From Anabaena sp. UHCC 0187 (lineage in GTDB: Bacteria > Cyanobacteriota > Cyanobacteriia > Cyanobacteriales > Nostocaceae): a DNA stretch of 64,000 nucleotides. The notes under the pieces are model-generated. The model was not told where the DNA came from. It ran no database searches and saw only the letters and a list, made by a program, of their open reading frames with translations. The first letter of the stretch is position 1. Each line of letters opens with the position of its first letter. Of the stretch, positions 1 to 64,000 are shown piece by piece. A program made the position numbers and the translations under genes. Location of the stretch: positions 124,001-188,000 of the forward strand of contig NZ_VILB01000005.1 of assembly GCF_009712035.1 (NCBI RefSeq), given 5' to 3'.

Positions 1-153
1 ACCATCTTTAGTAATCACTAAATCGGGTTCAATATAATCAGCACCCAAATCAATTGCTAACTCATAACTGGCTAAAGTATGTTCAGGACGGTAGCCGCTT
101 GCACCGCGATGAGCGATAATAACAAGGGGTTTATCTATGAAAGTTTGAGTCAT
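1..153 (-). CDS. Glycerophosphodiester phosphodiesterase, N-terminal part
   Basis: Only the first 51 codons lie in the window; the rest runs off the left edge. The visible start reads [20 protein letters not shown] and continues with a [12 protein letters not shown] stretch and an acidic EPD. The HRGASG-xxPEHT pattern and the E-x-D after it are the metal and phosphate binding signature of the GDPD family, which cleaves glycerophosphodiesters to glycerol-3-phosphate and an alcohol. It is divergent from ligA, with 45 bases between the two starts. Whether it is exported cannot be judged, but no signal peptide precedes the domain. Confidence 0.85.
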
Positions 154-168
154 GACTCTTATCTATAA

Positions 169-2253
<2,085 letters not shown>

Positions 2254-2354
2254 TTATAAACCGACATCAATTGTTAAATGCTGTTACAGTCTTAATTGTG
2301 AAGATAAATGAACAAAACTCTTCACAGTTTAAACACTTTTACTAAGAACAAACC

Positions 2355-2903
2355 ATGAATTCCCTAATTAATAAAACAGTTGGTATCGCCATAGCTGCAA
2401 CTACTCTTTTCGTCAGCGTTCCCACCTTTGCCGGAACTAAGCCTGCGGCGAAACCTGCGACACCTCATACTCAGACACATACTGTAGGGACAATTGTTGA
2501 AGTTGCCAGCGCCAACCCATCTTTTAAAACCTTAGTAGCAGCTATCAAAGCAGCAGGTTTAGTGGAAACATTATCTGGTCAAGGACCATTTACCGTATTT
2601 GCACCCACAAATGAGGCTTTTGCGGCTTTACCAAAAGGAACTTTGGAAAAACTCCTCAAACCAGAAAACAAAGCAACCTTAGTGAAAATCTTGACCTATC
2701 ATGTAGTTCCTGGCACAGTTTACGCCAAAGATATCAAGGCTGGTGAAGTCAAAACCGTTGAAGGTGCTGCTGTGAAGATTCAAGTTAAGAAAGGCAAAGT
2801 TACTATAGGTAACGCTAAAGTCACTAAAGCGGATGTCAAAGCTAGTAATGGTGTAATTCATGTAATTAATAAAGTCCTGCTTCCTCCTAATGTGAAGTTG
2901 TAG
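2355..2903 (+). CDS. Secreted fasciclin (FAS1) domain protein
   Basis: A 182-residue exported protein. Residues 1-26 form a signal peptide (lysine near the start, hydrophobic core, AGT-type cleavage region after VPTFA). A low-complexity Ala/Pro/Thr linker follows and then one FAS1 domain (about residues 50-180), recognised by [19 protein letters not shown], the [15 protein letters not shown] motif and the YHVVPG motif, with the closing [15 protein letters not shown]1 domains mediate adhesion or ligand binding; single-domain secreted versions are common in cyanobacteria with little known function. It stands alone, followed by a hairpin terminator. Confidence 0.9.
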
Positions 2904-2921
2904 CATTTTTTCTCTTGATGC

Positions 2922-2958
2922 AGATTCCCTCATTCTTCAAGAATCTGGGAATCTTTTT
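2922..2958 (+). terminator. Rho-independent terminator after the fasciclin gene
   Basis: Outer arms AGATTCCC and GGGAATCT are perfectly complementary, enclose a second small hairpin (ATTCTT C AAGAAT), and are followed directly by a T run. It lies 20 bases after the fasciclin stop codon. Confidence 0.8.
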
Positions 2959-3091
2959 GTTGATCAAAAATTCATCAAAAAATTAGTCAATAGCCAATTA
3001 AAAATAAAGCTTAATTACGGGTATTATATGTTTGAGACACTTCTTATGTTAGTAGTGTAAACATCCACTTTTTGATTTCTGGAGCTATTCA

Positions 3092-3388
3092 ATGTCAATT
3101 TATGTCGGTAATTTGTCCTATCAGGTTACAGAAGAAGACCTAAAACAGGCTTTTTCAGAATACGGGACAGTTAAGCGTGTGCAGTTACCTACAGACCGAG
3201 AAACTGGTCGTGTTAGGGGTTTTGCCTTTGTGGAAATGGAAACAGAAGCGGACGAAGCCAAAGCAATTGAGGCTCTTGACGGTGCTGAATGGATGGGACG
3301 TAACTTAAAAGTTAACAAAGCTAAACCCAAAGAGGATCGTGGTGGTGACCGAGGTGGTTATGGTGGTGGTGGACGCAACCGTTACTAA
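3092..3388 (+). CDS. RRM-type RNA-binding protein (Rbp family)
   Basis: A 98-residue single-stranded RNA-binding protein of the cyanobacterial Rbp family. One RRM fills residues 1-80: RNP2 is IYVGNLSY (residues 3-10) and RNP1 is RGFAFVEM (about 42-49), with the conserved aromatic residues present. The C-terminal 20 residues are a short glycine- and arginine-rich tail (GGDRGGYGGGGRNRY), the form associated with cold-inducible members in Anabaena. Which rbp paralogue this is cannot be told from the window alone. TGGAG lies nine bases before the ATG. It is monocistronic, with a strong terminator downstream. Confidence 0.95.
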   Translation: MSIYVGNLSYQVTEEDLKQAFSEYGTVKRVQLPTDRETGRVRGFAFVEMETEADEAKAIEALDGAEWMGRNLKVNKAKPKEDRGGDRGGYGGGGRNRY

Positions 3389-3424
3389 ATTTTACCATTA
3401 AGACTCTAAGTATTATATGTTCAG

Positions 3425-3449
3425 GACAGAGATTTCCTCTGTCTTTTTT
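3425..3449 (+). terminator. Rho-independent terminator of the RNA-binding protein gene
   Basis: Perfect 7-bp stem GACAGAG / CTCTGTC with a five-base loop (ATTTC) and a run of six T, 36 bases after the stop codon. Confidence 0.93.
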
Positions 3450-3613
3450 AATGCCTGTATTAATCGCCGTAGCTCGTGATGTTATGCTATGCGCCAAATT
3501 TTTCAGAAACTTAATATTACCCGGACTAATCACCAATAGCCAGAAGTAATTAACTATTCCTGGTACTTGACTATTATGCAAAAATGATTTGTCCTATTTA
3601 GTCATTATTAATA

Positions 3614-4531
3614 ATGCATCAAAGTTCCGGTCGCTGGCGTTTAGGGCTAGGTTTATCATTAGTAACGGTTTTTTTATGGGGAATTTTGCCTCTAGCTTTA
3701 ACAGTAACGCTACAAGCATTAGACGTGTACACCGTTGTTTGGTTTCGCTTTTTAACCGCCTTCCTGTTACTAGTAATTTATTTGTTTTCCCAGCAAAAAT
3801 TACCAAACTTAGCAGAATTACGTGCTACTTCTTGGCAGTTATTAGTAGTTGCTACCATATTTTTGGCTGCTAATTATTTTTTGTTTATGCAAGGTTTAGC
3901 ATTGACCACCCCAGCTAATGCTCAAGTAATAATTCAATTATCTAGTGTGTTATTAAGTTTCGGTGGATTAATAATTTTTCATGAACGTTATACATTGTCT
4001 CAATGGTTAGGTGTAGCTATCCTAACTTTAGGTTTTGCACTATTTTTTCATGCTCAATTAGCTACTATCATCACAGCCAAAGGTCAATATTTACTAGGTA
4101 GCGGCTTGACTGTTCTTGGGGCCATAGCATGGGCTATTTATGCCTTATCACAAAAACAACTATTACAATCTTTATCTTCAGCTAAAATTATGTTGATTAT
4201 TTACGGTGGCTGTGCTTTATTATTCACACCATTCGCAAAAATCAAGACAATTTTTACTCTTGATAGTTTCCATTTTTCAACATTGTTATTTTGCGCTTTC
4301 AATACTCTGATTGCCTATGGTGCTTTTGCAGAATCTTTGGCACATTGGCAAGCATCAAGAGTAAGTTCTGTAATAGCTTTAACTCCAATTATTACTTTAA
4401 CCTCCGTTTGGTTAATGTCAGTAAGTTTCCCTAGCATCATCACCCCAGAAAATATTTCTTTGACAGGGATTTTCGGAGCATTACTAGTAGTTAGTGGCTC
4501 AATATCTATTGCCTTAGGTAGATCCAATTAA
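3614..4531 (+). CDS. EamA/DMT-family inner membrane transporter
   Basis: A 305-residue integral membrane protein with about ten hydrophobic segments arranged as two repeats of five helices, the layout of the drug/metabolite transporter (EamA) family. The first half starts with LGLGLSLVTVFLWGILPLAL and the second with LLGSGLTVLGAIAWAIYALS; the W-a-xx-y/l pattern at the start of each repeat is typical. It probably exports a metabolite or amino acid, but the substrate cannot be inferred. The ATG follows an AT-rich stretch without a good Shine-Dalgarno sequence. No operon partner. Confidence 0.9.
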   Translation: MHQSSGRWRLGLGLSLVTVFLWGILPLALTVTLQALDVYTVVWFRFLTAFLLLVIYLFSQQKLPNLAELRATSWQLLVVATIFLAANYFLFMQGLALTTPANAQVIIQLSSVLLSFGGLIIFHERYTLSQWLGVAILTLGFALFFHAQLATIITAKGQYLLGSGLTVLGAIAWAIYALSQKQLLQSLSSAKIMLIIYGGCALLFTPFAKIKTIFTLDSFHFSTLLFCAFNTLIAYGAFAESLAHWQASRVSSVIALTPIITLTSVWLMSVSFPSIITPENISLTGIFGALLVVSGSISIALGRSN

Positions 4532-4753
4532 TAGGATTTATTTGCATTATTTAGATTGTGTTAATCAGGAAAAATACATAATCAATACTGATGCAGATCA
4601 TTTATGTATTTATTATGATCTTAAAATAAATGTTGGTAATTACAACCAAATTAATTGGCAGAATAATTCAGAAATTAGCATCAATGTTCAGGGTGTCTAA
4701 ATAACTACCAAAATTTGAGCCTCGCTCAACAACATCACCACAAAAGTTAAGCG

Positions 4754-6457
4754 ATGAATATGTTTGGTAATTGGGGCAGCACCCTGAGAAAAAACTCCTT
4801 ATCACTGGTTTTATCAATGTTGCTACCAACATTTGGTATCAGTAACTCGGTAATGGCAGCAGAACAAATTCATGCTTCTTATTTACCACTAGAAATTTCC
4901 ATCCCCCTTAGTGCCTTAGAAAGTTATGCTAAACATGGGATAATTAATACAGAGTTGGCAGGATATTATCAATATATTCCTACCAACAAACTGCAAGAAT
5001 TAAGAAAAGTTTTAATTCAACCCCTGAAAATTAGTCCGGCTGTAACTTCGCAATTTCTCGACACTCAACAAGGGGAATTTATCTTAAGGAGATTGGCAGA
5101 ATTAATTAAAACTAAATCTCATTCTCCACAATCAAAATCTCAAGCTTTACGCACAGCTTTAATTTCCGCTGCTGCTCAACCAGAAGGGATAACTTTATTA
5201 AGTTTATTACGTGAATATCCTCAAAATAGTATTAGGATTGATGTCGCTTCTAGCATGAAAGTTGCTGATGAATTGGAGAAAATGATCAGCGAAACTGAAA
5301 AAGCAATCGCTACATTAACACAAGCAGCAAATTTAGAAGCTGCTAAAATCTCTCCAGGTAATTTACCTCAATTATCAAACTTGTCGTATCCAACAAATTT
5401 ACAACCTCAAAAACAAACATTAAAGTTATTTGACTCACTCCGTAATCGGCATTTATCCACAGATATCTATATTCCTAATACCCAAAATCCTGCACCTGTA
5501 ATTGTCATTTCCCATGGCTTGGGTTTAGACAGCAGTAACTTTAGTTATTTAGCAAATCATCTATCTACTTATGGTTTTGCTGTCGTCATTCCCAATCATC
5601 CTGGTAGTGATGCAAAGCAATTACAATCTTTAATTAATGGTAATAGTAATCAGGTTGCACACCCCAATGAATTTAAAGATAGACCTTTAGATATAAAATA
5701 TATTTTAGATAAATTAGAGTTAGATTCACGATTTCAGCATCGGCTCAACTTACAACAGGTGGGAATATTTGGCCAGTCATTAGGAGGTTATACTGCATTA
5801 GCTTTAGCTGGAGCAAAAATTAACTTTCAGCAACTAAAACAAGACTGCAATGCCGAAAAATTGCGAAATACCTGGAATATGTCTTTACTGTTGCAATGTC
5901 GGGCTTTAGAATTACCCAATCAGTCAGGACAAGAGGATAATTTACAAGATCAAAGAATCAAAGCAGTGATTGCCGTTAATCCTATCACCAGTTCTATTTT
6001 TGGACAAGCTGGTTTAAGTCAAATTCATACTCCAGTCATGATCATTGGTAGCAGTGAAGATACTGTAGCCCCAACTTTATATGAGCAAATTTTACCTTTT
6101 TCTTGGATTACTCATCCCCAAAAATATTTAGTCATGTTACTTGGTGCTACTCATTTTTCTACCATTGGTAATAGCAACCCTGGAAGTACACAAATGGCAC
6201 TACCTACGAATATGGTAGGTGATGCTTCTCAAGCCCATCTTTACATGAATTCTTTAAGTTTACCTTTCTTCCAAACTTATGTAGCCAAAAAACTAGAATA
6301 TATGCCTTATCTTAACGCTGCTTATGCTCAAAGTATTTCCAGTCAGTCTTTGGGTTTAAATCTTGTTCAATCCCTAGATCAGATCAAATTAGCACCAGTT
6401 TTAGGTAATCACTTCCAGGAAACCAACCCCGCAAAAAAAAACTTTCCCATACCATAG
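4754..6457 (+). CDS. Secreted alpha/beta hydrolase (dienelactone-hydrolase-like)
   Basis: A 567-residue protein with an N-terminal signal peptide (about residues 1-36, ending near NSVMAAEQ). Residues about 38-140 form an extra N-terminal region resembling the DUF1400-type domain often fused to these hydrolases in cyanobacteria. The hydrolase domain begins near residue 230 (PVIVISHGLG gives the oxyanion turn), has the nucleophile elbow GIFGQSLGGYTAL (serine in G-Q-S-L-G), an acid in GSSEDTVAP and a histidine in GATHFST, a complete Ser-Asp/Glu-His set. Members hydrolyse esters or lactones; the true substrate is unknown. It stands alone upstream of truB with a terminator between. Confidence 0.82.
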   Translation: MNMFGNWGSTLRKNSLSLVLSMLLPTFGISNSVMAAEQIHASYLPLEISIPLSALESYAKHGIINTELAGYYQYIPTNKLQELRKVLIQPLKISPAVTSQFLDTQQGEFILRRLAELIKTKSHSPQSKSQALRTALISAAAQPEGITLLSLLREYPQNSIRIDVASSMKVADELEKMISETEKAIATLTQAANLEAAKISPGNLPQLSNLSYPTNLQPQKQTLKLFDSLRNRHLSTDIYIPNTQNPAPVIVISHGLGLDSSNFSYLANHLSTYGFAVVIPNHPGSDAKQLQSLINGNSNQVAHPNEFKDRPLDIKYILDKLELDSRFQHRLNLQQVGIFGQSLGGYTALALAGAKINFQQLKQDCNAEKLRNTWNMSLLLQCRALELPNQSGQEDNLQDQRIKAVIAVNPITSSIFGQAGLSQIHTPVMIIGSSEDTVAPTLYEQILPFSWITHPQKYLVMLLGATHFSTIGNSNPGSTQMALPTNMVGDASQAHLYMNSLSLPFFQTYVAKKLEYMPYLNAAYAQSISSQSLGLNLVQSLDQIKLAPVLGNHFQETNPAKKNFPIP

Positions 6458-6530
6458 TCCGGTTTGGATTTTGGATGCTGGGTATCGGTGTTTCTCTACT
6501 ACATTTATGCACATTTTCTTCGTAATTCAG

Positions 6531-6565
6531 ATCCTTGACTTTTTCAAGAAGTCGGGGATGTTTTT
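6531..6565 (+). terminator. Terminator between the hydrolase gene and truB
   Basis: An 11-bp stem (ATCCTTGACTT with AAGTCGGGGAT, two G-T pairs) with a seven-base loop, followed by G and five T. It lies 73 bases past the hydrolase stop and falls inside the longest possible truB reading frame, which argues for the downstream truB start. Confidence 0.8.
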
Positions 6566-6624
6566 CTTTACAAGATAACAATTTATGTAAAAATACAAAA
6601 ATCTCAAATCTCAAATCTAAAATT

Positions 6625-7506
6625 GTGCAAGGTTTTCTGAATTTAAACAAACCACTGGATTGGACTTCTCATGACTGCGTAGCCAAGGTACGAAAACTCC
6701 TGAATATGAAACGAGTCGGACACGCAGGAACTTTAGACCCCAAAGCCACCGGAGTATTACCGATAGCGTTGGGTAAAGCCACCAGATTACTACAATATTT
6801 ACCAGGGAAAAAAGCTTATCAAGCCACGATTCGTCTCGGTGTGCGTACCACCACTGATGATTTAGAGGGTGAAATTATTACCTCTACTCCTTGTTCAGGC
6901 TTGGATTTGGACAATGTGAAAACGGCACTTTCCCAGTTTATTGGTAAAATTGAGCAAATTCCCCCCAGCTATAGCGCCATTCAAATCGACGGCAAACGCC
7001 TATATGATTTAGCACGGAAAGGGGAAATAGTTGAAGTTCCCATGCGAATAGTAGAGATATCCCAAATTCAGGTGATAGACTGGCGAGACGGGGATTTTCC
7101 AGAATTAGATATAGCCATCTCCTGTGGTACGGGAACATATATTCGGGCGATCGCTCGTGACTTAGGTATAATATTAAATACAGGTGGTACTTTAGCAGCC
7201 CTAATCCGCACAGAAAGCAGCAGTTTTCAGATCCCAGACAGTCTCACCTTCACAGATTTAGAAACCCAACTCCAAACCAACAGATTTCAACCTCTAGCCC
7301 CAGACGCACCATTACAGCATTTAGTATCTGTAGATTTACCAACAGCATCAGCTAAAAAATGGTGTCAAGGTCAAAAAATTCCCCTCAATCTGGCTATTCC
7401 CGACTTCGTGCGAGTTTATGAAACAGAAACCAATTTTTTGGGAATCGGGAAATTAGAAGATGATTTATTAATTCCCCAAATGGTATTTTATGAATTTACA
7501 AATTGA
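6625..7506 (+). CDS. truB: tRNA pseudouridine(55) synthase TruB
   Basis: Converts U55 of the tRNA T-loop to pseudouridine. The start is placed at the GTG giving [17 protein letters not shown], which matches the usual TruB N-terminus; an upstream in-frame ATG at 6535 would overlap the preceding terminator and add a non-conserved 30-residue leader. The catalytic aspartate sits in [15 protein letters not shown] (about residue 43), with the [17 protein letters not shown] motif and [17 protein letters not shown] further on, all standard TruB landmarks. The 293 residues include a C-terminal extension of the usual cyanobacterial size. Monocistronic. Confidence 0.95.
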
Positions 7507-7637
7507 AAATTAAACAATTAAAAAAGGAGTATGGCTAACGCCACGCTCCGGAAGTTCTGTATGGACATTTTTAGTATGGGTGGTATAATTTTCATAATTC
7601 CGTAAAAATAAAATGATTTATACCCTGAGTGTCGTCT

Positions 7638-7700
7638 AGTAGCTTGAAGAGGTATAGAGAAGTATATGGTATATACCTACGTTTTTATCTTGGGGCTACT
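7638..7700 (+). other. Structured segment in the long leader before the secreted protein gene
   Basis: The 327 bases between truB (ends 7506) and the next gene hold no open reading frame of note. Positions 7638-7649 pair with 7689-7700 (12 positions, one G-G mismatch, two G-T pairs), and immediately inside this stem AGGTATA (7650-7656) pairs with TATACCT (7672-7678). This may be a structured 5' leader or regulatory RNA, or a chance palindrome. A copy of a dispersed GGCTAACGCC-type repeat is at about 7533-7550. Confidence 0.35.
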
Positions 7701-7833
7701 AAAAATCTCCCAAGGTTAAGGTTATTTATTACCAGAAGCTGGGGAAATTTCACTCAATGACATTGAATCATTTTTTAGTGAATTTCTTTTAGTTCATCGT
7801 TGAGCGCGTATTAACATTGTGGGGAGTAAGACT

Positions 7834-8895
7834 TTGAAAAGCACAAATTTTTTATGTATGTTGTTACGCCTTAATTGGGCGCAGTTAATAGGCACAAGCC
7901 TGTTAAGTTATATTTCTTTCAGCACTGCTATTTCAGTTGCCCCTGCCGTAGCAGCAGATAAGATAGCTTCAGAAAACCAGAATAGCAAATTAGTCACTCA
8001 TCAAGCTGCCCAAGAGAATACTTTACCGGATCTCAAACAAGTCCTAGCGAAAAAAGGAGAATTAGGACAAAAGGCAGAATCTATTCTTGAGCAAAAACAA
8101 CCCCAGGTAATTTCTCAAACAGACTCTTCTGTACCCGCTGCTAACAGTTCCATTGATGCTGATAAATTACGCCAAGATTTATTAATTCAACCCCTGGTTA
8201 AAGCAGGTTCAGTCAAGCGAACCTACAGACCTGGACTTAATTTTGGCACTCCCAGTGCTTTCGGGGCAAGCTGGGGTGAATTTTCTATAGAAGCATCAGG
8301 AGCCACTGCGGGTAAACTTAGAAACGGTGACGTAGACGGGAGTATCAGTACAAGTATTGGTTTAGGAGATGCCCGAAAATTAGTTGGACTAGAACTTGGC
8401 TACACTATCGGCAGTATTAAGAATTTTGGGGAAAATGGCACTTTTGACCTCAAAGCTCACCGCATTGTCTATGAAAAAGACAACAATATAGTAGCTGTAG
8501 CTGGTGGCTGGAATACCTTTGCTCAGTATGGCAATGAAGGGATTAGACCTTCCGGTGCTTATGGTGTAGTCACAACTTACTCCTTTTTAAAAGTTAACGA
8601 TCCTGTTAATCAAATGCCTATATCCTTTTCTGTAGGAGCAGGCGGTGGCGACTTCCGACAAGGTAATGCTAGTACGGGGGTATTTGGTGGCGTGGGTGTG
8701 CAAGTTCATCCCCAGGTAGGTGTAGGTTTAGGTTGGAGTGGAGTTGGTTTAAACGTTGGGGCTTCTTTCATTCCCGTCCCTACCATCCCCTTAACAATTA
8801 CAGCCCAGGGTGCTGATCTCACTGATAACAGCCCAGGTGGTACCGTATTTGTTCTGACTGTAGGTTATGGTTCCAGTTCTTCCTTACCTAAATAA
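7834..8895 (+). CDS. Secreted protein of unknown function with Gly-rich C-terminal region
   Basis: Not recognised as a named family. The start is taken as the TTG at 7834 because GGGGAG lies seven bases upstream at 7821-7826; a GTG at 7819 and an ATG at 7858 are alternatives. The protein (about 353 residues) has a signal peptide ending near SVAPAVAADK, a Gln/Lys-rich low-complexity stretch (about residues 45-110), and a C-terminal half rich in glycine and short alternating hydrophobic stretches (ASWGEFSIEASGATAGKL; GVVTTYSFLKV; GVGVQVHPQVGVGLGWSGVG). That pattern suggests a beta-rich, possibly outer-membrane or extracellular protein. It is followed after 25 bases by another secreted protein and is probably co-transcribed with it. 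Confidence 0.75.
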   Translation: MKSTNFLCMLLRLNWAQLIGTSLLSYISFSTAISVAPAVAADKIASENQNSKLVTHQAAQENTLPDLKQVLAKKGELGQKAESILEQKQPQVISQTDSSVPAANSSIDADKLRQDLLIQPLVKAGSVKRTYRPGLNFGTPSAFGASWGEFSIEASGATAGKLRNGDVDGSISTSIGLGDARKLVGLELGYTIGSIKNFGENGTFDLKAHRIVYEKDNNIVAVAGGWNTFAQYGNEGIRPSGAYGVVTTYSFLKVNDPVNQMPISFSVGAGGGDFRQGNASTGVFGGVGVQVHPQVGVGLGWSGVGLNVGASFIPVPTIPLTITAQGADLTDNSPGGTVFVLTVGYGSSSSLPK

Positions 8896-8920
8896 ACACT
8901 TCCATACTGAGAAAATCACC

Positions 8921-9685
8921 ATGTTAAAAATCAAAACTTTTATTCTTGCCCTCAGTCTGTTTCCCATACTGTCGCTCACTTGGCAGCTACCGAGCCAAGC
9001 CCAAAGTAATTCACCTAGTAAAGGTGCGGCCGGGTCTGGAAGTGGAGCTGGTCCTAGTAAAGGTGCAGCCGGGTCTTTGAGTGGAGGTGCTACAAGTGGA
9101 CGGCCTCTATCACTTTCTCCTAATGTGAGGATTTTAACAACTGGTTTATTGATTATTAGTCAGCCAATTCAGATTATTCTCAATCAAGCTGGGCGTAACA
9201 CATTACTGAATTTTCCTGGTGGTAATTCTTCTATTATCGTTCTCATTTTGAAGGGAATTCCAAATGGCAACCTTCAATTGATCGCTGCTCGTTTTATTAA
9301 TATCGGTGCGCCTCCAGGACGTGTAGAATCCTTGATGAGAGCTTTGTTTGGTCTATATGGTTCTCGTAGACAAGCCTCAGTCCCAGCCCTTCCTGTCGCT
9401 CAGTTACCACAAGAACAGTTAGTATCCAGCACAAAAGCTCTAAAAGCTAAGTTCACAATTTCTCAAGCGGCTGATACTCAACCAAGTGAGAATCTGACAC
9501 CAATTCCTGATACTGAAGCAAATACTGAAGTAGATGTAGATATCAACCAGTTGAACGATGCTATTAGTGCTTACAACGATATTATCCGAGAAAGCAGTCC
9601 AGTGGCTCTGCAACAACTCGCACAAAACGAAGAGTTCTTAGCAATTGGGAAAGCACTAAAAGAATTGAGAGCCGCTATTAACTAA
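8921..9685 (+). CDS. Secreted protein of unknown function with Ser-Gly-Ala repeats
   Basis: Start placed at the ATG that opens a clear signal peptide (MLKIKTFILALSLFPILSLT ... SQAQS); an upstream in-frame start at 8867 would overlap the preceding gene by 29 bases. The mature protein begins with two near-identical PSKGAAGS blocks in a Gly/Ser/Ala linker (about residues 30-60), then a hydrophobic segment (LTTGLLIISQPIQIILNQAG) and a globular C-terminal part ending in a Gln/Asp-rich helix. No known domain is recognised. It lies 25 bases downstream of another secreted protein, so the two probably form one operon ended by a strong terminator. Confidence 0.78.
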   Translation: MLKIKTFILALSLFPILSLTWQLPSQAQSNSPSKGAAGSGSGAGPSKGAAGSLSGGATSGRPLSLSPNVRILTTGLLIISQPIQIILNQAGRNTLLNFPGGNSSIIVLILKGIPNGNLQLIAARFINIGAPPGRVESLMRALFGLYGSRRQASVPALPVAQLPQEQLVSSTKALKAKFTISQAADTQPSENLTPIPDTEANTEVDVDINQLNDAISAYNDIIRESSPVALQQLAQNEEFLAIGKALKELRAAIN

Positions 9686-9716
9686 TCTCAAGTCTAATTA
9701 CACACGTATAAAAAAC

Positions 9717-9752
9717 AACGGAGAGACAAAAAGAGCTTCTCCGTTATTTTTT
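9717..9752 (+). terminator. Terminator of the two-gene secreted protein operon
   Basis: AACGGAGA pairs perfectly with TCTCCGTT across a 13-base loop and is followed by ATTTTTT. Confidence 0.88.
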
Positions 9753-9823
9753 GTAAATTTGAGAAAGTTCCATAAAAAAGTTAAGTTAAGAAAAAATAGC
9801 CCAAAAAAAACGGGGAAACAAAA

Positions 9824-11254
9824 GTGAGTCCTGGATTTGATTACGATTTAGTCATTATCGGCGCTGGTGTGGGTGGACATGGTGCGGCCTTACACGCTAT
9901 CAGTTGCGGTCAGAAAACAGCGATTATTGAAGCTGGGGAGATGGGAGGAACTTGTGTAAACAGGGGCTGTATTCCTTCTAAGGCATTGCTGGCAGCTTCA
10001 GGAAAGGTGAGAGAATTACGCAACGCCCATCACCTCAAGTCTTTGGGAATACAGATTGGTAATGTCGAGTTTGAACGGCAAGCGATCGCTGATCATGCTA
10101 ACAATCTCGTCTCCAAAATTCAAGGAGACTTAACCAACAGCCTCAAACGCTTGGGAGTTGATATTATCCGGGGTTGGGGCAAGGTATCTGGGACACAAAA
10201 AGTTACCATCGTCACAGATAAAGGTGAGAAAACCATCACCGCCCAAAATATCATCCTTTCCCCTGGTTCTGTCCCCTTCGTTCCCCCTGGAATTGAAGTA
10301 GATGGCAAAACTGTCTTTACCAGTGACCAAGGCGTTAAACTAGAAACTCTCCCTAAATGGGTGGCGATTATCGGTAGTGGTTACATCGGATTAGAATTTT
10401 CTGATGTTTACTCAGCTTTAGGTTGTGAAATTACCTTAATTGAAGCTCTAAGTGAGTTAATGCCAGGATTTGACCGAGATATCGCTAAACTGGCAGAACG
10501 GGTCTTAATTAACCCCCGTGATATTGAAACCAAAGTCGGCATTTACGCCAAAAAAATTATTCCTGGTTCACCAGTAGTCATTGAGTTGGCTGACTTTGAA
10601 ACTAAAGAAGATTTAGAAGTTCTGGAAGTTGATGCTTGTTTAGTGGCTACCGGTCGTGTTCCTGCTACCCAAAATCTTGGTCTAGAATCCGTTGGCGTTG
10701 AACTTGACCGCCGCAATTTTATTCCTGTTAATGATAATATGGCCGTATTATCAAACGGCGAAATTGTCCCCCATCTCTGGGCTATTGGTGATGCTACCGG
10801 AAAAATGATGTTAGCTCATGCGGCATCTGCCCAAGGGATCATTGCTGTAGAAAATATTCTGGGTCGTCATAAAACTGTTGACTACCGCAGTATTCCCGCC
10901 GCTGCTTTTACCCATCCAGAAGTTAGTTATGTGGGTTTGACAGAAACCGCCGCCCATGCTTTAGGTCTAACTGAAGGTTTTGAAATCGCCACCAGTAAGA
11001 GTTACTTTAAAGGTAATTCTAAAGCCTTAGCCGAAAATGATACTGATGGGATGGCCAAGGTAATTTATCGCAAAGATACAGGCGAAGTCTTAGGTGTACA
11101 TATCTTTGGTCCCCACGCCTCAGATTTAATTCACGAAGCTGCAGCCGCTGTTGCTAACCGTCAATCTATCCAAACTCTTGCTTATCTGGTTCATGCTCAC
11201 CCCACGCTTTCAGAAGTTCTAGATGAAGCTTATAAACGGGCATTAGTTAGTTAG
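9824..11254 (+). CDS. lpdA: Dihydrolipoamide dehydrogenase (E3)
   Basis: FAD-dependent E3 component that reoxidises lipoyl groups of the pyruvate dehydrogenase complex and the glycine cleavage system. The GTG start gives 476 residues. The FAD-binding GxGxxG is [15 protein letters not shown] (about 11-25), the redox-active disulfide is [16 protein letters not shown] (about 40-55), the NAD-binding fold is [15 protein letters not shown] (about 182), the second FAD contact is [15 protein letters not shown], and the C-terminal dimer motif [14 protein letters not shown] carries the active-site His-Glu. Everything expected is present. The gene precedes trpC but a mobile element and repeats lie between them. 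Confidence 0.96.
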
Positions 11255-11288
11255 TAGAAGAATTGAGGAGTTACAGGTGATAGGTAAT

Positions 11289-11453
11289 ACAGCGGTTTCC
11301 GCTCTTATGAGGTACATCTTAGCCCCCTCATCGCACCCCCTCATCGCACCCCCCTCAATCCCCCCGCAACGGGGGGAAGAAAAGGATAAACTTTTGATAT
11401 TGGAGGGGATTGGGGGTGGGGTTCTTGTACCTCATAACAGAAGGAAGTGCTGT
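11289..11453 (+). mobile_element. MITE-like palindromic element with flanking direct repeat
   Basis: The two ends are imperfect inverted repeats of about 28 bases: the left reads ACAGCGG... ...TTATGAGGTACA and the right reads TGTACCTCATAA... ...GTGCTGT. The interior is C-rich on the left (repeated CTCATCGCACCCC) and G-rich on the right, so the whole unit can fold back on itself. AGGTAAT occurs directly before (11282-11288) and directly after (11454-11460), as expected of a target duplication. No transposase is encoded; a 60-codon reading frame across it is not gene-like. Together with the repeats at 11503-11558 it fills the 319-base gap between lpdA and trpC. Confidence 0.6.
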
Positions 11454-11502
11454 AGGTAATGGGGAAGAGAAAAATGTTCTTTCTTCTTCATTCTTCTTTC
11501 CG

Positions 11503-11559
<57 letters not shown>

Positions 11560-11573
11560 AATTCTTACACAAT

Positions 11574-12455
11574 ATGCAAATCCGTCGTCGTTCACCTAGC
11601 CGAGCTATTAATGTTTCTATAATCCAATATAAATCCGCTATAGAAGGGGCTGCACCAAATAATATTTTAGAAGAAATTGTTTGGCAAAAAGAAACAGAAG
11701 TTGAGAAAATGCGGGAAAGGCTACCTTTGCGAGAATTGCAAAAAAAAGCCTTAACTGCACCACCTATTCGTGATTTTATTGCCGCTTTGCGTCAAGGTAA
11801 AACTAACCCTGCTTTAATTGCTGAAGTCAAAAAAGCTTCTCCCAGTAAAGGGGTATTTAGGGCAGATTTTGATCCAGTAAATATCGCTCAATCTTATCAA
11901 GCTGGTGGAGCTAGTTGCCTTTCTGTGCTGACAGATGTTAAATTTTTTCAGGGTAGTTTTGAAAACCTATCTTTAGTCCGTTCTGCGGTGGATTTACCTT
12001 TGCTATGTAAGGATTTTATTATCTATCCTTACCAAATGTATTGGGCGCGAATTCATGGAGCAGATGCAGTTTTATTAATAGCAGCAATTCTCAATGATCA
12101 AGATTTGCAATACTTTATCAAAATTGCTAATAACTTGAAAATGGCAGCTTTAATAGAAGTGCATAACTTAGAAGAATTAGATCGGGTATTGGCTTTGGAT
12201 GGTGTGTCTTTAGTCGGTATTAATAATCGCAACTTAGAAGATTTTTCCGTTGACTTGCAAACTACTTGTCAATTACTAACAGCTAGAGGTGAGCAATTAC
12301 AAGCAAAGAATATTCTTGTAGTCAGTGAATCAGGATTACATCACCCAGAGGATTTAAGTGTAGTTAAAACAGCAGGTGCATCCGCTGTATTAATTGGTGA
12401 ATCATTGGTCAAACAACCAGATCCTCAATTAGCAATAGCAAATCTATTTGCTTAA
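11574..12455 (+). CDS. trpC: Indole-3-glycerol phosphate synthase
   Basis: Closes the indole ring from carboxyphenylaminodeoxyribulose phosphate in tryptophan synthesis. The 293-residue (beta/alpha)8 protein shows the catalytic lysine in [13 protein letters not shown] (about residue 85), [29 protein letters not shown], the [13 protein letters not shown] motif and the phosphate loop [12 protein letters not shown] / SAVLIGESL. The first 30 residues ([15 protein letters not shown]...) are an extension typical of cyanobacterial TrpC proteins. It is not in a trp operon here, which is normal for cyanobacteria. A heptamer repeat tract lies directly upstream. Confidence 0.95.
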
Positions 12456-12572
12456 TCACAATCTTGATTGAAAATAATGGCAATTATTGATTTCCTGTGT
12501 AACAATTAATCCGGGATTAGCTAAACTTTAACTAATTAAAAATTCCTAAGTTGCAACTTCAGAATAAACTAC

Positions 12573-12818
12573 ATGGAGCCAATTCCTTTACCTTCTCCTA
12601 TTCATTACGAACTTATACTTCAACTTTTAGAAAAGCAAACCATGACTTCTCTAGGTCAAAACCAAGACCTTCGCAATCAAGTTAATCAACTGATTATTAC
12701 CCTGCGAAAAGCTGCATCCCAACAAAAGCGACTAGAAGAAACTTTTCAATCATCCTCTTTAGTGATTGATCACCGTTGGTCTATTAATCATTTTGCGGAT
12801 AAAGTTGACTATTCCTAA
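12573..12818 (+). CDS. Small conserved cyanobacterial protein (possibly DUF5340)
   Basis: An 81-residue protein, MEPIPLPSPIHYELILQLLE at the start, followed by a helical Gln-rich region (NQDLRNQVNQLIITLRKAA) and a short C-terminal segment (VIDHRWSINHF). It has no signal peptide or membrane segment. I recall a small cyanobacterial family of this size and N-terminus (DUF5340), but that assignment is from memory and unsure. A strong terminator lies 31 bases after the stop, supporting a real transcription unit. Function unknown. Confidence 0.7.
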   Translation: MEPIPLPSPIHYELILQLLEKQTMTSLGQNQDLRNQVNQLIITLRKAASQQKRLEETFQSSSLVIDHRWSINHFADKVDYS

Positions 12819-12848
12819 TGAATGCTGTTTCTATCTGGACAAAAACCC

Positions 12849-12871
12849 AGCCCTGCAAAAGCGGGGCTTTT
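12849..12871 (+). terminator. Rho-independent terminator after the 81-residue protein gene
   Basis: AGCCCTGC pairs with GCGGGGCT (one T-G pair) across an AAAA tetraloop, followed by four T including the stem-adjacent one. Confidence 0.93.
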
Positions 12872-12975
12872 AACTAGACTTCCTATTAAAAGATTTTAGT
12901 AGGTTATTTTTTGGATTTTTATCCCCTGGAGGGGTTAATTTGGATTGTATTGAAATTTTCAACTAGGAGACAAAC

Positions 12976-14124
12976 ATGGACGATAAATTGATGCTGATGA
13001 TTCCTGGGCCTACCCCAGTTCCAGAAGCTGCTTTACTAGCATTAGCCAAGCACCCCATTGGCCACCGCAGTGGCGAATTTAGTACGATGATGGGAGAGGT
13101 GACAGAAAACCTCAAATGGCTACATCAAACCACAAGTGATGTATTAATGTTAAACGTCAGCGGTACTGGTGCTGTAGAAGCGGGAATCATTAATTTCCTT
13201 TCTCCAGGCGATCGCATTTTAGTTGGTTCTAATGGTAAATTCGGTGAACGTTGGGTAGAAGTGGGTGAAGCCTTTGGCTTAAATGTGGAAACAGTTACCG
13301 CAGAATGGGGACAACCCTTAGACCCAGCCCAATTTGCCACCAAACTGCAAGCTGATACCAACAAAGAAATCAAAGCTGTAATTATCACCCACAGCGAAAC
13401 CTCCACTGGTGTCATCAATGATCTAGAAGCTATTAACCGCCACGTTAAAGAACATGGTGAGGCTTTAATCATTGTTGATGCTGTCACCAGTTTAGGGGCT
13501 TATAACGTCCCTGTAGACGCTTTAGCTTTGGATGTAGTCGCTTCCGGTTCACAAAAAGGCTACATGATTCCTCCCGGTTTAGGATTTGTCTCCGTTAGTC
13601 CCAAAGCTTGGGAAGCCTACAAAACCGCAAAATTGCCTAAGTATTATTTAGATTTAGGTAAATATCGCAAAGCTACCGCTAAAAATACCACTCCCTTTAC
13701 TCCTCCCGTCAACTTAATGGTGGCATTACACACCACCTTGGGAATGATGAAGAAGGAAGGATTGGAATCTATCTTTACCCGTCATGAACGCCAAAAAAAT
13801 GCTACCCGTGCGGCGATGAAGGCGTTAAATTTATCATTGTTTGCTGCTGATGAATGTGCCAGTCCCGCCATTACCGCTGTAGCCACACCAGGCATCGAAA
13901 CCGATAAAATTCGCTCTTTAATGAAAAAACGGTTTGATATTGCTTTAGCTGGTGGACAAGACCATCTGAGTAATAAAATTTTCCGCATAGGTCACTTGGG
14001 TTTTGTCAGTGATCGGGATATTCTTAGCTGTATTGCTTCCCTAGAAGTTGTCCTGCCACAAGTCGGCCATGAAAATTTCACCCCCGGCGCTGGTATAGCA
14101 GCAGCAGCAAAAGTTTTTGCCTAA
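12976..14124 (+). CDS. Class V aminotransferase (alanine/serine-glyoxylate type)
   Basis: A PLP-dependent 382-residue aminotransferase of the serine-pyruvate/alanine-glyoxylate group, expected to act in photorespiratory glyoxylate metabolism. Landmarks: MLMIPGPTPVPEAAL at the start, HRSGEFSTMMGEV, the cofactor loop VSGTGAVEAGI, the aspartate in IIVDAVTSLGAYNVPVD and the PLP-binding lysine in SGSQKGYMIPPGL (about residue 194). AGGAG precedes the ATG by nine bases. Close relatives in Anabaena have been annotated as the 42-kDa subunit of a soluble hydrogenase; nothing in the sequence supports a hydrogenase function. Confidence 0.92.
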   Translation: MDDKLMLMIPGPTPVPEAALLALAKHPIGHRSGEFSTMMGEVTENLKWLHQTTSDVLMLNVSGTGAVEAGIINFLSPGDRILVGSNGKFGERWVEVGEAFGLNVETVTAEWGQPLDPAQFATKLQADTNKEIKAVIITHSETSTGVINDLEAINRHVKEHGEALIIVDAVTSLGAYNVPVDALALDVVASGSQKGYMIPPGLGFVSVSPKAWEAYKTAKLPKYYLDLGKYRKATAKNTTPFTPPVNLMVALHTTLGMMKKEGLESIFTRHERQKNATRAAMKALNLSLFAADECASPAITAVATPGIETDKIRSLMKKRFDIALAGGQDHLSNKIFRIGHLGFVSDRDILSCIASLEVVLPQVGHENFTPGAGIAAAAKVFA

Positions 14125-14177
14125 TAGTCATTAGGTTGGTAATGGGTCATGGGTAATGGGTAATGGAAAAATTTTTC

Positions 14178-14220
14178 CCCCTGCACCCTGCACCCTGCAC
14201 CCTGCCTCTTGCCTCTTCCC
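14178..14220 (+). repeat. Heptameric STRR tract (CCCTGCA / CCTCTTG units)
   Basis: Four units of CCCTGCA-type sequence followed by two CCTCTTG-type units, immediately downstream of the aminotransferase and reaching the end of the next, convergent gene. A short GGGTAAT repeat precedes it at about 14144-14166. Confidence 0.9.
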
Positions 14221-14411
14221 TACGCCGTTTCTAGCCAGTCATAAATTTGTTCTAACTGTTCAAGAGTAATTAACCCATACTGCCAAAGAGTCATGGTTAA
14301 AGAACCAGGATCTTGATCACGGTTACGTAATGCTACGGCTAAGGAAGCGGCCGAAATTGCCAAATCTTCCTGGAGAAAATTAATGAGCCGAGAATATCTT
14401 GATGGTGTCAT
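14220..14411 (-). CDS. DUF2949 family small protein
   Basis: A 63-residue protein starting MTPSRYSRLINFLQEDLAIS, with SLTMTLWQYGLITLEQLEQI near the end. This is the pattern of the cyanobacterial DUF2949 family, soluble and of unknown function. The start is decided by an exceptionally strong ribosome binding site seven bases upstream; an earlier in-frame ATG at 14447 would put that site inside the coding region. The gene is convergent with the aminotransferase gene and transcribed alone. Confidence 0.85.
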   Translation of the reverse strand: MTPSRYSRLINFLQEDLAISAASLAVALRNRDQDPGSLTMTLWQYGLITLEQLEQIYDWLETA

Positions 14412-14418
14412 TTGTATC

Positions 14419-14428
14419 TCACCTCCTT
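14419..14428 (-). promoter_or_regulatory. Strong Shine-Dalgarno site fixing the DUF2949 start
   Basis: AAGGAGGTGA on the minus strand is a ten-base match to the 16S rRNA 3' end, seven bases before the ATG at 14411. It is by far the strongest ribosome binding site seen in the window. Confidence 0.9.
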
Positions 14429-14530
14429 GAGTAGAATTGATGATCATAGATTGATTATTTATTTTGTGAGTATTGTATAGCCAGTATTTTATTTGTTACT
14501 TTTCTCTGCTTGTATAGCAACAGACAAGGC

Positions 14531-14559
14531 GGTTAGGACATCAATTGATAATGAAACTC
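14531..14559 (+). repeat. Dispersed 29-bp repeat, copy 1
   Basis: The 29 bases beginning GGTTAGGACATCAATTG and ending AATGAAACTC occur again without change at 63426-63454, and in diverged form at 40778-40804. This copy lies 120 bases upstream of the DUF2949 gene, in a 661-base gap (14412-15072) that otherwise holds only a transposase remnant. Confidence 0.85.
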
Positions 14560-14672
14560 AGTGACTCCTGCTATATCAATATCTATAGGTTGTATAGAAA
14601 AACATTGCATTCTTCTAAATAACCTGTTTCTAAAGCACTAACTTTATTGGATGTACTACTACACCACGCTAC

Positions 14673-14804
14673 TTACAATAACGGGGAAAATTCGTAATAC
14701 AGTAGCTCATGTATCCTATCAGGACAAGATTTAGAGAATACTTTAACCATGATGTTAGCCTGAGCATGAACATCCGCTAGTTTACTTTTGTCGTTTAAGT
14801 AACA
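14673..14804 (-). pseudogene. Remnant of an IS200/IS605-type tnpB C-terminus
   Basis: On the minus strand a 43-codon open stretch reads YLNDKSKLADVHAQANIMVK then VFSKSCPDRIHELL before a stop. ADVHAQANI followed by KVFSKS resembles the TnpB C-terminal ADVNGAANI ... KVFPKSF pattern that carries the last catalytic aspartate. There is no start codon and nothing of the rest of tnpB in the surrounding bases, so this is at best a decayed fragment. The identification is by pattern memory only. Confidence 0.35.
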
Positions 14805-15072
14805 AAGATTTTATATCCTATACTCCTCTATTAGCGACTATTTACACTTGAGCTAAAAGGGAGATTTCTGTTACTAAACTCTGAAGTCATGATTTTAACT
14901 GGAAAAAAACTAAAATTTGATGTTATTCAGGCTACTGCTAAATATTAACCTCTTCACGCCTATTTATGCTAGGTTGCGGAACAGTTTTTTTAACAGAATA
15001 ATTCTGTATCAGATAAAAATTCAGAAATATTAAGCCCTGCTATATCCAAACTGGATCATTGCTAGAAAATCT

Positions 15073-15609
15073 TCATCCTCTTGACTGAGGAACTTTAGGA
15101 GTTAAGAAATCAATTTTGACCTGATCTCCTTTCCGTAAGCCTAGTTCTGCGGCTCGTCCTGACCTCAGTTCAATTACTTGATCTATCAGTACATTTGGAC
15201 CGTATGTGGAACAAGGTTCTTTTTTGCAAGGTGGAGCAGATCCTTGGATATACTTAACTGCACCTTTATGGAGAAATACCATATCTAAAGGAACAGGTAC
15301 ATTCTTCATCCAAAATTTTACTGGTTGTGGGTTCGGAAAAACAAACAGCATTCCTCGGTTATCGGGTAAAGCCGGTCTATACATTAAACCCATCATTTGC
15401 TGTTCTGATGTTTGCGCTACTTCTAACTGAATTTTTACATTTTGAGGAAGAGTAGCCTGAGCGGAAATTGGTAGATTTTGTCCAGCATTTACTGGTGTTT
15501 GGGTTGGTGATGCTGGTGTCATAGAGGGAGATTTAGCTGTGGTTGGTGGTGAACAGCCTATCAGGAAAATACTGAGTAATATTGAACAGAGACTGAGCCA
15601 GGAGATCAT
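15073..15609 (-). CDS. DUF192 family lipoprotein
   Basis: A 178-residue exported protein. The signal peptide MISWLSLCSILLSIFLIGCS ends in an LIGC lipobox, so it is likely a lipoprotein, followed by a Thr/Pro/Ser linker. The DUF192 domain spans about residues 58-170: LEVAQTSEQQMMGLMYR, GMLFVFPNPQPVKFWMKN, VPLDMVFL and VIELRSGRAAELGLRKGD are its signature blocks. A CKKEPC pair in the middle (about residues 127-132) may form a disulfide. Function of the family is unknown. It stands alone, convergent to nothing nearby. Confidence 0.9.
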   Translation of the reverse strand: MISWLSLCSILLSIFLIGCSPPTTAKSPSMTPASPTQTPVNAGQNLPISAQATLPQNVKIQLEVAQTSEQQMMGLMYRPALPDNRGMLFVFPNPQPVKFWMKNVPVPLDMVFLHKGAVKYIQGSAPPCKKEPCSTYGPNVLIDQVIELRSGRAAELGLRKGDQVKIDFLTPKVPQSRG

Positions 15610-15762
15610 AAATAATACCGGAAATCGGGACTAGGGCAAAAGCGATGATTTTATCAATCACCTTATTTACTGGAATTTAGATTCCGATTATTCTACTTAA
15701 TTTCTGCAAAATTGCCCACAAATTTAGATTTTATTTGTGGTTATTTCTTTTTTTTATGGATT

Positions 15763-16455
15763 TTAGGAGTCTCTGAGTACGTAGCCTACACCGCGTACAG
15801 TTTGAATCAGGCGTTTTTGACCTTCTTCTTCAATTTTGAGGCGGAGGTAACGAATATACACCTCAATCACATTAGACTCACCCATAAAGTCGTAACCCCA
15901 AACATTTTCTAAAATTTTGTCGCGGGTTAATACTTCGCGGGGATGTTCCATTAAGAACTTTAAGAGTTCAAATTCCTTCATGGTTAAGTCAATGGCCTTA
16001 CTGTTGTAAATAGCGCGACGCGTTCCTATATCTAAAATCAAATCACCAAAGCGTAATTGCTCTGTGGTATCAATATCTGGTTTGAGATAGAGACGAATCA
16101 ATTTTAAAAAATCTTCCGAGCGGTAAGGTTTGAGGATGTAATCATCAGCACCAGCATCTAAACAGGCTATGCGATCATCTACTGTATCTCTGGCCATTAA
16201 AATCAGTACAGGAGAACGATTACCAATATTTCTAAGATTTTTACACAAAGATAGTCCTGATTCTCCGACGAGCATTCGATCTACAACAATTAAAGCAGGT
16301 TGGCGATCTCGACAGAATTGTAATCCATTAACGGCATCATGAGTCACAATTGCATCATAACCAGCTTCTTGTAAATCAAAAGCTAATTGATTAGCTAAAG
16401 TTTCATCTGGTTCAATCACCAAAACAAAAACGGCGGGATTGTGGGTAGCTATCAT
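15763..16455 (-). CDS. OmpR-family response regulator with atypical receiver (NrrA/NblR-like)
   Basis: A 230-residue two-component regulator: receiver (about 9-122) and winged-helix DNA-binding domain (about 135-228, ending TVRGVGYVLR). The phosphoacceptor aspartate is present (LIVVDRML, residue 59) and the lysine is in YILKPY, but the usual acidic pair is IEPD and the switch Thr/Ser is replaced by Ala (LILMARD), so phosphorylation may be altered. It most resembles the cyanobacterial NrrA/Rre37 or NblR type, involved in nitrogen or stress responses; I cannot decide between them. The start at 16455 gives MIATHNPAVFVLVIEPD; an upstream in-frame ATG (16509) adds an unlikely Pro/Ile-rich leader. 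No sensor kinase is adjacent. Confidence 0.88.
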   Translation of the reverse strand: MIATHNPAVFVLVIEPDETLANQLAFDLQEAGYDAIVTHDAVNGLQFCRDRQPALIVVDRMLVGESGLSLCKNLRNIGNRSPVLILMARDTVDDRIACLDAGADDYILKPYRSEDFLKLIRLYLKPDIDTTEQLRFGDLILDIGTRRAIYNSKAIDLTMKEFELLKFLMEHPREVLTRDKILENVWGYDFMGESNVIEVYIRYLRLKIEEEGQKRLIQTVRGVGYVLRDS

Positions 16456-16795
16456 AGCAGTTGGGGTTATGGGATTGGGGATTGGTAATTGAATTGGAAA
16501 AACCCTCACCTATAGTTATAGCCTGTTACCGTGTTAGTGGTATTTCAGACAATATTAACTCAAGTTACTGATTTTCCGGTTGCACCTATAGACAAGGTTC
16601 CGCAACTCAATCCGAACAATAATAATTTTTGCTCGTAATTTTAGTGTGAGTTCCATCTAAACCTCGTCCAAATTGAGAACTGGAGTTGTTCAAAAGAAAG
16701 GGTGCGTTCTTTGCTTTGTGACATAGAGTAGCGATATCGCTCTTTTAGCGGAAAGTCTAATGCCCACAGACCTACAATGGATGTAAGATACCTCA
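16456..16795. other. Intergenic region upstream of the response regulator
   Basis: No gene seen. It holds a small GGGATTGGGGATTGG repeat at the regulator side and a 12-base palindrome AGCGATATCGCT near 16731. It ends at a transposase fragment. Confidence 0.5.
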
Positions 16796-17023
16796 ATGAA
16801 AATCGAACAAGAAAATTCATTTAGTACCTGCCCTAAATGTGGCACAACCAGCCATAAATTATATCAAAATCATAGACATATTATTAAAGACCTCCCTTTT
16901 GCAGAAAAAGAAGTATTTTTAGAAGTTAATCGCCGACAGTTTAAATGTAAACAATTTCAGAGGGAACTCCGAAGCAACAGGGAACAGAAAAAACTCATGT
17001 TTAAAAACATGAAATTGAAATAA
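16796..17023 (+). pseudogene. ISL3-family transposase, N-terminal fragment
   Basis: A 75-codon frame containing the N-terminal zinc-ribbon of ISL3 transposases: CPKCGTTSHKLYQ, then IKDLPFAEKEVFLEVNRRQF and KCKQF, where the second C-x2-C pair and everything after it (DNA-binding and DDE domains, more than 300 residues) are missing. The last 25 codons (LRSNREQKKLMFKNMKLK) do not look like the transposase. No inverted repeats typical of an intact element were found around it. A dead remnant. Confidence 0.7.
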
Positions 17024-17117
17024 TGACACTGTTTTTTTCGTGCTACGCATCTTTTAAAAATATCTTTTTTTGACTAAAGCTCTAGACTTTTGCAAATGAG
17101 TGTTTCTTATCTGTTCC

Positions 17118-17864
17118 CTATTTTTGCTTAATTGCCCATTTTACCTGTCGTAAAATCCCCCGTAACATTCCCACTTCGGCAGTTTGTAAATAAGCACGGT
17201 TATAGAGGTGACGAAATTTTTCCATGCGACTAGCTGCGGTATGGGGATAAAGATAACCTATGGCAAGCAATAAAGATTCTAATTGTTGATAAAAAGCTTC
17301 CATAACATCTAATGAGGCAATTTCTGGATCAGGTATATTCTCTTCTGTAAATAAATCCGTAGACTGTGATAATTCATAACAACAAATAGAAACCGCAGTA
17401 GCTAAATTCAAAGATGGATATTCTGGATTAGTGGGAATAAAAACTAATTTGTGGGCATAACTTAATTCTTCATTAGTTAATCCTCTATCTTCCCTACCAA
17501 AAATTAAGGCTACAGGCTTTTCTACTTCTGCCAATAACCAGGGTAAAGCGGTGCGGGGGGTTTCTAGGGGGATTTCTCCACTGTATTCCCGTCCCATAGT
17601 AGCAATGGCACGGACACAGCCATGCAATGCTTGTGGTAATGTATCTACTATGACCGCAGATTCTAAAATATCTTTACCATGAACTGCCATTTTTAAAGCA
17701 TCATCGGATGTGCGATCGCATTGAGGATTGACTAATATTAGTTTAGATAAGCCAAAATTTTTCATTACCCTGGCTACAGAACCGACATTCAATGGACCGG
17801 CTGGTTCTACTAAGACGATAATTACGTTGTTGCAACTGGTTTTTATATTAATATTTTCTGTCAT
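17118..17864 (-). CDS. trmJ: tRNA 2'-O-methyltransferase, TrmJ type (SPOUT family)
   Basis: A 248-residue SAM-dependent methyltransferase of the TrmH/SpoU group 1 family, expected to methylate the 2'-O of residue 32 in the tRNA anticodon loop. Motif 1 is VEPAGPLNVGSVARVMKNFG (about 19-38), motif 2 is LIFGREDRGLTNEEL (about 130) and motif 3 is PSLNLATAVSICCYEL (about 160), which together form the SPOUT knot. A helical C-terminal tail follows. The upstream gene ends two bases before its start, so the three genes from 18430 down to 17118 are probably one operon. Confidence 0.92.
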   Translation of the reverse strand: MTENINIKTSCNNVIIVLVEPAGPLNVGSVARVMKNFGLSKLILVNPQCDRTSDDALKMAVHGKDILESAVIVDTLPQALHGCVRAIATMGREYSGEIPLETPRTALPWLLAEVEKPVALIFGREDRGLTNEELSYAHKLVFIPTNPEYPSLNLATAVSICCYELSQSTDLFTEENIPDPEIASLDVMEAFYQQLESLLLAIGYLYPHTAASRMEKFRHLYNRAYLQTAEVGMLRGILRQVKWAIKQK

Positions 17865-17866
17865 AC

Positions 17867-18199
17867 TTATTTATTTTTACCAGCTTTAATCATCACAATT
17901 AAATGTTCAATACGTTCATACTCATCCAGTTCTTTTAACTCTCTGGGGTTAATATCACCTGCTTTATTACGTGCTAGTAAAGTACGTAACCGGTCTTGCA
18001 TTTCCGGTGTGGGTTTAAATTCAACAATTTGTTGAGGAGTGGGGTTACTGGCAAGAAAATTAAGGATATATTGGTAAACTTGTGTTGGTATTGCTGGTTG
18101 TTGAAGACTCAAAGCAAGTAGTTCTGGTAGGCGTTCATTGCCTATTTGTGCTATTTGTTGAGATAGTTCTTCTGATACTTCTAGGGTAATTTTTGGCAT
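17867..18199 (-). CDS. Conserved hypothetical protein, 110 residues
   Basis: Not assigned to a named family. The start at 18199 gives MPKITLEVSEELSQQIAQIG; a TTG twelve bases further up is possible but less likely. The N-terminal strand-helix pattern resembles antitoxin-like or ribbon-helix DNA-binding starts, followed by a Pro/Gln-rich middle and a charged helical C-terminus (RELKELDEYERIEHLIVMIK). It sits between a DUF2281 gene (18 bases upstream) and trmJ (2 bases downstream). The pairing with DUF2281 suggests a regulatory or toxin-antitoxin-related role, but no nuclease motif is visible. Confidence 0.65.
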   Translation of the reverse strand: MPKITLEVSEELSQQIAQIGNERLPELLALSLQQPAIPTQVYQYILNFLASNPTPQQIVEFKPTPEMQDRLRTLLARNKAGDINPRELKELDEYERIEHLIVMIKAGKNK

Positions 18200-18217
18200 A
18201 TATTTTTCCAAAGTGGA

Positions 18218-18430
18218 TTATTTTCTATCTTGTAATTGTTCTATTGCTTCACTCATTAGCTGTAAGTCTTCTTTAGGTATTGAACCTGCAAAACGCAGTA
18301 ATTGTTTACCGGGAACACCTTTGATCTTTGAAGTTGTCAAATTGCGGGCAAATTCTAGGACTTGATATTGCAAGTCTTGAGGCATAATTTTTAATTGTTC
18401 AATAACTTGGTCAGCAATAGATGTAGTCAT
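18218..18430 (-). CDS. DUF2281-like small protein (antitoxin-like)
   Basis: A 70-residue protein, MTTSIADQVIEQLKIMPQDL, with the LQYQVLEFARNL block that marks DUF2281 family proteins, often found as antitoxin-like partners. Start at 18430 is preferred over the in-frame ATG at 18448, which would add six unrelated residues. First gene of a probable three-gene operon. No PIN-type toxin is next to it, so a canonical toxin-antitoxin pair is not supported. Confidence 0.72.
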   Translation of the reverse strand: MTTSIADQVIEQLKIMPQDLQYQVLEFARNLTTSKIKGVPGKQLLRFAGSIPKEDLQLMSEAIEQLQDRK

Positions 18431-18812
18431 AATATTTTTTCCTAGCATTGTTAAATACTATGTTATTGGAAAATAAAAGTCAGTCAAGAGTAGACCTTGC
18501 TAACATGATTTGAAAAAGTCAGACCTCTTGACTGAATAATTATATTATAACAATTTTCTATCACCTAACTTAATTTTATGTAAATAAATTTACGGTATTA
18601 TAGTTGAATAATATTCCATCATTAAGAACTATCCCTCAATCAGATATGGCGATGGTTATTGCTGCTGAAGATGCCAACTCTTCATATTTTTATGATAATG
18701 AAGATGGGGTAATAACATCACGTATTATTAGTTATAATTTACTTCATTGAAAGACAAGCTGTTAAAGAGGTGTGTCACTCCAAAGTAAAGATTAAGATTT
18801 GCTATTATGGTA
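18431..18812. other. Intergenic region with a possible decayed coding remnant
   Basis: No intact gene. On the plus strand 18604-18750 is open for 48 codons and from an ATG at 18646 reads MAMVIAAEDANSSYFYDNED before a short end; it looks protein-like (caspase-type proteins have a similar block) but is too short to call. The rest is AT-rich and likely holds the promoter of the minus-strand operon. Confidence 0.35.
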
Positions 18813-19682
18813 TTAGTCAGATCCAGAATTATTGCTTTTCTTATTGTCAGCTTTATTTATTAATCTTAAACAAGCATGAATAGTTGCCAGATAATAATAA
18901 AACATCCAGCTATACCAAATAGCTTGATCAAAATCTATCTTTTGTTTTTGATTATGATGACGAATACCGAAGTTATTAGCTAGATTAAATAAATCACTTT
19001 CATCTTTTGAAGTGATTATTTGTTGAATCTTAGGCTTGAGGAATTCTAATACATCTACTAAGTTCTTTATGGCATCACGCCTATCATTGAGAGATGAACG
19101 ATATCGCCTAAATTTGATAATTGCTGCTTCTACTCTTGTTTCAACATTTTCTGGATCATAGGTAGGTAAATTTGCTTCAAAAAGTAAATCTAGTCCTTGT
19201 TCTGCCTGTTCTAAAATTTCACCATTTTCAGAGAGTTCATAACCATCTTGATAGTCGCAAAGAATATCATTGATTTTATCCCTAAATTCTTTTTGTCCAG
19301 CTATTTTATCAAATGTATTGTAATGCCAACCACAATTACCAAAAGTATGATGAAACCCATCAATAGGCTTGGATATCCAATCATATAATAATTCTATTAC
19401 ATCGAATAAATCATCTTCACTATAGTTTAAGCATTTATCTTGGATTGTCCATAAATTAGGCTTTCGTAAAACCCTAAACATTTGAGCTTCAATATCAGCA
19501 CCTAATTTACCTGCAACTTCTCCGGCATCTACGCAGTCAAAGCCAAAAGCTTCTTGGAAATAATCGTTTGATGTAAATTCCAAATATATGTCCCGAAATA
19601 AACGACGAAGCATCTCTAAATCGAAACGAATCGCATCTGGATTTTTGCCTGTCCGTACTGAATAGTATCTTCTGTTAACCAT
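18813..19682 (-). CDS. Hypothetical protein, 289 residues
   Basis: Not recognised. It is a soluble, acidic protein without signal peptide, starting MVNRRYYSVRTGKNPDAIRF. The N-terminal two thirds are helical with several aromatic and Cys residues (FGFDCVDAGEVAGKLG; YNTFDKIAGQKEF), and the C-terminus contains FGIRHHNQKQ followed by a hydrophobic helix rich in Tyr and Ala. An IRHHx-type turn before a final helix is reminiscent of HEPN/abortive-infection-like domains, but this is weak. It stands alone next to a mazEF pair and decayed DNA, consistent with accessory content. Confidence 0.7.
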   Translation of the reverse strand: MVNRRYYSVRTGKNPDAIRFDLEMLRRLFRDIYLEFTSNDYFQEAFGFDCVDAGEVAGKLGADIEAQMFRVLRKPNLWTIQDKCLNYSEDDLFDVIELLYDWISKPIDGFHHTFGNCGWHYNTFDKIAGQKEFRDKINDILCDYQDGYELSENGEILEQAEQGLDLLFEANLPTYDPENVETRVEAAIIKFRRYRSSLNDRRDAIKNLVDVLEFLKPKIQQIITSKDESDLFNLANNFGIRHHNQKQKIDFDQAIWYSWMFYYYLATIHACLRLINKADNKKSNNSGSD

Positions 19683-19742
19683 ACTATGTTAATGTTTAAA
19701 AATTAACAGTTTGCATCAAGAACCTTATACAAAAACTCTCTT

Positions 19743-19852
19743 TAACTCTTCTTCCTTCGTATCCTTCCCTCCTTCGTGGTTCATTTCTCCCTTTATCATC
19801 ATAAAACAAAGATGTAGAAAAAACCTTTTTGTGTCTCTGCGTCTTTGTGTGA
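19743..19852 (+). repeat. Left copy of a ~110-bp direct repeat flanking mazEF
   Basis: Begins TAACTCTTCTTCC, contains CCTTCGTGGTTCATTTCTCC and ATAAAACAAA, and ends with a TCTCTGCGTCTTTG-type tract. The same blocks occur in the same order at 20539-20660, on the other side of mazEF. Related fragments appear at 35804-35837 (inverted) and 49054-49096, so it belongs to a dispersed family. Confidence 0.75.
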
Positions 19853-19963
19853 AATACATTTTAACCCATCTCAGTCGTTTACACCATTACTTGAGGCTTT
19901 TGACTTGATATTTCAATTATTGTAATTACAATGTAAACACCACCCTATCCCCAAACACCAAAA

Positions 19964-20224
19964 ATGGGTAAAGCAATCAAAACCCGAATAGTCAAAATCG
20001 GCAATTCCCAAGGTTTACGCATTCCCAAAACCCTATTAGAACAAAGCGGAATTAACTCAGAAGTAGAAATAGAAGTTCACGGTAATCATCTCATTATTCG
20101 CCCAGTTGAACAAGTAAGAAAAGGTTGGGAAAAAGCATTTATAGAAATGGCAAAAAAACAAGATGATGTCCTATTAGATGATATCAATATAACAGAATGG
20201 GATAAAGATGAATGGCAATGGTAG
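19964..20224 (+). CDS. mazE: MazE-type antitoxin (AbrB/SpoVT fold)
   Basis: An 86-residue antitoxin. Residues 1-50 form the AbrB/MazE swapped-hairpin DNA-binding domain, seen in IKTRIVKIGNSQGLRIPKTL and the following EVEIEVHGNHLIIRP. The remaining acidic tail (LLDDINITEWDKDEW) is the part expected to wrap and block the toxin. It represses its own operon in characterised relatives. Its last 13 bases overlap the start of the toxin gene, the usual translational coupling. Confidence 0.92.
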   Translation: MGKAIKTRIVKIGNSQGLRIPKTLLEQSGINSEVEIEVHGNHLIIRPVEQVRKGWEKAFIEMAKKQDDVLLDDINITEWDKDEWQW

Positions 20225-20541
20225 TTAACAGATTTGATGTTTTCCTAGTTAATCTTGATCCTACCATTGGGAGTGAAATTCAAAAAACACGCCCCTGTTT
20301 AGTAATTTCACCCAACGAAATAAACCACCATATTGCCACCGTCATAGTTGCACCAATGACAACAAAAGGGCAAACATACCCGACAAGAGTAACCTGTCAA
20401 TTTCAAGAAAAAGAAGGACAAATTGTCCTAGATCAAATTCGCACAGTAGATAAAACTCAATTAGTCAAACTTCTAGGTCAAATTACGACAGAAGAACAAA
20501 AAACAGTTCTGGATATCCTAGCTGAAATGTTCGCTGAATAA
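20212..20541 (+). CDS. mazF: MazF/PemK-type toxin (mRNA interferase)
   Basis: A 109-residue endoribonuclease toxin. Typical blocks: FDVFLVNLDPTIGSEIQKTR (the loop after the first strand with the catalytic Arg region), RPCLVISPNEINHH, VIVAPMTTK and GQIVLDQIRTVDK, matching the MazF/PemK family throughout. A second ATG two codons downstream is an alternative start. It overlaps mazE by 13 bases. Its stop codon coincides with the first bases of a direct repeat whose other copy lies upstream of mazE. Confidence 0.93.
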   Translation: MAMVVNRFDVFLVNLDPTIGSEIQKTRPCLVISPNEINHHIATVIVAPMTTKGQTYPTRVTCQFQEKEGQIVLDQIRTVDKTQLVKLLGQITTEEQKTVLDILAEMFAE

Positions 20542-20660
20542 CTCTTCTTCCTCCTCTTCCTTCGCGCTCTTCGCTCCTTCGTGGTTCATTTCTCCCCTTC
20601 TCCCCATAAAACAAAAGACGCAGAAAACACCCTCCGTGCCTCCGCGTCTCTGCGAGAAAA
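20539..20660 (+). repeat. Right copy of the ~110-bp direct repeat flanking mazEF
   Basis: Starts with the mazF stop codon (TAACTCTTCTTCC), repeats CCTTCGTGGTTCATTTCTCC and ATAAAACAAA, and ends with CGTGCCTCCGCGTCTCTGCG just before the end of secA. It differs from the left copy by several substitutions and small insertions. Confidence 0.75.
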
Positions 20661-20666
20661 AAACTC

Positions 20667-23450
20667 CTAAACCATCTCAGCAGTTTGCTGTGCTTGAGGC
20701 TGGAACATAAACAGAGAATAAACCACATCACGGCGGATATTCACCATCATATCCAAGAACAACTCATAACCCTCACTCTTATACTCAATCAACGGGTCTT
20801 TTTGTCCATAACCACGCAAGCCAACAGACTCACGCAAAGCATCCATTTGTTGCAGATGCTCCCGCCACAAAGTATCTATGCGTTGAAGAATAAAAAACCG
20901 TTCCGCTTGACGCATTAAACCCGGTTGAATTTGGTCAATTTGCGATTCCTTCATATCATAGGCAATCCGCGCTTGTTCGTGGAGGAAAGCTTTAATTTCC
21001 GCAACTCCCATATCCTCCAACTGGACAGACTGCATATCAGCCAACAGGTAAACAAACTCCTTCACCTTATCCACCAACTTTTCTAATTCCCATTCTTCCG
21101 AAGGTAAATCAGGGTTGATGTAATAATCAACGATGTCGTCCATCGTTTTTTCTGCGTATTTTATCACCTGTTCCTTCAAATCTTGACCTTCCAACACCCG
21201 ACGACGTTCCGCATAGATAGCCCGCCGTTGGTTATTCATCACCTCATCATACTCAAATACCTGTTTACGGATGTCGTAGTAATAGGTTTCTACCTTCTTC
21301 TGTGCGCCCTCTAAGCTGCGGGTTAACATTCCCGACTCAATAGGCATATCTTCTTCCACTTGGAAGGCATTCATCAAGCCAGCAACGCGATCGCCCCCAA
21401 AGATCCGCAATAGGTTATCCTCTAAACTGAGGAAAAATCTTGTAGTTCCAGGGTCGCCTTGTCTGCCCGCCCGTCCGCGCAACTGGTTGTCAATCCGTCG
21501 TGACTCATGGCGTTCCGTCCCAATTACGTGCAAACCGCCTCTACTCACCACCTCATCATGTTCGCGGACAGTAAATTCTTCATACTCATGCTTAACCTGC
21601 TGGTAAGCTTCCCGCAATTTCTGAATTACCAAGTCATCTGTCGGGGCTTTTTCCGCCGCCACAGCCACCTTATCCTCTGCTTCCAATTCCGGTAAACTAC
21701 GTTCACCGTAAGCCTTCACAGCCACCTCTACAGCCGCTTTTAAAAGCTGTTCTGTTTCCTTGCTTAATTGAGTGGGGAAAATTTCTGGAGAAGCCCGCCA
21801 AGTTTTCACCTTTTTACCAGGAACAAAGCCTTGACCACCACCACTACCACCGATAGGTAGTCCAGAAGCCCTTTGTACACCAAAACTATCATCATCTTCT
21901 GGGCTAACAATCCTGGGCATAAAGTATTCCCGCAGTTTTAACCGCGCCATATACTCAGAGTTACCACCCAGGATAATGTCTGTACCCCGTCCCGCCATGT
22001 TGGTAGCGATGGTTACAGCCCCACCACGTCCAGCTTGGGCGATAATTTCCGCTTCCCGTTCCACGTTTTCTGGTCTAGCGTTAAGTAACTCGTGGGGAAT
22101 TGCCATTTCCTTGAGGAGTCGGCTGAGAAGTTCAGATTTTTCGACGCTAGTTGTCCCCACTAACACAGGTCTACCATTTTCGTGCATTTCGGCACATTCT
22201 TTAGCGATCGCTCCCCACTTACCTGGTTCAGTCTTAAACACCATATCAGACAAGTCTTCCCGTCTTCTAATCCGGTTGGTGGGAATAATCGTCACTTCCA
22301 GTTTGTAAATCTTTTCAAATTCTACTTCTTCCGTTTTTGCCGTTCCCGTCATTCCCCCCAACTTGGGATAGAGCAAAAACATATTTTGATAGGTAATTGT
22401 CGCCAAAGTTTGGGTTTCTGGCTGAATTTCTACGTGTTCTTTCGCCTCAATTGCCTGGTGTAAACCATCACTCCACCGTCGTCCCGGCAGTACCCGACCT
22501 GTAAATTCATCCACAATGACAATTTCGTCATTGCGGACAATATAATTCACATCCTTGAGGAACAATTCCTTGGCTTTAATCGCATTAAACATAAAATGCG
22601 CCCAAGGGTCTTCTGGGTCAAACAAATCGGTTACACCCAATTGATTTTCCGATTCTGCAAAACCCTCATCTGTCAACAGAACGTTACGATCCTTTTCATT
22701 GACTTCGTAATGCTCATCTTTTTGAAGACTAAAGGCAATTTCCGCCGCTTTTAAGTATTTTTCTGTAGGTCTTTCCACCTGACCAGAAATAATTAATGGA
22801 GTCCGGGCTTCATCAACTAAAATCGAGTCTACCTCGTCAATAACACAGAAATTAAATGGGCGTTGCACCACCTCAGCCATAGAGGTAGCCATATTATCCC
22901 GTAGATAATCAAAGCCAATTTCGCTGTTGGTGACATAGGTAATATCACACTCATAGTTTTTTTGGCGCTCGCTGGGAGTCATACTGGACTGAATTAGCCC
23001 CACACTTAACCCTAAGAACCGGTGTACCTGCCCCATCCATTCCGCGTCCCGACGCGCCAGGTAATCATTGACGGTAATTACGTGGACACCTTTACCAGTC
23101 AGGGCATTTAAATAACTTGGTAGGGTAGCTACTAAAGTTTTCCCTTCACCAGTTTTCATTTCGGCAATTTGCCCAAAATGGAGAATTATCCCACCTTGTA
23201 ATTGCACATCAAAGTGTCGTAATCCTAAGACACGCCGCCCTGATTCCCGCACCACAGCAAAGGCTTCCGGCAAGATATCATCTAGGGTTTCGCCATTAGC
23301 CAACCGTTGTTTAAACTCGACGGTTTTCGCTTTTAACTGTTCATCAGACAGCGGCTTAATATCTTCTTCTAAGAGGTTAATTTCTGTAATGTAAGGTTGG
23401 TATTTTTTAAGTTTACGAGCGTTGGGATCGCCCAACAAAAGTTTTAGCAT
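20667..23450 (-). CDS. secA: Preprotein translocase ATPase SecA
   Basis: Motor ATPase driving export of unfolded preproteins through SecYEG across thylakoid and plasma membranes. 927 residues, full length. Walker A is [14 protein letters not shown] (about 98-111), Walker B and DEAD-like motif [20 protein letters not shown] (about 205-225), then the preprotein cross-linking region, [45 protein letters not shown] and the helical scaffold/wing. The C-terminal zinc-binding SecB tail is absent, as normal in cyanobacteria. A Pro/Gly-rich insertion about residues 540-560 (GGSGGGQGF) also fits cyanobacterial SecA. Monocistronic. Confidence 0.98.
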
Positions 23451-23651
23451 GGCAGTTTATAGAATTAAATCAAGAGGAATGGAGATTTAAGCTTTGGCTA
23501 TATGATTATAGACGTTTAATCTAACCCAGCCGTTGTGCTTATGGATGGGTGGAAAATGAGAATTTACTCAAAAACCGAATGAAAATTAATCAATCACTTT
23601 TATATAAGGATTGGTTTTAATTATTATCTTAATATTTAAACTGCTTCATTG

Positions 23652-23683
23652 GTCAGTTGTCAGTTGTCAGTTGTCAGTTGTCA
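23652..23683 (+). repeat. Heptameric STRR tract (CAGTTGT units)
   Basis: Four exact units of CAGTTGT in tandem, directly beside a second, GC-rich heptamer tract (23697-23757) that forms the end of the next coding region. Confidence 0.95.
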
Positions 23684-23688
23684 TTAAA

Positions 23689-24291
23689 TTATTTCCCCCT
23701 GCTCCCTTCCCCCTGCTCCCTGCTCCCTGCCCCCTGCCCCCTGCCCCCTGCTTCCTGCTCCCACTCTGGAGTAAGGCTGCGAAAATCATACTTATCAGCC
23801 CCAAGATGACAACTCGCACAACTACCAATATTTACAGGATTAGGTAATTTTACGCCAGGATGTAAAGCCCGAAAATAACGGGAGTCTTTGAGGCGATAGG
23901 GTGTTGTTTCATCTTGCAGTTGCACGCGGGAAAAGGTGTAAAGATATTTTGATACTAAAAGATGTTGAAGCTTGCCTAAAGGCTGGATTTGTGCGCCATA
24001 GTGTTGGGAGTCTTTTAGGAGATTTTGCCAAGTTTGGCTAGGAAACACCGCTGGTGGTAAGGCAATATGACAAGATGAGCAGTTTTCTAAGTACAGTTCT
24101 TGTCCTGGTTGGTATCGTGCTGGGACGACATCCACAGTCCCAATTGCAGCCCCAGGATTTGCACCGTGGGCGCTGGTGGCAAATCCCAATATCCAGCCCA
24201 TAGCTACACTCCAAGCAAAAATCACCAACATGACGATGAGTAGTTGGCTTTTTAATCGCCGGTGGGATTTAATTTTAACTAAAGTTGACAT
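23689..24291 (-). CDS. Membrane-anchored diheme cytochrome c with repeat-encoded tail
   Basis: A 200-residue c-type cytochrome. Residues about 18-44 are a membrane segment or uncleaved signal; two heme sites follow: CSSCHIALPP (about 70) and CASCHLGADKYDF (about 158). The family (cyanobacterial diheme cytochrome c) is thylakoid-associated and likely shuttles electrons, partner unknown. The last 22 residues (after LTPEWE: QEAGGRGQGAGSREQG...) are encoded by a GGGGGCA/GGGAGCA heptamer tract at 23689-23757, so the native stop was probably lost when the repeat grew into the gene. It lies 245 bases from cytM. Confidence 0.87.
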   Translation of the reverse strand: MSTLVKIKSHRRLKSQLLIVMLVIFAWSVAMGWILGFATSAHGANPGAAIGTVDVVPARYQPGQELYLENCSSCHIALPPAVFPSQTWQNLLKDSQHYGAQIQPLGKLQHLLVSKYLYTFSRVQLQDETTPYRLKDSRYFRALHPGVKLPNPVNIGSCASCHLGADKYDFRSLTPEWEQEAGGRGQGAGSREQGEGSRGK

Positions 24292-24536
24292 AGGGTTCTT
24301 AATTTGACTATTTATTTGCAGTGGGTAGGGGAAAAGTTCCTAAAATTTCATCAACTCCAGCACCTCTGGTTTCACCATCCCTTAAGGTTTTTAATTTAAT
24401 ATAAATGTATTTGTCAACACTTTTGTTGTTTATTCTTTGTTGCGTTTCTTTGTTACTAACTTTAACGTAAATAAAACTATTTAAACAGAAATAATAATTT
24501 ATCAGTAAGTTTATGATACTAATTATGCACAAATAT

Positions 24537-24911
24537 TCATAAGCTTTCTAAATAGCTTAAAAGGTCTGCCATTTCTTGCTTACTGGGCTGGAATTTCGGC
24601 ATAGGAGGAGTTTCTCCGCTAGTTACTTGATGAATCAGCCCATAGCGGGATTTATATTTGGAGATTTCATGTAAACTCGGACCAACTAGTCCATTTCCTT
24701 CTAAACCATGACAACCAGCACAGTTGATTTGGAAAATAGCTTTTCCCTGAACTGGGTTTCCCTGGAGGGATAGAACACTTTTAACATAAGGATCAGAGGC
24801 TTTGACTATCTCAATCCCAAACAGGATTAATGGCAAGGCTATCAGCATCGCTACGGTGAAGATAACGAACTGTTGAATTAGGGTTTCAGGTTTGATGAGC
24901 TGGTTATCCAA
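24537..24911 (-). CDS. cytM: Cytochrome CytM
   Basis: A low-potential c-type cytochrome found only in cyanobacteria, linked to stress and heterotrophic electron flow. The TTG at 24911 gives MDNQLIKPETLIQQ, the N-terminus remembered for other CytM proteins; an ATG at 24989 would add 26 unrelated residues. An N-terminal membrane anchor (VIFTVAMLIALPLILFG) precedes the heme domain with FQINCAGCHGLEGNGLVGPS (heme site), and the axial methionine lies in TPPMPKFQP near the C-terminus, followed by MADLLSYLESL. Close to a diheme cytochrome gene, same strand, but with a 245-base gap. Confidence 0.9.
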   Translation of the reverse strand: MDNQLIKPETLIQQFVIFTVAMLIALPLILFGIEIVKASDPYVKSVLSLQGNPVQGKAIFQINCAGCHGLEGNGLVGPSLHEISKYKSRYGLIHQVTSGETPPMPKFQPSKQEMADLLSYLESL

Positions 24912-25110
24912 AAGGGTTGCTTTAACAATGTGCAAGTTTTCATTTCCTACACATAGCTTAAAATTTCTTGATTGTGTTGGCAAGTACAAATGATGATTTT
25001 TAGATAGTATTTAGATTTAAAGCTGCTATGGGACGCGGGATTAGTGCCAGATTTGGTAAAATCAAAAACAGGAACCGAATTTTTCCATAATTGCAACAAG
25101 GAGCTTTACA

Positions 25111-25224
25111 GTGGTTGAACCCCTACTATCAGGTATTGTACTTGGTTTAGTTTTTGTAACTTTAAGCGGATTATTCTACGCTGCTTACAAACAATACAAG
25201 CGTCCTACCGAATTGGGCGGCTGA
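25111..25224 (+). CDS. petG: Cytochrome b6f complex subunit 5 (PetG)
   Basis: A 37-residue single-helix subunit of the thylakoid cytochrome b6f complex, needed for its stability. The GTG start gives [20 protein letters not shown] and then [17 protein letters not shown], which matches PetG of other cyanobacteria and chloroplasts almost residue for residue. A good ribosome binding site (AAGGAG at 25098-25103) lies seven bases upstream. The gene is easily missed because of its size. It is transcribed away from cytM and is followed by STRR repeats. Confidence 0.97.
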
Positions 25225-25232
25225 TATTAATT

Positions 25233-25269
<37 letters not shown>

Positions 25270-25300
25270 AGGAAGAAGAAAGAAGAAAATTCTCCGTCTA

Positions 25301-25351
25301 TTCCCTATTCCCTGTTCCCTGTTCCCTGTTCCCTGTTCCCTGTTCCCTGTT
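25301..25351 (+). repeat. Heptameric STRR tract (CCCTGTT units) overlapping the end of rsmD
   Basis: About seven units of CCCTGTT; on the minus strand these are GGGAACA units that encode the last residues of RsmD. Confidence 0.95.
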
Positions 25352-25886
25352 GCTGATAAAATGTCAAAGCTGTTTTACCATAGCTTTTTTGACGGCAGAT
25401 TTCCCAGTTGTAAATGTTTGATGGCTGCCAATTTCTGTAACGATGTTCGACGGCTATTTCTCCTTGGGAATCTAAAAGCTGATATTGGGCGATCGCTTCT
25501 AATACTGGTTCATATAATCCACTAGCATAAGGTGGATCAAAATATATTCTGTCAAATTTTTGACCTGATAATTTTTTTAACTGTTGGGTAACATTTCCCC
25601 GTAATAGCTGAAATTTTTGGTCTGGCTTGGCTACCTGCTGCCAATTTTCTTGAATTATGGCACAGGATTGACTAGATTCTTCAATGCCGATGACAACGCT
25701 GGCCTCTCTGCATAAAGCCTCCGCACCCATAGAACCACTACCGGCGCACAAATCCAACCAGCGACAACCAACGATTGTTCCCTGCCAAATATTAAACAAT
25801 GCTTCCCGGACTCGCGCACTGGTAGGTCTGGTATGTTCACCTGGTAAGGTTTTTAGCAGACGATTCCCGTAAATTCTCAGACTCAT
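25305..25886 (-). CDS. rsmD: 16S rRNA (guanine-966-N2)-methyltransferase RsmD
   Basis: Methylates G966 of 16S rRNA during 30S assembly. The 193-residue class I methyltransferase shows LKTLPGEHTRPTSARVREALF at the N-terminus, the SAM loop WLDLCAGSGSMGAEAL (about 39-54) and the catalytic IYFDPPYASGLYEPVL (about 115). After LTFYQQQ the final 13 residues (GTGNREQGTGNRE) are read from a GGGAACA heptamer tract, so the protein has an acquired repeat tail. It is the second gene downstream of hisH on the same strand, with a 65-base gap. Confidence 0.94.
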   Translation of the reverse strand: MSLRIYGNRLLKTLPGEHTRPTSARVREALFNIWQGTIVGCRWLDLCAGSGSMGAEALCREASVVIGIEESSQSCAIIQENWQQVAKPDQKFQLLRGNVTQQLKKLSGQKFDRIYFDPPYASGLYEPVLEAIAQYQLLDSQGEIAVEHRYRNWQPSNIYNWEICRQKSYGKTALTFYQQQGTGNREQGTGNRE

Positions 25887-25951
25887 TAGTTATTGATCAT
25901 TAAAACTTGAACTTTGAAAAAATAAACACCTGAAAATATTCCAAACTTTTG

Positions 25952-26587
25952 TTAAGCAAAAACTTTTTCGCGGACTTGAGCCACAAAATTAGATAAGATT
26001 TGCAATCCCACATTTGATGATTTTTCAGGATGGAATTGTACAGCCATGAGATTTTCATGAGCGATGGCCGCCGTAAAAGTTTGATCACCATGAGTAACAG
26101 TGGCCGCCCGAACTTGGGGATTTGTGGGTTCAACATAGTAAGAATGCACAAAATAAACCCAAGGATCGATAGGTAAATGTTCCCATAAAAGACTTTTTGG
26201 CTGGTTGAGTTGGAGTTGATTCCAACCCATGTGGGGAATTGTCATCCCCGGTTGAGAACGAAATCGGCGGACTTTTCCCGGCACAATTCCTAGTCCTGGT
26301 AATGTTCCTTCGGCGCTGGATTCAAACAAAATTTGTAATCCTAAACAAATACCTAAGAACGGTTTACCAGAAGCGATCGCATCTTTAATCGGTTTTTCCA
26401 AACCCCGCGCTCGCAAATGTTGTACCGCCGGATCAAATGCTCCCACTCCTGGTAAAACTATAGCATCTGCTTTTGCCAACTCTTGAGAACAATAAGTAAC
26501 TTGAGGAGTTGCACCAGCTTTTTCTAATCCTTTGCAAACAGAGTGCAAATTTCCCATATCGTAATCAACAACTGCAATCACTGGCAT
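25952..26587 (-). CDS. hisH: Imidazole glycerol phosphate synthase, glutaminase subunit
   Basis: Supplies ammonia from glutamine to HisF in histidine synthesis. 211 residues, class I glutamine amidotransferase. VVDYDMGNLHSVCKGLEKAG at the N-terminus, LPGVGAFDPAVQHL, nucleophile cysteine in FLGICLGLQILFE (about residue 82), and the His-Glu pair in VQFHPEKSSNVG (about 188-190) complete the triad. hisF is not adjacent. Ribosome binding site not strong. Probably transcribed with rsmD. Confidence 0.96.
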   Translation of the reverse strand: MPVIAVVDYDMGNLHSVCKGLEKAGATPQVTYCSQELAKADAIVLPGVGAFDPAVQHLRARGLEKPIKDAIASGKPFLGICLGLQILFESSAEGTLPGLGIVPGKVRRFRSQPGMTIPHMGWNQLQLNQPKSLLWEHLPIDPWVYFVHSYYVEPTNPQVRAATVTHGDQTFTAAIAHENLMAVQFHPEKSSNVGLQILSNFVAQVREKVFA

Positions 26588-26653
26588 TTAGCTGCTCCTT
26601 GTAAATTTATGAGGGAGGGCTTTTAATTATTCTAATTCTAATTATTATTTATA

Positions 26654-27232
26654 ATGCAAAAAAAAATACTATTAACTTCTTTTGACATTTGGTTAAGCCA
26701 ACAAGAGTCAAATTCATCCGATGACTTGTTACTCGCACTAGCCAAAATGGCTTCACTTCCCCATGATTTAAATTTTTTGCACCGTCTCCCTGTAGATGTG
26801 CAACTGGCAAGTTCTCACGTCATTACCGAAATTAATGACATCCAGCCTGACTATATTATCTGTTGTGGTATGGCTACCAGTCGTTCACAATTAAGCGTAG
26901 AAGTCCTGGCCAGTAGTGCAGGCATCTTGTCTATAGAGTCTATAAATTCTACTGATATTTTGCCGGAAAAGTCTATAAATTCTCCCGAAAATATTTTGCA
27001 AACCACCGTTGATATCGAGAAATTATTAGTGGGAACAGCCGCAGTTGAGATTAGCTACGATTGTGGTAAGTTTGTCTGCGAGGGACTTTATTATTTAGTC
27101 TTAGACTATTTACACCAGTCCCAACTGTCAACTCAGTGTATTTTTGTCCACGTCCCAATTTTAAATCCAGAAAATTCGATGGGGATGATTGCTGATTTCA
27201 TTTTGATCATTAACAACTTGGCACTGCTCTAG
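26654..27232 (+). CDS. Pyroglutamyl-peptidase I-like protein (peptidase C15)
   Basis: A 192-residue protein related to pyrrolidone carboxyl peptidase, which removes N-terminal pyroglutamate. Supporting blocks: KILLTSFDIWL at the N-terminus, DIQPDYIICCGMATSRSQLS (counterpart of the VGLAxGR region), SYDCGKFVCEGLYYLVLDYL with the candidate nucleophile cysteine, and FVHVPILNP with the histidine. The catalytic glutamate position is less clear and the protein is diverged from classical Pcp, so activity is uncertain. It starts 66 bases from the hisH start on the opposite strand. Confidence 0.75.
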   Translation: MQKKILLTSFDIWLSQQESNSSDDLLLALAKMASLPHDLNFLHRLPVDVQLASSHVITEINDIQPDYIICCGMATSRSQLSVEVLASSAGILSIESINSTDILPEKSINSPENILQTTVDIEKLLVGTAAVEISYDCGKFVCEGLYYLVLDYLHQSQLSTQCIFVHVPILNPENSMGMIADFILIINNLALL

Positions 27233-27270
27233 AAATATTAACGTCTGTTTAAACAAATTTACTCAGTATT

Positions 27271-28629
27271 ATGTTGCCACTATTACTTCCTTTTGCCTTG
27301 GCTCAAGCTGCCCCTACCACACCACCACCAGAAGAAATATTACAAATACAATCAGTACGTCCTTTGCCGGGAAGATTGGATTCAGTGCCGGTATTTAATA
27401 GCAATAGTCCAGAATTGGTATTAAAAGAAGGAATCTTACTTTCTACATTTCCAGCAGCGGGAAAAAAAGTCACCTCAGCCCATTTAAATTTTCCCTTACG
27501 GGGACAATTTGATATTTTTGCCCATCATATTGCTAAAGCTGACCCACCGGAAAATTTACGTTCTTTGTATTTGGGCATCATCTTACATAATCCTGGTTCT
27601 CAACCAGTGACAGTAAATATATTGCAAGGTGCGAGTTATTTAAGTCAACCAGATGCCCCATTTAAGGAATTACCATCTTTAATTGCCAATGACTTAGGAA
27701 CAGTTTTTGCCGGGCCTGGTAGTCGAGTTATGTCTGATATTTTGAGAGGAAAAAGACAAGATATTTTCCCCTCCCAAATTATTATTCCCCCAGGGGAAAG
27801 CCAGATGTTATTAAATTTACCAATTCCCGTCCAAGGACTAACACCCCCTTTAAATGGTCGTTCTACATATCTGCGACTGCGAAGTAATGGTAATGTTTAC
27901 GCGGCAAGTTTGGCGATGTTTGCCCGTACAAATACTGACGGTAGTGAGCGATCGCCCAATTTAGCAGAATGGCAAAATTTATTAGACAATGGTGAATTAT
28001 CTACCCCTAGAGATAAAGTCCCCACTCCCATAGTAGGAAACAACAAACCGACAATTTACGGACGTGTAGCGGGAGTATCTAAGGGTTCTCGATGGTTAGC
28101 AGATATAGTAGATGCACCGAAAAGCAAGTATTTAACCATTCCTCAACCCGGTGCAGCGTTTTCCTACGGTTTAAGTACCTTACATGGGGGAACTTTCGGC
28201 ACAAATCAAATTCAAACCGCACCCATGTTAGTGCGCTACCCTGATACTGCTTATTACGCTCATGGTAATTATGGTATTCAATATAGTCTCAAGTTACCTT
28301 TATACAACAATACTCAAAATCCACAAACGGTGAGTGTTGCAGTCCAAACTCCACTAAAAGAGAATGAGTTAAGTAAACCGGGACTGCGCTTTTTAAAGCC
28401 CCCAGCGCGTCAAGTCTTCTTTCGGGGAACGGTGCGCTTACGTTATCAAGACCAGGGAAAATGGCAAAATAAGTTTGTGCATTTAGTTCAAAAGCGTGGT
28501 GAAACGGGAGAACCTTTGGTGTTATTGAATATAAAACCAGGAAATACATCTTTAGTCCAAGTTGACTTTCTGTATCCACCTGATGCTTCACCACCACAGG
28601 TTTTAACGGTATCAACTCAGGCTAAATAG
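27271..28629 (+). CDS. DUF3370 family exported protein
   Basis: A 452-residue protein with a short N-terminal hydrophobic segment (MLPLLLPFALAQAAP) that is likely a signal peptide, then a domain with LQIQSVRPLPGRLDSVPVFN, GILLSTFPAAGKKVTSAHLN and the NLRSLYLGIILHNPGSQPV block that I recognise as the cyanobacterial DUF3370 family. The remainder is beta-rich, with no membrane helices. Probably periplasmic or outer-membrane-associated; function unknown. It follows the C15 peptidase gene by 38 bases on the same strand and may be co-transcribed with it. Confidence 0.85.
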   Translation: MLPLLLPFALAQAAPTTPPPEEILQIQSVRPLPGRLDSVPVFNSNSPELVLKEGILLSTFPAAGKKVTSAHLNFPLRGQFDIFAHHIAKADPPENLRSLYLGIILHNPGSQPVTVNILQGASYLSQPDAPFKELPSLIANDLGTVFAGPGSRVMSDILRGKRQDIFPSQIIIPPGESQMLLNLPIPVQGLTPPLNGRSTYLRLRSNGNVYAASLAMFARTNTDGSERSPNLAEWQNLLDNGELSTPRDKVPTPIVGNNKPTIYGRVAGVSKGSRWLADIVDAPKSKYLTIPQPGAAFSYGLSTLHGGTFGTNQIQTAPMLVRYPDTAYYAHGNYGIQYSLKLPLYNNTQNPQTVSVAVQTPLKENELSKPGLRFLKPPARQVFFRGTVRLRYQDQGKWQNKFVHLVQKRGETGEPLVLLNIKPGNTSLVQVDFLYPPDASPPQVLTVSTQAK

Positions 28630-28754
28630 GTCAACAGCATTAAACATTCAGCAAAATGATAAAATCGTTATGAGCAAGAGAATTTGTATATCTTAAATTA
28701 TCCCACAAGATATTTTTTGATCAGTTACTTTAGAGTTAGTTGGTAAGGATAATT

Positions 28755-29489
28755 ATGTACCAAACAGATCCACCTCTTCCCGCTAAAGACACCCTACCGA
28801 CAATGTATGATCTTCCTAGCGAATACCCGGAGGATGCTGGTTTGCCAGATGAATTTCACATTTTTCAACCACGATTATTGAGAGATACTTTTTTACCTCC
28901 TAATTATCCTTTAGATGAGGTATTAGTTGCCACGGATTTAAACCTTTATTATGATGTTCACCATCCACTATGGTATAAACGTCCAGATTGGTTTGCTGTG
29001 GTGGGGGGTTCTCGTTTTTATGAACAGCGTGATTTACGTTTAAGTTATGTGATGTGGCAAGAAGGTATTGCTCCTTTTGTCATGGTAGAATTATTATCTC
29101 CTGGCACAGAAAAAGAAGATTTAGGACAAACTTTAAGGGAGATTAATCAGCCACCAACTAAGTGGGAAGTTTATGAAAGAATTATCAGAGTTCCCTATTA
29201 TGTTGTGTTTGACCGTTACACAGATAAATTACAATGTTTTCAATTAGTCGCCAATAGCTATCAAGAAATAGATGTTAGTGACCGGAAAATCTGGATGCCA
29301 GGAATACAGTTAGGTTTAGGACTTTGGCAAGGAAGTTATGAAGGCATTGAACGTTTATGGTTACGTTGGTATGATAATGCCGGAAACTGGATTTCTACCC
29401 CTTTAGAACAACTAGAACAGGAGAAATTAAGAGCTAATAAATTAGCAGCAAAATTACAAGAATTGGGAATTAATCCTGATGATTTGTAA
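28755..29489 (+). CDS. Uma2-family (DUF820) putative endonuclease
   Basis: A 244-residue protein of the Uma2/DUF820 family, a PD-(D/E)XK-like fold that is hugely amplified in cyanobacteria. The ATG at 28755 (MYQTDPPLPAKD, AAGGAT upstream) is preferred to a TTG at 28740. Core motif: YYDVHHPLWYKRPDWFAVVG with the acidic residue of the fold, then APFVMVELLSPGTEKEDLG with the E-L-LSP block, and YYVVFDRYTDKLQCF. A C-terminal coiled-coil (LEQLEQEKLRANKLAAKLQE) is typical of this family. Biological role is unknown. Confidence 0.9.
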   Translation: MYQTDPPLPAKDTLPTMYDLPSEYPEDAGLPDEFHIFQPRLLRDTFLPPNYPLDEVLVATDLNLYYDVHHPLWYKRPDWFAVVGGSRFYEQRDLRLSYVMWQEGIAPFVMVELLSPGTEKEDLGQTLREINQPPTKWEVYERIIRVPYYVVFDRYTDKLQCFQLVANSYQEIDVSDRKIWMPGIQLGLGLWQGSYEGIERLWLRWYDNAGNWISTPLEQLEQEKLRANKLAAKLQELGINPDDL

Positions 29490-29503
29490 ATCATAATTTA
29501 AAC

Positions 29504-29532
29504 GTAGGGGTTTAGCAATGCTAAACCCCTAC
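29504..29532. repeat. Perfect 14-bp-arm palindrome between convergent genes
   Basis: GTAGGGGTTTAGCA and TGCTAAACCCCTAC are perfect inverted repeats separated by one base. It lies between the Uma2 gene and the CSP41-like gene, which converge, and can act as a terminator on either strand, but its sequence is the kind of palindrome scattered through Nostocales genomes. Confidence 0.85.
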
Positions 29533-29544
29533 AAATACTAAAAA

Positions 29545-30477
29545 TTAAACAGCTTGCAAAATTTCATCATCTACAGAAAAATCAACTTCTAATTTATCTG
29601 CACCAGTAGCTAAGTAATCATTTACTAAAGAATCTTGCAAACCAGAAATTAAATCATATTTAGGTTGCCAATTTAATTCTATTTGTGCCTTATTTACAGA
29701 TGCAAAAAAGTGCTGTACGCGCATCGGAAAAGCTTTGCGTTTACCGAAATCAAACTTTTTGGGATCATAATGGACAATTTTCAGATCATCAGCAGATTTA
29801 CCAGCAGCCACAGCACAAGCACGCGCTAAACCGTCAAAAGTGACATAGCGATCGCCAGAAATATTATAAATCTCGCCAATAGCCTTGTCATTACCAATTA
29901 TCTGCGTCATTGCTTGAGCTAAATCCCAGACATGGCCAAGCTGAGTGATGTGCATTCCATTTCCCGGAATACAAATCGGGCGATCGCGCACAATTCTATC
30001 AAAAAACCAACTTTCCAAAGGATTATAATTTTTTGGCCCGTAGATATAAGTAGGCCGAATAGAAGTAAAGGGGATTCCTAACTGTTTGAGGTAAGCTTCC
30101 GTTTCATGTTTACCCTTGTGACGACTCTTAGGATCAACGGTATCACCCTCGATGTGAGGCATTTGGTCAGATTTGAGGTATACACCCGCAGAACTCATAT
30201 AGACAAAGTGTTTCACCCGTCCTTGAAAAATTTCTGCCAGAGGTTGAGTATCCGTGAGTTCCCTGCCATTATTGTCAAAAATGACATCAAAGGTTTCTTG
30301 TGCTAACTTTTCTTTAAGTTGGTTTGAGTCAGTGCGATTGCCGATAATTTGTCCAACCCCTGAAGGTGCGGGATGATTACCACGATTGAACAAAACCACC
30401 TCATGTCCAGCTTTCATCAGTAGTTGAGTCAAGTACACACCAATGAACCGAGTTCCACCAATAATCAGAATCCGCAT
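29545..30477 (-). CDS. NAD-dependent epimerase-like protein, CSP41 type
   Basis: A 310-residue extended SDR protein. Nucleotide-binding loop ILIIGGTRFIGVYLTQLLMK (residues 3-22), then HFVYMSSAGVYLKSD and TSIRPTYIYGPKNYNPLESW. The normal YxxxK is not obvious: the tyrosine (GVY) and a KHETEAYLK stretch replace it, as in the atypical SDR branch that includes chloroplast CSP41b, an RNA-binding protein of photosynthetic cells. Likely an RNA or nucleotide-sugar binding protein rather than a classical epimerase; I favour the CSP41 relationship. Divergent from the polysaccharide genes. Confidence 0.85.
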   Translation of the reverse strand: MRILIIGGTRFIGVYLTQLLMKAGHEVVLFNRGNHPAPSGVGQIIGNRTDSNQLKEKLAQETFDVIFDNNGRELTDTQPLAEIFQGRVKHFVYMSSAGVYLKSDQMPHIEGDTVDPKSRHKGKHETEAYLKQLGIPFTSIRPTYIYGPKNYNPLESWFFDRIVRDRPICIPGNGMHITQLGHVWDLAQAMTQIIGNDKAIGEIYNISGDRYVTFDGLARACAVAAGKSADDLKIVHYDPKKFDFGKRKAFPMRVQHFFASVNKAQIELNWQPKYDLISGLQDSLVNDYLATGADKLEVDFSVDDEILQAV

Positions 30478-30685
30478 AACTTCCTAATTCCTAGATAACC
30501 ACAAGTGGCAAAATTACCCTTATCTTTGAGATTATCAGGTTGCAGTATCATCTTGGAACATCTTTTGGTAGGATTGTATCTTCTATTCAATCTAGGGATT
30601 TTCCTATTTCTGGATAACAATGGGGAAGACTTAATATCACCTCATTAAAATCAGCCTCATTACCTTCCACCCATTCAAGTTAACT

Positions 30686-31828
30686 GTGTCTTTAGAATAT
30701 GCTTTGGTTCATGAGTGGTTAACCCCTCAAGCTACCGGTGGTTCAGAACTCGTAGTTCAGGAAATATTAAATCACATTCAGGCTGATTTGTATGCCCTGA
30801 TTGATTTTGAATCCAGCAATCCCGAAAGTTATTTGTACAAACGGCAAATTGGCACAACGTTTTTACAACAATTTCCCCAAGCGCGTCAAGGAGTCCAAAA
30901 ATATTTACCCTTATTACCCTTGGCCATTGAACAATTGGATTTGCGAGCATATGAAGTCATATTATCTTCATCTCATGCCGTAGCTAAAGGAGTTTTAACC
31001 ACGCCTAATCAATTGCATATCTGTTATTGCCATAGCCCCATGCGTTACGCTTGGGATTTAACCTTTGATTATCTCAACCAAAGCAAACTAGGGCAAGGAG
31101 CAATTGGCTGGATTACACGCTACATCCTGCATAATTTGCGGCAATGGGACGTAATCAGTGCCAACCGGGTAGATTATTTCATTGCCAACTCTCAACACAC
31201 AGCTAGAAGGATTTGGCGTTGCTATCGTCGGGAAGCCACCGTCATCTATCCACCAGTTAACCTGGATGAATGCTCCTTTTCTTCAGAAAAAGAGGATTTT
31301 TACTTGATAGTTTCCCGATTAGTGAGTTATAAACAAGTTTCCTTAATTGTTGAGGCTTTTAATCACCTAAAAAAACCCTTGATAGTGATTGGCACAGGAC
31401 CAGAAATGACCAAGTTGCAGGAAATAGCTCAACCGCATATCCAAATCTTAGGATGGCAACCGGATCATATCGTCAAAAAATATATGGCTCGTGCCAAAGC
31501 CTTTGTTTATGCAGCTTGCGAAGATTTTGGCATTGCCCTAGTTGAAGCCCAAGCTTGTGGAACTCCGGTAATTGCCTATGGTGTAGGTGGTGCATCAGAA
31601 ACAGTGAGAGATATTCGGACTCATCCTGATACAGGAACTGGTATATTATTCAAAATCCAAACAGTAGGAGCTTTAGTAGATGCCGTAGAAAAATTTGCAG
31701 ATCATCAACATTTATACAATTACGAGTATATACAAACACACGCTAATCAATTTTCTCGACAGGTTTTTGCAGAACGTTATCTAGGTTTTATCAATGAATG
31801 TCGTGAAAAAAGAGTTTACCTAAAGTAA
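30686..31828 (+). CDS. GT4-family glycosyltransferase
   Basis: A 380-residue glycosyltransferase of family 4 (GT-B fold). The start is a GTG giving MSLEYALVHEWLTPQATGGS, with the acceptor loop TGGSELVVQEI. HSPMRYAWDLTFDYL and VSRLVSYKQVSLIVEAF are recognisable, and the donor-binding EX7E motif is in ACEDFGIALVEAQACGTPVI. It likely adds a sugar during exo- or lipopolysaccharide assembly. It is followed at 110 bases by the initiating sugar transferase and then by gmd and fcl, all on the plus strand, which supports a surface glycan role. Confidence 0.92.
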   Translation: MSLEYALVHEWLTPQATGGSELVVQEILNHIQADLYALIDFESSNPESYLYKRQIGTTFLQQFPQARQGVQKYLPLLPLAIEQLDLRAYEVILSSSHAVAKGVLTTPNQLHICYCHSPMRYAWDLTFDYLNQSKLGQGAIGWITRYILHNLRQWDVISANRVDYFIANSQHTARRIWRCYRREATVIYPPVNLDECSFSSEKEDFYLIVSRLVSYKQVSLIVEAFNHLKKPLIVIGTGPEMTKLQEIAQPHIQILGWQPDHIVKKYMARAKAFVYAACEDFGIALVEAQACGTPVIAYGVGGASETVRDIRTHPDTGTGILFKIQTVGALVDAVEKFADHQHLYNYEYIQTHANQFSRQVFAERYLGFINECREKRVYLK

Positions 31829-31938
31829 ACATCAGCCTTTTTGTATTTATTATTGAGAAAGACAGCGAATTTTCTCTTAAAATTACTGCCTTTTAGCTTT
31901 AAGATCGGGACTATGTGTGGTGTGGATTATAAAGGAGT

Positions 31939-32700
31939 ATGATGACTGCCCAGAGTTCACTCCTCTCCGGCAAGCGATACCCGCGGAAGGATAACAGTAC
32001 ATCTATGGCTGTTTTATCAAAACGTGGTCAAAAAGTTAAACAGCCAAAGGTGAAATCCAGAAGTTTATCTTTTCAGGGTTTATACGGAGAGTTTTTTAAA
32101 CGACTGTTTGATATAGTTTTTTCACTGTCGGTCTTGATTTTGTTTTCTCCCATCTACATAATATTGGCCTTATTGATAGCCATAAGCTCCAAAGGACCGG
32201 TTTTTTATGTTCAAGAACGGGTAGGTAAAAACTATCGCAGCTTTAATTGTATTAAGTTTCGCACTATGGTAAACAATGCCGATGAGATTCTTTTAGAAAT
32301 CATGGCCACGTCACCCAACCTGCGAGAAGAATTTGAAAGCAATTTTAAGCTAAAAACAGACCCTCGAATCACTAAAATTGGTCATTTTTTGCGAATTACC
32401 AGCTTAGATGAGTTTCCCCAATTTTGGAATGTTCTCAAAGGGGATATGAGTGTAGTTGGGCCACGTCCCTTAGTCGCGGAAGAATTACCAAAATATGGTG
32501 AATATATCCATCATGTTTTAACAATCCGTCCCGGAATTACTGGTTTGTGGCAAGTATCTGGACGTAATGATATTCCTTATCCCAAGCGGGTACAAATAGA
32601 CCTCCACTATGTCAATTTTCGGAATTTTTGGCTAGATTTGTGGATTATCCTCAAAACAGTTAATGTTGTCATTATGCCCAAAAACAAAGGAGCTTACTAA
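31939..32700 (+). CDS. Initiating sugar-phosphate transferase (WcaJ/polyprenol-P type)
   Basis: A 253-residue bacterial sugar transferase that moves a sugar phosphate from a nucleotide sugar to undecaprenyl phosphate, the first step of a glycan repeat. One membrane segment ([20 protein letters not shown], about 55-78) precedes the conserved cytosolic domain: [60 protein letters not shown] and [18 protein letters not shown]. It lacks the long N-terminal membrane part of full WbaP/WcaJ enzymes, so it is the short form. A basic low-complexity leader precedes the helix. AAAGGAG lies just before a pair of ATG codons. Confidence 0.94.
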
Positions 32701-32723
32701 CTAAGTACGCAAATTCCCTGTTG

Positions 32724-32743
32724 TGGGGCAATATTATGCCCCA
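32724..32743 (+). terminator. Hairpin after the sugar transferase gene
   Basis: TGGGGCA pairs with TGCCCCA over a six-base loop, 23 bases after the stop; the T run is interrupted (AAAACTATTTTT), so strength is uncertain. Confidence 0.6.
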
Positions 32744-33032
32744 AAAACTATTTTTGATACTACAGATAAAGTTTTAGTAAAGATTATAATTGATACATTT
32801 AAGCTTTAGCAAAGTTATATACAAGTAATATACATAGATTTAGGGATATTGGCTAAATCAAACTCATAATTATTTGTTAAACTATTTTTGATGAAGTATA
32901 TTTGGTTACAGCTATTTTTTAATAGCAACCCCTGCATATAGCTTGACAATTGGTTAGTGCTTGCACTTAACTGCTAATTTAGATCAGATCATTTTTAATT
33001 ATTCAATCAAAAACTACGAGGCATAATCAAGC
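32744..33032. other. AT-rich intergenic region before gmd
   Basis: No reading frame of note. The segment is strongly AT-rich with several ATAT runs and probably holds the gmd promoter; no clear operator was seen. Confidence 0.5.
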
Positions 33033-34118
33033 ATGACACAACTAAAACGGGCTTTGATTACTGGGATCACTGGTCAAGATGGCTCTTATTTAACTGAGCT
33101 TTTGTTAGAACAAGGTTATGAAGTTCATGGGATTATTCGCCGCACTTCTACCTTTAACACAGACCGCATTGATCATATGTACGAAGACCCCCATAAACAG
33201 GGTGTGCGGCTGTTTCTCCACTATGGGGACTTGACAGACGGGACAACACTGCGGCGGATCATAGAAGAAGTTAAACCTACAGAAATTTATAATTTGGGCG
33301 CTCAATCTCACGTTAGGGTGAGTTTTGACTCACCTGAATATACAGTAGATGCCGTCGGCATGGGTACATTACGCTTGTTAGAAGCTGTCCGCGACTATCA
33401 ACACCGCACAGGGATTGAAGTCCGTTTCTATCAAGCCGGTTCTTCGGAAATGTATGGCTTAGTACAAGCAGTCCCCCAAAGTGAAACTACGCCCTTTTAT
33501 CCCCGCAGTCCCTACGCTTGCGCTAAATTGTACGCCCACTGGCAAACAGTGAATTACCGTGAATCTTACAATTTATTTGCTTGTAACGGCATTCTTTTTA
33601 ACCACGAATCTCCGAGAAGAGGTGAAACCTTTGTTACCCGCAAAATAACTAGAGCCGTAGCCCGCATTGTCGCTGGTAAACAAAAAAATATTTACATGGG
33701 GAATTTGGACTCCCAGAGAGATTGGGGCTATGCCAAAGACTACGTAAAAGCCATGTGGTTAATGTTGCAGCAAGAACAACCAGATGATTATGTAGTAGCT
33801 ACTGGTGAAACCCATTCAGTGAAAGAGTTTCTGGACTTAGCATTTAGTTATGTCAATCTCGATTGGCAAAAATACGTAGAATTCGATGAACGTTATTTGC
33901 GCCCATCTGAAGTAGATTTATTAATTGGTGATCCGACTAAAGCCCAGCAAAAATTAGGCTGGAAACCATCGGTAACATTTAAAGAATTGGTTTCTCTCAT
34001 GGTGGAAGCTGATTTACAAGCTGTGGGTTGTACTTCCCCCAACGGTAATGGTAATGGTTCAAAACATCCGCGAGATATTGCTACTACCCGTCAAGATTTG
34101 GGATCTATGCACTTTTAA
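33033..34118 (+). CDS. gmd: GDP-mannose 4,6-dehydratase
   Basis: Converts GDP-D-mannose to GDP-4-keto-6-deoxymannose, the first step of GDP-L-fucose synthesis. 361 residues. NADP-binding loop [20 protein letters not shown] (8-27), signature [35 protein letters not shown], the serine and YxxxK set in GSSEMYG and [13 protein letters not shown], and [19 protein letters not shown]. All family positions are present. A short Gly/Asn-rich run near the C-terminus ([14 protein letters not shown]) is unusual but harmless. Ends 24 bases before fcl, its pathway partner. Confidence 0.97.
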
Positions 34119-34142
34119 TTCAAATCAAGGATAACAAACAAT

Positions 34143-35087
34143 ATGAATGCCTTAGAATTAGAAAATAAACGGATTCTTGTCACTGGTGGGGCAGGTTTTC
34201 TCGGTCGTCAGGTAATAGATCAACTGTGTCAAAATGGCGCAAATCGTGAGAAAATTACCGTGACTAGATCGCATGATTGTGATCTGCGGGTTTGGGAAAA
34301 TTGCCAACGAGCAGCAGATCAACAGGATATTATCATTCACCTAGCCGCCCATGTTGGTGGTATTGGTCTGAACCGAGAAAAACCCGGCGAGTTATTTTAC
34401 GATAACTTAATGATGGGGACTCAACTCATCCATGCTGCTTATCAACAGGGCATAGAAAAGTTTGTTTGTGTAGGGACTATCTGCGCCTATCCTAAGTTTA
34501 CCCCTGTCCCATTTAAAGAAGATGATATCTGGAATGGTTATCCAGAAGAAACTAATGCCCCCTATGGAGTAGCGAAAAAAGCCCTCTTAGTCCAACTGCA
34601 ATCTTATCGTCAGCAGTATGGTTTTAATGGCATTTACCTTTTACCAGTGAACTTGTACGGACCAGAAGACAACTTCAATCCCAGCAGTTCTCATGTAATT
34701 CCGGCTTTAATTCGCAAAGTCCAAGAAGCCCAAACCAGAGGAGAAAAACAACTTCCTGTGTGGGGTGATGGTTCTCCTACCCGTGAATTTTTGTATTCTA
34801 CAGACGCAGCACGGGGAATAGTGATGGGAACTCAGTTTTATAATGATGCTGAACCCGTAAATTTAGGAACTGGTTACGAAATATCTATCAAAGATTTAAT
34901 TACCTTAATCTGCGAATTGATGGAGTATGAGGGTGAACTGGTGTGGGAGACTGACAAACCCAATGGCCAACCTCGACGTTGTTTGGATACCGAAAGGGCA
35001 AAACAGGCTTTTGGTTTTACCGCTCAGGTAGAATTTAGAGAAGGGTTAAAGAACACCATTGATTGGTGGCGGAAAAACGCTGCATAG
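34143..35087 (+). CDS. fcl: GDP-L-fucose synthase
   Basis: Bifunctional epimerase-reductase that turns GDP-4-keto-6-deoxymannose into GDP-L-fucose. 314 residues of SDR fold: [16 protein letters not shown] (14-29), [20 protein letters not shown], the cysteine/serine region CVGTICAYP, and YxxxK in [12 protein letters not shown] (Tyr and Lys of the catalytic set), plus [20 protein letters not shown]. It directly follows gmd with a 24-base gap, so the two make a fucose-donor operon. It ends just before a four-hairpin repeat. Confidence 0.97.
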
Positions 35088-35095
35088 ACCATCTC

Positions 35096-35195
35096 GTTCC
35101 CAGTCTCTGACTGGGAATGCTTTATAGAGTCTCTGACTCTAATATACACAGAAGGCAGAGCCTTCTGAATTAATTCCCATACAGAGTATGGGAAC
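35096..35195. repeat. Four-hairpin palindromic element
   Basis: Four perfect hairpins in a row, each with a three-base loop: 35097-35117 (9-bp stem, loop TCT), 35126-35140 (6 bp, TCT), 35151-35165 (6 bp, AGA) and 35174-35194 (9 bp, AGA). The outermost bases GTTCCCA and TGGGAAC are themselves inverted, so the element is symmetrical as a whole. It fills the gap between fcl and the cyclo-ligase gene and may end transcription of the fucose operon. Confidence 0.8.
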
Positions 35196-35230
35196 AAGGG
35201 AATTGTAAATCTAAAATCTAAAATCCAAAA

Positions 35231-35782
35231 TTGTCTCAGCTAAATAAAAAAGAACTGCGGCGGACTCTACTTCAAAAACGCCAGTCAATGACATTATTAG
35301 AATGGAGAGAAAAGAGCGATCGCCTCACTACCAATATCCAAAACTCAGTTATATTTAATCAAGCAAATACAATTCTCGCTTTTTTCAGCTTTCGTCAAGA
35401 ACCTGATATTAGCTCGCTGTATACCAACACTAACAAACGTTGGGGTTTTCCCCGTTGTGTTGATAAGTCTTTAGTTTGGCATTCTTGGCAACCTAACGAC
35501 ACAATTAATATCGGCGCTTATGGGATTACTGAACCTCACCACGAAGCACCAATAATAGAGATTGAAGCAGTAGATTTAATTCTTGTCCCCTGTGTGGGTT
35601 GTGATGTCCAAGGATACCGCTTGGGTTATGGTGGGGGATATTATGACCGTTTATTAAATTCCCCCGGTTGGAAGGCAAAAGCGACTATAGGAGTGGTTTT
35701 TGATTTTGCTTATTTATCTCAATTACCTGTTGATAGTTGGGATAAACCTTTAGAAAGGGTGATTACAGAAAATGGAGATTAA
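35231..35782 (+). CDS. 5-formyltetrahydrofolate cyclo-ligase
   Basis: Recovers 5-formyl-THF to 5,10-methenyl-THF using ATP. 183 residues. The TTG start (MSQLNKKELRRTLLQKRQSM) is the best available; no ATG precedes the conserved region. The basic KELRRTLLQKR start binds ATP phosphates, ILAFFSFRQEPDISSL and DLILVPCVGCDVQGYRLGYGGGYYDRLL contain the Mg-ATP and substrate signature (R-LGYGGGYYDR). Enzyme family is clear. It stands alone after the four-hairpin element. Confidence 0.92.
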   Translation: MSQLNKKELRRTLLQKRQSMTLLEWREKSDRLTTNIQNSVIFNQANTILAFFSFRQEPDISSLYTNTNKRWGFPRCVDKSLVWHSWQPNDTINIGAYGITEPHHEAPIIEIEAVDLILVPCVGCDVQGYRLGYGGGYYDRLLNSPGWKAKATIGVVFDFAYLSQLPVDSWDKPLERVITENGD

Positions 35783-35803
35783 TTATTAAATAATTTAAAG
35801 ATG

Positions 35804-35837
<34 letters not shown>

Positions 35838-35955
35838 TGAGGGTTTGAGAGATATTTTGCATAAGTCTTAATTTTATTAAATCGGAAATTTTTGATAAGA
35901 TCAAAATATCATCTTGTTGGCGGTTTGAATTTACAATTATATTCAATTTATAAAT

Positions 35956-37317
35956 ATGCGTATTGAAGAATTACATTTACAAAACTTTCGAGGTTTTCGA
36001 GAACTTAAATTAACGCTTCCCTCTGATTTGGCTGTGTTTATTGGATCTAATGGTTCAGGGAAATCATCTATTTTAGATAGTATTGCTATACTTTTATATG
36101 AATATGTACAATTGTACCCAAGTGATGGATTATATCTCCAAGAAGATGATATTAACATAAGTTCTAATAAAGTTTTTATATCTATTGATGTTAAAATTGA
36201 CTCCCAGAATAAGCTTTACTGGGAAGTTGGTAAAAATCGAGATAAAACTCAATTTGAAACAAACAAGAAAGAAATAGATAATTATGCTTTTGAAGTCACT
36301 TTAAGACTAAATAATAATGATGACGATGAAATCAAATTTTTGATTGATAATCCTATTATCCAAACGGATGATAATAATAATTTTCTTTTGCCAATTATAG
36401 TTTATTATCAAACAAACCGAATATTTATAAAATCTTCAGCCATAGAAGATATGAGTGAAGAAGAAAGAGACAACGGAAGTCGGCTTTTTGGTTATCAAAC
36501 AGCTTTTTCAGGAAAGATAAATGATTTTAGAGATTTTTTATATTGGTTCAAAGAACAAGAAGAATATGAAAACGAAGTTAGATTAAGAGAAGATAATAAC
36601 TTTAGAAACCCTAATTTACAAATTGTCAGAAAAGCATTAGAAGAATTTTTAGAAGGCTTTCCCAATACTGAATTTTCCGATTTACATATAGTAAGAGTCA
36701 GTTCTAATAAAGAATCTGGTATTCGTCAGTTAATTAAACCTTCATTAGTTATCAAAAAAAATGGTAAAAACTTTAAACTAGATCAGCTTTCTGACGGTGA
36801 AAAAACTTTACTTATGTTAGTCGTTGACATTGCACGACGGTTAGCAATTTTAAATCCTAATATTACTAATCCGTCAGAACTGCTAGAAAAAGGAACAGGA
36901 ATAATATTAATTGATGAAATAGATTTACATTTACATCCTCAGTGGCAAAGAATTGTAATTCCTAGTTTTAGAAAAACATTTCCCAACTGTCAATTTATTG
37001 TTACTACTCATTCTCCTCAAGTTTTGAGTGGAGTCAACCGAGAAAACGTATTTATTTTAGAAGATTCAGAAATTGTAGAATTAACACCCCATACTTTTGG
37101 GAGAGACAGTAACTCAATTCTTTCTGAAGTCATGGGTGTAGAAAAAAGACCTGTGAAAATGCAAGAAAGAATAGATAGTTGCTTTGAATTAATAGATGAT
37201 GGTAAATTAGAAGAAGCCAAAATAAAACTCAAAGAATTATCTGAATTATTGGGGAATAATGATCCAGATATGCTTCAAGCTTATACACTTATTGATTTTT
37301 TAAACAGGGTAGAATGA
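35956..37317 (+). CDS. AAA/ABC-type ATPase of a Septu-like defence pair (PtuA-like)
   Basis: A 453-residue SMC/RecF-type ATPase. MRIEELHLQNFRGFRELKLT leads into Walker A GSNGSGKSS (30-38), the signature LSDGEKTLLMLVVDIARRL (about 277), Walker B with GIILIDEIDLHLHPQWQ (about 320) and the H-loop VTTHSPQVLSGV. The long middle part is lineage-specific and Asn/Asp-rich. The stop overlaps the ATG of an HNH-type gene (ATGA), a coupling expected for Septu (PtuA-PtuB) or retron-associated ATPase/HNH pairs. Anti-phage defence is inferred from this arrangement. No reverse transcriptase or ncRNA is near, so it would be the non-retron form. Low GC relative to neighbours fits transfer. Confidence 0.85.
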   Translation: MRIEELHLQNFRGFRELKLTLPSDLAVFIGSNGSGKSSILDSIAILLYEYVQLYPSDGLYLQEDDINISSNKVFISIDVKIDSQNKLYWEVGKNRDKTQFETNKKEIDNYAFEVTLRLNNNDDDEIKFLIDNPIIQTDDNNNFLLPIIVYYQTNRIFIKSSAIEDMSEEERDNGSRLFGYQTAFSGKINDFRDFLYWFKEQEEYENEVRLREDNNFRNPNLQIVRKALEEFLEGFPNTEFSDLHIVRVSSNKESGIRQLIKPSLVIKKNGKNFKLDQLSDGEKTLLMLVVDIARRLAILNPNITNPSELLEKGTGIILIDEIDLHLHPQWQRIVIPSFRKTFPNCQFIVTTHSPQVLSGVNRENVFILEDSEIVELTPHTFGRDSNSILSEVMGVEKRPVKMQERIDSCFELIDDGKLEEAKIKLKELSELLGNNDPDMLQAYTLIDFLNRVE

Positions 37318-37952
37318 AACGCATTATCAAAGGAATAGAACCTGATTGTCTTTTGAAATATCGAAAAATAAAAGATACAAATTATGACGGATATCATCCA
37401 AAAGAACCTTAAAAAAAAGCATTGCTGACTGAACAAGGTTATATTTGTTGCTATTGTATGCGACGAATATCTGAAGAGAATATGGAAATTGAGCATTGGG
37501 AACCACAAAGTAAATATCCAGAATTACAAATAAATTATAAAAATCTCCTTGCTTCTTGTTCAGGTAATCGTGGTAGTAAAAAGAATAATCAGCATTGTAA
37601 TCCCAAAAAAGGTGATGCAGAAATTACTATTAATCCAGCCGATTTTAGTAAAAATTGTGAAAATCAGATCAGATATAGTTCTACTGGAAAAATTTTTTCT
37701 GATGATGAAAATATCAATACTGATCTAAATGAAATTTTAAATCTTAACTATCAAACTCTTATAGATAATCGTAAAATAGCTTTACATACAGTAATTACAG
37801 TATTAAATCGAAAATTTCCTAATAAAACTTGGTCAAAAGAATCTCTAAAAAAGACGCTAGAAGAACTGAGTAGCAAAGATGCAGAAGGCAAATATAGTCC
37901 ATATTGCCAATATATTTTTTGGTATTTAAACAAAAGATTAAATAACCCTTAA
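37314..37952 (+). pseudogene. HNH endonuclease partner (PtuB-like) with in-frame stop
   Basis: The ATG at 37314 overlaps the ATPase stop and reads MKRIIKGIEPDCLLKYRKIK through YDGYHPKEP, then a TAA at 37410-37412, after which the same frame runs on as KKALLTEQGYICCYCMRRIS to 37952. Both parts belong to one protein of the TIGR02646-type HNH family: CCYC and the later CNPKKG are the metal-binding and EIEHWEPQS-type HNH positions (MEIEHWEPQSKYP). So the gene is interrupted by one nonsense codon near residue 33. A TTG at 37422 could restart translation of the catalytic part. It may be a recent loss of function, a sequencing error in the A8 tract, or a real internal start. Confidence 0.78.
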
Positions 37953-38033
37953 ACCGTGTAATCAGGTACTCTAACCTCATTATCAAATCTGATATCTTCT
38001 GTAAAAATCATGTAGAAGTTATCAGGTGGAGTC

Positions 38034-38762
38034 ATGAGTAAAATTAACGGTTTTCTAGGTCGTCGTAACTTCTTGAAATTCGTAGGTTTAAGTACCTTGA
38101 GTATTGGTACTCTAACTGCTTGTAATGAAATCATTACTAACCGTTCACAAATCAGGATTCCTGAAAATAATCCTAATCCTAATCCAGTGAGTGCAGAGGA
38201 AGCAAAAAGAAGATTAATAGAAGGTAATAGAAGATTTATTAATCAAAATCGTCAATATCCAAATCAAACAAAAAGACGTTTACAATCAGTATCTAAAAAA
38301 CAGTATCCTTATGCAGCAATATTAGGATGTGCAGATTCTCGCGTACCACCAGAAATAATTTTCGATCAAGGATTAGGAGATTTATTTGTTGTGCGGATAG
38401 CTGGTAATATTGCCAGTAATGAAACCATTGGTAGTTTAGAATATTCTGCTGCTAACTTAGGAACACAATTAATAGTTGTTCTGGGTCATAAAGGATGTGG
38501 TGCAGTATCAGCAGCGATGGATAATCAACCAGATGATGGTAACATCGGTTCTGTAGTTGATGGCATTAAGCCAAGTTTATCTCAAAATCCAAGAATGAGA
38601 GGTAATATTAATGATAATGCAGTGATTAATAATATTGAATACCAAGCTAGAAAATTGCAAAATAATTCACAAATTATAGATAGATTAATCCGTGATAACA
38701 GATTAAAAATTGTCGGTGCTTACTATGATATTGATACTGGCAGAGTTCGGTTTTTAACTTGA
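38034..38762 (+). CDS. Exported beta-class carbonic anhydrase
   Basis: A 242-residue zinc enzyme interconverting CO2 and bicarbonate. The N-terminus GRRNFLKFVGLSTLSIGTLT has a Tat-like RR-x-F-L-K motif and ends in a cysteine (LTAC), so it may be Tat-exported and lipid-anchored. The catalytic domain (about 55-240) has the Zn cysteine and Asp-Arg dyad in GCADSRVPPEIIFDQ, RIAGN, and the His/Cys ligands in VLGHKGCGAVSAAM. A periplasmic location would place it among the external beta-carbonic anhydrases of cyanobacteria. It stands alone. Confidence 0.92.
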   Translation: MSKINGFLGRRNFLKFVGLSTLSIGTLTACNEIITNRSQIRIPENNPNPNPVSAEEAKRRLIEGNRRFINQNRQYPNQTKRRLQSVSKKQYPYAAILGCADSRVPPEIIFDQGLGDLFVVRIAGNIASNETIGSLEYSAANLGTQLIVVLGHKGCGAVSAAMDNQPDDGNIGSVVDGIKPSLSQNPRMRGNINDNAVINNIEYQARKLQNNSQIIDRLIRDNRLKIVGAYYDIDTGRVRFLT

Positions 38763-38784
38763 TATTTATCCATATTTTTTTCTT

Positions 38785-38814
38785 TATCTGCGTTTATCTG
38801 CGTCTATCTGCGTT
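38785..38814 (+). repeat. Decamer tandem repeat (TATCTGCGTT)
   Basis: Three perfect-length units of TATCTGCGTT/TATCTGCGTC, ending at a TTG that could be mistaken for the start of the next gene. Confidence 0.85.
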
Positions 38815-38825
38815 TGAAAGCCACC

Positions 38826-39299
38826 ATGAATCTTCAACTCAAAACAAATCATCTAGAAATTATCAAAAATCATGCTGAAAAAACCTACCCAGATGAATGC
38901 TGTGGGCTAATTTTAGGTTATATAGATAGTGAATATAAAATTGTAGTAGAAATCATCCCCACAGAAAACGTCTGGAATAGGGAAAAGAGTAATTTTACAG
39001 AAAACCAAGAAGAATACAGTACCAGAAGCAGATATGCTATCGCTCCTCAAGTCATGTTACAAACACAGAAAGAAGCGAGAAACCGCAATTTAAATATTAT
39101 TGGGATCTATCATTCCCATCCTGATTATCCTGCTGTTCCCTCAGAATGGGATAGAATATATGCTTGGCCAGAATACTCTTATGTGATATTATCCGTACAA
39201 AATACTCAAGCTGGTGAACTGCAAAGCTGGACTCTTGATGAAAACCACCAGTTTCAAGCCGAGACAATTGAACTGATAAAATTAGCAAATTTAAGTTAA
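38826..39299 (+). CDS. JAMM (MPN+/Mov34) metallopeptidase
   Basis: A 157-residue zinc peptidase of the JAB1/M67 family. The signature H-x-H-x7-S-x2-D is complete in YHSHPDYPAVPSEWDRI, and the upstream glutamate lies in the ECCGLILGY block. Bacterial members cut C-terminal extensions from ubiquitin-like sulfur carriers. The start at 38826 (MNLQLKTNHLEIIKNHAEKT) is preferred to a TTG at 38814 that lies in a tandem repeat. The MoeB-rhodanese gene starts 33 bases downstream on the same strand, which strongly suggests a sulfur-carrier activation operon. Confidence 0.92.
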   Translation: MNLQLKTNHLEIIKNHAEKTYPDECCGLILGYIDSEYKIVVEIIPTENVWNREKSNFTENQEEYSTRSRYAIAPQVMLQTQKEARNRNLNIIGIYHSHPDYPAVPSEWDRIYAWPEYSYVILSVQNTQAGELQSWTLDENHQFQAETIELIKLANLS

Positions 39300-39332
39300 C
39301 ATTAATACTCCGCGCTGATTCATACAACTGCT

Positions 39333-40505
39333 ATGCTAAATCCCAATCTGGATGAAATCCAGTTGACAAAAGACGACTACGAACGCTACTCCCGCCACTT
39401 AATTTTGCCAGAAGTGGGAATGGAAGGGCAAAAACGACTAAAAGCCGCCAGTGTATTGTGTATTGGTACTGGTGGACTAGGTTCACCATTGCTGTTATAT
39501 CTTGCAGCAGCAGGTATAGGCAGAATTGGTATTGTTGATTTTGATGTTGTGGATACTTCTAACCTGCAACGTCAAGTTATTCACGGGACATCCTGGGTAG
39601 GTAAACCCAAAATCGAATCAGCAAAAAACCGGATTCATGAAATTAACCCCCATTGTCAGGTTGATTTGCATGAAACTCGTCTGAGTTCAGAAAACGCTCT
39701 GGATATTATTCGTCCTTACGATATCGTTGTTGATGGAACTGATAATTTCCCAACTCGGTATTTAGTCAACGACGCTTGCGTATTATTAGATAAACCCAAC
39801 GTTTACGGTTCTATTTTCCGTTTTGAAGGACAAGCAACCGTCTTTAATTATGAAGGTGGTCCCAACTATCGTGACTTATATCCCGAACCACCACCACCAG
39901 GAATGGTTCCTTCCTGTGCAGAAGGTGGAGTTCTGGGAATTTTACCGGGAATGATTGGCATTATTCAAGCCACAGAAACAGTGAAAATTATTCTGGGTAA
40001 TGGTACTACCTTGAGTGGCAGACTGTTGCTTTATAACGCCTTGGATATGAAATTCCGGGAATTAAAATTGCGTCCTAATCCCATCCGTCCAGTTATTGAC
40101 AAGCTAATAGATTACGAACAATTCTGTGGTATTCCCCAAGCTAAAGCCGAAGAAGCAAAACAGCAGATGGAAATTCAAGAAATGACCGTCAAGGAATTGA
40201 AGGCCTTATTAGATAGTGGTGCAAAGGACTTTGTGCTGCTAGATGTGCGTAATCCTCATGAGTATGAAATTGCGAAAATTCCTGGTTCTGTGTTAGTCCC
40301 GTTACCAGATATTGAAAATGGTGGTGGTGTGGCTAAGGTGAAGGAATTACTCAATGGACACCGCTTAATTGCTCATTGTAAACTGGGTGGACGTTCGGCG
40401 AAAGCCTTGGCTATCCTCAAGGAAGCGGGAATTACTGGTACAAATGTTAAAGGGGGAATTAATGCTTGGAGTCAAGAAGTAGATGCTTCTGTTCCTCAGT
40501 ATTAA
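39333..40505 (+). CDS. moeB: ThiF/MoeB adenylyltransferase with C-terminal rhodanese domain
   Basis: A 390-residue E1-like enzyme that adenylates the C-terminus of a small sulfur carrier (MoaD/ThiS type) and, through the rhodanese domain, can supply sulfur. ATP-binding loop CIGTGGLGSPLLLYLAAAG (about 42-60), DFDVVDTSNLQRQVIH, GTDNFPTRYLVND and the cysteine loop PSCAEGGVLGILPG. The rhodanese part (about 285-388) has LLDVRNPHEYEIAKIPG and active-site loop HCKLGGRSAKAL. Together with the JAMM peptidase gene 33 bases upstream this looks like a carrier maturation unit for molybdopterin, thiamine or cysteine. Confidence 0.93.
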   Translation: MLNPNLDEIQLTKDDYERYSRHLILPEVGMEGQKRLKAASVLCIGTGGLGSPLLLYLAAAGIGRIGIVDFDVVDTSNLQRQVIHGTSWVGKPKIESAKNRIHEINPHCQVDLHETRLSSENALDIIRPYDIVVDGTDNFPTRYLVNDACVLLDKPNVYGSIFRFEGQATVFNYEGGPNYRDLYPEPPPPGMVPSCAEGGVLGILPGMIGIIQATETVKIILGNGTTLSGRLLLYNALDMKFRELKLRPNPIRPVIDKLIDYEQFCGIPQAKAEEAKQQMEIQEMTVKELKALLDSGAKDFVLLDVRNPHEYEIAKIPGSVLVPLPDIENGGGVAKVKELLNGHRLIAHCKLGGRSAKALAILKEAGITGTNVKGGINAWSQEVDASVPQY

Positions 40506-40574
40506 TAATTTTGTGCGGGATTGTTGATAATGTTTGGGAAAAACCTATAACTATCCCCAATCTGATCTTAACAA

Positions 40575-40611
40575 CAAGATACCCGAATTATCTAAGAAAT
40601 CGGGTATCTTG
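40575..40611 (+). terminator. Hairpin after the MoeB-rhodanese gene
   Basis: A perfect 12-bp stem, CAAGATACCCGA with TCGGGTATCTTG, over a 13-base loop, 70 bases after the stop. No T run follows, so termination is likely but not certain. Confidence 0.65.
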
Positions 40612-40976
40612 CTATACTTAACATATAGGAATCTAATTTGATTTATGTACCTAATTTATACAAAAAAATCTTTAAAAAATACCAAAATTGTCCATTACTC
40701 ATACTCTTTTTAAAGAGTAAGATGTCTAAAGTTTGCATAAACTTCATGGAAAATTTAGCTAAAGCAGTTTTTAGGTAGGTAAGGACATCCAGTGATAATA
40801 AAACATGACTCTAGCCTAGCTTGGCGTTAGCCATAGGCTACGCTATCAGACAGCAAAGGACTTTCAACCTTCTTGCTATATATGACCAAGACTTGAGAGT
40901 AAGTTTACTTGCAAAAACACAACTTAAACAGCATCTATCGCCACAGTAAATTGCCAAAATAATAATAGATTGCATT
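40612..40976. other. Intergenic region before the response regulator
   Basis: No gene. It contains the diverged third copy of the 29-bp dispersed repeat (40778-40804) and a GGCGTTAGCC/GGCTACGC palindromic repeat at about 40821-40845 related to one at 7533. The promoter of the regulator gene is presumably here. Confidence 0.5.
40778..40804 (+). repeat. Dispersed 29-bp repeat, diverged copy 3
   Basis: GGTAAGGACATCCAGTGATA followed by ATAAAAC differs at a few positions from the copies at 14531 and 63426. It lies about 170 bases upstream of a response regulator gene. Confidence 0.6.
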
Positions 40977-41693
40977 ATGGATACGCTTTCCACGACCAAT
41001 TCCAAGATTCTGATTGTAGATGATGATTCCAGTGTTCGCAATCTCATCCAGCGTTTCTTGAGTCGGAAATATCAAATAGAATCAGCAGCAGATGGTAAAA
41101 CTGCTCTGCTCTTATTTGAGCAATTCAATCCGGCCTTAGTGATTCTCGATTGGAATTTACCAGATGCAAATGGCTATAAACTCTGTCAAGAAATGCAAAG
41201 TCGTACCAATGTTTTAATCATGATGCTCACCAGTCGCAATGATGAAGCTGATAAAATTAAAGTCCTGGCTGCTGGTGCAGATGATTTTTTGACCAAACCA
41301 TTTAGTCTAGCCGAGGTGGAAGTTAGGGTAGAAGCCCTGTTAAGGCGTGTCCGCTATATCCAGCCCAGTCCCTCACACCGCCTCACTTTTAACCAGTTAG
41401 CCATTAACTCAGACGCACGAGAGGTAACACTTAATGATAAACCTTTAGCCTTAACTGCTTTAGAGTTTAACATTTTACATTTTCTGGCTACCCATCCTGG
41501 ACAAGCATGGAGTCGTACCCAACTGATCCAAAAGATTTGGGGTTGTGATTATGTGGGAGATGGGCGAGTTGTGGATGTGCATATTGGCCAACTCCGGAAG
41601 AAAATGGAAGTTGATTCTAGTATGCCGGAGTTCATTAAAACGGTGCGGGGTTATGGTTATAAGTTTGATCCACCAGAAAACATCAAAGTTTAA
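40977..41693 (+). CDS. OmpR/PhoB-family response regulator
   Basis: A 238-residue two-component transcription factor. The receiver is canonical: acidic pair in ILIVDDDSSVRN (about 15-17), phosphoacceptor aspartate in LVILDWNLPDANG (about 61), switch threonine in IMMLTSRNDEADK and lysine in DFLTKPFSLAE. The winged-helix domain (about 137-232) ends TVRGYGYKFDPPE. The stimulus and target genes are unknown and no kinase gene is adjacent. The preceding 471 bases without a gene may contain its regulatory region. Confidence 0.93.
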   Translation: MDTLSTTNSKILIVDDDSSVRNLIQRFLSRKYQIESAADGKTALLLFEQFNPALVILDWNLPDANGYKLCQEMQSRTNVLIMMLTSRNDEADKIKVLAAGADDFLTKPFSLAEVEVRVEALLRRVRYIQPSPSHRLTFNQLAINSDAREVTLNDKPLALTALEFNILHFLATHPGQAWSRTQLIQKIWGCDYVGDGRVVDVHIGQLRKKMEVDSSMPEFIKTVRGYGYKFDPPENIKV

Positions 41694-41943
41694 ACTCTAA
41701 AAAAATAATTGTTGCGATAGCTTAACAACTTGGTTGAAATCGAGGCTTGATGAGATGATCAGTATTATTCTTTTGTAAATATTGAAGCTAAAGCCAGTCA
41801 GGGATTCGTGTCTACTCAAGCCTCAGATAAAATCCGATAAGTAGGTTGGCGTTAAAAATTATCGTTGTAGGAAGGCAAGAGGCAAAAGGCAAGAGTGAAG
41901 AGGTTTTGGGAGATTTTATTGTTCTTTACACAGTTTGGTTTTA

Positions 41944-43011
41944 TTATGTTGACCTACTTAATTTTGCCAATATTCTTTGTTTTTGTCTAACTAAATCCAT
42001 TGCCAAATTAATCGCTGCTTTCATGCTTGTCCCGTCAGCAATCCCTTTTCCGGCAATATCAAAGGCTGTTCCATGATCCGGGGAAGTCCGCACAAATGGT
42101 AAACCAATGGTAGTATTTACCGCCCGATCAAAAGCCATTAACTTCACGGGAATTAAACCTTGGTCGTGATAAAGTGCTAGATAAGCATCAGCGGGATTTT
42201 TGATCACAGAATTACCATACCAAGCAATACCTGGTTTTACCCACATTGTATCTGGGGGGATGGGTCCTTCTAGCTGTAAATGCGGGCGTTTTTGCCGTTC
42301 TGATTCTAACCAGGGAATTAACCAATCTATTTCTTCTGTTCCCAGTTGTCCCATTTCTCCACTGTGGGGATTTAACCCGGCGATCGCAATTCTGCCATTT
42401 TTAATCCCAAAATCATTTTCTAAACACTCCACCAACAAATCTAATTTCTTTGTCAATAACTGCGGTGTTAAAGTCGCAGCTACTTGAGATAAAGGAATAT
42501 GGGTGGTAGCAAGTAGAGCGCGGAGTGTCCAACCAGTAAAAGGCGATCGCCCCACAAACAACATCCCAAAACGCTCAACACCAGCCTTTTCGGCTAAAAG
42601 TTCGGTTTGTCCCGGATAATTGTAACCAGCGGCTTTCCACGCCGATTTAGCGATAGGCCCGGTGACAATTGCATCAAACTCACCCGCCAAAGTTTGAGCG
42701 ATCGCATATTCCATATAAGCAAAACTCGCCGCACCACTAGCCGTATTCCCTACACCTGTGATAATTTCACCAGCAGTAGGAACATCAACTATAGACAAAT
42801 CAGCCGGATTAGCTAAAGCTAGAGAATTCTCGATATTTTTACTGATACTTTCATAACTTTTAGTTAATAAAGTTCTATTCCCCACCACTACCACATCACA
42901 ATTTTGAGTAACTTCAGGATCTGCCAAAGCCTTCAAAATCACCTCAGAACCGATACCCGCAGGATCTCCCAGGGTCAGCACCAACCGTGTCCGTTTATCT
43001 TGATTAGTCAT
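41944..43011 (-). CDS. pdxA: 4-hydroxythreonine-4-phosphate dehydrogenase
   Basis: NAD-dependent oxidation and decarboxylation step in deoxyxylulose-5-phosphate-dependent pyridoxal phosphate synthesis. 355 residues from ATG 43011 ([20 protein letters not shown]); an earlier frame start at 43065 would run through a dispersed GC-rich repeat. Signature [18 protein letters not shown], the substrate-binding [12 protein letters not shown], metal histidines in [11 protein letters not shown] and [19 protein letters not shown], and the C-terminal [12 protein letters not shown]. No other pdx gene is near. Confidence 0.95.
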
Positions 43012-43235
43012 TATTTTGTAGGGGAGGGGTTTCCCCGCCCATCTCCATCTATCCCCAATTATCATCCCTAAATTGGTTTAGAATTATTGATAGGAGTCTA
43101 ATCCAAATAGTTCTGATAGACCTATTTTACCTGAATCCTCAAAGTTGAAAATCAGATTTGAGTCTTCAAATCAAATTCAGCAGTCTGAAAAACAGGAAAC
43201 ATAAATCAACAATCCACAAAGGAGCATTACAGCAA

Positions 43236-43340
43236 ATGGGCGGCGAAATGTTAAATGCAGGGATGCTATCTTTCGGTCTAATCTTCGTAGGTTGGGCAAT
43301 TGGTGCTTTGTTACTCAAAATTCAAGGCGCAGAAGAATAG
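43236..43340 (+). CDS. petM: Cytochrome b6f complex subunit 7 (PetM)
   Basis: A 34-residue single-helix subunit of the b6f complex: [20 protein letters not shown] and then [14 protein letters not shown], a near-exact match to known cyanobacterial PetM. AAAGGAG is at 43218-43224. A longer in-frame version from 43158 would add 26 residues unlike any PetM. Followed by repeats and then ycf39, its usual neighbour in related genomes as far as I recall. Confidence 0.97.
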
Positions 43341-43400
43341 AACGGAAGCAGGGGCAGCAGGGGAAGCAGAGGAAGCAGGGGAAGAAAAATTAATTCTTTA

Positions 43401-43492
<92 letters not shown>

Positions 43493-43582
43493 ATCTTTCC
43501 TTAAAAAGATGTAAAGTTTTATTTAGATAACTAAATTCTGTTAAGATTCTTTTCATAAACATTAAGATATATAACCAACCCC

Positions 43583-44584
43583 ATGACATTATTAATAGTT
43601 GGTGCAACTGGCACTTTGGGAAGACAAGTGGCTCGTCGCGCAATTGATGAAGGGTACAAAGTTCGTTGTCTAGTTCGGAGTCCTAAAAAAGCTGCTTTTT
43701 TGAAAGAATGGGGCGCAGAACTGGTACGGGGAAACTTGTGTAATCCACAAACCCTGACAGAAGCATTAACAGGTGTAACCGCAGTTATTGATGCTGCTAC
43801 ATCTCGCGCCACAGATTCACTAACTATTAAAGAAGTAGATTGGGATGGCAAAGTAGCATTAATTCAAGCCGCTAAAGCTGCTGGTGTAGAAAGATTTATC
43901 TTCTTTTCAATTTTAGATGCTGATAAATACCCCAATGTACCGCTGATGGAAATTAAGCGATGTACGGAAGCATATTTAGCAGAGTCCGGTTTAAACTATA
44001 CGGTTTTACGTTTAGCTGGATTTATGCAAGGGCTAATTGGTCAATATGGCATACCTATTTTAGAAAAACAACCAGTATGGGTAACAGGAACATCCTCACC
44101 TATTGGCTATATGGATACTCAGGATATTGCTAAATTCGCGGTGCGGGCTTTGACTGTTCCAGAAACAGAAAAGCAAGCTTTCCCAGTCGTGGGAACTCGC
44201 GCTTGGAGTGCAGAGGAAATTATTAATCTTTGTGAACGTTTATCTGATAGAGATGCAAAAGTTACACGAATGCCCATCGGATTATTACGGGCTGTACAAA
44301 ATTTACTGCGCTGCTTTCAGTGGGGATGGAATGTTGCTGATAGATTAGCTTTTACAGAAGTTTTAGCCAGTGGTAAAGCTCTAAATGCAGAAAATATGGA
44401 TGAAGTATATACTGTTTTTGGGTTAGATAAAGAACAAACCACCACCTTGGAAGCATATCTACAAGAATATTTCAGTCGGATTATGAACAAGCTGAAACAG
44501 TTGGATTACGAGAAAGCTAAAACCAAAAAGCTCAAAAGTAAAAGGACTCCCTTTAAACAATCTTCCAAAGCCAATAGTCAATAA
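43583..44584 (+). CDS. ycf39: Ycf39/HCF244-type NAD(P)-binding assembly factor
   Basis: A 333-residue atypical SDR (NmrA-like) protein. Dinucleotide loop LLIVGATGTLGRQVARRAID (3-22), CLVRSPKKAAFLKEWGAELV, VTAVIDAATSRATDS, FIFFSILDADKYPNVPLMEI and VLRLAGFMQGLIGQYGIPIL are all as in Ycf39, which together with high-light-inducible proteins helps chlorophyll insertion and D1 synthesis during photosystem II assembly. The YxxxK catalytic pair of dehydrogenases is replaced, as in the family. The last 30 residues are a basic tail. It follows petM. Confidence 0.93.
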   Translation: MTLLIVGATGTLGRQVARRAIDEGYKVRCLVRSPKKAAFLKEWGAELVRGNLCNPQTLTEALTGVTAVIDAATSRATDSLTIKEVDWDGKVALIQAAKAAGVERFIFFSILDADKYPNVPLMEIKRCTEAYLAESGLNYTVLRLAGFMQGLIGQYGIPILEKQPVWVTGTSSPIGYMDTQDIAKFAVRALTVPETEKQAFPVVGTRAWSAEEIINLCERLSDRDAKVTRMPIGLLRAVQNLLRCFQWGWNVADRLAFTEVLASGKALNAENMDEVYTVFGLDKEQTTTLEAYLQEYFSRIMNKLKQLDYEKAKTKKLKSKRTPFKQSSKANSQ

Positions 44585-44667
44585 ATGTAAGACTAATGGT
44601 GACATGAATCAAAAATGTGTAACTATTAGATACAGAAAAATCATCTCTTAAACTTGGATATTTGAGT

Positions 44668-45585
44668 GTGCCGAAAGCAGGCATTATCTACAACGATGTT
44701 AAACCGATAGCGAGTAGTGTCGCTATTGAACTAAAAGACAAACTTACCGCTGCTGGTTGGGATGTGTACATCACAGCGAGTATCGGTGGGATATTAGGCT
44801 ATTCTCAACCAAATAGTCCTGTCTTGCACACCCCTATTGAAGGTCTTACGCCCCCTGGCTTTGACTCAGATATGAAATTTGCAGTGGTGTTAGGGGGAGA
44901 TGGAACTGTGTTAGCAGCATCGCGCCTAGTCGCCCCCTGTGGTATACCCATGCTGACAGTAAATACTGGTCACATGGGATTTTTGACGGAAACTTATCTC
45001 AACCAATTACCCCAAGCCATAGAACAGGCAATGGCGGGTGAATATGAAGTTGAAGATAGAGCTATGCTCACCGTCAAAGTTATGCGGGGAGATACGGTAA
45101 AGTGGGAAGCCCTCTGCTTAAATGAAATGGTGCTACATCGAGAACCTTTAACTTGTATGTGCCATTTTGAAATTGCGGTGGGACGACATTCACCGGTGGA
45201 TATTGCGGCTGATGGGATTATTGTTTCTACCCCAACGGGTTCTACAGCTTATGCTTTAAGCGCAGGTGGGCCAGTAATTACTCCTGGTGTTCCTGTATTG
45301 CAGTTAGTCCCCATTTGTCCCCATTCCCTAGCTTCTAGGGCTTTGGTGTTTCCTGATAGTGAACCAGTTAATATCTATCCTGTCAACATTCCCCGGTTGG
45401 TAATGGTGGTAGATGGTAATGGTGGATGTTATGTTTTGCCAGAGGATCGGGTATATTTAGAGCGATCGCCCTATAGCGCCCGATTTATTCGTCTGCAATC
45501 ACCGGAATTTTTCCGTATTTTGCGGGAAAAACTCGGTTGGGGTTTACCGCACATTGCTAAACCTAATTCTGTAGAATTGCCTTAG
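44668..45585 (+). CDS. nadK: NAD kinase
   Basis: Phosphorylates NAD to NADP. 305 residues. The GTG at 44668 gives [17 protein letters not shown], the standard start; a TTG at 44662 is possible. Signature [11 protein letters not shown] (about 76-86), [27 protein letters not shown] with the conserved aspartate further on ([20 protein letters not shown]) and [10 protein letters not shown]. All expected motifs are present. Cyanobacteria have two NAD kinases; which one this is was not resolved. It starts 83 bases after ycf39. Confidence 0.95.
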
Positions 45586-45596
45586 TTGTCAGTTGT

Positions 45597-45938
45597 TCAG
45601 TTAGGTAAATGCCAACTTAGTGTAACTCGCACTTCTCCATTCGGTAAAACTGATATTTCCCATACACCATCTAGAAGTTCGTTGGCTATAGTATCCATGA
45701 TTTTAGTACCATAGCCACCTTTTTGGGGTCTATAAGTAGATGCTAAAATAGCTCTATCATTGACTATTACTAAAGTACATCTAATTCCCTTTTGCTCTAA
45801 ACTAACAAATACTTGGGTAGCCGTACCGTGAGGTGGTTGAGCGTGTTGGATGACATTATTCAATACTTCACGGAAAAAGCGGTAAATTTCCTCTCTTTGT
45901 TCAATCCAAATACTGTTTAATTCTGTTTGGTAAAAATC
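45597..45938 (-). pseudogene. C-terminal remnant of a sensor histidine kinase
   Basis: On the minus strand an open stretch without start codon encodes YQTELNSIWIEQREEIYRFF and then EVLNNVIQHAQPPHGTATQV, a HATPase N-box (NNVIQHA), later GYGTKIMDTIANELLDG as a G-box-like segment and a WHLPN end. The H-box domain and any sensor part are missing, and a stop lies at 45939-45941. A shorter translation from a TTG at 45863 is possible but would lack half of the ATPase domain. It is convergent with nadK and directly downstream of pepP. Confidence 0.75.
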
Positions 45939-45972
45939 TCAATGTCTTTAAATAAACCTGAGAATTTCAAAT

Positions 45973-47328
45973 TTAACAACCAACTAAATCTTCAACAGCA
46001 CTAGCTTGATTTGGTAATGCGGCCGTTAAAACTTCACTTCCTAATTCTGTAACTAATACATCATCTTCAATGCGAATTCCCCGCACATCTGCAAATTGTG
46101 CTAGTCTTTCCCAATTAACTAAATATTGATATTGATCACGAGTTTTAGGATTATTCAAAATTGCCGGAACTTGATAAAATCCCGGTTCAATTGTTACTAA
46201 CATTCCTGCACGCAAGGGACGATTTAACCGCAAATAACTTAAACCAAAACGGCTACTTCTACTTCTTCCTTGATCATAGCCGGCGATGTCTCCTAAATCT
46301 TCCATATCATGAACATCTAAACCTAAAAGATGCCCAATTCCGTGGGGGAAGAATAAAGCATGAAGATCCATTTTTACCAAATCTTCTGGTTTACCTTGCA
46401 AAATTCCTAAATCTACCAAACCTTCAGCAATTGTAGTTGCTGCTAATAGATGAATATCTGCATATTCTACACCAGGAGCTATGTTTTGAATACAAGCATC
46501 ATGGGCAGCTAAAACAATATCATAAATGTCTCTTTGGGTAGAGGAAAACTTACCAGAAACAGGCCAAGTGCGGGTAATATCAGCAGCCCAACCCGTCTGG
46601 GTTTCTGCACCCACGTCAGCTAAAAGTAAATCCCCTGGTTGCAGAGAGTGGTAATAATGATTATTGTGTAAAACTTCACCATGAACTGTGACAATACTGG
46701 TGTAAGCAGTGGTCATATTCTGACCCATAATGACTGCTTCCATTGCAGCGCGGACTTCGGCTTCTAATTTAGCTGAAGAAGTTGCCGCCATTCCGGCTTT
46801 GTGGGCTGTCACACTCACATTTGCAGCTTTACGTAATTCCACCAATGCTGCTGCGTCGTGGGTAAGCCGCAGAGAAACAATGGCTTTTGCTAGTTCTAAA
46901 TCAATTCCTGACCGTGGATTTTTTGGGAAAACTGGTCTATTTAAAAGTTGGGTTTGCTGTGTCCAAGTAGCTGCATCTTGTACAGGAACAGTCGCCGCAT
47001 TTTCTAAATAATTTCCTAATTCTGCCATGGTTTTGGCTTCATCCGCGCCTATTTTGGCAGCGATTTCTTCACGGGTTGGAGTTTCTCCATGCCAGAGGGC
47101 GCTACTGGGGTGGGGGTCATCTATAAATAGTTGTAGCTTGCCACTTTCTAGGCGAATGGCGGCGTTTTCGAGGGGAATTCCGGCAAAATAGAGGAAATGG
47201 CTATTGGCACGGTGGGGGAAGGTATTGGCGGGGAAGTTGCGGGGACTGCTATTACCAGACCAGAGAACGGTGGGAAAGTCTATGATTTCTGCTAGTTTTT
47301 GGCGGCGCTGGTGAAGGGTGGTTTGCAT
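45973..47328 (-). CDS. pepP: Xaa-Pro aminopeptidase (aminopeptidase P family)
   Basis: A 451-residue M24 metallopeptidase removing N-terminal residues before proline. The start at 47328 (MQTTLHQRRQKLAEIIDFPT) is the usual AMP_N opening; the longer frame from 47361 runs into an 8-mer repeat. The pita-bread domain has the metal ligands in LLADVGAETQTGWAADITRT (two Asp), FFPHGIGHLLGLDVHD (His), VTIEPGFYQVP (Glu) and IRIEDDVLVTE (Glu). The C-terminal tail ends EDLVGC. Downstream of rsmH on the same strand. Confidence 0.95.
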   Translation of the reverse strand: MQTTLHQRRQKLAEIIDFPTVLWSGNSSPRNFPANTFPHRANSHFLYFAGIPLENAAIRLESGKLQLFIDDPHPSSALWHGETPTREEIAAKIGADEAKTMAELGNYLENAATVPVQDAATWTQQTQLLNRPVFPKNPRSGIDLELAKAIVSLRLTHDAAALVELRKAANVSVTAHKAGMAATSSAKLEAEVRAAMEAVIMGQNMTTAYTSIVTVHGEVLHNNHYYHSLQPGDLLLADVGAETQTGWAADITRTWPVSGKFSSTQRDIYDIVLAAHDACIQNIAPGVEYADIHLLAATTIAEGLVDLGILQGKPEDLVKMDLHALFFPHGIGHLLGLDVHDMEDLGDIAGYDQGRSRSSRFGLSYLRLNRPLRAGMLVTIEPGFYQVPAILNNPKTRDQYQYLVNWERLAQFADVRGIRIEDDVLVTELGSEVLTAALPNQASAVEDLVGC

Positions 47329-47349
47329 TTTGATTAAGGAATGTTTCGC

Positions 47350-47381
47350 GCAAAGGCGCAAAGGTGCAAAGGCGCAAAGGA
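47350..47381 (+). repeat. Octamer tandem repeat (GCAAAGGC)
   Basis: Four units of GCAAAGGC/T/A between pepP and rsmH, part of the common CGCAAAGG repeat family of these genomes. Confidence 0.85.
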
Positions 47382-47390
47382 AGAAGCAGT

Positions 47391-48287
47391 TTAAGGTTTC
47401 TTTTCTGCTATTCTCAATTTAGCAGAACGAGAACGGGGGTTTTGTTTTGTTTCTTCTTCTGTGGCAATTATGGGTTTTTTTGTTAATACTCGTAATGAGT
47501 CGGAATTTCTCAAACCATGTTTAACTGGTCTGTCTTCTAAGCTGTGAAAGCTGATTATTGCGATTCTTCCTCCGGGAATTAGCGCGTTTGGTGCTTTTTC
47601 TATGAGGGTTTCTAGGACTTTTAATTCGTCGTTGACTGCTATGCGTAAGGCTTGAAAGACGCGGGTTGCAGGGTGAATTCTCCCATGACGATATTTGGGA
47701 GGGACGGAGTAGGCGATCGCATTTGCTAATTCTGTAGTAGTATCAAATGGGCGTTTTTCAACTATTCTTCTAGCTATTCTTCTGGAAAGTCTCTCTTCAC
47801 CATATTTAAAGAAGATATCCGCTAATTCTTTTTCGTCCCATTCATTTATAATATCTCCAGCGGTGAGGGATTGTTGTTGGTTCATTCGCATATCTAAGTT
47901 TGCGGTATTTCTAAAACTAAACCCGCGTTCTGGATTATCTAAATGATAGGAACTTACTCCTAAATCGGCTAAAATTCCATGATAGGTATTTTCTGGAAAT
48001 TGGTAATTGGCAAAGTTGCTATGAATAAAATTAACTCTCTCCCCAAATTCTGCTAAATTCTCTTTTGCTGCGTTTAAAGCATCTTCATCTTGGTCAACAC
48101 AAGTTACTTTCACATCTTCAGCAGTTTCTAATATTAACCGACTGTGACCACCGCCACCAACGGTTAAATCTAAATAATTTCCACCAGGTTGGATATTTAA
48201 ACCTGTAATTACTTCTTGACTGAGAACGGGAATATGGGAAAATGTAACTTCTTCTGAATCTATTGGTGTTTGTAAATCTGATTGCAT
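47391..48287 (-). CDS. rsmH: 16S rRNA (cytosine-1402-N4)-methyltransferase RsmH
   Basis: Methylates C1402 in the decoding centre of 16S rRNA. 298 residues. [20 protein letters not shown] at the start, SAM loop [19 protein letters not shown] (about 38-56), [20 protein letters not shown] (about 110-130), [18 protein letters not shown] and [15 protein letters not shown] with the C-terminal [10 protein letters not shown]. Not in a division/cell-wall cluster as in many bacteria, which is normal for cyanobacteria. A short hypothetical gene lies 23 bases upstream on the same strand. Confidence 0.96.
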
Positions 48288-48310
48288 TATAAACTTATTG
48301 ATAGTAAAAA

Positions 48311-48541
48311 TTAAGAGGCGAGTTTAGCGTTGATAAAACTGAAAATTTTTTCTAATTCCAACAAACCAGATAATTCTGCTTGTTCATCTGGATTAAGTAA
48401 ATTTTCTTTATTTTTTTCTAATAGTTCCTCTAAACGAATCTGTAACTCTTCAGTAAAAGAAAAAGGACGAAATTGATCTGAAAGATTCAGGTTTATTCCA
48501 TTTGGTAGCCAAGATGAGGGTTGTTTCATTAATTCTTTCAT
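48311..48541 (-). CDS. Hypothetical protein, 76 residues
   Basis: Not recognised. [20 protein letters not shown] then a helical, acidic C-terminal half with leucine-rich repeats of charge ([20 protein letters not shown]). AAGGAG at 48548-48553, six bases before the ATG, fixes this start over an in-frame ATG at 48562. Cyanobacterial genomes have many small proteins of this shape, sometimes antitoxin-like. It precedes rsmH by 23 bases and may be co-transcribed. Confidence 0.65.
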
Positions 48542-48599
48542 GGATATCTCCTTAATTGACAATTTTGGTTAACTAAGTTTAGATAATACTTTTGGTTTA

Positions 48600-49031
48600 T
48601 TAAAATGTAACTGCCTTTTGCTTTTCAATGAGAGGATTAAAATCAATTTCTTTCCAATCTTTAAATAATTCAGCAATTTGTTCAGGTGTTGTAAAATTAT
48701 CTGTGAAATATTCAAATTTGCCAAAATTAAGATTGAGAAAAAAACTCAAAAAACTACAATGATCTTTTGCACCAAAACCAAGTGGACAATCAACACGCCA
48801 ATTATCTATACTTGTTCCATATTCATGAATAATATCACAGATTTTTTCAATTTTACTAGAATATTTTTGACATAATTCTAATAATTCAAAAGGATTTTTA
48901 CAGATTTCACAAAATAACTCTATTGCTTGATAGGTTAAATTGGTAGGACGATATTTAAAATCAATTAATGATTGACAAATATCTAAGGCTTCCAAAAAAT
49001 TTTGTTCCTTGTATTTTTGCAGATAATTCAT
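48600..49031 (-). CDS. Hypothetical protein, 143 residues
   Basis: Not recognised. A soluble protein with several cysteines (SLIDFKYRP; ELFCEICKNPFELLELCQKY; WRVDCPLGFGAKDHCSF) and helical structure, no signal peptide and no membrane segment. CEIC and the later cysteines could bind metal but do not form a known finger. It is the first gene of the minus-strand group ending with rsmH; the next start lies 59 bases downstream. Function unknown. Confidence 0.65.
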   Translation of the reverse strand: MNYLQKYKEQNFLEALDICQSLIDFKYRPTNLTYQAIELFCEICKNPFELLELCQKYSSKIEKICDIIHEYGTSIDNWRVDCPLGFGAKDHCSFLSFFLNLNFGKFEYFTDNFTTPEQIAELFKDWKEIDFNPLIEKQKAVTF

Positions 49032-49482
49032 AAATTAATCATATCCATTCAAAAACTCTGTTTCTCTTCCTCCGTGCCTCTGCGCCTCTGCGTGAGCTAA
49101 GATTTAACTATAGATATTAATTAGAGTAATTATAAATTAAATCTATCTTAACTACCAGCAAAATCACCAAGACATTGATACAATTTTAGTTTAGTCATCC
49201 GCACCACGCAGATTTCTCCCCATTCCCACACCCCCAGGTACATGAAAAAAATCCAGATTCTCAATCCCTGATATATCAAGCTTCCCTATAATAATTGAAG
49301 TAGCGGCACAAAATAAAACATCAAGTACAAAACCGACTCTGCTATTCTCTCTCCAACGTCACCCTGTAGAGATAATCTGGATATTATCCCTATCAGCTAA
49401 ATTTTGGCAGACAATAACAATCGTGGCAAGTTAATCTTAGCGGGTCAATTCACAACATCCACAACGGGAGAACAGCAAATCT
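49032..49482. other. Intergenic region upstream of ndhH
   Basis: 451 bases between divergent units without a gene. 49054-49096 is a TCCGTGCCTCTGCG-type member of the dispersed repeat family seen beside mazEF. A TATAAT hexamer at 49287-49292 could be a -10 box for ndhH but no convincing -35 pairs with it. The remainder shows nothing else I can name. Confidence 0.4.
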
Positions 49483-50667
49483 ATGAGTAGAATCGAAACC
49501 CGCACTGAACCGATGGTGCTAAATATGGGGCCTCACCACCCATCAATGCACGGGGTTTTGCGTTTAATTATGACCCTAGATGGTGAAGATGTCGTTGACT
49601 GTGAACCAGTCATAGGCTACCTGCACCGGGGAATGGAGAAAATTGCCGAAAACCGTTCTACAATCATGTACGTCCCCTACGTTAGCCGTTGGGACTACGC
49701 TGCGGGGATGTTTAACGAAGCGGTAACAGTCAACGCACCGGAAAAATTAGCAGGTATCACTGTTCCCAAACGCGCCAGCTATATCCGGGTGATTATGCTG
49801 GAACTAAACCGTATTGCAAACCACCTCTTATGGTTTGGTCCGTTCCTCGCTGACGTGGGCGCACAAACACCCTTCTTTTATCAATTCCGGGAACGGGAAA
49901 TGATTTATGATCTGTGGGAAGCCGCCACTGGCTACCGCATGGTTAATCATAACTATTTCCGTGTGGGTGGTGTCGCTGCGGATTTACCCTATGGTTGGGT
50001 AGATAAGTGTTTAGATTTCTGCGACTATTTTATCCCTAAAGTTGATGAATATGAACGCCTAGTTACCAATAACCCGATTTTCCGCCGCCGCATTGAAGGC
50101 TTGGGAACTATTACCCGTGAAGAAGCTATTAACTGGGGACTTTCTGGTCCAATGTTACGCGCTTCTGGGGTGAAATGGGATTTGCGGAAAGTTGACCACT
50201 ACGAATGTTACGATGATTTCGATTGGGATGTCCAGTGGGAAACCGTTGGCGATTGTCTTGCCCGTTACATGGTACGGATGCGAGAAATGCGCGAATCTGT
50301 AAAAATCATTCGTCAAGCGATTGCTGGATTACCCGGTGGCCCCTACGAAAACCTAGAAGCCAAGCGGATAATGGCTGGGAAAAAATCTGAATGGGATGCT
50401 TTTGATTATCAATACGTTGCTAAAAAAGTTTCTCCTACTTTCAAAGTTCCTAAAGGTGAAATTTACTCCCGCGTTGAAAGCGGAAAAGGAGAATTGGGAA
50501 TTTATTTAGTAGGTGATAATAATGTTTTCCCTTGGCGTTGGAAAATCCGCGCCGCAGATTTCAACAATTTGCAAATTCTTCCTCATTTACTGCGGGGAAT
50601 GAAGGTTGCAGATATCGTTGTTATTCTCGGTAGTATTGACGTAATCATGGGTTCTGTTGATAGATAA
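49483..50667 (+). CDS. ndhH: NAD(P)H-quinone oxidoreductase subunit H (NDH-1)
   Basis: 49-kDa-type subunit of the cyanobacterial NDH-1 complex, which drives cyclic electron flow, respiration and CO2 uptake at the thylakoid. 394 residues, full length. Signature blocks [57 protein letters not shown] and [20 protein letters not shown] are all typical, as are [20 protein letters not shown] and the C-terminal [18 protein letters not shown]. It stands alone with a long leader. The closing SVDR is as in chloroplast NdhH. Confidence 0.98.
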
Positions 50668-50690
50668 TTATCTTTCAATTTCAACAGTTT

Positions 50691-50730
50691 GTTGGGTTGA
50701 CGCAAGGAAACCCAACATTAATCACCAATA
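50691..50730 (+). repeat. 40-bp direct repeat, left copy
   Basis: GTTGGGTTGACGCAAGGAAA then CCCAACATTAATCACCAATA. The same 40 bases with three substitutions occur at 53862-53901 in direct orientation. Inside each copy GTTGGGTT and AACCCAAC are inverted. The two copies bracket the accessory genes between them. Confidence 0.85.
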
Positions 50731-50853
50731 ATATATCTTTTTGGTTGCACTTTGTTTAACCCAACTTTGTATGTTGAAAGGATATACAATTTATAGCCAT
50801 TTGCTAGAAATATATCAAAATCTCAAACGATTACAACGGAAATTAGTAATTAC

Positions 50854-51135
50854 TTATAAAGTACCCAACTCCAGTTGATCTAAATATATAAAATCGGGAG
50901 ATTTGACTCCAGCTTCTTGTCTAATTCTCACGAGTTGAGGAGATTCAAAAAACTGCTTTGCATCTTCTATTGATGTCCATGAGGAAAAATGCACTATTTT
51001 ATTGGGATTATTTTCGTATTTTAAAACCTGATATGCTATTTCTCCAGCTTGCTTACGGATATCGGTAGCATTATCAAAAACCTTTTTCCATGATTCATAG
51101 TCTTCAACTTCATGGATAATCAATACATATTTCAT
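50854..51135 (-). CDS. Antibiotic biosynthesis monooxygenase (ABM) domain protein
   Basis: A 93-residue ferredoxin-fold protein of the ABM/dimeric alpha-beta barrel type, MKYVLIIHEVEDYESWKKVF and VHFSSWTSIEDAKQFFESPQ. These small dimeric proteins may be monooxygenases or heme-degrading enzymes or have no catalytic role; the sequence does not decide. It lies at the edge of the repeat-flanked accessory segment and is transcribed opposite to ndhH. Confidence 0.82.
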   Translation of the reverse strand: MKYVLIIHEVEDYESWKKVFDNATDIRKQAGEIAYQVLKYENNPNKIVHFSSWTSIEDAKQFFESPQLVRIRQEAGVKSPDFIYLDQLELGTL

Positions 51136-51242
51136 GATTTTTCATGAGAAATAACCGTTGTTTGGACATTGGTATCAACATTTAACTTTTTCCGCAAAAC
51201 ATTAAAAATTGCGGTCAAATTATCCATTATCGGATTACCTTT

Positions 51243-51497
51243 TTAATATCCCATATTTAATTTTTGAGCTTGATTGGCTAATTCTGCTAAAGTTTCTCTA
51301 CGTTTAGCATCAATTATATTTTTATACTCCATCAAATCTTGATAGAATATTTTGCGAAGATTTCCCACTTTATGACAAAGAATTTCACCAGAGTCTAATA
51401 ATTGAATCAAATAAGGATGGGAAACATTGAGAATTTTAGCTGCTTCTTGAGTTGTTAATTGATCGGAAGTAGCAAGATTTTTCTTTCTGGTTTGCAT
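51243..51497 (-). CDS. Excisionase-type helix-turn-helix protein (antitoxin-like)
   Basis: An 84-residue DNA-binding protein. LTTQEAAKILNVSHPYLIQL and LLDSGEILCHKVGNLRKIFY form a winged helix of the excisionase (xis/MerR-like) family; a charged helical tail follows. In cyanobacteria such proteins are common antitoxins paired with PIN toxins. No PIN gene follows here: the next 106 bases toward 51136 hold only a 31-codon frame, so the toxin partner may have been lost. Confidence 0.8.
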   Translation of the reverse strand: MQTRKKNLATSDQLTTQEAAKILNVSHPYLIQLLDSGEILCHKVGNLRKIFYQDLMEYKNIIDAKRRETLAELANQAQKLNMGY

Positions 51498-51541
51498 TTT
51501 ATTAACCTAACCTACAAATTTTAACGTCCACCCATTAACAT

Positions 51542-51742
51542 TCATACAAATATCAAATCCTCTGGGAACTCTTCATCAAGATCAACTTCCATACCTTCAG
51601 TCAATATAGAAGCACAATGATACATATCTTCTGTAAGTGGTTCAGTAGTGCTAGGATTTTTTTTGATATCTCTAGCAAGAAAATCTAAGAACGCCTTTAC
51701 AAAATAGTGCTTTTCCATAGTTGGGGACAATATTCTATTCAT
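51542..51742 (-). CDS. PrlF-type antitoxin C-terminal fragment
   Basis: A 66-residue reading frame whose core VKAFLDFLARDIKKNPSTTE and SILTEGMEVDLDEEFPEDL matches the C-terminal part of PrlF/SohA family antitoxins (FL-FL-x-DI...P, then VEVDLD). The N-terminal AbrB-like DNA-binding domain of that family (about 45 residues) is absent, and the sequence before it contains stops, so this is probably a truncated remnant or a minimal version. No YhaV-type toxin gene is near. Together with the excisionase-type gene it marks a toxin-antitoxin graveyard. Confidence 0.6.
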   Translation of the reverse strand: MNRILSPTMEKHYFVKAFLDFLARDIKKNPSTTEPLTEDMYHCASILTEGMEVDLDEEFPEDLIFV

Positions 51743-51919
51743 TCTTAGTGTTTCTCCCTTGTTGTGATAAACTATTACATAAATTTACCAGTAGTGATAT
51801 ATAACAAAGCAATAAACTTTGTTAATTACCCACACAAGTAAATATGGCTGCACCACGCAACCTATCAGAAATCACAGAGTATTATTATAATATAAACTGA
51901 AATTAGGGAAAGTCGAATT

Positions 51920-53299
51920 ATGAATCAATCTGATTCCAATAATGGCAAACAAAACAAAAATGTCAGAGGAATTACAAAAATTTCTGTCAGTGGTTATAAG
52001 TCACTTTATGATGAATGCAGTATTGAAGTACGCCCGTTAACAATTCTTGCAGGTGCTAATAGTTCGGGAAAATCTAGCATCATGCAACCTTTATTGTTGA
52101 TGAAACAAACTCTAGAAGCAACTTATGATCCTGGTGCATTATTACTTAATGGACCTAATGTTAAGTTTACTTCAGCAACACAATTATTTTCTAAAATATC
52201 TGGAATCAAACCTAATAATAAGTTTACCGTTGGTATTGGTATAGAGAATGATCAAATTATTAGTAATGTATTTACAACACATAAAAAAGAAGCCATAGAA
52301 ATTGTTGAAATGATATATAAAGGAAATGAACAAGAGTTTTCCCTTTTACCAGATATGTTGCCAGGAGATGTAATGAATGTTTTACCAAAGCCATATATAG
52401 AAATATATAATGCCATTCAACATACAGAAGCATTAAAAAATAAAATGGCATGGGTTGTTGATAGAAATCGGTGTTTTTTAGAGTTTTCCTTATCAGCAAG
52501 TGAAAAATATATTATTTCTCAGAATCCATTCTTTAACTTCTTATATTCCAGTCCTTGGGAAGTTTTTGGTAATTATATCCGCCAAATAATCCATGTACCT
52601 GGATTAAGGGGAAATCCTGAACGAAATTATAAAATTACAGCTATAGGTGATGAATTTCCAGGTACATTTGAAAATTACGTTGCTAGTGTGATCAATTATT
52701 GGCAAAAAGGTAAAAATAATAAAACTATTAAAGAATTATGTGCTGCATTAGAAACACTAGGATTAACTTGTAAAGTACAAGCAAGACAAGTTAATGATAC
52801 ACAAGTAGAATTAATAGTAGGTCGTCTGCCAACACATTCTAAGTCTAAAGATGATATGGTGAATATTGCCGATGTTGGTTTTGGAGTTTCCCAAACCTTA
52901 CCTGTTTTAGTTGCTTTATTAGTAGCAAAACCAGGACAATTAGTATATATTGAACAACCAGAAATTCACCTGCACCCCCGCGCTCAAATTGCTATGGCAG
53001 AAATATTATCTAATGCAGCAAAAAGGGGTGTTAAAGTAGTTGTAGAGACTCATAGTGATAGGTTAATTTTAGCAATTCAATCTTTAGTCGCCGAAGGTAA
53101 TCTATCACCAGATTTAGTAAAACTGCACTGGTTTACACGCCAAGAAAATGGGATAACAAATGTCAATAGTGCTGATTTAGATGAAACTGGCGCTTTTGGA
53201 GATTGGCCAGAAGATTTTGGTGATTTATCTCTACAATTAGAAAACCGTTATTTAAGTGCTGCGGAAGCTCGTTTAATGCAGGGTGTACATGGTGGCTAA
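51920..53299 (+). CDS. DUF3696-type AAA/ABC ATPase
   Basis: A 459-residue RecF/SMC-like ATPase. After a 15-residue Asn/Lys-rich leader, ITKISVSGYKSLYDECSIEV leads to Walker A GANSSGKSS (45-53). The signature loop is VGFGVSQTLPVLVALLVAKP (about 330), Walker B LVYIEQPEIHLHPRAQIAM (about 352) and the H-loop VVETHSDRLILAIQ, with DLSLQLENRYLSAAEARLMQ at the end. The combined pattern fits DUF3696 family ATPases seen in defence-like gene pairs. Its last bases overlap the start of a PIN nuclease gene, so the two proteins are coupled and probably act together. Confidence 0.88.
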   Translation: MNQSDSNNGKQNKNVRGITKISVSGYKSLYDECSIEVRPLTILAGANSSGKSSIMQPLLLMKQTLEATYDPGALLLNGPNVKFTSATQLFSKISGIKPNNKFTVGIGIENDQIISNVFTTHKKEAIEIVEMIYKGNEQEFSLLPDMLPGDVMNVLPKPYIEIYNAIQHTEALKNKMAWVVDRNRCFLEFSLSASEKYIISQNPFFNFLYSSPWEVFGNYIRQIIHVPGLRGNPERNYKITAIGDEFPGTFENYVASVINYWQKGKNNKTIKELCAALETLGLTCKVQARQVNDTQVELIVGRLPTHSKSKDDMVNIADVGFGVSQTLPVLVALLVAKPGQLVYIEQPEIHLHPRAQIAMAEILSNAAKRGVKVVVETHSDRLILAIQSLVAEGNLSPDLVKLHWFTRQENGITNVNSADLDETGAFGDWPEDFGDLSLQLENRYLSAAEARLMQGVHGG

Positions 53300-53852
53300 A
53301 GTAAATCTTCAACGTTTGGTAATTGATGCTTCTGTAGCTCGTTCTGCTGGTGATAAAAATGCTACTTATCCCCAGTCGGTTCACTGTCGTGAATTTCTAT
53401 TAGCAGTTTTGAATACTTGTCATCAAATTGTGATGACACCAGCTATAAGAGCAGAATGGGATAAACATCAATCATCCTATGCCAGAAAATGGCGAATTCA
53501 AATGATATCCAGGAAAAAATGGAACTCTCCGAACATATCCATAAATGATAGTTTATGGAGTCAAGTAGAAAGTATTGCTGCCGATGTTAGTAATAAAAGA
53601 ATTGCGGAAATGACCAAAGATTTATGTTTAATAGAAGCAGCACTAGCAACAGATAAAATTGTTATATCCTTGGATGATAATACTGCTAGGAAGTTTTTTA
53701 GTGAAGCATCTATTAAAATTGATGAACTCAAAAATATTGTATGGGTAAATCCAGATAAAGTAGAAGAAGAACAACCTATTGAATGGTTAAGAAATGGAGC
53801 TAAAGTAGAGAGCGATCGCCTACTAATGAATTATTCTGACAAAAAAATATAA
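53289..53852 (+). CDS. PIN-like nuclease, partner of the DUF3696 ATPase
   Basis: A 187-residue protein with PIN-domain acidic positions: Asp13 in LQRLVIDASVARSAG, Glu56 in TPAIRAEWDKHQ, Asp111 in TKDLCLIEAALATDK and Asp129/130 in IVISLDDNTARKF. The order D-E-D-D and spacing match PIN RNases. ATG 53289 is chosen over a GTG at 53283; either overlaps the ATPase stop by 11 or 17 bases. The likely scheme is an ATPase sensor controlling a toxic RNase, as in several abortive-infection systems; this exact pair is not one I recognise by name. An HIP1-like GCGATCGC lies near its end. Confidence 0.82.
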   Translation: MVAKVNLQRLVIDASVARSAGDKNATYPQSVHCREFLLAVLNTCHQIVMTPAIRAEWDKHQSSYARKWRIQMISRKKWNSPNISINDSLWSQVESIAADVSNKRIAEMTKDLCLIEAALATDKIVISLDDNTARKFFSEASIKIDELKNIVWVNPDKVEEEQPIEWLRNGAKVESDRLLMNYSDKKI

Positions 53853-53861
53853 AATCTGTAG

Positions 53862-53901
53862 GTTGGTTTGACGTAAGGAAACCCAACATTAATCAACAAT
53901 A
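53862..53901 (+). repeat. 40-bp direct repeat, right copy
   Basis: GTTGGTTTGACGTAAGGAAA then CCCAACATTAATCAACAATA; 37 of 40 positions equal the left copy at 50691. It falls ten bases after the PIN nuclease gene, so the repeats enclose that operon and the antitoxin fragments. Confidence 0.85.
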
Positions 53902-54013
53902 AATGGTTTAAATAGGATTAAATTTAATCCAATTAAAAAAATAAACATAAATCAATGCCATAATATTTAAAGCATAATAGGGATATAGTTTATCTGCATT
54001 TAGGAGTTTGCTT

Positions 54014-54976
54014 GTGGTTGATTCAACCATACAGGACTATAGAGGTGTTTCTCATGTTCACACAATTGTCCGAGTTGATTGGCATTCAAAGTGGGAAGAA
54101 ATTGATCGCCTTAATGATGATGCGATTGACGGATTAATTTTTCTAAAACGTGGTCGAAAACCAACATCAGCTATTGTAGCTGTTCAAATAAAATGCGGAC
54201 CAGGTTATAGAAAGGATGCGAAGATTAGACCAAATTATGTTGGAGTTCAAGTAGGCAAGTCCTATATAGAAGATCACCGCCCTAGATGGAATGCCTTGCC
54301 CTTTCCAGTAGTTTTAATATATGTAGATCCTTCAGAAAATCCTAAAGAACCTGATGCTTGGTGGACAGATTTGAGATCGCCTGAATCTTATACGGATGCT
54401 AATCAAAACATTATTCTTTTACCGCAAATACAAAAATTTGGACCCCATTCTAAAGGTGACTTCTTCAAGCTTTGTGGTCCAAAAGTTAACTACGAAAATT
54501 TTTATAATAAATTAAGTTTAAAACCGAATGATCTTAAACTGGGTTCATTTAGTGAAAGCTTAAAGAGTATTGCTCGTAAATATTATAGTGATTGGGGGAA
54601 GAGTTCTGCTGCAAATCGCACTAATCCAGACTTAGGTGAAGTCATCGTCAACCGTGTTGGGTGGCGACATATTACTCGTAGAGAACGACAATCTTTAGCT
54701 ATTTCTCAATCCCTACAACTACTTCCAGTTGCATCTCGCATCATTCAGGAAGTAACTCCTGCAAAAACTTTACGCGCTTGGTCAGAAAAATTAGTGGATG
54801 GAAAGAGGGTTTTTGATGATCTTATTCGACTGGAGGCTAGAGTATACTTTCCCCATCGGCAGTCTACAGTAGTGCGTGTTGTGTTACAACGTAGACGCAC
54901 ATTCTGCGATTTAACTGGAGTAGGAGAATCTAGAATTTGGTTTCTATCAGTATTTGAGATTCATAGAACTTGGTAG
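54014..54976 (+). CDS. DUF4365-type nuclease with a possible BECR-like second domain
   Basis: A 320-residue protein. GTG 54014 is chosen because TAGGAG lies seven bases upstream (54001-54006). The N-terminal half resembles DUF4365, a PD-(D/E)XK nuclease fold: Asp39 in NDDAIDGLIFLKRG, Gln58-x-Lys60 in IVAVQIKCGPGY, then WNALPFPVVLIYVDPSE. The C-terminal ~110 residues (VNRVGWRHITRRERQSLAIS onward) resemble the barnase/EndoU/ColicinE5-RelE-like (PBECR) toxin pattern of G-W-R-H-I-T-R and a helix with SLQLL. If so it is a two-nuclease fusion. It lies 161 bases after the PIN gene, beyond the repeat, on the same strand. Confidence 0.72.
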   Translation: MVDSTIQDYRGVSHVHTIVRVDWHSKWEEIDRLNDDAIDGLIFLKRGRKPTSAIVAVQIKCGPGYRKDAKIRPNYVGVQVGKSYIEDHRPRWNALPFPVVLIYVDPSENPKEPDAWWTDLRSPESYTDANQNIILLPQIQKFGPHSKGDFFKLCGPKVNYENFYNKLSLKPNDLKLGSFSESLKSIARKYYSDWGKSSAANRTNPDLGEVIVNRVGWRHITRRERQSLAISQSLQLLPVASRIIQEVTPAKTLRAWSEKLVDGKRVFDDLIRLEARVYFPHRQSTVVRVVLQRRRTFCDLTGVGESRIWFLSVFEIHRTW

Positions 54977-55102
54977 GCAGGTACACACGCACGACGGTGT
55001 AGACCGAACGCTTTTCCAAAAGGCGCGCCAAAATTCCCACTATGTCGGCGTTACACCTACCCCCTTAATTATATCTTATCCTTCCATATTTTTCAACGAA
55101 TA

Positions 55103-55138
55103 TGTAGCGATCGCTTGATAATCAAGACAGTCGCTACA
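55103..55138 (-). terminator. Hairpin with HIP1 site after leuS
   Basis: TGTAGCGA and TCGCTACA are inverted across a 20-base loop that contains a second hairpin (CTTGAT A ATCAAG); GCGATCGC is in the left arm. No T run follows on the leuS strand, so it may be only a repeat. Confidence 0.4.
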
Positions 55139-55146
55139 AACAAAAA

Positions 55147-57726
55147 CTATCCCAAAACGAAATTCACCAACTTACCAGGAACAACAATCACTTTCTTGAT
55201 TTCCTTCCCTTCAATATAACGTTGTCCAACTTCCGACTCACGCGCATATTTTTCCAACTCAGCTTTATCAGCTTGGGAAGGAACTTGAATAGAACCACGA
55301 GTTTTACCCATAATTTGAATCACCAAAGTAATTTCATCAGCTATCAAAGCCGCAGGATCAAAACTCGGCCAAGTTTGGGTATGTACAGAATTTTTATTCC
55401 CCAACAATTGCCATAATTCATCACCAATATGCGGTGCAAAAGGCGCTAACATAATCACCAAAGTTAGAATCCCTTCCGCGTAAATTGGGGAATTATGACA
55501 ATTAGCATCAGTCAAGGCATTACTTAACTTCATTAATTCCGAAATTGCCGTATTGAATTGATATTCATCTACCACATCTTCCGTAATTGCTTGAATCGCA
55601 ATATGAATGGCGCGACGCAAATCTTTTTCCGCTTTATTTAACTTATCAACTTCCGCTTTTTGCTTACAAACTCCCGCAGCCGCATAATCAGTAACCAACC
55701 GCCAAACGCGATTTAAAAAGCGGAATTGTCCCTCAACATCAGCCTCATCCCATTCCAAATCTTTCTCTGGAGGTGCTTTAAATAAAATGAACATCCGCGC
55801 CGTATCAATGCCATATTTATTAATTACATCTTCTGGGGCAACACCATTGCCTTTTGATTTGGACATGGTAGCATAGAGACGTTGTAAAGGTTCTCCAGTT
55901 TGTGGATCTACAGGATTATTAGCATCAACCAAATTAGAAGGAATCCATTTATCCTTACCACCTTTATTTGGGTTCATGTAAGTTAAACCCTGTACCATTC
56001 CCTGAGTTAATAACTTTTGAAATGGTTCATCAAAGTTAAATAAACCTCTATCTCTTAATACCTTGGTGAAGAAACGCGAATACAATAAATGTAAAATTGC
56101 GTGTTCAATTCCCCCCACATATTGATCTACAGGCATCCAATCATTTACTTTGCCAGAATCAAAAATCTTTTCCTCATTCTTTGCATCAGGATAACGCAAG
56201 AAATACCACGAAGAATCAATAAAAGTATCCATCGTATCGGTTTCCCGTTTCGCAGGAGTACCGCAAGTTGGACAAGGAACATTTACCCAACTTTCCAATT
56301 GTGCTAAAGGTGAACCACCACGACCACTTAATTCGATATCTTCCGGTAATTGTACAGGTAAATCTTTGTCAGGAACTGGCACAATTCCACATTCAGGACA
56401 GTGAATAACAGGGATAGGTGCGCCCCAATAACGTTGTCGAGAAATCAACCAATCTCTGAGGCGATATTGTATTCTTAATTTACCAAAGTTTTGTTTTTCG
56501 GCAAATTCGATAATGGCTTTTTTTGCCTCTATTGAATTTATGCCATTAAAGTCACCGGAATTAACTAAAATTCCCGCTTCTGTATAGGCTGATTTTAAAG
56601 TTTCTTCTGCACCAACTTCGGGAACAATTACCACTTTGATAGCTAAACTTTGTTCTTTAGCAAATTTGAAATCTCGGACATCATGTGCTGGTACACCCAT
56701 TACCGCACCTGTACCATATTCATAGAGAACATAATCTGCAATCCATACGGGTACTTCTTCTCCAGTGAAGGGGTTAATAACCTTCCCACCTGTAGGAATA
56801 CCCCGTTTTGGTTTGTCTTCTGCGGTTCTTTCTAACTCAGTTTGGTTGCTGACTTCCTTGATAAAGGCTTCTACGGCTGCTTTTTGTTCTGATGTAGTGA
56901 CAACTTGAGTTAAGGGGTGTTCTGGGGCTAAAACGACGTAACTCACACCATAAATGGTATCGGGACGGGTGGTATAAACGCCGATTTTTTCATCTAACCC
57001 CACAATGGGAAATTCTAAATATGCACCTGTGGATTTTCCTATCCAGTTGGCTTGCATTAATTTAACTCGTTCTGGCCAACCTGTGAGTTTATCTAAGTCA
57101 TTTAATAATTCTTCGGCGTAGTCAGTAATCTTAAAAAACCATTGACGTAGTAGTTTACGCTCAACTATTGCACCACTGCGCCAAGAACGTCCTTCGTTAT
57201 CAACTTGTTCGTTTGCCAATACGGTTTGGTCAATGGGGTCCCAATTAACTGCGGCTTCTCTTTGATATGCTAAACCAGCTTGTAAAAATTGCAGAAAAAT
57301 CCATTGTGTCCACTTATAATAATCGGGAGAACAGGTAGCAAGTTCAGTTTCCCAATCCAAGGATAAACCCAGACGCTGTAATTGTTGGCGCATTTGGGCA
57401 ATATTTTGATAAGTCCATTTGGCAGGGGGTACACCTCTATCAATGGCGGCGTTTTCTGCGGGTAGTCCGAAAGCATCCCAACCCATTGGATGTAATACTC
57501 GATACCCTTGCATTCGTTTAAGGCGGGCAATTACATCTGTAATTGTATAGTTACGGACATGACCCATGTGCAAGCTACCGGATGGGTATGGAAACATGGA
57601 AAGCGCGTAGAATTTTGGCTTGTTTGTATCTTGAGGGGTTTTATCTAAGCCAAGTTCTAACCATGTTTTTTGCCATTTTTCCTCTATTGCGGCTGGTTGG
57701 TATGACGGTTTTTGGGGGGACTCCAC
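55147..57726 (-). CDS. leuS: Leucyl-tRNA synthetase
   Basis: Charges tRNA-Leu with leucine. 859 residues, full bacterial length. Class I signature [20 protein letters not shown] (HIGH-like HMGH, about residue 54), the CP1 editing domain with [20 protein letters not shown], a zinc cluster (CPECG, CPTCG), the KMSKS motif in [20 protein letters not shown] and the anticodon-binding helical end with [20 protein letters not shown]. The start gives [20 protein letters not shown]. Single gene. Confidence 0.98.
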
Positions 57727-57944
57727 AACTAAAACTCCTAATGCTTTTACCTAATCTCGCTATTGTGGCATAATTGTAGATATCAGACATTAAGAGTGAA
57801 AATTAAATAATTCAATCAGCTATAGCGATAGCTTCGCTCTCCGCAGGCATCGCATCCTTAACCCCAAGAATCACCCAGGAAATAAGATACAATGGGTAGG
57901 GCTATCGCTATTGTTAATAGTACAGAAAAATTAGGAAGTTGCAG

Positions 57945-58832
57945 CTAATTAATGGAATTATGTTCCAGCCAGGTTTCTAAATCTGTAACTGAAGTAAAAT
58001 CTAATAAAGCCTCTCCTAATTGTTCCAGTTTCTCCACAGATAATGCCTGGACTTTTTGAATTAATAATGAGTCAATTTCCCCAATTAGGCGATTTAAGAG
58101 ACGGATAATTAGACGTTGTTCTCCCTCTTGTTTAGCCAGTTCTCTGTCTTGTTGGTAAAGTGGTGCTAATCGCATAATCAACTCCTGATCTTCTGTTTGT
58201 GAACTTTGATTGATTTTTAAATTTTTCTGGAGGTTATAGAGTAGTTCTAAGGTGATTTTGACGTAAGGCTGATTTAATGGTAACGCAGCTAATTCATCAA
58301 TTGCTCTTTTTTGAACTGTACCTCTACCTAAAAGTCTTAACCACAGTGTTTCTTGAGTTTGTGGTAATTGATGAATGACGACAATTGCAGTATGTAAGGA
58401 TTTTGGTAAATGGTATATTCCGGGTAAGGAATCTGTTTGTATTGTACCGCTAAATCCTGAGATAATGTTCTTTGATGCGGTGGGGGTGAGAATCCACAAT
58501 TTAGGAATCTCAATTTTTGCGGTGGTGGTTTGTTCCCGTTTGGCTGCTCTTCTTAATGCACCTCTGACTTCTAATGATTTTAACAGACAATCACAGATTT
58601 CTTCTGTTGATGCTGGATTACGAAATGGCTCAAAAATAGCTGGTGTTGTGGCTAATTTTCCTAATAATCCTAATAGTTCTACGTTAGTTGTTTGGTTGGG
58701 AAATGGTGTAAATAATACGTCTATTTCCCGGATTTCTCCAGCTACTTGACTGGCTGCTTGAACTTCTCCAAATGGTTTGAGTAATTCTTCTAAATAATCT
58801 TTTGCAAATTGGTCATGTATAAAGCGAGTCAT
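57945..58832 (-). CDS. DUF4351 family protein with PD-(D/E)XK-like N-terminus
   Basis: A 295-residue member of a large cyanobacterial family. The N-terminus MTRFIHDQFAKDYLEELLKP and EVAGEIREIDVLFTPFP-like block (GEIREIDVLF) carry the D/E of a restriction-endonuclease fold; the C-terminal part, GEQRLIIRLLNRLIGEIDSL and LEQLGEALLDFTSVTDLETW, is the DUF4351 domain. Related proteins are usually annotated as Rpn-like transposases or hypothetical; function is unknown. It starts 11 bases after the next upstream gene (DnaJ-like) ends, so the two may be co-transcribed. Confidence 0.85.
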   Translation of the reverse strand: MTRFIHDQFAKDYLEELLKPFGEVQAASQVAGEIREIDVLFTPFPNQTTNVELLGLLGKLATTPAIFEPFRNPASTEEICDCLLKSLEVRGALRRAAKREQTTTAKIEIPKLWILTPTASKNIISGFSGTIQTDSLPGIYHLPKSLHTAIVVIHQLPQTQETLWLRLLGRGTVQKRAIDELAALPLNQPYVKITLELLYNLQKNLKINQSSQTEDQELIMRLAPLYQQDRELAKQEGEQRLIIRLLNRLIGEIDSLLIQKVQALSVEKLEQLGEALLDFTSVTDLETWLEHNSIN

Positions 58833-58843
58833 TTTTTGTTGAT

Positions 58844-60079
58844 TCAGTTTTTAACAATAATCGTAATCAAATGGTCGCCTCGACTACTGGGATTTCCTAA
58901 GCGAGGTACACCACGATTTTTCAGCTTCATGACCTGATTAGTTCGGATTTTAGGCGGAATGATAAGTTCCACTCGACCATCTACTGTATTGACTCCTAAG
59001 TGGCATCCTGAGATTGCTTGTTGTTGGTCAATTGTGATTTCTGAGAGGATGTTAATGCCATTTCGCTTAAATTCTTTATCCTGATTCACAAATAAGTAAA
59101 TGTACAAATCACCAGGATTACCACCACCTTGTCGTTCATCTCCTTCTTGGGCTATCCGCAAACGCGTACCATTTTCTATCCCAGCAGGAATATTTATTTT
59201 CAATTTCTGGGTTACTGGATTTAGACCTTTCCCATCACAAAAGTTACATTTTCTGTTAGCAGTTACATAAGTGAGAGAGGTATATGTTCTACCAAATCCT
59301 TTACAGACTTCACAGGATTTTAAATGAGAAATACAAATTTCTTTTTCACCACCAAATATAGCCTCTCGGAAGTCCAGTTTTAAATCAAGCCGTAAATCAT
59401 CTCCCCGAACTTTATCCAATAAAAGAGAATTTTCAGAATTTTTTACTTGTTCTTGATCTAATTTCTCTAATTCTTGCTGTTGATGTTCATATTCGGCCTG
59501 TTTCGGGGCAAGTATTTTTTGTTCTATTAAATTTATATCTTCATCTCTCAGTTTTAAAAATTGCTGAAATGTTTTTAATCCATTGCCAACATATTCATCT
59601 AATGGGTATTGCGCTTGAACTGCTTTTATAAGTTCTTGTTCATAACGCTGTAGATTATTTTCATATTCTTGTTTTTGTTTCTGTATCTGAAGCTGTTTTT
59701 GATATTCTGTTTTTTTGACAGATGTAATTTCTAGCTCAATTGATGCTACATCTTCATCTCTTAAACCTAACATATCCTGATAATCTTTGAGTATATTTAA
59801 GGTATGTTCATCCAGGGGATATTTTTGCTCAACTTCTTCAGCAAAATATTGTTTGTAACTTTGCAAATCTGCTAAATGTTTACGAACAGGTGCGAGAATT
59901 TCCGTTTCTATTTCCTCAGCTTTTGTATCTGTAATTCCCAAGGTTTTCCGTTTTTCCGTTAAAACTACAACAGCAACTTTTTTTAGTTCACCATTTTGGG
60001 CATATTTTTCTACTAATTTGCGATACTCCGCTTCTGGGTTAAAATCTTTCGCGTGATCTGCTTTCTCCACTTTATTCAT
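58844..60079 (-). CDS. DnaJ C-terminal domain protein lacking a J domain
   Basis: A 411-residue protein. Three copies of a ~50-residue helical module make up the N-terminal half; the second and third share YPLDE, a helix and LxLRDEDxxxIE ([40 protein letters not shown]). The C-terminal half is a DnaJ-type substrate-binding region: [21 protein letters not shown], two zinc half-sites CEVCKGFG and CNFCDGKG (instead of four), and [20 protein letters not shown]. There is no HPD-containing J domain, so it cannot stimulate Hsp70 in the usual way. It may act as a holdase or scaffold. Confidence 0.85.
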
Positions 60080-60171
60080 ATCTCCAAGTTATAGACTATA
60101 CAGTAAAAATCTCCACGTTTATGTTGAAAAAGATGGAGATTTTTGGATTTAGAAGTCCATTAAACAAACTC

Positions 60172-61311
60172 TCAATTCCCCACTTTCAACTTCCCATAGG
60201 CATAACGGGTTAAACTACCTTCATTGAGATTATTCCACGCATATATCCGATCTCTAAAAGGTTTCCACTGTTGATAAACGGCTTTAAAATCAGCGTCTTT
60301 AGCCGCAAATTCATCATATAAAGCAAAAGAGGCTTTTTCCGCTGCTTCCAAAATTTCTTGACTATAACCACGAAGTTGAGTACCCGTTTTTAATAGTTTC
60401 TCTAATGCCTCACTATTGCGGGCATCATAACGAGCTAACATTGTTGTATTCGACTGATATGCAGCGGTTTCTAAAGCTGCTTGGTATTGAGGTGGTAGCT
60501 TTTTCCATTCGTCTAAATTCACTTGTACTTCTAGGCTTGGACCTGGTTCCCACCAACCTGGATAATAGTAAAATTTAGCGACTTTATTTAAACCCAATTT
60601 TTCATCATCATAGGGGCCTACCCACTCAGCCGCATCAATAGCCCCTGTTTGTAAAGCCTGGAAGATTTCCCCCCCTGGTAGATTCTGCACAGTTACGCCT
60701 AATTTAGCCATAACTTGCCCTCCTAAACCGGGAATCCGCATTTTTAGGCCTTTGAGATCATTGAGGGTTTTCACCTCATTGCGAAACCATCCTCCCATTT
60801 GTGTCCCCGTATTTCCCGCCGGAAATTGAATCACATTGAACTTACGTGCGTAAATTTCCTGAAGTTTGGCTAAACCTCCCCCTTCATATAACCAAGCATT
60901 TTGTTGTTGGGCATTGAGTCCAAATGGTACTGATGTACCAAATGCGAGAGCGGGACTTTTACCGATGTAGTAATAAGCAGCAGTATGTCCGGCTTGCACT
61001 GCACCCTGAGAAACTACATTGAGAACTTCTAAACCGGGGGCTATTTCTCCAGCCGCACGGGGTTCGATGATAAATTTTCCGTTTGTGAGAACTTTGACAC
61101 GCTCTGCCAATACCTGCGCTCCACCAAATATAGTTTCTATGGACAATGGCCAACTTGTCGCCATTTGCCATTTGATTGTCGGTAGGTTACTGGTATCTGT
61201 CTTACCATTGACAGCTTGATTTTCAGCCTTTTGACAACCGCCAATAATTGCTACTCCTGTGGCAGCGATCGCACTTTGAGATAATCTGTTAACAATAGCC
61301 CGACGTTTCAT
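60172..61311 (-). CDS. dctP: TRAP transporter substrate-binding lipoprotein (DctP type)
   Basis: A 379-residue extracytoplasmic binding protein. Its signal peptide ends in [11 protein letters not shown], a lipobox, so it is anchored to the plasma membrane. [60 protein letters not shown] and the DctP arginine in [15 protein letters not shown] mark the family. It is divergent from the two membrane subunits 104 bases away. The same arrangement belongs to a TRAP transporter for 2-oxoacids such as pyruvate that I recall being characterised in Anabaena PCC 7120; whether this is its orthologue is unproven. Confidence 0.92.
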
Positions 61312-61334
61312 AAAACTTAATACTATTTACTAAC

Positions 61335-61351
61335 TGTAAGATTTTCCTACA
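61335..61351. promoter_or_regulatory. TGTA-N9-TACA dyad between divergent TRAP genes
   Basis: TGTA and TACA lie nine bases apart in the 104-base region that must contain both promoters. NtcA sites use eight bases, so this is not a standard NtcA box; it may be an operator for another regulator or chance. Confidence 0.25.
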
Positions 61352-61415
61352 ATATCATAATGATGCAACAATTCAGGTAGAATAAGGTGCTTTTAAATTT
61401 ATAAATTGCTTATGT

Positions 61416-62039
61416 ATGCGTGAATCAAGAAGATTTTCTTTAATCAGCAGGCTGTTAAAATTTTCCCAGTTTATTGACAATTTTGCTGATAAATTAGGAT
61501 GGTTATCGAATTGGTTAGTTTTACTAACAATTGGAGTCGGTTTCTTTAATGTTGTTGCCCGTTATATGGGTCGCTTTATTGGGGTGCAATTGTCTTCTAA
61601 TGCTTTATTAGAAATGCAATGGTATTTATTTTCGTTAACTTTCTTATTCGGCTTTGTTTATATTTTACGTCATGGGGAAAATGTCCGCGTTGATTTTCTC
61701 TATACGAATATGAGTGAAAAAAACCGGGCATTAATTGATTTTATCGGCACGATTTTATTTTTGATTCCCTTTTGTTTAATTGGCATTTGGGTAACATTTA
61801 ATCCTGTTTTGCAATCTTGGGGAAGGTTAAGCGACGGTAGTTGGGGAACTTGGGAAATATCTTCTGATGCTAATGGTTTACCTCGCGCACCAATCAAAAC
61901 TATGGTTCCTGTAGCCTTATTATTTCTACTTTTGCAAAGTATTTCCCAAGCAATTAAATATTTAGCCGTATTATTAGGCTATCAACAAGTAGCGGAACAA
62001 ATTCGTTTAGAAACTTCAGAAAATATTAATGTTGAATAG
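61416..62039 (+). CDS. dctQ: TRAP transporter small permease subunit (DctQ type)
   Basis: A 207-residue membrane protein with four hydrophobic segments: [56 protein letters not shown] and [20 protein letters not shown]. The conserved [12 protein letters not shown] after the second helix is the DctQ signature. It works with DctM and the periplasmic binding protein as a sodium-coupled importer of organic acids. Its stop is eight bases before dctM. Confidence 0.93.
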
Positions 62040-62047
62040 AGGAAAAT

Positions 62048-63391
62048 ATGGGTTTTGAATGGTTAGCAGTTTTAATGTTTGTCGGCTTTTTCTTTGTTTT
62101 AATAAGTGGCTATCCTGTCGCTTTTTCCTTTGCCGGCACAGCCATTATTTTTGGAATCATTGGCACAGCAGTCGGGGCTTTTAATCCTAGTAGATTACTA
62201 CTATTACCAAACATCTGGTTCGGCACAATGTCGAACTTTACTTTATTAGCTATTCCCTTTTTTGTCTTTCTGGGTGCAGTTTTAGAAAAGTCAGGATTGG
62301 CTGAAGAGTTATTAGAAACCATTGGCATTGTTTTAAGTCGTGTCCGGGGAGGATTGGCTTTAGCAGTTGTTTTGGTGGGAACTGTTTTAGCAGCCACAAC
62401 TGGAGTCGTGGCCGCCACAGTAATTATTATGGGAATGTTATCATTACCTGTCATGTTACGCTATGGCTATGATAAAAAATTGGCTTCAGGAGTAATTATT
62501 GCTTCTGGTACTTTAGCCCAGTTAATTCCTCCGAGTTTAGTTTTAGTTATTCTGAGTGATCAAATTGGTGTTTCTGTCGGAGATTTATTTTTAGGGGCAT
62601 TAATTCCGGGATTAATGTTATCTACTTCCTATATTCTCTATGTTTTAGGACTAGCTTTTTTTCAACCGGAAAAAGTGCCACTTATTCCTGATGATGTGGT
62701 AATTCCTCAAGGTACTCAATTAATTAAACAAATTTTTAAAGCAGTTGTTCCCCCGATAATTTTAATTTTTGCGGTGTTGGGAAGTATTTTCTTTGGTGTG
62801 GCTACTCCCACAGAAGCTGGGGCTGTTGGGGCTGTTGGTGCTTCTATTCTCGCTGCTTTTAATAAACGGTTAACACCACAACTAATTCGTGATGCTGCTC
62901 ATTCTACCGCAGTAATTACCGCTTTAGTGGTGATGATTTTATTCTGTTCTTCGATGTTTAGTTTGGTGTTTGATGCTTTAGGTGGAAAAACTCTGATTAC
63001 TAATTTATTAACGGGTTTACCTGGTGGATATTGGGGATTTTTAATCGTTAGTAATATAGCAATTTTTATTTTAGGAGCATTTTTAGAATTTATTGAAATT
63101 TGCTTTATTGCTATACCTTTATTTGTACCAGCAGCCCAGGCTTTAAATATTGATATGGTATGGTTTGGGGTGGTAATGGCAGTGAATTTACAAACAGCAT
63201 TTATTTCTCCACCGGTGGGATTTTCTTTGTTTTATTTACAAAGTGTTGCCCCTAAGGAAGTGAGTACCTTGGATATTCATAAAAGTGCAATTCCTTTTAT
63301 GGTGTTACAGTTTATTGTGTTGTTAATTGTGATTATTTTCCCGCAAACAGTTCGCTGGTTAATTGATATTTCCGCAATAACTGGGGTTTGA
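62048..63391 (+). CDS. dctM: TRAP transporter large permease subunit (DctM type)
   Basis: A 447-residue polytopic membrane protein with about 12 helices, the main transport channel of the TRAP system. Family blocks: [40 protein letters not shown]-like ([20 protein letters not shown]), [40 protein letters not shown] and the C-terminal [20 protein letters not shown]. Directly follows dctQ (eight bases), so they form an operon. The unusually large intergenic region after it holds repeats only. Confidence 0.95.
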
Positions 63392-63425
63392 CAGGGTTGA
63401 AATTTTTGATTTACAGCAACCGGGT

Positions 63426-63454
63426 GGTTAGGACATCAATTGATAATGAAACTC
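63426..63454 (+). repeat. Dispersed 29-bp repeat, copy 2
   Basis: Identical over all 29 positions to the copy at 14531-14559. It lies 35 bases after dctM, here downstream rather than upstream of a gene. Confidence 0.85.
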
Positions 63455-63503
63455 TTTCCACGACCGGGTTTTACTACTGACTCCTAACTCCAAATACATC
63501 AAA

Positions 63504-63535
63504 AAACCTCTATAATCGCCAGTATATAGAGGTTT
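63504..63535 (-). terminator. Terminator of the anti-sigma-factor-like gene
   Basis: AAACCTCTATA pairs perfectly with TATAGAGGTTT over a ten-base loop, and on the minus strand the stem is followed by TTTTTT. It is about 110 bases downstream of the minus-strand gene ending at 63646 and can also stop plus-strand reads from dctM. Confidence 0.75.
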
Positions 63536-63645
63536 ACAAGCTAATCTGCTTATCCTTGGGTGTATTTGATGACATCAGAAAAAATTTACCAGCTAGGCGG
63601 CATACTGCTTGATGGCTGGTGGAGTGGTTGCAGTTTACCTATTAA

Positions 63646-64000
63646 TTAGTTGAGGTTGTTAACTAGCTTTTGAGTAGGGGCTATTGCCGTTTTGGGAATT
63701 TCAATGACTGGGTTATTTAAAGCCACCATTAAAGGCTGTTTAGCCTGTGATATTAATTCTGTCCCTGGTTGTGTTTGTGCCATTTCTAGCATTCTGGATG
63801 AATTACCTGAGAATACACCAGAAATTGCTCCCAGAATACAAGCCGCTACAGCCGCACCTCCAAATATCCAGCCTAACTGGTAACGGCGGTTAACACGCGC
63901 CAATACTTGCTCAACAGTAGTTTCTGGTGACTGATTACCTGCGGTCACAGGTATATTCCGCAAGCCTTGTCTGAGATTTAGCAGTCTCTTATACAAGCAT
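63646..64000 (-). CDS. Anti-sigma-factor-like membrane protein, C-terminal part
   Basis: The right edge cuts this gene; the 118 visible codons are its end. They read LYKRLLNLRQGLRNIPVTAG, ETTVEQVLARVNRRYQLGWI, one membrane segment (GGAAVAACILGAISGVFSG) and a short extracytoplasmic tail. This arrangement (helical linker, single helix, short tail) is that of zf-HC2-type anti-sigma factors in cyanobacteria, but the zinc-binding N-terminus is not in the window, so the call is tentative. Confidence 0.6.
   Translation of the reverse strand, partial: CLYKRLLNLRQGLRNIPVTAGNQSPETTVEQVLARVNRRYQLGWIFGGAAVAACILGAISGVFSGNSSRMLEMAQTQPGTELISQAKQPLMVALNNPVIEIPKTAIAPTQKLVNNLN

Follow-up and report, generated by a model that had tools for sequence, protein, structure and literature searches.

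A conserved ATPase-PIN gene pair with a hypervariable ATPase insert and a putative immune-type role

Results

The locus and its two proteins

Three genes of a 64,000-nucleotide stretch of contig NZ_VILB01000005.1 from Anabaena sp. UHCC 0187 (the window) are the subject of this analysis (Table 1). The first two overlap, and a first-pass annotation had read them as a RecF/SMC-type ATPase and a PIN nuclease.

Table 1. Position of genes and features within the window.
Feature	Position	Strand	Remark
OLD/SMC-head-type ABC ATPase, 459 aa	51920..53299	+	first gene of pair
Walker A GANSSGKSS, residues 45-53	52052..52078	+	sequence
ATPase hypervariable insert, residues ~96-225	52205..52594 (limits approximate)	+	candidate trigger-recognition cassette
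Signature motif DVGFGVSQ, residues 318-325	52871..52894	+	sequence
Walker B, residues 341-348	52940..52963	+	sequence
H-loop ETHSD, residues 376-380	53045..53059	+	sequence
Overlap of ATPase and PIN genes, 11 bases	53289..53299	+	
PIN-fold protein, 187 aa	53289..53852	+	candidate RNase effector
D13, first acid of candidate PIN site	53325..53327	+	
E56, acid of candidate PIN site	53454..53456	+	
D111, acid of candidate PIN site	53619..53621	+	
D129, acid of candidate PIN site	53673..53675	+	
DUF4365 protein	54008..54976	+	neighbour outside unit

Both the ATPase assignment and the 11-base overlap were borne out. The ATPase carries Walker A, signature, Walker B and H-loop motifs on a predicted head fold, as found in OLD/SMC-type ABC ATPases, and its domain matches were to AAA_15/AAA_21, with DUF3696 narrowly below its cut-off. 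The top PADLOC model was NsnB (204 bits), followed by HEC-03B, PDC-M55A and AriA (E 3.4e-27), all of them models of known or candidate defence systems. The predicted fold matched many SMC/Rad50 heads, with retron PtuA-type and Septu PtuA chains among them; no AriA or OLD chain was among the 50 VIA structure matches listed, which excludes nothing.

A good predicted structure confirmed the PIN fold of the 187-aa protein, with VapC21 as the best structural match. As profile and PDB sequence searches gave no clear match, the fold is known solely via this prediction: the window protein matched no profile in Pfam (E<=0.01), PADLOC (E<=0.1) or NCBIfam (E<=0.1), and the PDB search returned two matches, both at E 0.32. 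Among 25 members of the family the PIN model was matched by two and PIN_3 by one (best E 0.012), alongside other matches of similar strength, and PADLOC matches were at E 0.005 or weaker, in line with the earlier remark that the pair was not recognised as a named system. Judged by residue conservation, the protein appears to carry the acidic site of a PIN-fold nuclease, as had been proposed: E56, D111, D122 and D129 are kept in 49/49 members and D13 in 43/49, and particular acids of this candidate site presumably bind metal. Of the 39 poribacterial PIN proteins, 20 have D at position 13 and 19 have N, so that many of these proteins may be weak or inactive.

Conservation and distribution of the unit

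The ATPase and PIN genes form a real, conserved two-gene unit. In an order-wide search of 291 genomes (ATPase threshold E<=1e-60) both genes were matched in 28, the ATPase alone in 2 and the PIN gene alone in 3, each of these last matches being truncated or stop-bearing; 260 genomes had no PIN match. The adjacency check proposed in the first-pass annotation favoured the pair, as the ATPase lay directly upstream of PIN in 28/30 loci of a first set and in 50/50 loci from six phyla in a scan of named genomes, a count that takes in three loci with the ATPase in pieces (L068, L071 and L080). In Poribacteria both genes were matched in 45 of 78 genomes (PIN in 46, ATPase in 46). Cyanobacteriota and Poribacteria each formed one side of a branch in the tree of the unit. 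No phage, plasmid or viral contig was found to carry a copy of the pair, the viral scan being pattern-limited and the share of such records uncounted.

With open frames defined as at least 420 aa for the ATPase and 170 aa for PIN, an open PIN frame accompanied a broken ATPase in three genomes (L006=L076, L017=L050, L071) and an open ATPase accompanied a broken PIN in four (L010, L022, L029, L070). An antitoxin-like order of gene loss was considered, and these broken copies give no clear pattern.

The third gene, which had been suggested as an accessory effector, is an unrelated neighbour. Relatives of its DUF4365 protein were present in 3/291 genomes, namely its own, G038 (64% identity, nearly full length) and G251 (28% identity over residues 13-164), and none was matched beside the pair or its remnants in the 79 other loci searched, which rules the gene out as a member of the unit.

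Genomic neighbourhood

The neighbours of the pair are mainly housekeeping genes, often at recurring sites, and the proposed defence island was not upheld. The gene rpsB lay beside the pair in 10/33 cyanobacterial loci, often with tsf, and PhyH in 11/11 poribacterial loci; der marks a further recurring site, and leuS lies near the pair of the window. Neither a third gene shared by all lineages beside the pair nor a small gene recurring downstream of PIN across lineages was seen.

Neighbours were scanned with PADLOC at E<=1e-10, listing the best 25 families per set, and no neighbourhood rich in known defence genes was found. For the near set, the 145 closest of 245 ORFs of 80-900 aa within 2.5 kb were taken, and 143 of these were scanned once two ATPase fragments had been dropped; for the far set, 145 random picks from 206 ORFs more than 5.5 kb away were scanned. 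PADLOC families matched numbered 64 in the near set and 41 in the far set. Among the families listed, the near set was headed by LeoA/LeoBC with 6 members, equal to the number matching Pfam Dynamin_N, and then PD-T4-6 with 3, equal to the number matching Pkinase, while PD-T4-6 headed the far set with 1 member. The near set is somewhat richer in PADLOC matches, but the models involved seem to be open to generic GTPases and kinases. PglW, which we take to be the sole model tied to BREX-like systems among the best 25 of the 64 near-set families, was matched by 2/143 proteins.

A hypervariable insert in the ATPase

Residues ~96-225 of the ATPase are hypervariable. Mean pairwise identity per 15-residue block was 0.06-0.35 across residues 91-225, as compared with 0.74-0.93 in motif blocks and 0.41-0.77 in other inner core blocks. 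Closely related alleles can differ sharply here, with core/insert identities of 0.95/0.52 for L044/L045 (both at rpsB), 0.96/0.60 for L055/L057, 0.97/0.70 for L046/L048, 0.91/0.42 for L067/L068 (79 gap columns) and 0.88/0.41 for the window and L034. Between L046 and L048 the insert carries 50 N and 16 S changes, as against 7 N and 34 S for the core (Fisher p 2.5e-9). Many pairs show no such jump: across 31 pairs with core identity >=0.9, a set in which two genomes are counted twice, insert identity averaged 0.78 (range 0.42-1.0). Over the greater part of the insert the predicted ATPase model is confident, with mean pLDDT per block of 81-94 at residues 91-190 and 49-63 at 191-210.

Exchange of segments in Poribacteria

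Insert distances track the core in Cyanobacteria overall (r 0.56-0.65). Among Poribacteria the insert is not coupled to the remainder of the unit. At 14/40 poribacterial loci the insert and the core have different nearest relatives, that of the insert being closer by more than 15 points; eight of the 40 are apparently in the multi-phylum set already (L061, L062, L064, L065, L069, L070, L071, L079). Over 38 loci the insert distance matrix correlated at r 0.06 with the N core, 0.10 with the late C core and 0.04 with the PIN C-half, which itself correlated at 0.63 with the N core and 0.54 with the late C core. The control gene PhyH (26 loci) gave r 0.63 with the late C core, 0.72 with the PIN C-half and 0.18 with the insert; in this 26-locus set the N core was weakly tied to other parts (r -0.01 to 0.25). 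Residues 236-310 partly track the insert (r 0.41). For L123/L146 and L129/L135, similarity in the flanking PhyH is close to that in the insert and it is other parts of the unit that differ, so the piece that moved may be the insert or another part.

The N-terminal half of the PIN protein seems to have been exchanged as well. Both PIN types were found with four of the five multi-member insert groups, and the insert is therefore probably not the PIN-binding face. Neither the hypervariability nor the exchange of the insert had been described in the first-pass annotation.

Discussion

Relation to known systems

The pair was compared with systems that join a related ATPase or a PIN nuclease to a partner. 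PARIS, in the available text of PMC12409363, consists of an AriA OLD-ABC ATPase sensor and an AriB Toprim tRNase effector. Our pair likewise has two genes, an ABC-type ATPase matched by the AriA model and a nuclease effector, but the effector has a PIN rather than a Toprim fold and the pair sits at housekeeping sites, and it was not assigned to PARIS. Menshen, whose NsnB gives the best PADLOC model for our ATPase, includes a DUF262 protein (PMC10952713, as far as that text was available); our conserved unit has two genes, and no DUF262 protein was present among the ten window proteins scanned, the pair included. Septu and retron PtuA-PtuB share with the pair an SMC-head-type ATPase and a small nuclease partner. 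PtuB is an HNH nuclease, and HNH is named in titles of retron entries matched by the ATPase fold, whereas the partner here has a PIN fold, which sets the pair apart from Septu. VapBC shares the PIN fold, VapC21 being the top structural match, but has a small DNA-binding antitoxin; the gene directly upstream of PIN in the 28/30 and 50/50 loci is the ATPase, and downstream no small gene recurs from lineage to lineage.

OLD-ABC ATPases paired with alternative nucleases, including PIN endoRNases, occur in BREX and BREX-related loci according to the available part of PMC12839542. These dyads are of the same kind as our pair, an ABC ATPase gene adjoining a PIN gene, but in that text they are tied to BREX, and no BREX locus was noticed beside ours. 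A literature search returned no paper that we recognised as dealing with this ATPase-PIN pair. The earlier label "undescribed" accordingly holds in that PADLOC does not match the pair, but not for the OLD-ABC/PIN pairing, which the available text of PMC12839542 already presents as a category; the new part is the combination of fixed sites and an exchanged insert.

Proposed function

We favour, at a probability of roughly 0.55, a chromosomally resident immune-type module resembling PARIS and Septu, in which the ATPase gates a PIN RNase and the insert meets a variable foreign trigger. The OLD/SMC-head-type ATPase would hold or switch the PIN-fold RNase, and the insert would recognise the trigger, most likely a phage protein. 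Recognition would change the state of the ATPase, the PIN protein would become active and RNA would be cut, which may halt growth or phage production. By analogy with AriB of PARIS and with VapC, tRNA or rRNA would be the likeliest target. Trigger, gating, RNA target and anti-phage outcome are what we infer; the hypervariable, exchanged insert lends indirect backing to an ATPase with sensing and gating roles. More tentatively, specificity of a resident innate-immunity locus may arise by recombination that shuffles the ~130-residue ATPase cassette and, independently, the PIN N-terminal half against the remainder of the unit and the genes around it. Such a cassette would be comparable to the target-recognition domains found in type I restriction enzymes, though set in an ATPase-gated RNase.

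The recurring housekeeping sites described above, the Cyanobacteriota/Poribacteria split in the tree and the failure to find a mobile-element copy would also suit a resident RNA-surveillance or stress module, in which the ATPase would respond to the state of a cellular RNP or to DNA damage and the PIN RNase would act on cellular RNA, with no part in immunity. We consider this doubtful, as 260/291 genomes of the order do without a PIN match and a hypervariable, uncoupled insert would be out of the ordinary in a protein that monitors a conserved state of the cell. That the ATPase merely neutralises a toxic PIN protein, as in a toxin-antitoxin unit, is suggested by the overlapping genes, the VapC-like fold and the patchy presence of the pair; it is nevertheless unlikely, since PIN is partnered not by a small antitoxin but by an ABC ATPase of 459 aa that carries a hypervariable insert, and in three genomes the PIN frame is open although the ATPase next to it is broken.

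Polymorphic segments at a locus that recurs in Poribacteria could also mark self/non-self or kin discrimination, with alleles recognising one another instead of phage. No third gene is common to all lineages beside the pair, however, and insert groups combine with either PIN type, which makes this reading improbable. Least credible is that the variability reflects relaxed constraint together with metagenome misassembly. Many poribacterial loci do come from metagenome bins, and amino-acid change can rise from relaxed constraint alone, but the valley in identity separates L044 from L045, whose scaffold spans 6.9 Mb, and L057 from L055, which belongs to a Planktothrix chromosome of 5.5 Mb. The contigs that bear L126 and L129 measure 6.66 and 5.85 Mb, respectively; the confidence of the ATPase model over most of the insert also speaks against it.

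Immune genes cluster in defence islands (PMC10952713, in the text available), and looking there is a common route to new ones. The immune-type module proposed here would escape such searches, as its setting is one of housekeeping genes and its variation lies instead in the putative sensor. Should the insert prove to be a trigger-recognition cassette, natural alleles of the L044/L045 type, with ~95% core identity, would provide a ready set for mapping recognition by OLD-type ATPases.

Conservation of the ATPase–PIN pair

The ATPase–PIN pair is conserved. When 291 genomes of the window's order were searched, a PIN match (E ≤ 0.001) was obtained in 31, an ATPase match (E ≤ 1e-60) in 30 and both in 28. 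Matches in the PIN-only genomes (G229, G167 and G288) were partial and stop-bearing, and in the ATPase-only genomes the ATPase was either spread over two frames (G193) or followed by a different frame (G245). The ATPase lay directly upstream of PIN in 28 of 30 fetched PIN loci, the exceptions being L008 and L030. Scanning the genome collection with a sequence pattern yielded 50 pair loci in six lineages (Cyanobacteriota, Poribacteria, Accumulibacter, Methanothrix, Armatimonadota and Omnitrophota), a count not additive with the first as the scan partly repeats the same genomes. The ATPase was directly upstream in all 50, split into pieces in L068, L071 and L080.

Within Poribacteria (78 genomes) PIN was found in 46, the ATPase in 46 and both in 45. 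Searches with a PIN profile gave matches in 1 of 250 genomes from Accumulibacter's order, in 3 of 196 from Methanothrix's phylum and in 8 of 244 sampled from the phylum to which the window belongs, all 8 being members of the window's own order. ATPase and PIN distances were correlated over 46 pairs (r 0.82, uncorrected for shared descent). In a tree of 46 of the 51 pairs, with five short or broken ones left out, Cyanobacteriota and Poribacteria each formed one side of a well-supported branch and Armatimonadota did not.

Several individual copies were unusual. Two poribacterial genomes (G485 and G516) carry two pair copies each. At L029 (G154) the ATPase is open and the PIN match has shrunk to its C-terminal 69 residues. 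The ATPase copy without PIN at L104 (G245) has a C-terminus in which a portion of a small gene nearby recurs, and the different frame downstream of it has 213 residues. At L160 (G519:C54) the ATPase frame extends upstream by about 420 residues in a natural fusion, and this extension looks like TPR repeats.

Features of the pair and its neighbours in the window
Feature	Position	Strand	Remark
HTH_17 protein and PrlF-type antitoxin-like protein	51243-51742	-	small HTH_17 protein; upstream of pair
ATPase gene	51920-53299	+	insert at residues ~96-225
PIN gene	53289-53852	+	11-base overlap with ATPase gene
DUF4365 gene	54008-54976	+	judged not part of the unit

A hypervariable insert in the ATPase

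Mean pairwise identity per 15-residue block of the ATPase was 0.74–0.93 in motif blocks and 0.41–0.77 in other inner core blocks, and fell to 0.06–0.35 across residues 91–225. Picked close pairs illustrate this: L044/L045, both at rpsB (core 0.95, insert 0.52), L055/L057 (0.96, 0.60), L046/L048 (0.97, 0.70), L067/L068 (0.91, 0.42, with 79 gap columns) and window/L034 (0.88, 0.41). At the DNA level, L044/L045 showed a valley of 47–71% identity at 300–700 nt of the ATPase gene, with 87–100% in the remaining ATPase sequence, in PIN and over the 600-base flanks. Insert identity averaged 0.78 (range 0.42–1.0) in pairs with a core of at least 0.9 (n=31) and 0.45 in those at 0.8–0.9 (n=37), a comparison that counts two genomes twice. 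No clear insert valley was seen in the window against L031–L033, in L061/L065 or in L072/L075; in L061/L065 the differing part was the start of PIN.

In L046/L048 synonymous difference was alike in insert (0.22) and core (0.18), and amino-acid-changing difference was 0.164 versus 0.011 (15-fold, Fisher p 2.5e-9). Synonymous difference was also raised in L044/L045, L055/L057, L067/L068, window/L034 and L062/L079, suggesting that divergent alleles were imported in these five pairs. In Cyanobacteria as a whole insert distances track the core (r 0.56–0.65), and we therefore claim faster change and local replacement there, not free shuffling.

Uncoupling in Poribacteria

For 14 of the 40 poribacterial loci (L122–L161) the insert's nearest relative differed from that of the core and was closer by more than 15 points. 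Over 38 of these loci, insert distances gave r 0.06 with the N-terminal core, 0.10 with the late C-terminal core, 0.04 with the PIN C-terminal half and 0.41 with ATPase residues 236–310; N-terminal core and PIN C-terminal half gave 0.63. The neighbouring PhyH protein, used as a control in 26 loci, gave r 0.63 with the late C-terminal core, 0.72 with the PIN C-terminal half, 0.18 with the insert and 0.24 with the N-terminal core. ATPase gene DNA was identical at about nt 300–600 in L123/L146 (remainder 62–96%) and 96–98% identical there in L129/L135 (remainder 72–98%). As PhyH is also 95% identical in both pairs, the rest of the unit, rather than the insert, may be the replaced piece. Among six discordant loci where PhyH could be compared with both neighbours, it sided with the core in L142, L157 and L161 and with the insert in L135, and was tied within 0.01 in L131 and L147.

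The PIN N-terminal half was a second partly uncoupled segment (r 0.04–0.28 with other parts, 38 loci), with two main types in Poribacteria. The first acidic position of the candidate PIN site was N in 19 and D in 20 of 39 proteins from L122–L161. These N13 and D13 types differed mostly in the N-terminal half, and both were found with 4 of 5 multi-member insert groups.

Chromosomal neighbourhood

The pair and the DUF4365 gene had been proposed in the first-pass annotation as a candidate defence island, a view that the pair's housekeeping surroundings do not bear out. No complete known system was seen among the first 25 PADLOC families listed near the pair. The near set was somewhat richer (143 near proteins matched 64 families, 145 far proteins 41), the leading models there being ones apparently matched by GTPases and kinases. 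No relatives were found in 50,697 phage or 72,556 plasmid records, nor in a pattern-limited scan of viral contigs, which is weak evidence.

Among 33 cyanobacterial loci from the pattern scan, rpsB lay downstream in 10, followed by tsf in 8 of those (in L039 two ORFs separate the pair from rpsB), and an Hsp70 gene lay upstream in 4. Loci at rpsB are dispersed across the cyanobacterial side of the tree, with five changes. This is compatible with an old location from which the pair was lost or moved; repeated insertion is another possibility. In Poribacteria a PhyH gene was downstream in 11 of 11 loci from the scan and a hydroxyacid dehydrogenase upstream in 10 of 11. At least one of four regional flanking genes (der, hydroxyacid dehydrogenase, PhyH and the gene after PhyH; 4.6–10.4 kb fetched) was present in 34 of the 40 later-fetched loci, 8 of which match contigs of the earlier set in length.

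Relatives of the HTH_17 and/or PrlF-type protein occur near the pair or a pair remnant in L002, L008, L033 and L034. The DUF4365 protein has a near full-length relative (64% identity) in G038, a genome without a PIN match.

Proposed mechanism

No text on this stand-alone ATPase–PIN family or on exchange of its insert was found in literature searches that covered few subscription papers. In PARIS, AriA is reported to hold AriB, and binding of a phage protein leads to its release (PMC12409363); this hold-and-release serves as a model for the ATPase and PIN. Counting against such a mechanism here are the housekeeping surroundings, the N13 residue carried by 19 of the 39 PIN proteins from Poribacteria and the broken copies, which show no ordered pattern. 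By analogy with PARIS, we infer a gating of PIN by the ATPase, a trigger, an RNA target and an anti-phage effect: the insert would meet a phage trigger, and the ATPase would then free or activate the PIN RNase. A segment whose variation follows neither the ATPase core nor PIN is unlikely to be the catalytic or the PIN-binding part, and the insert is best placed as a face meeting something variable.
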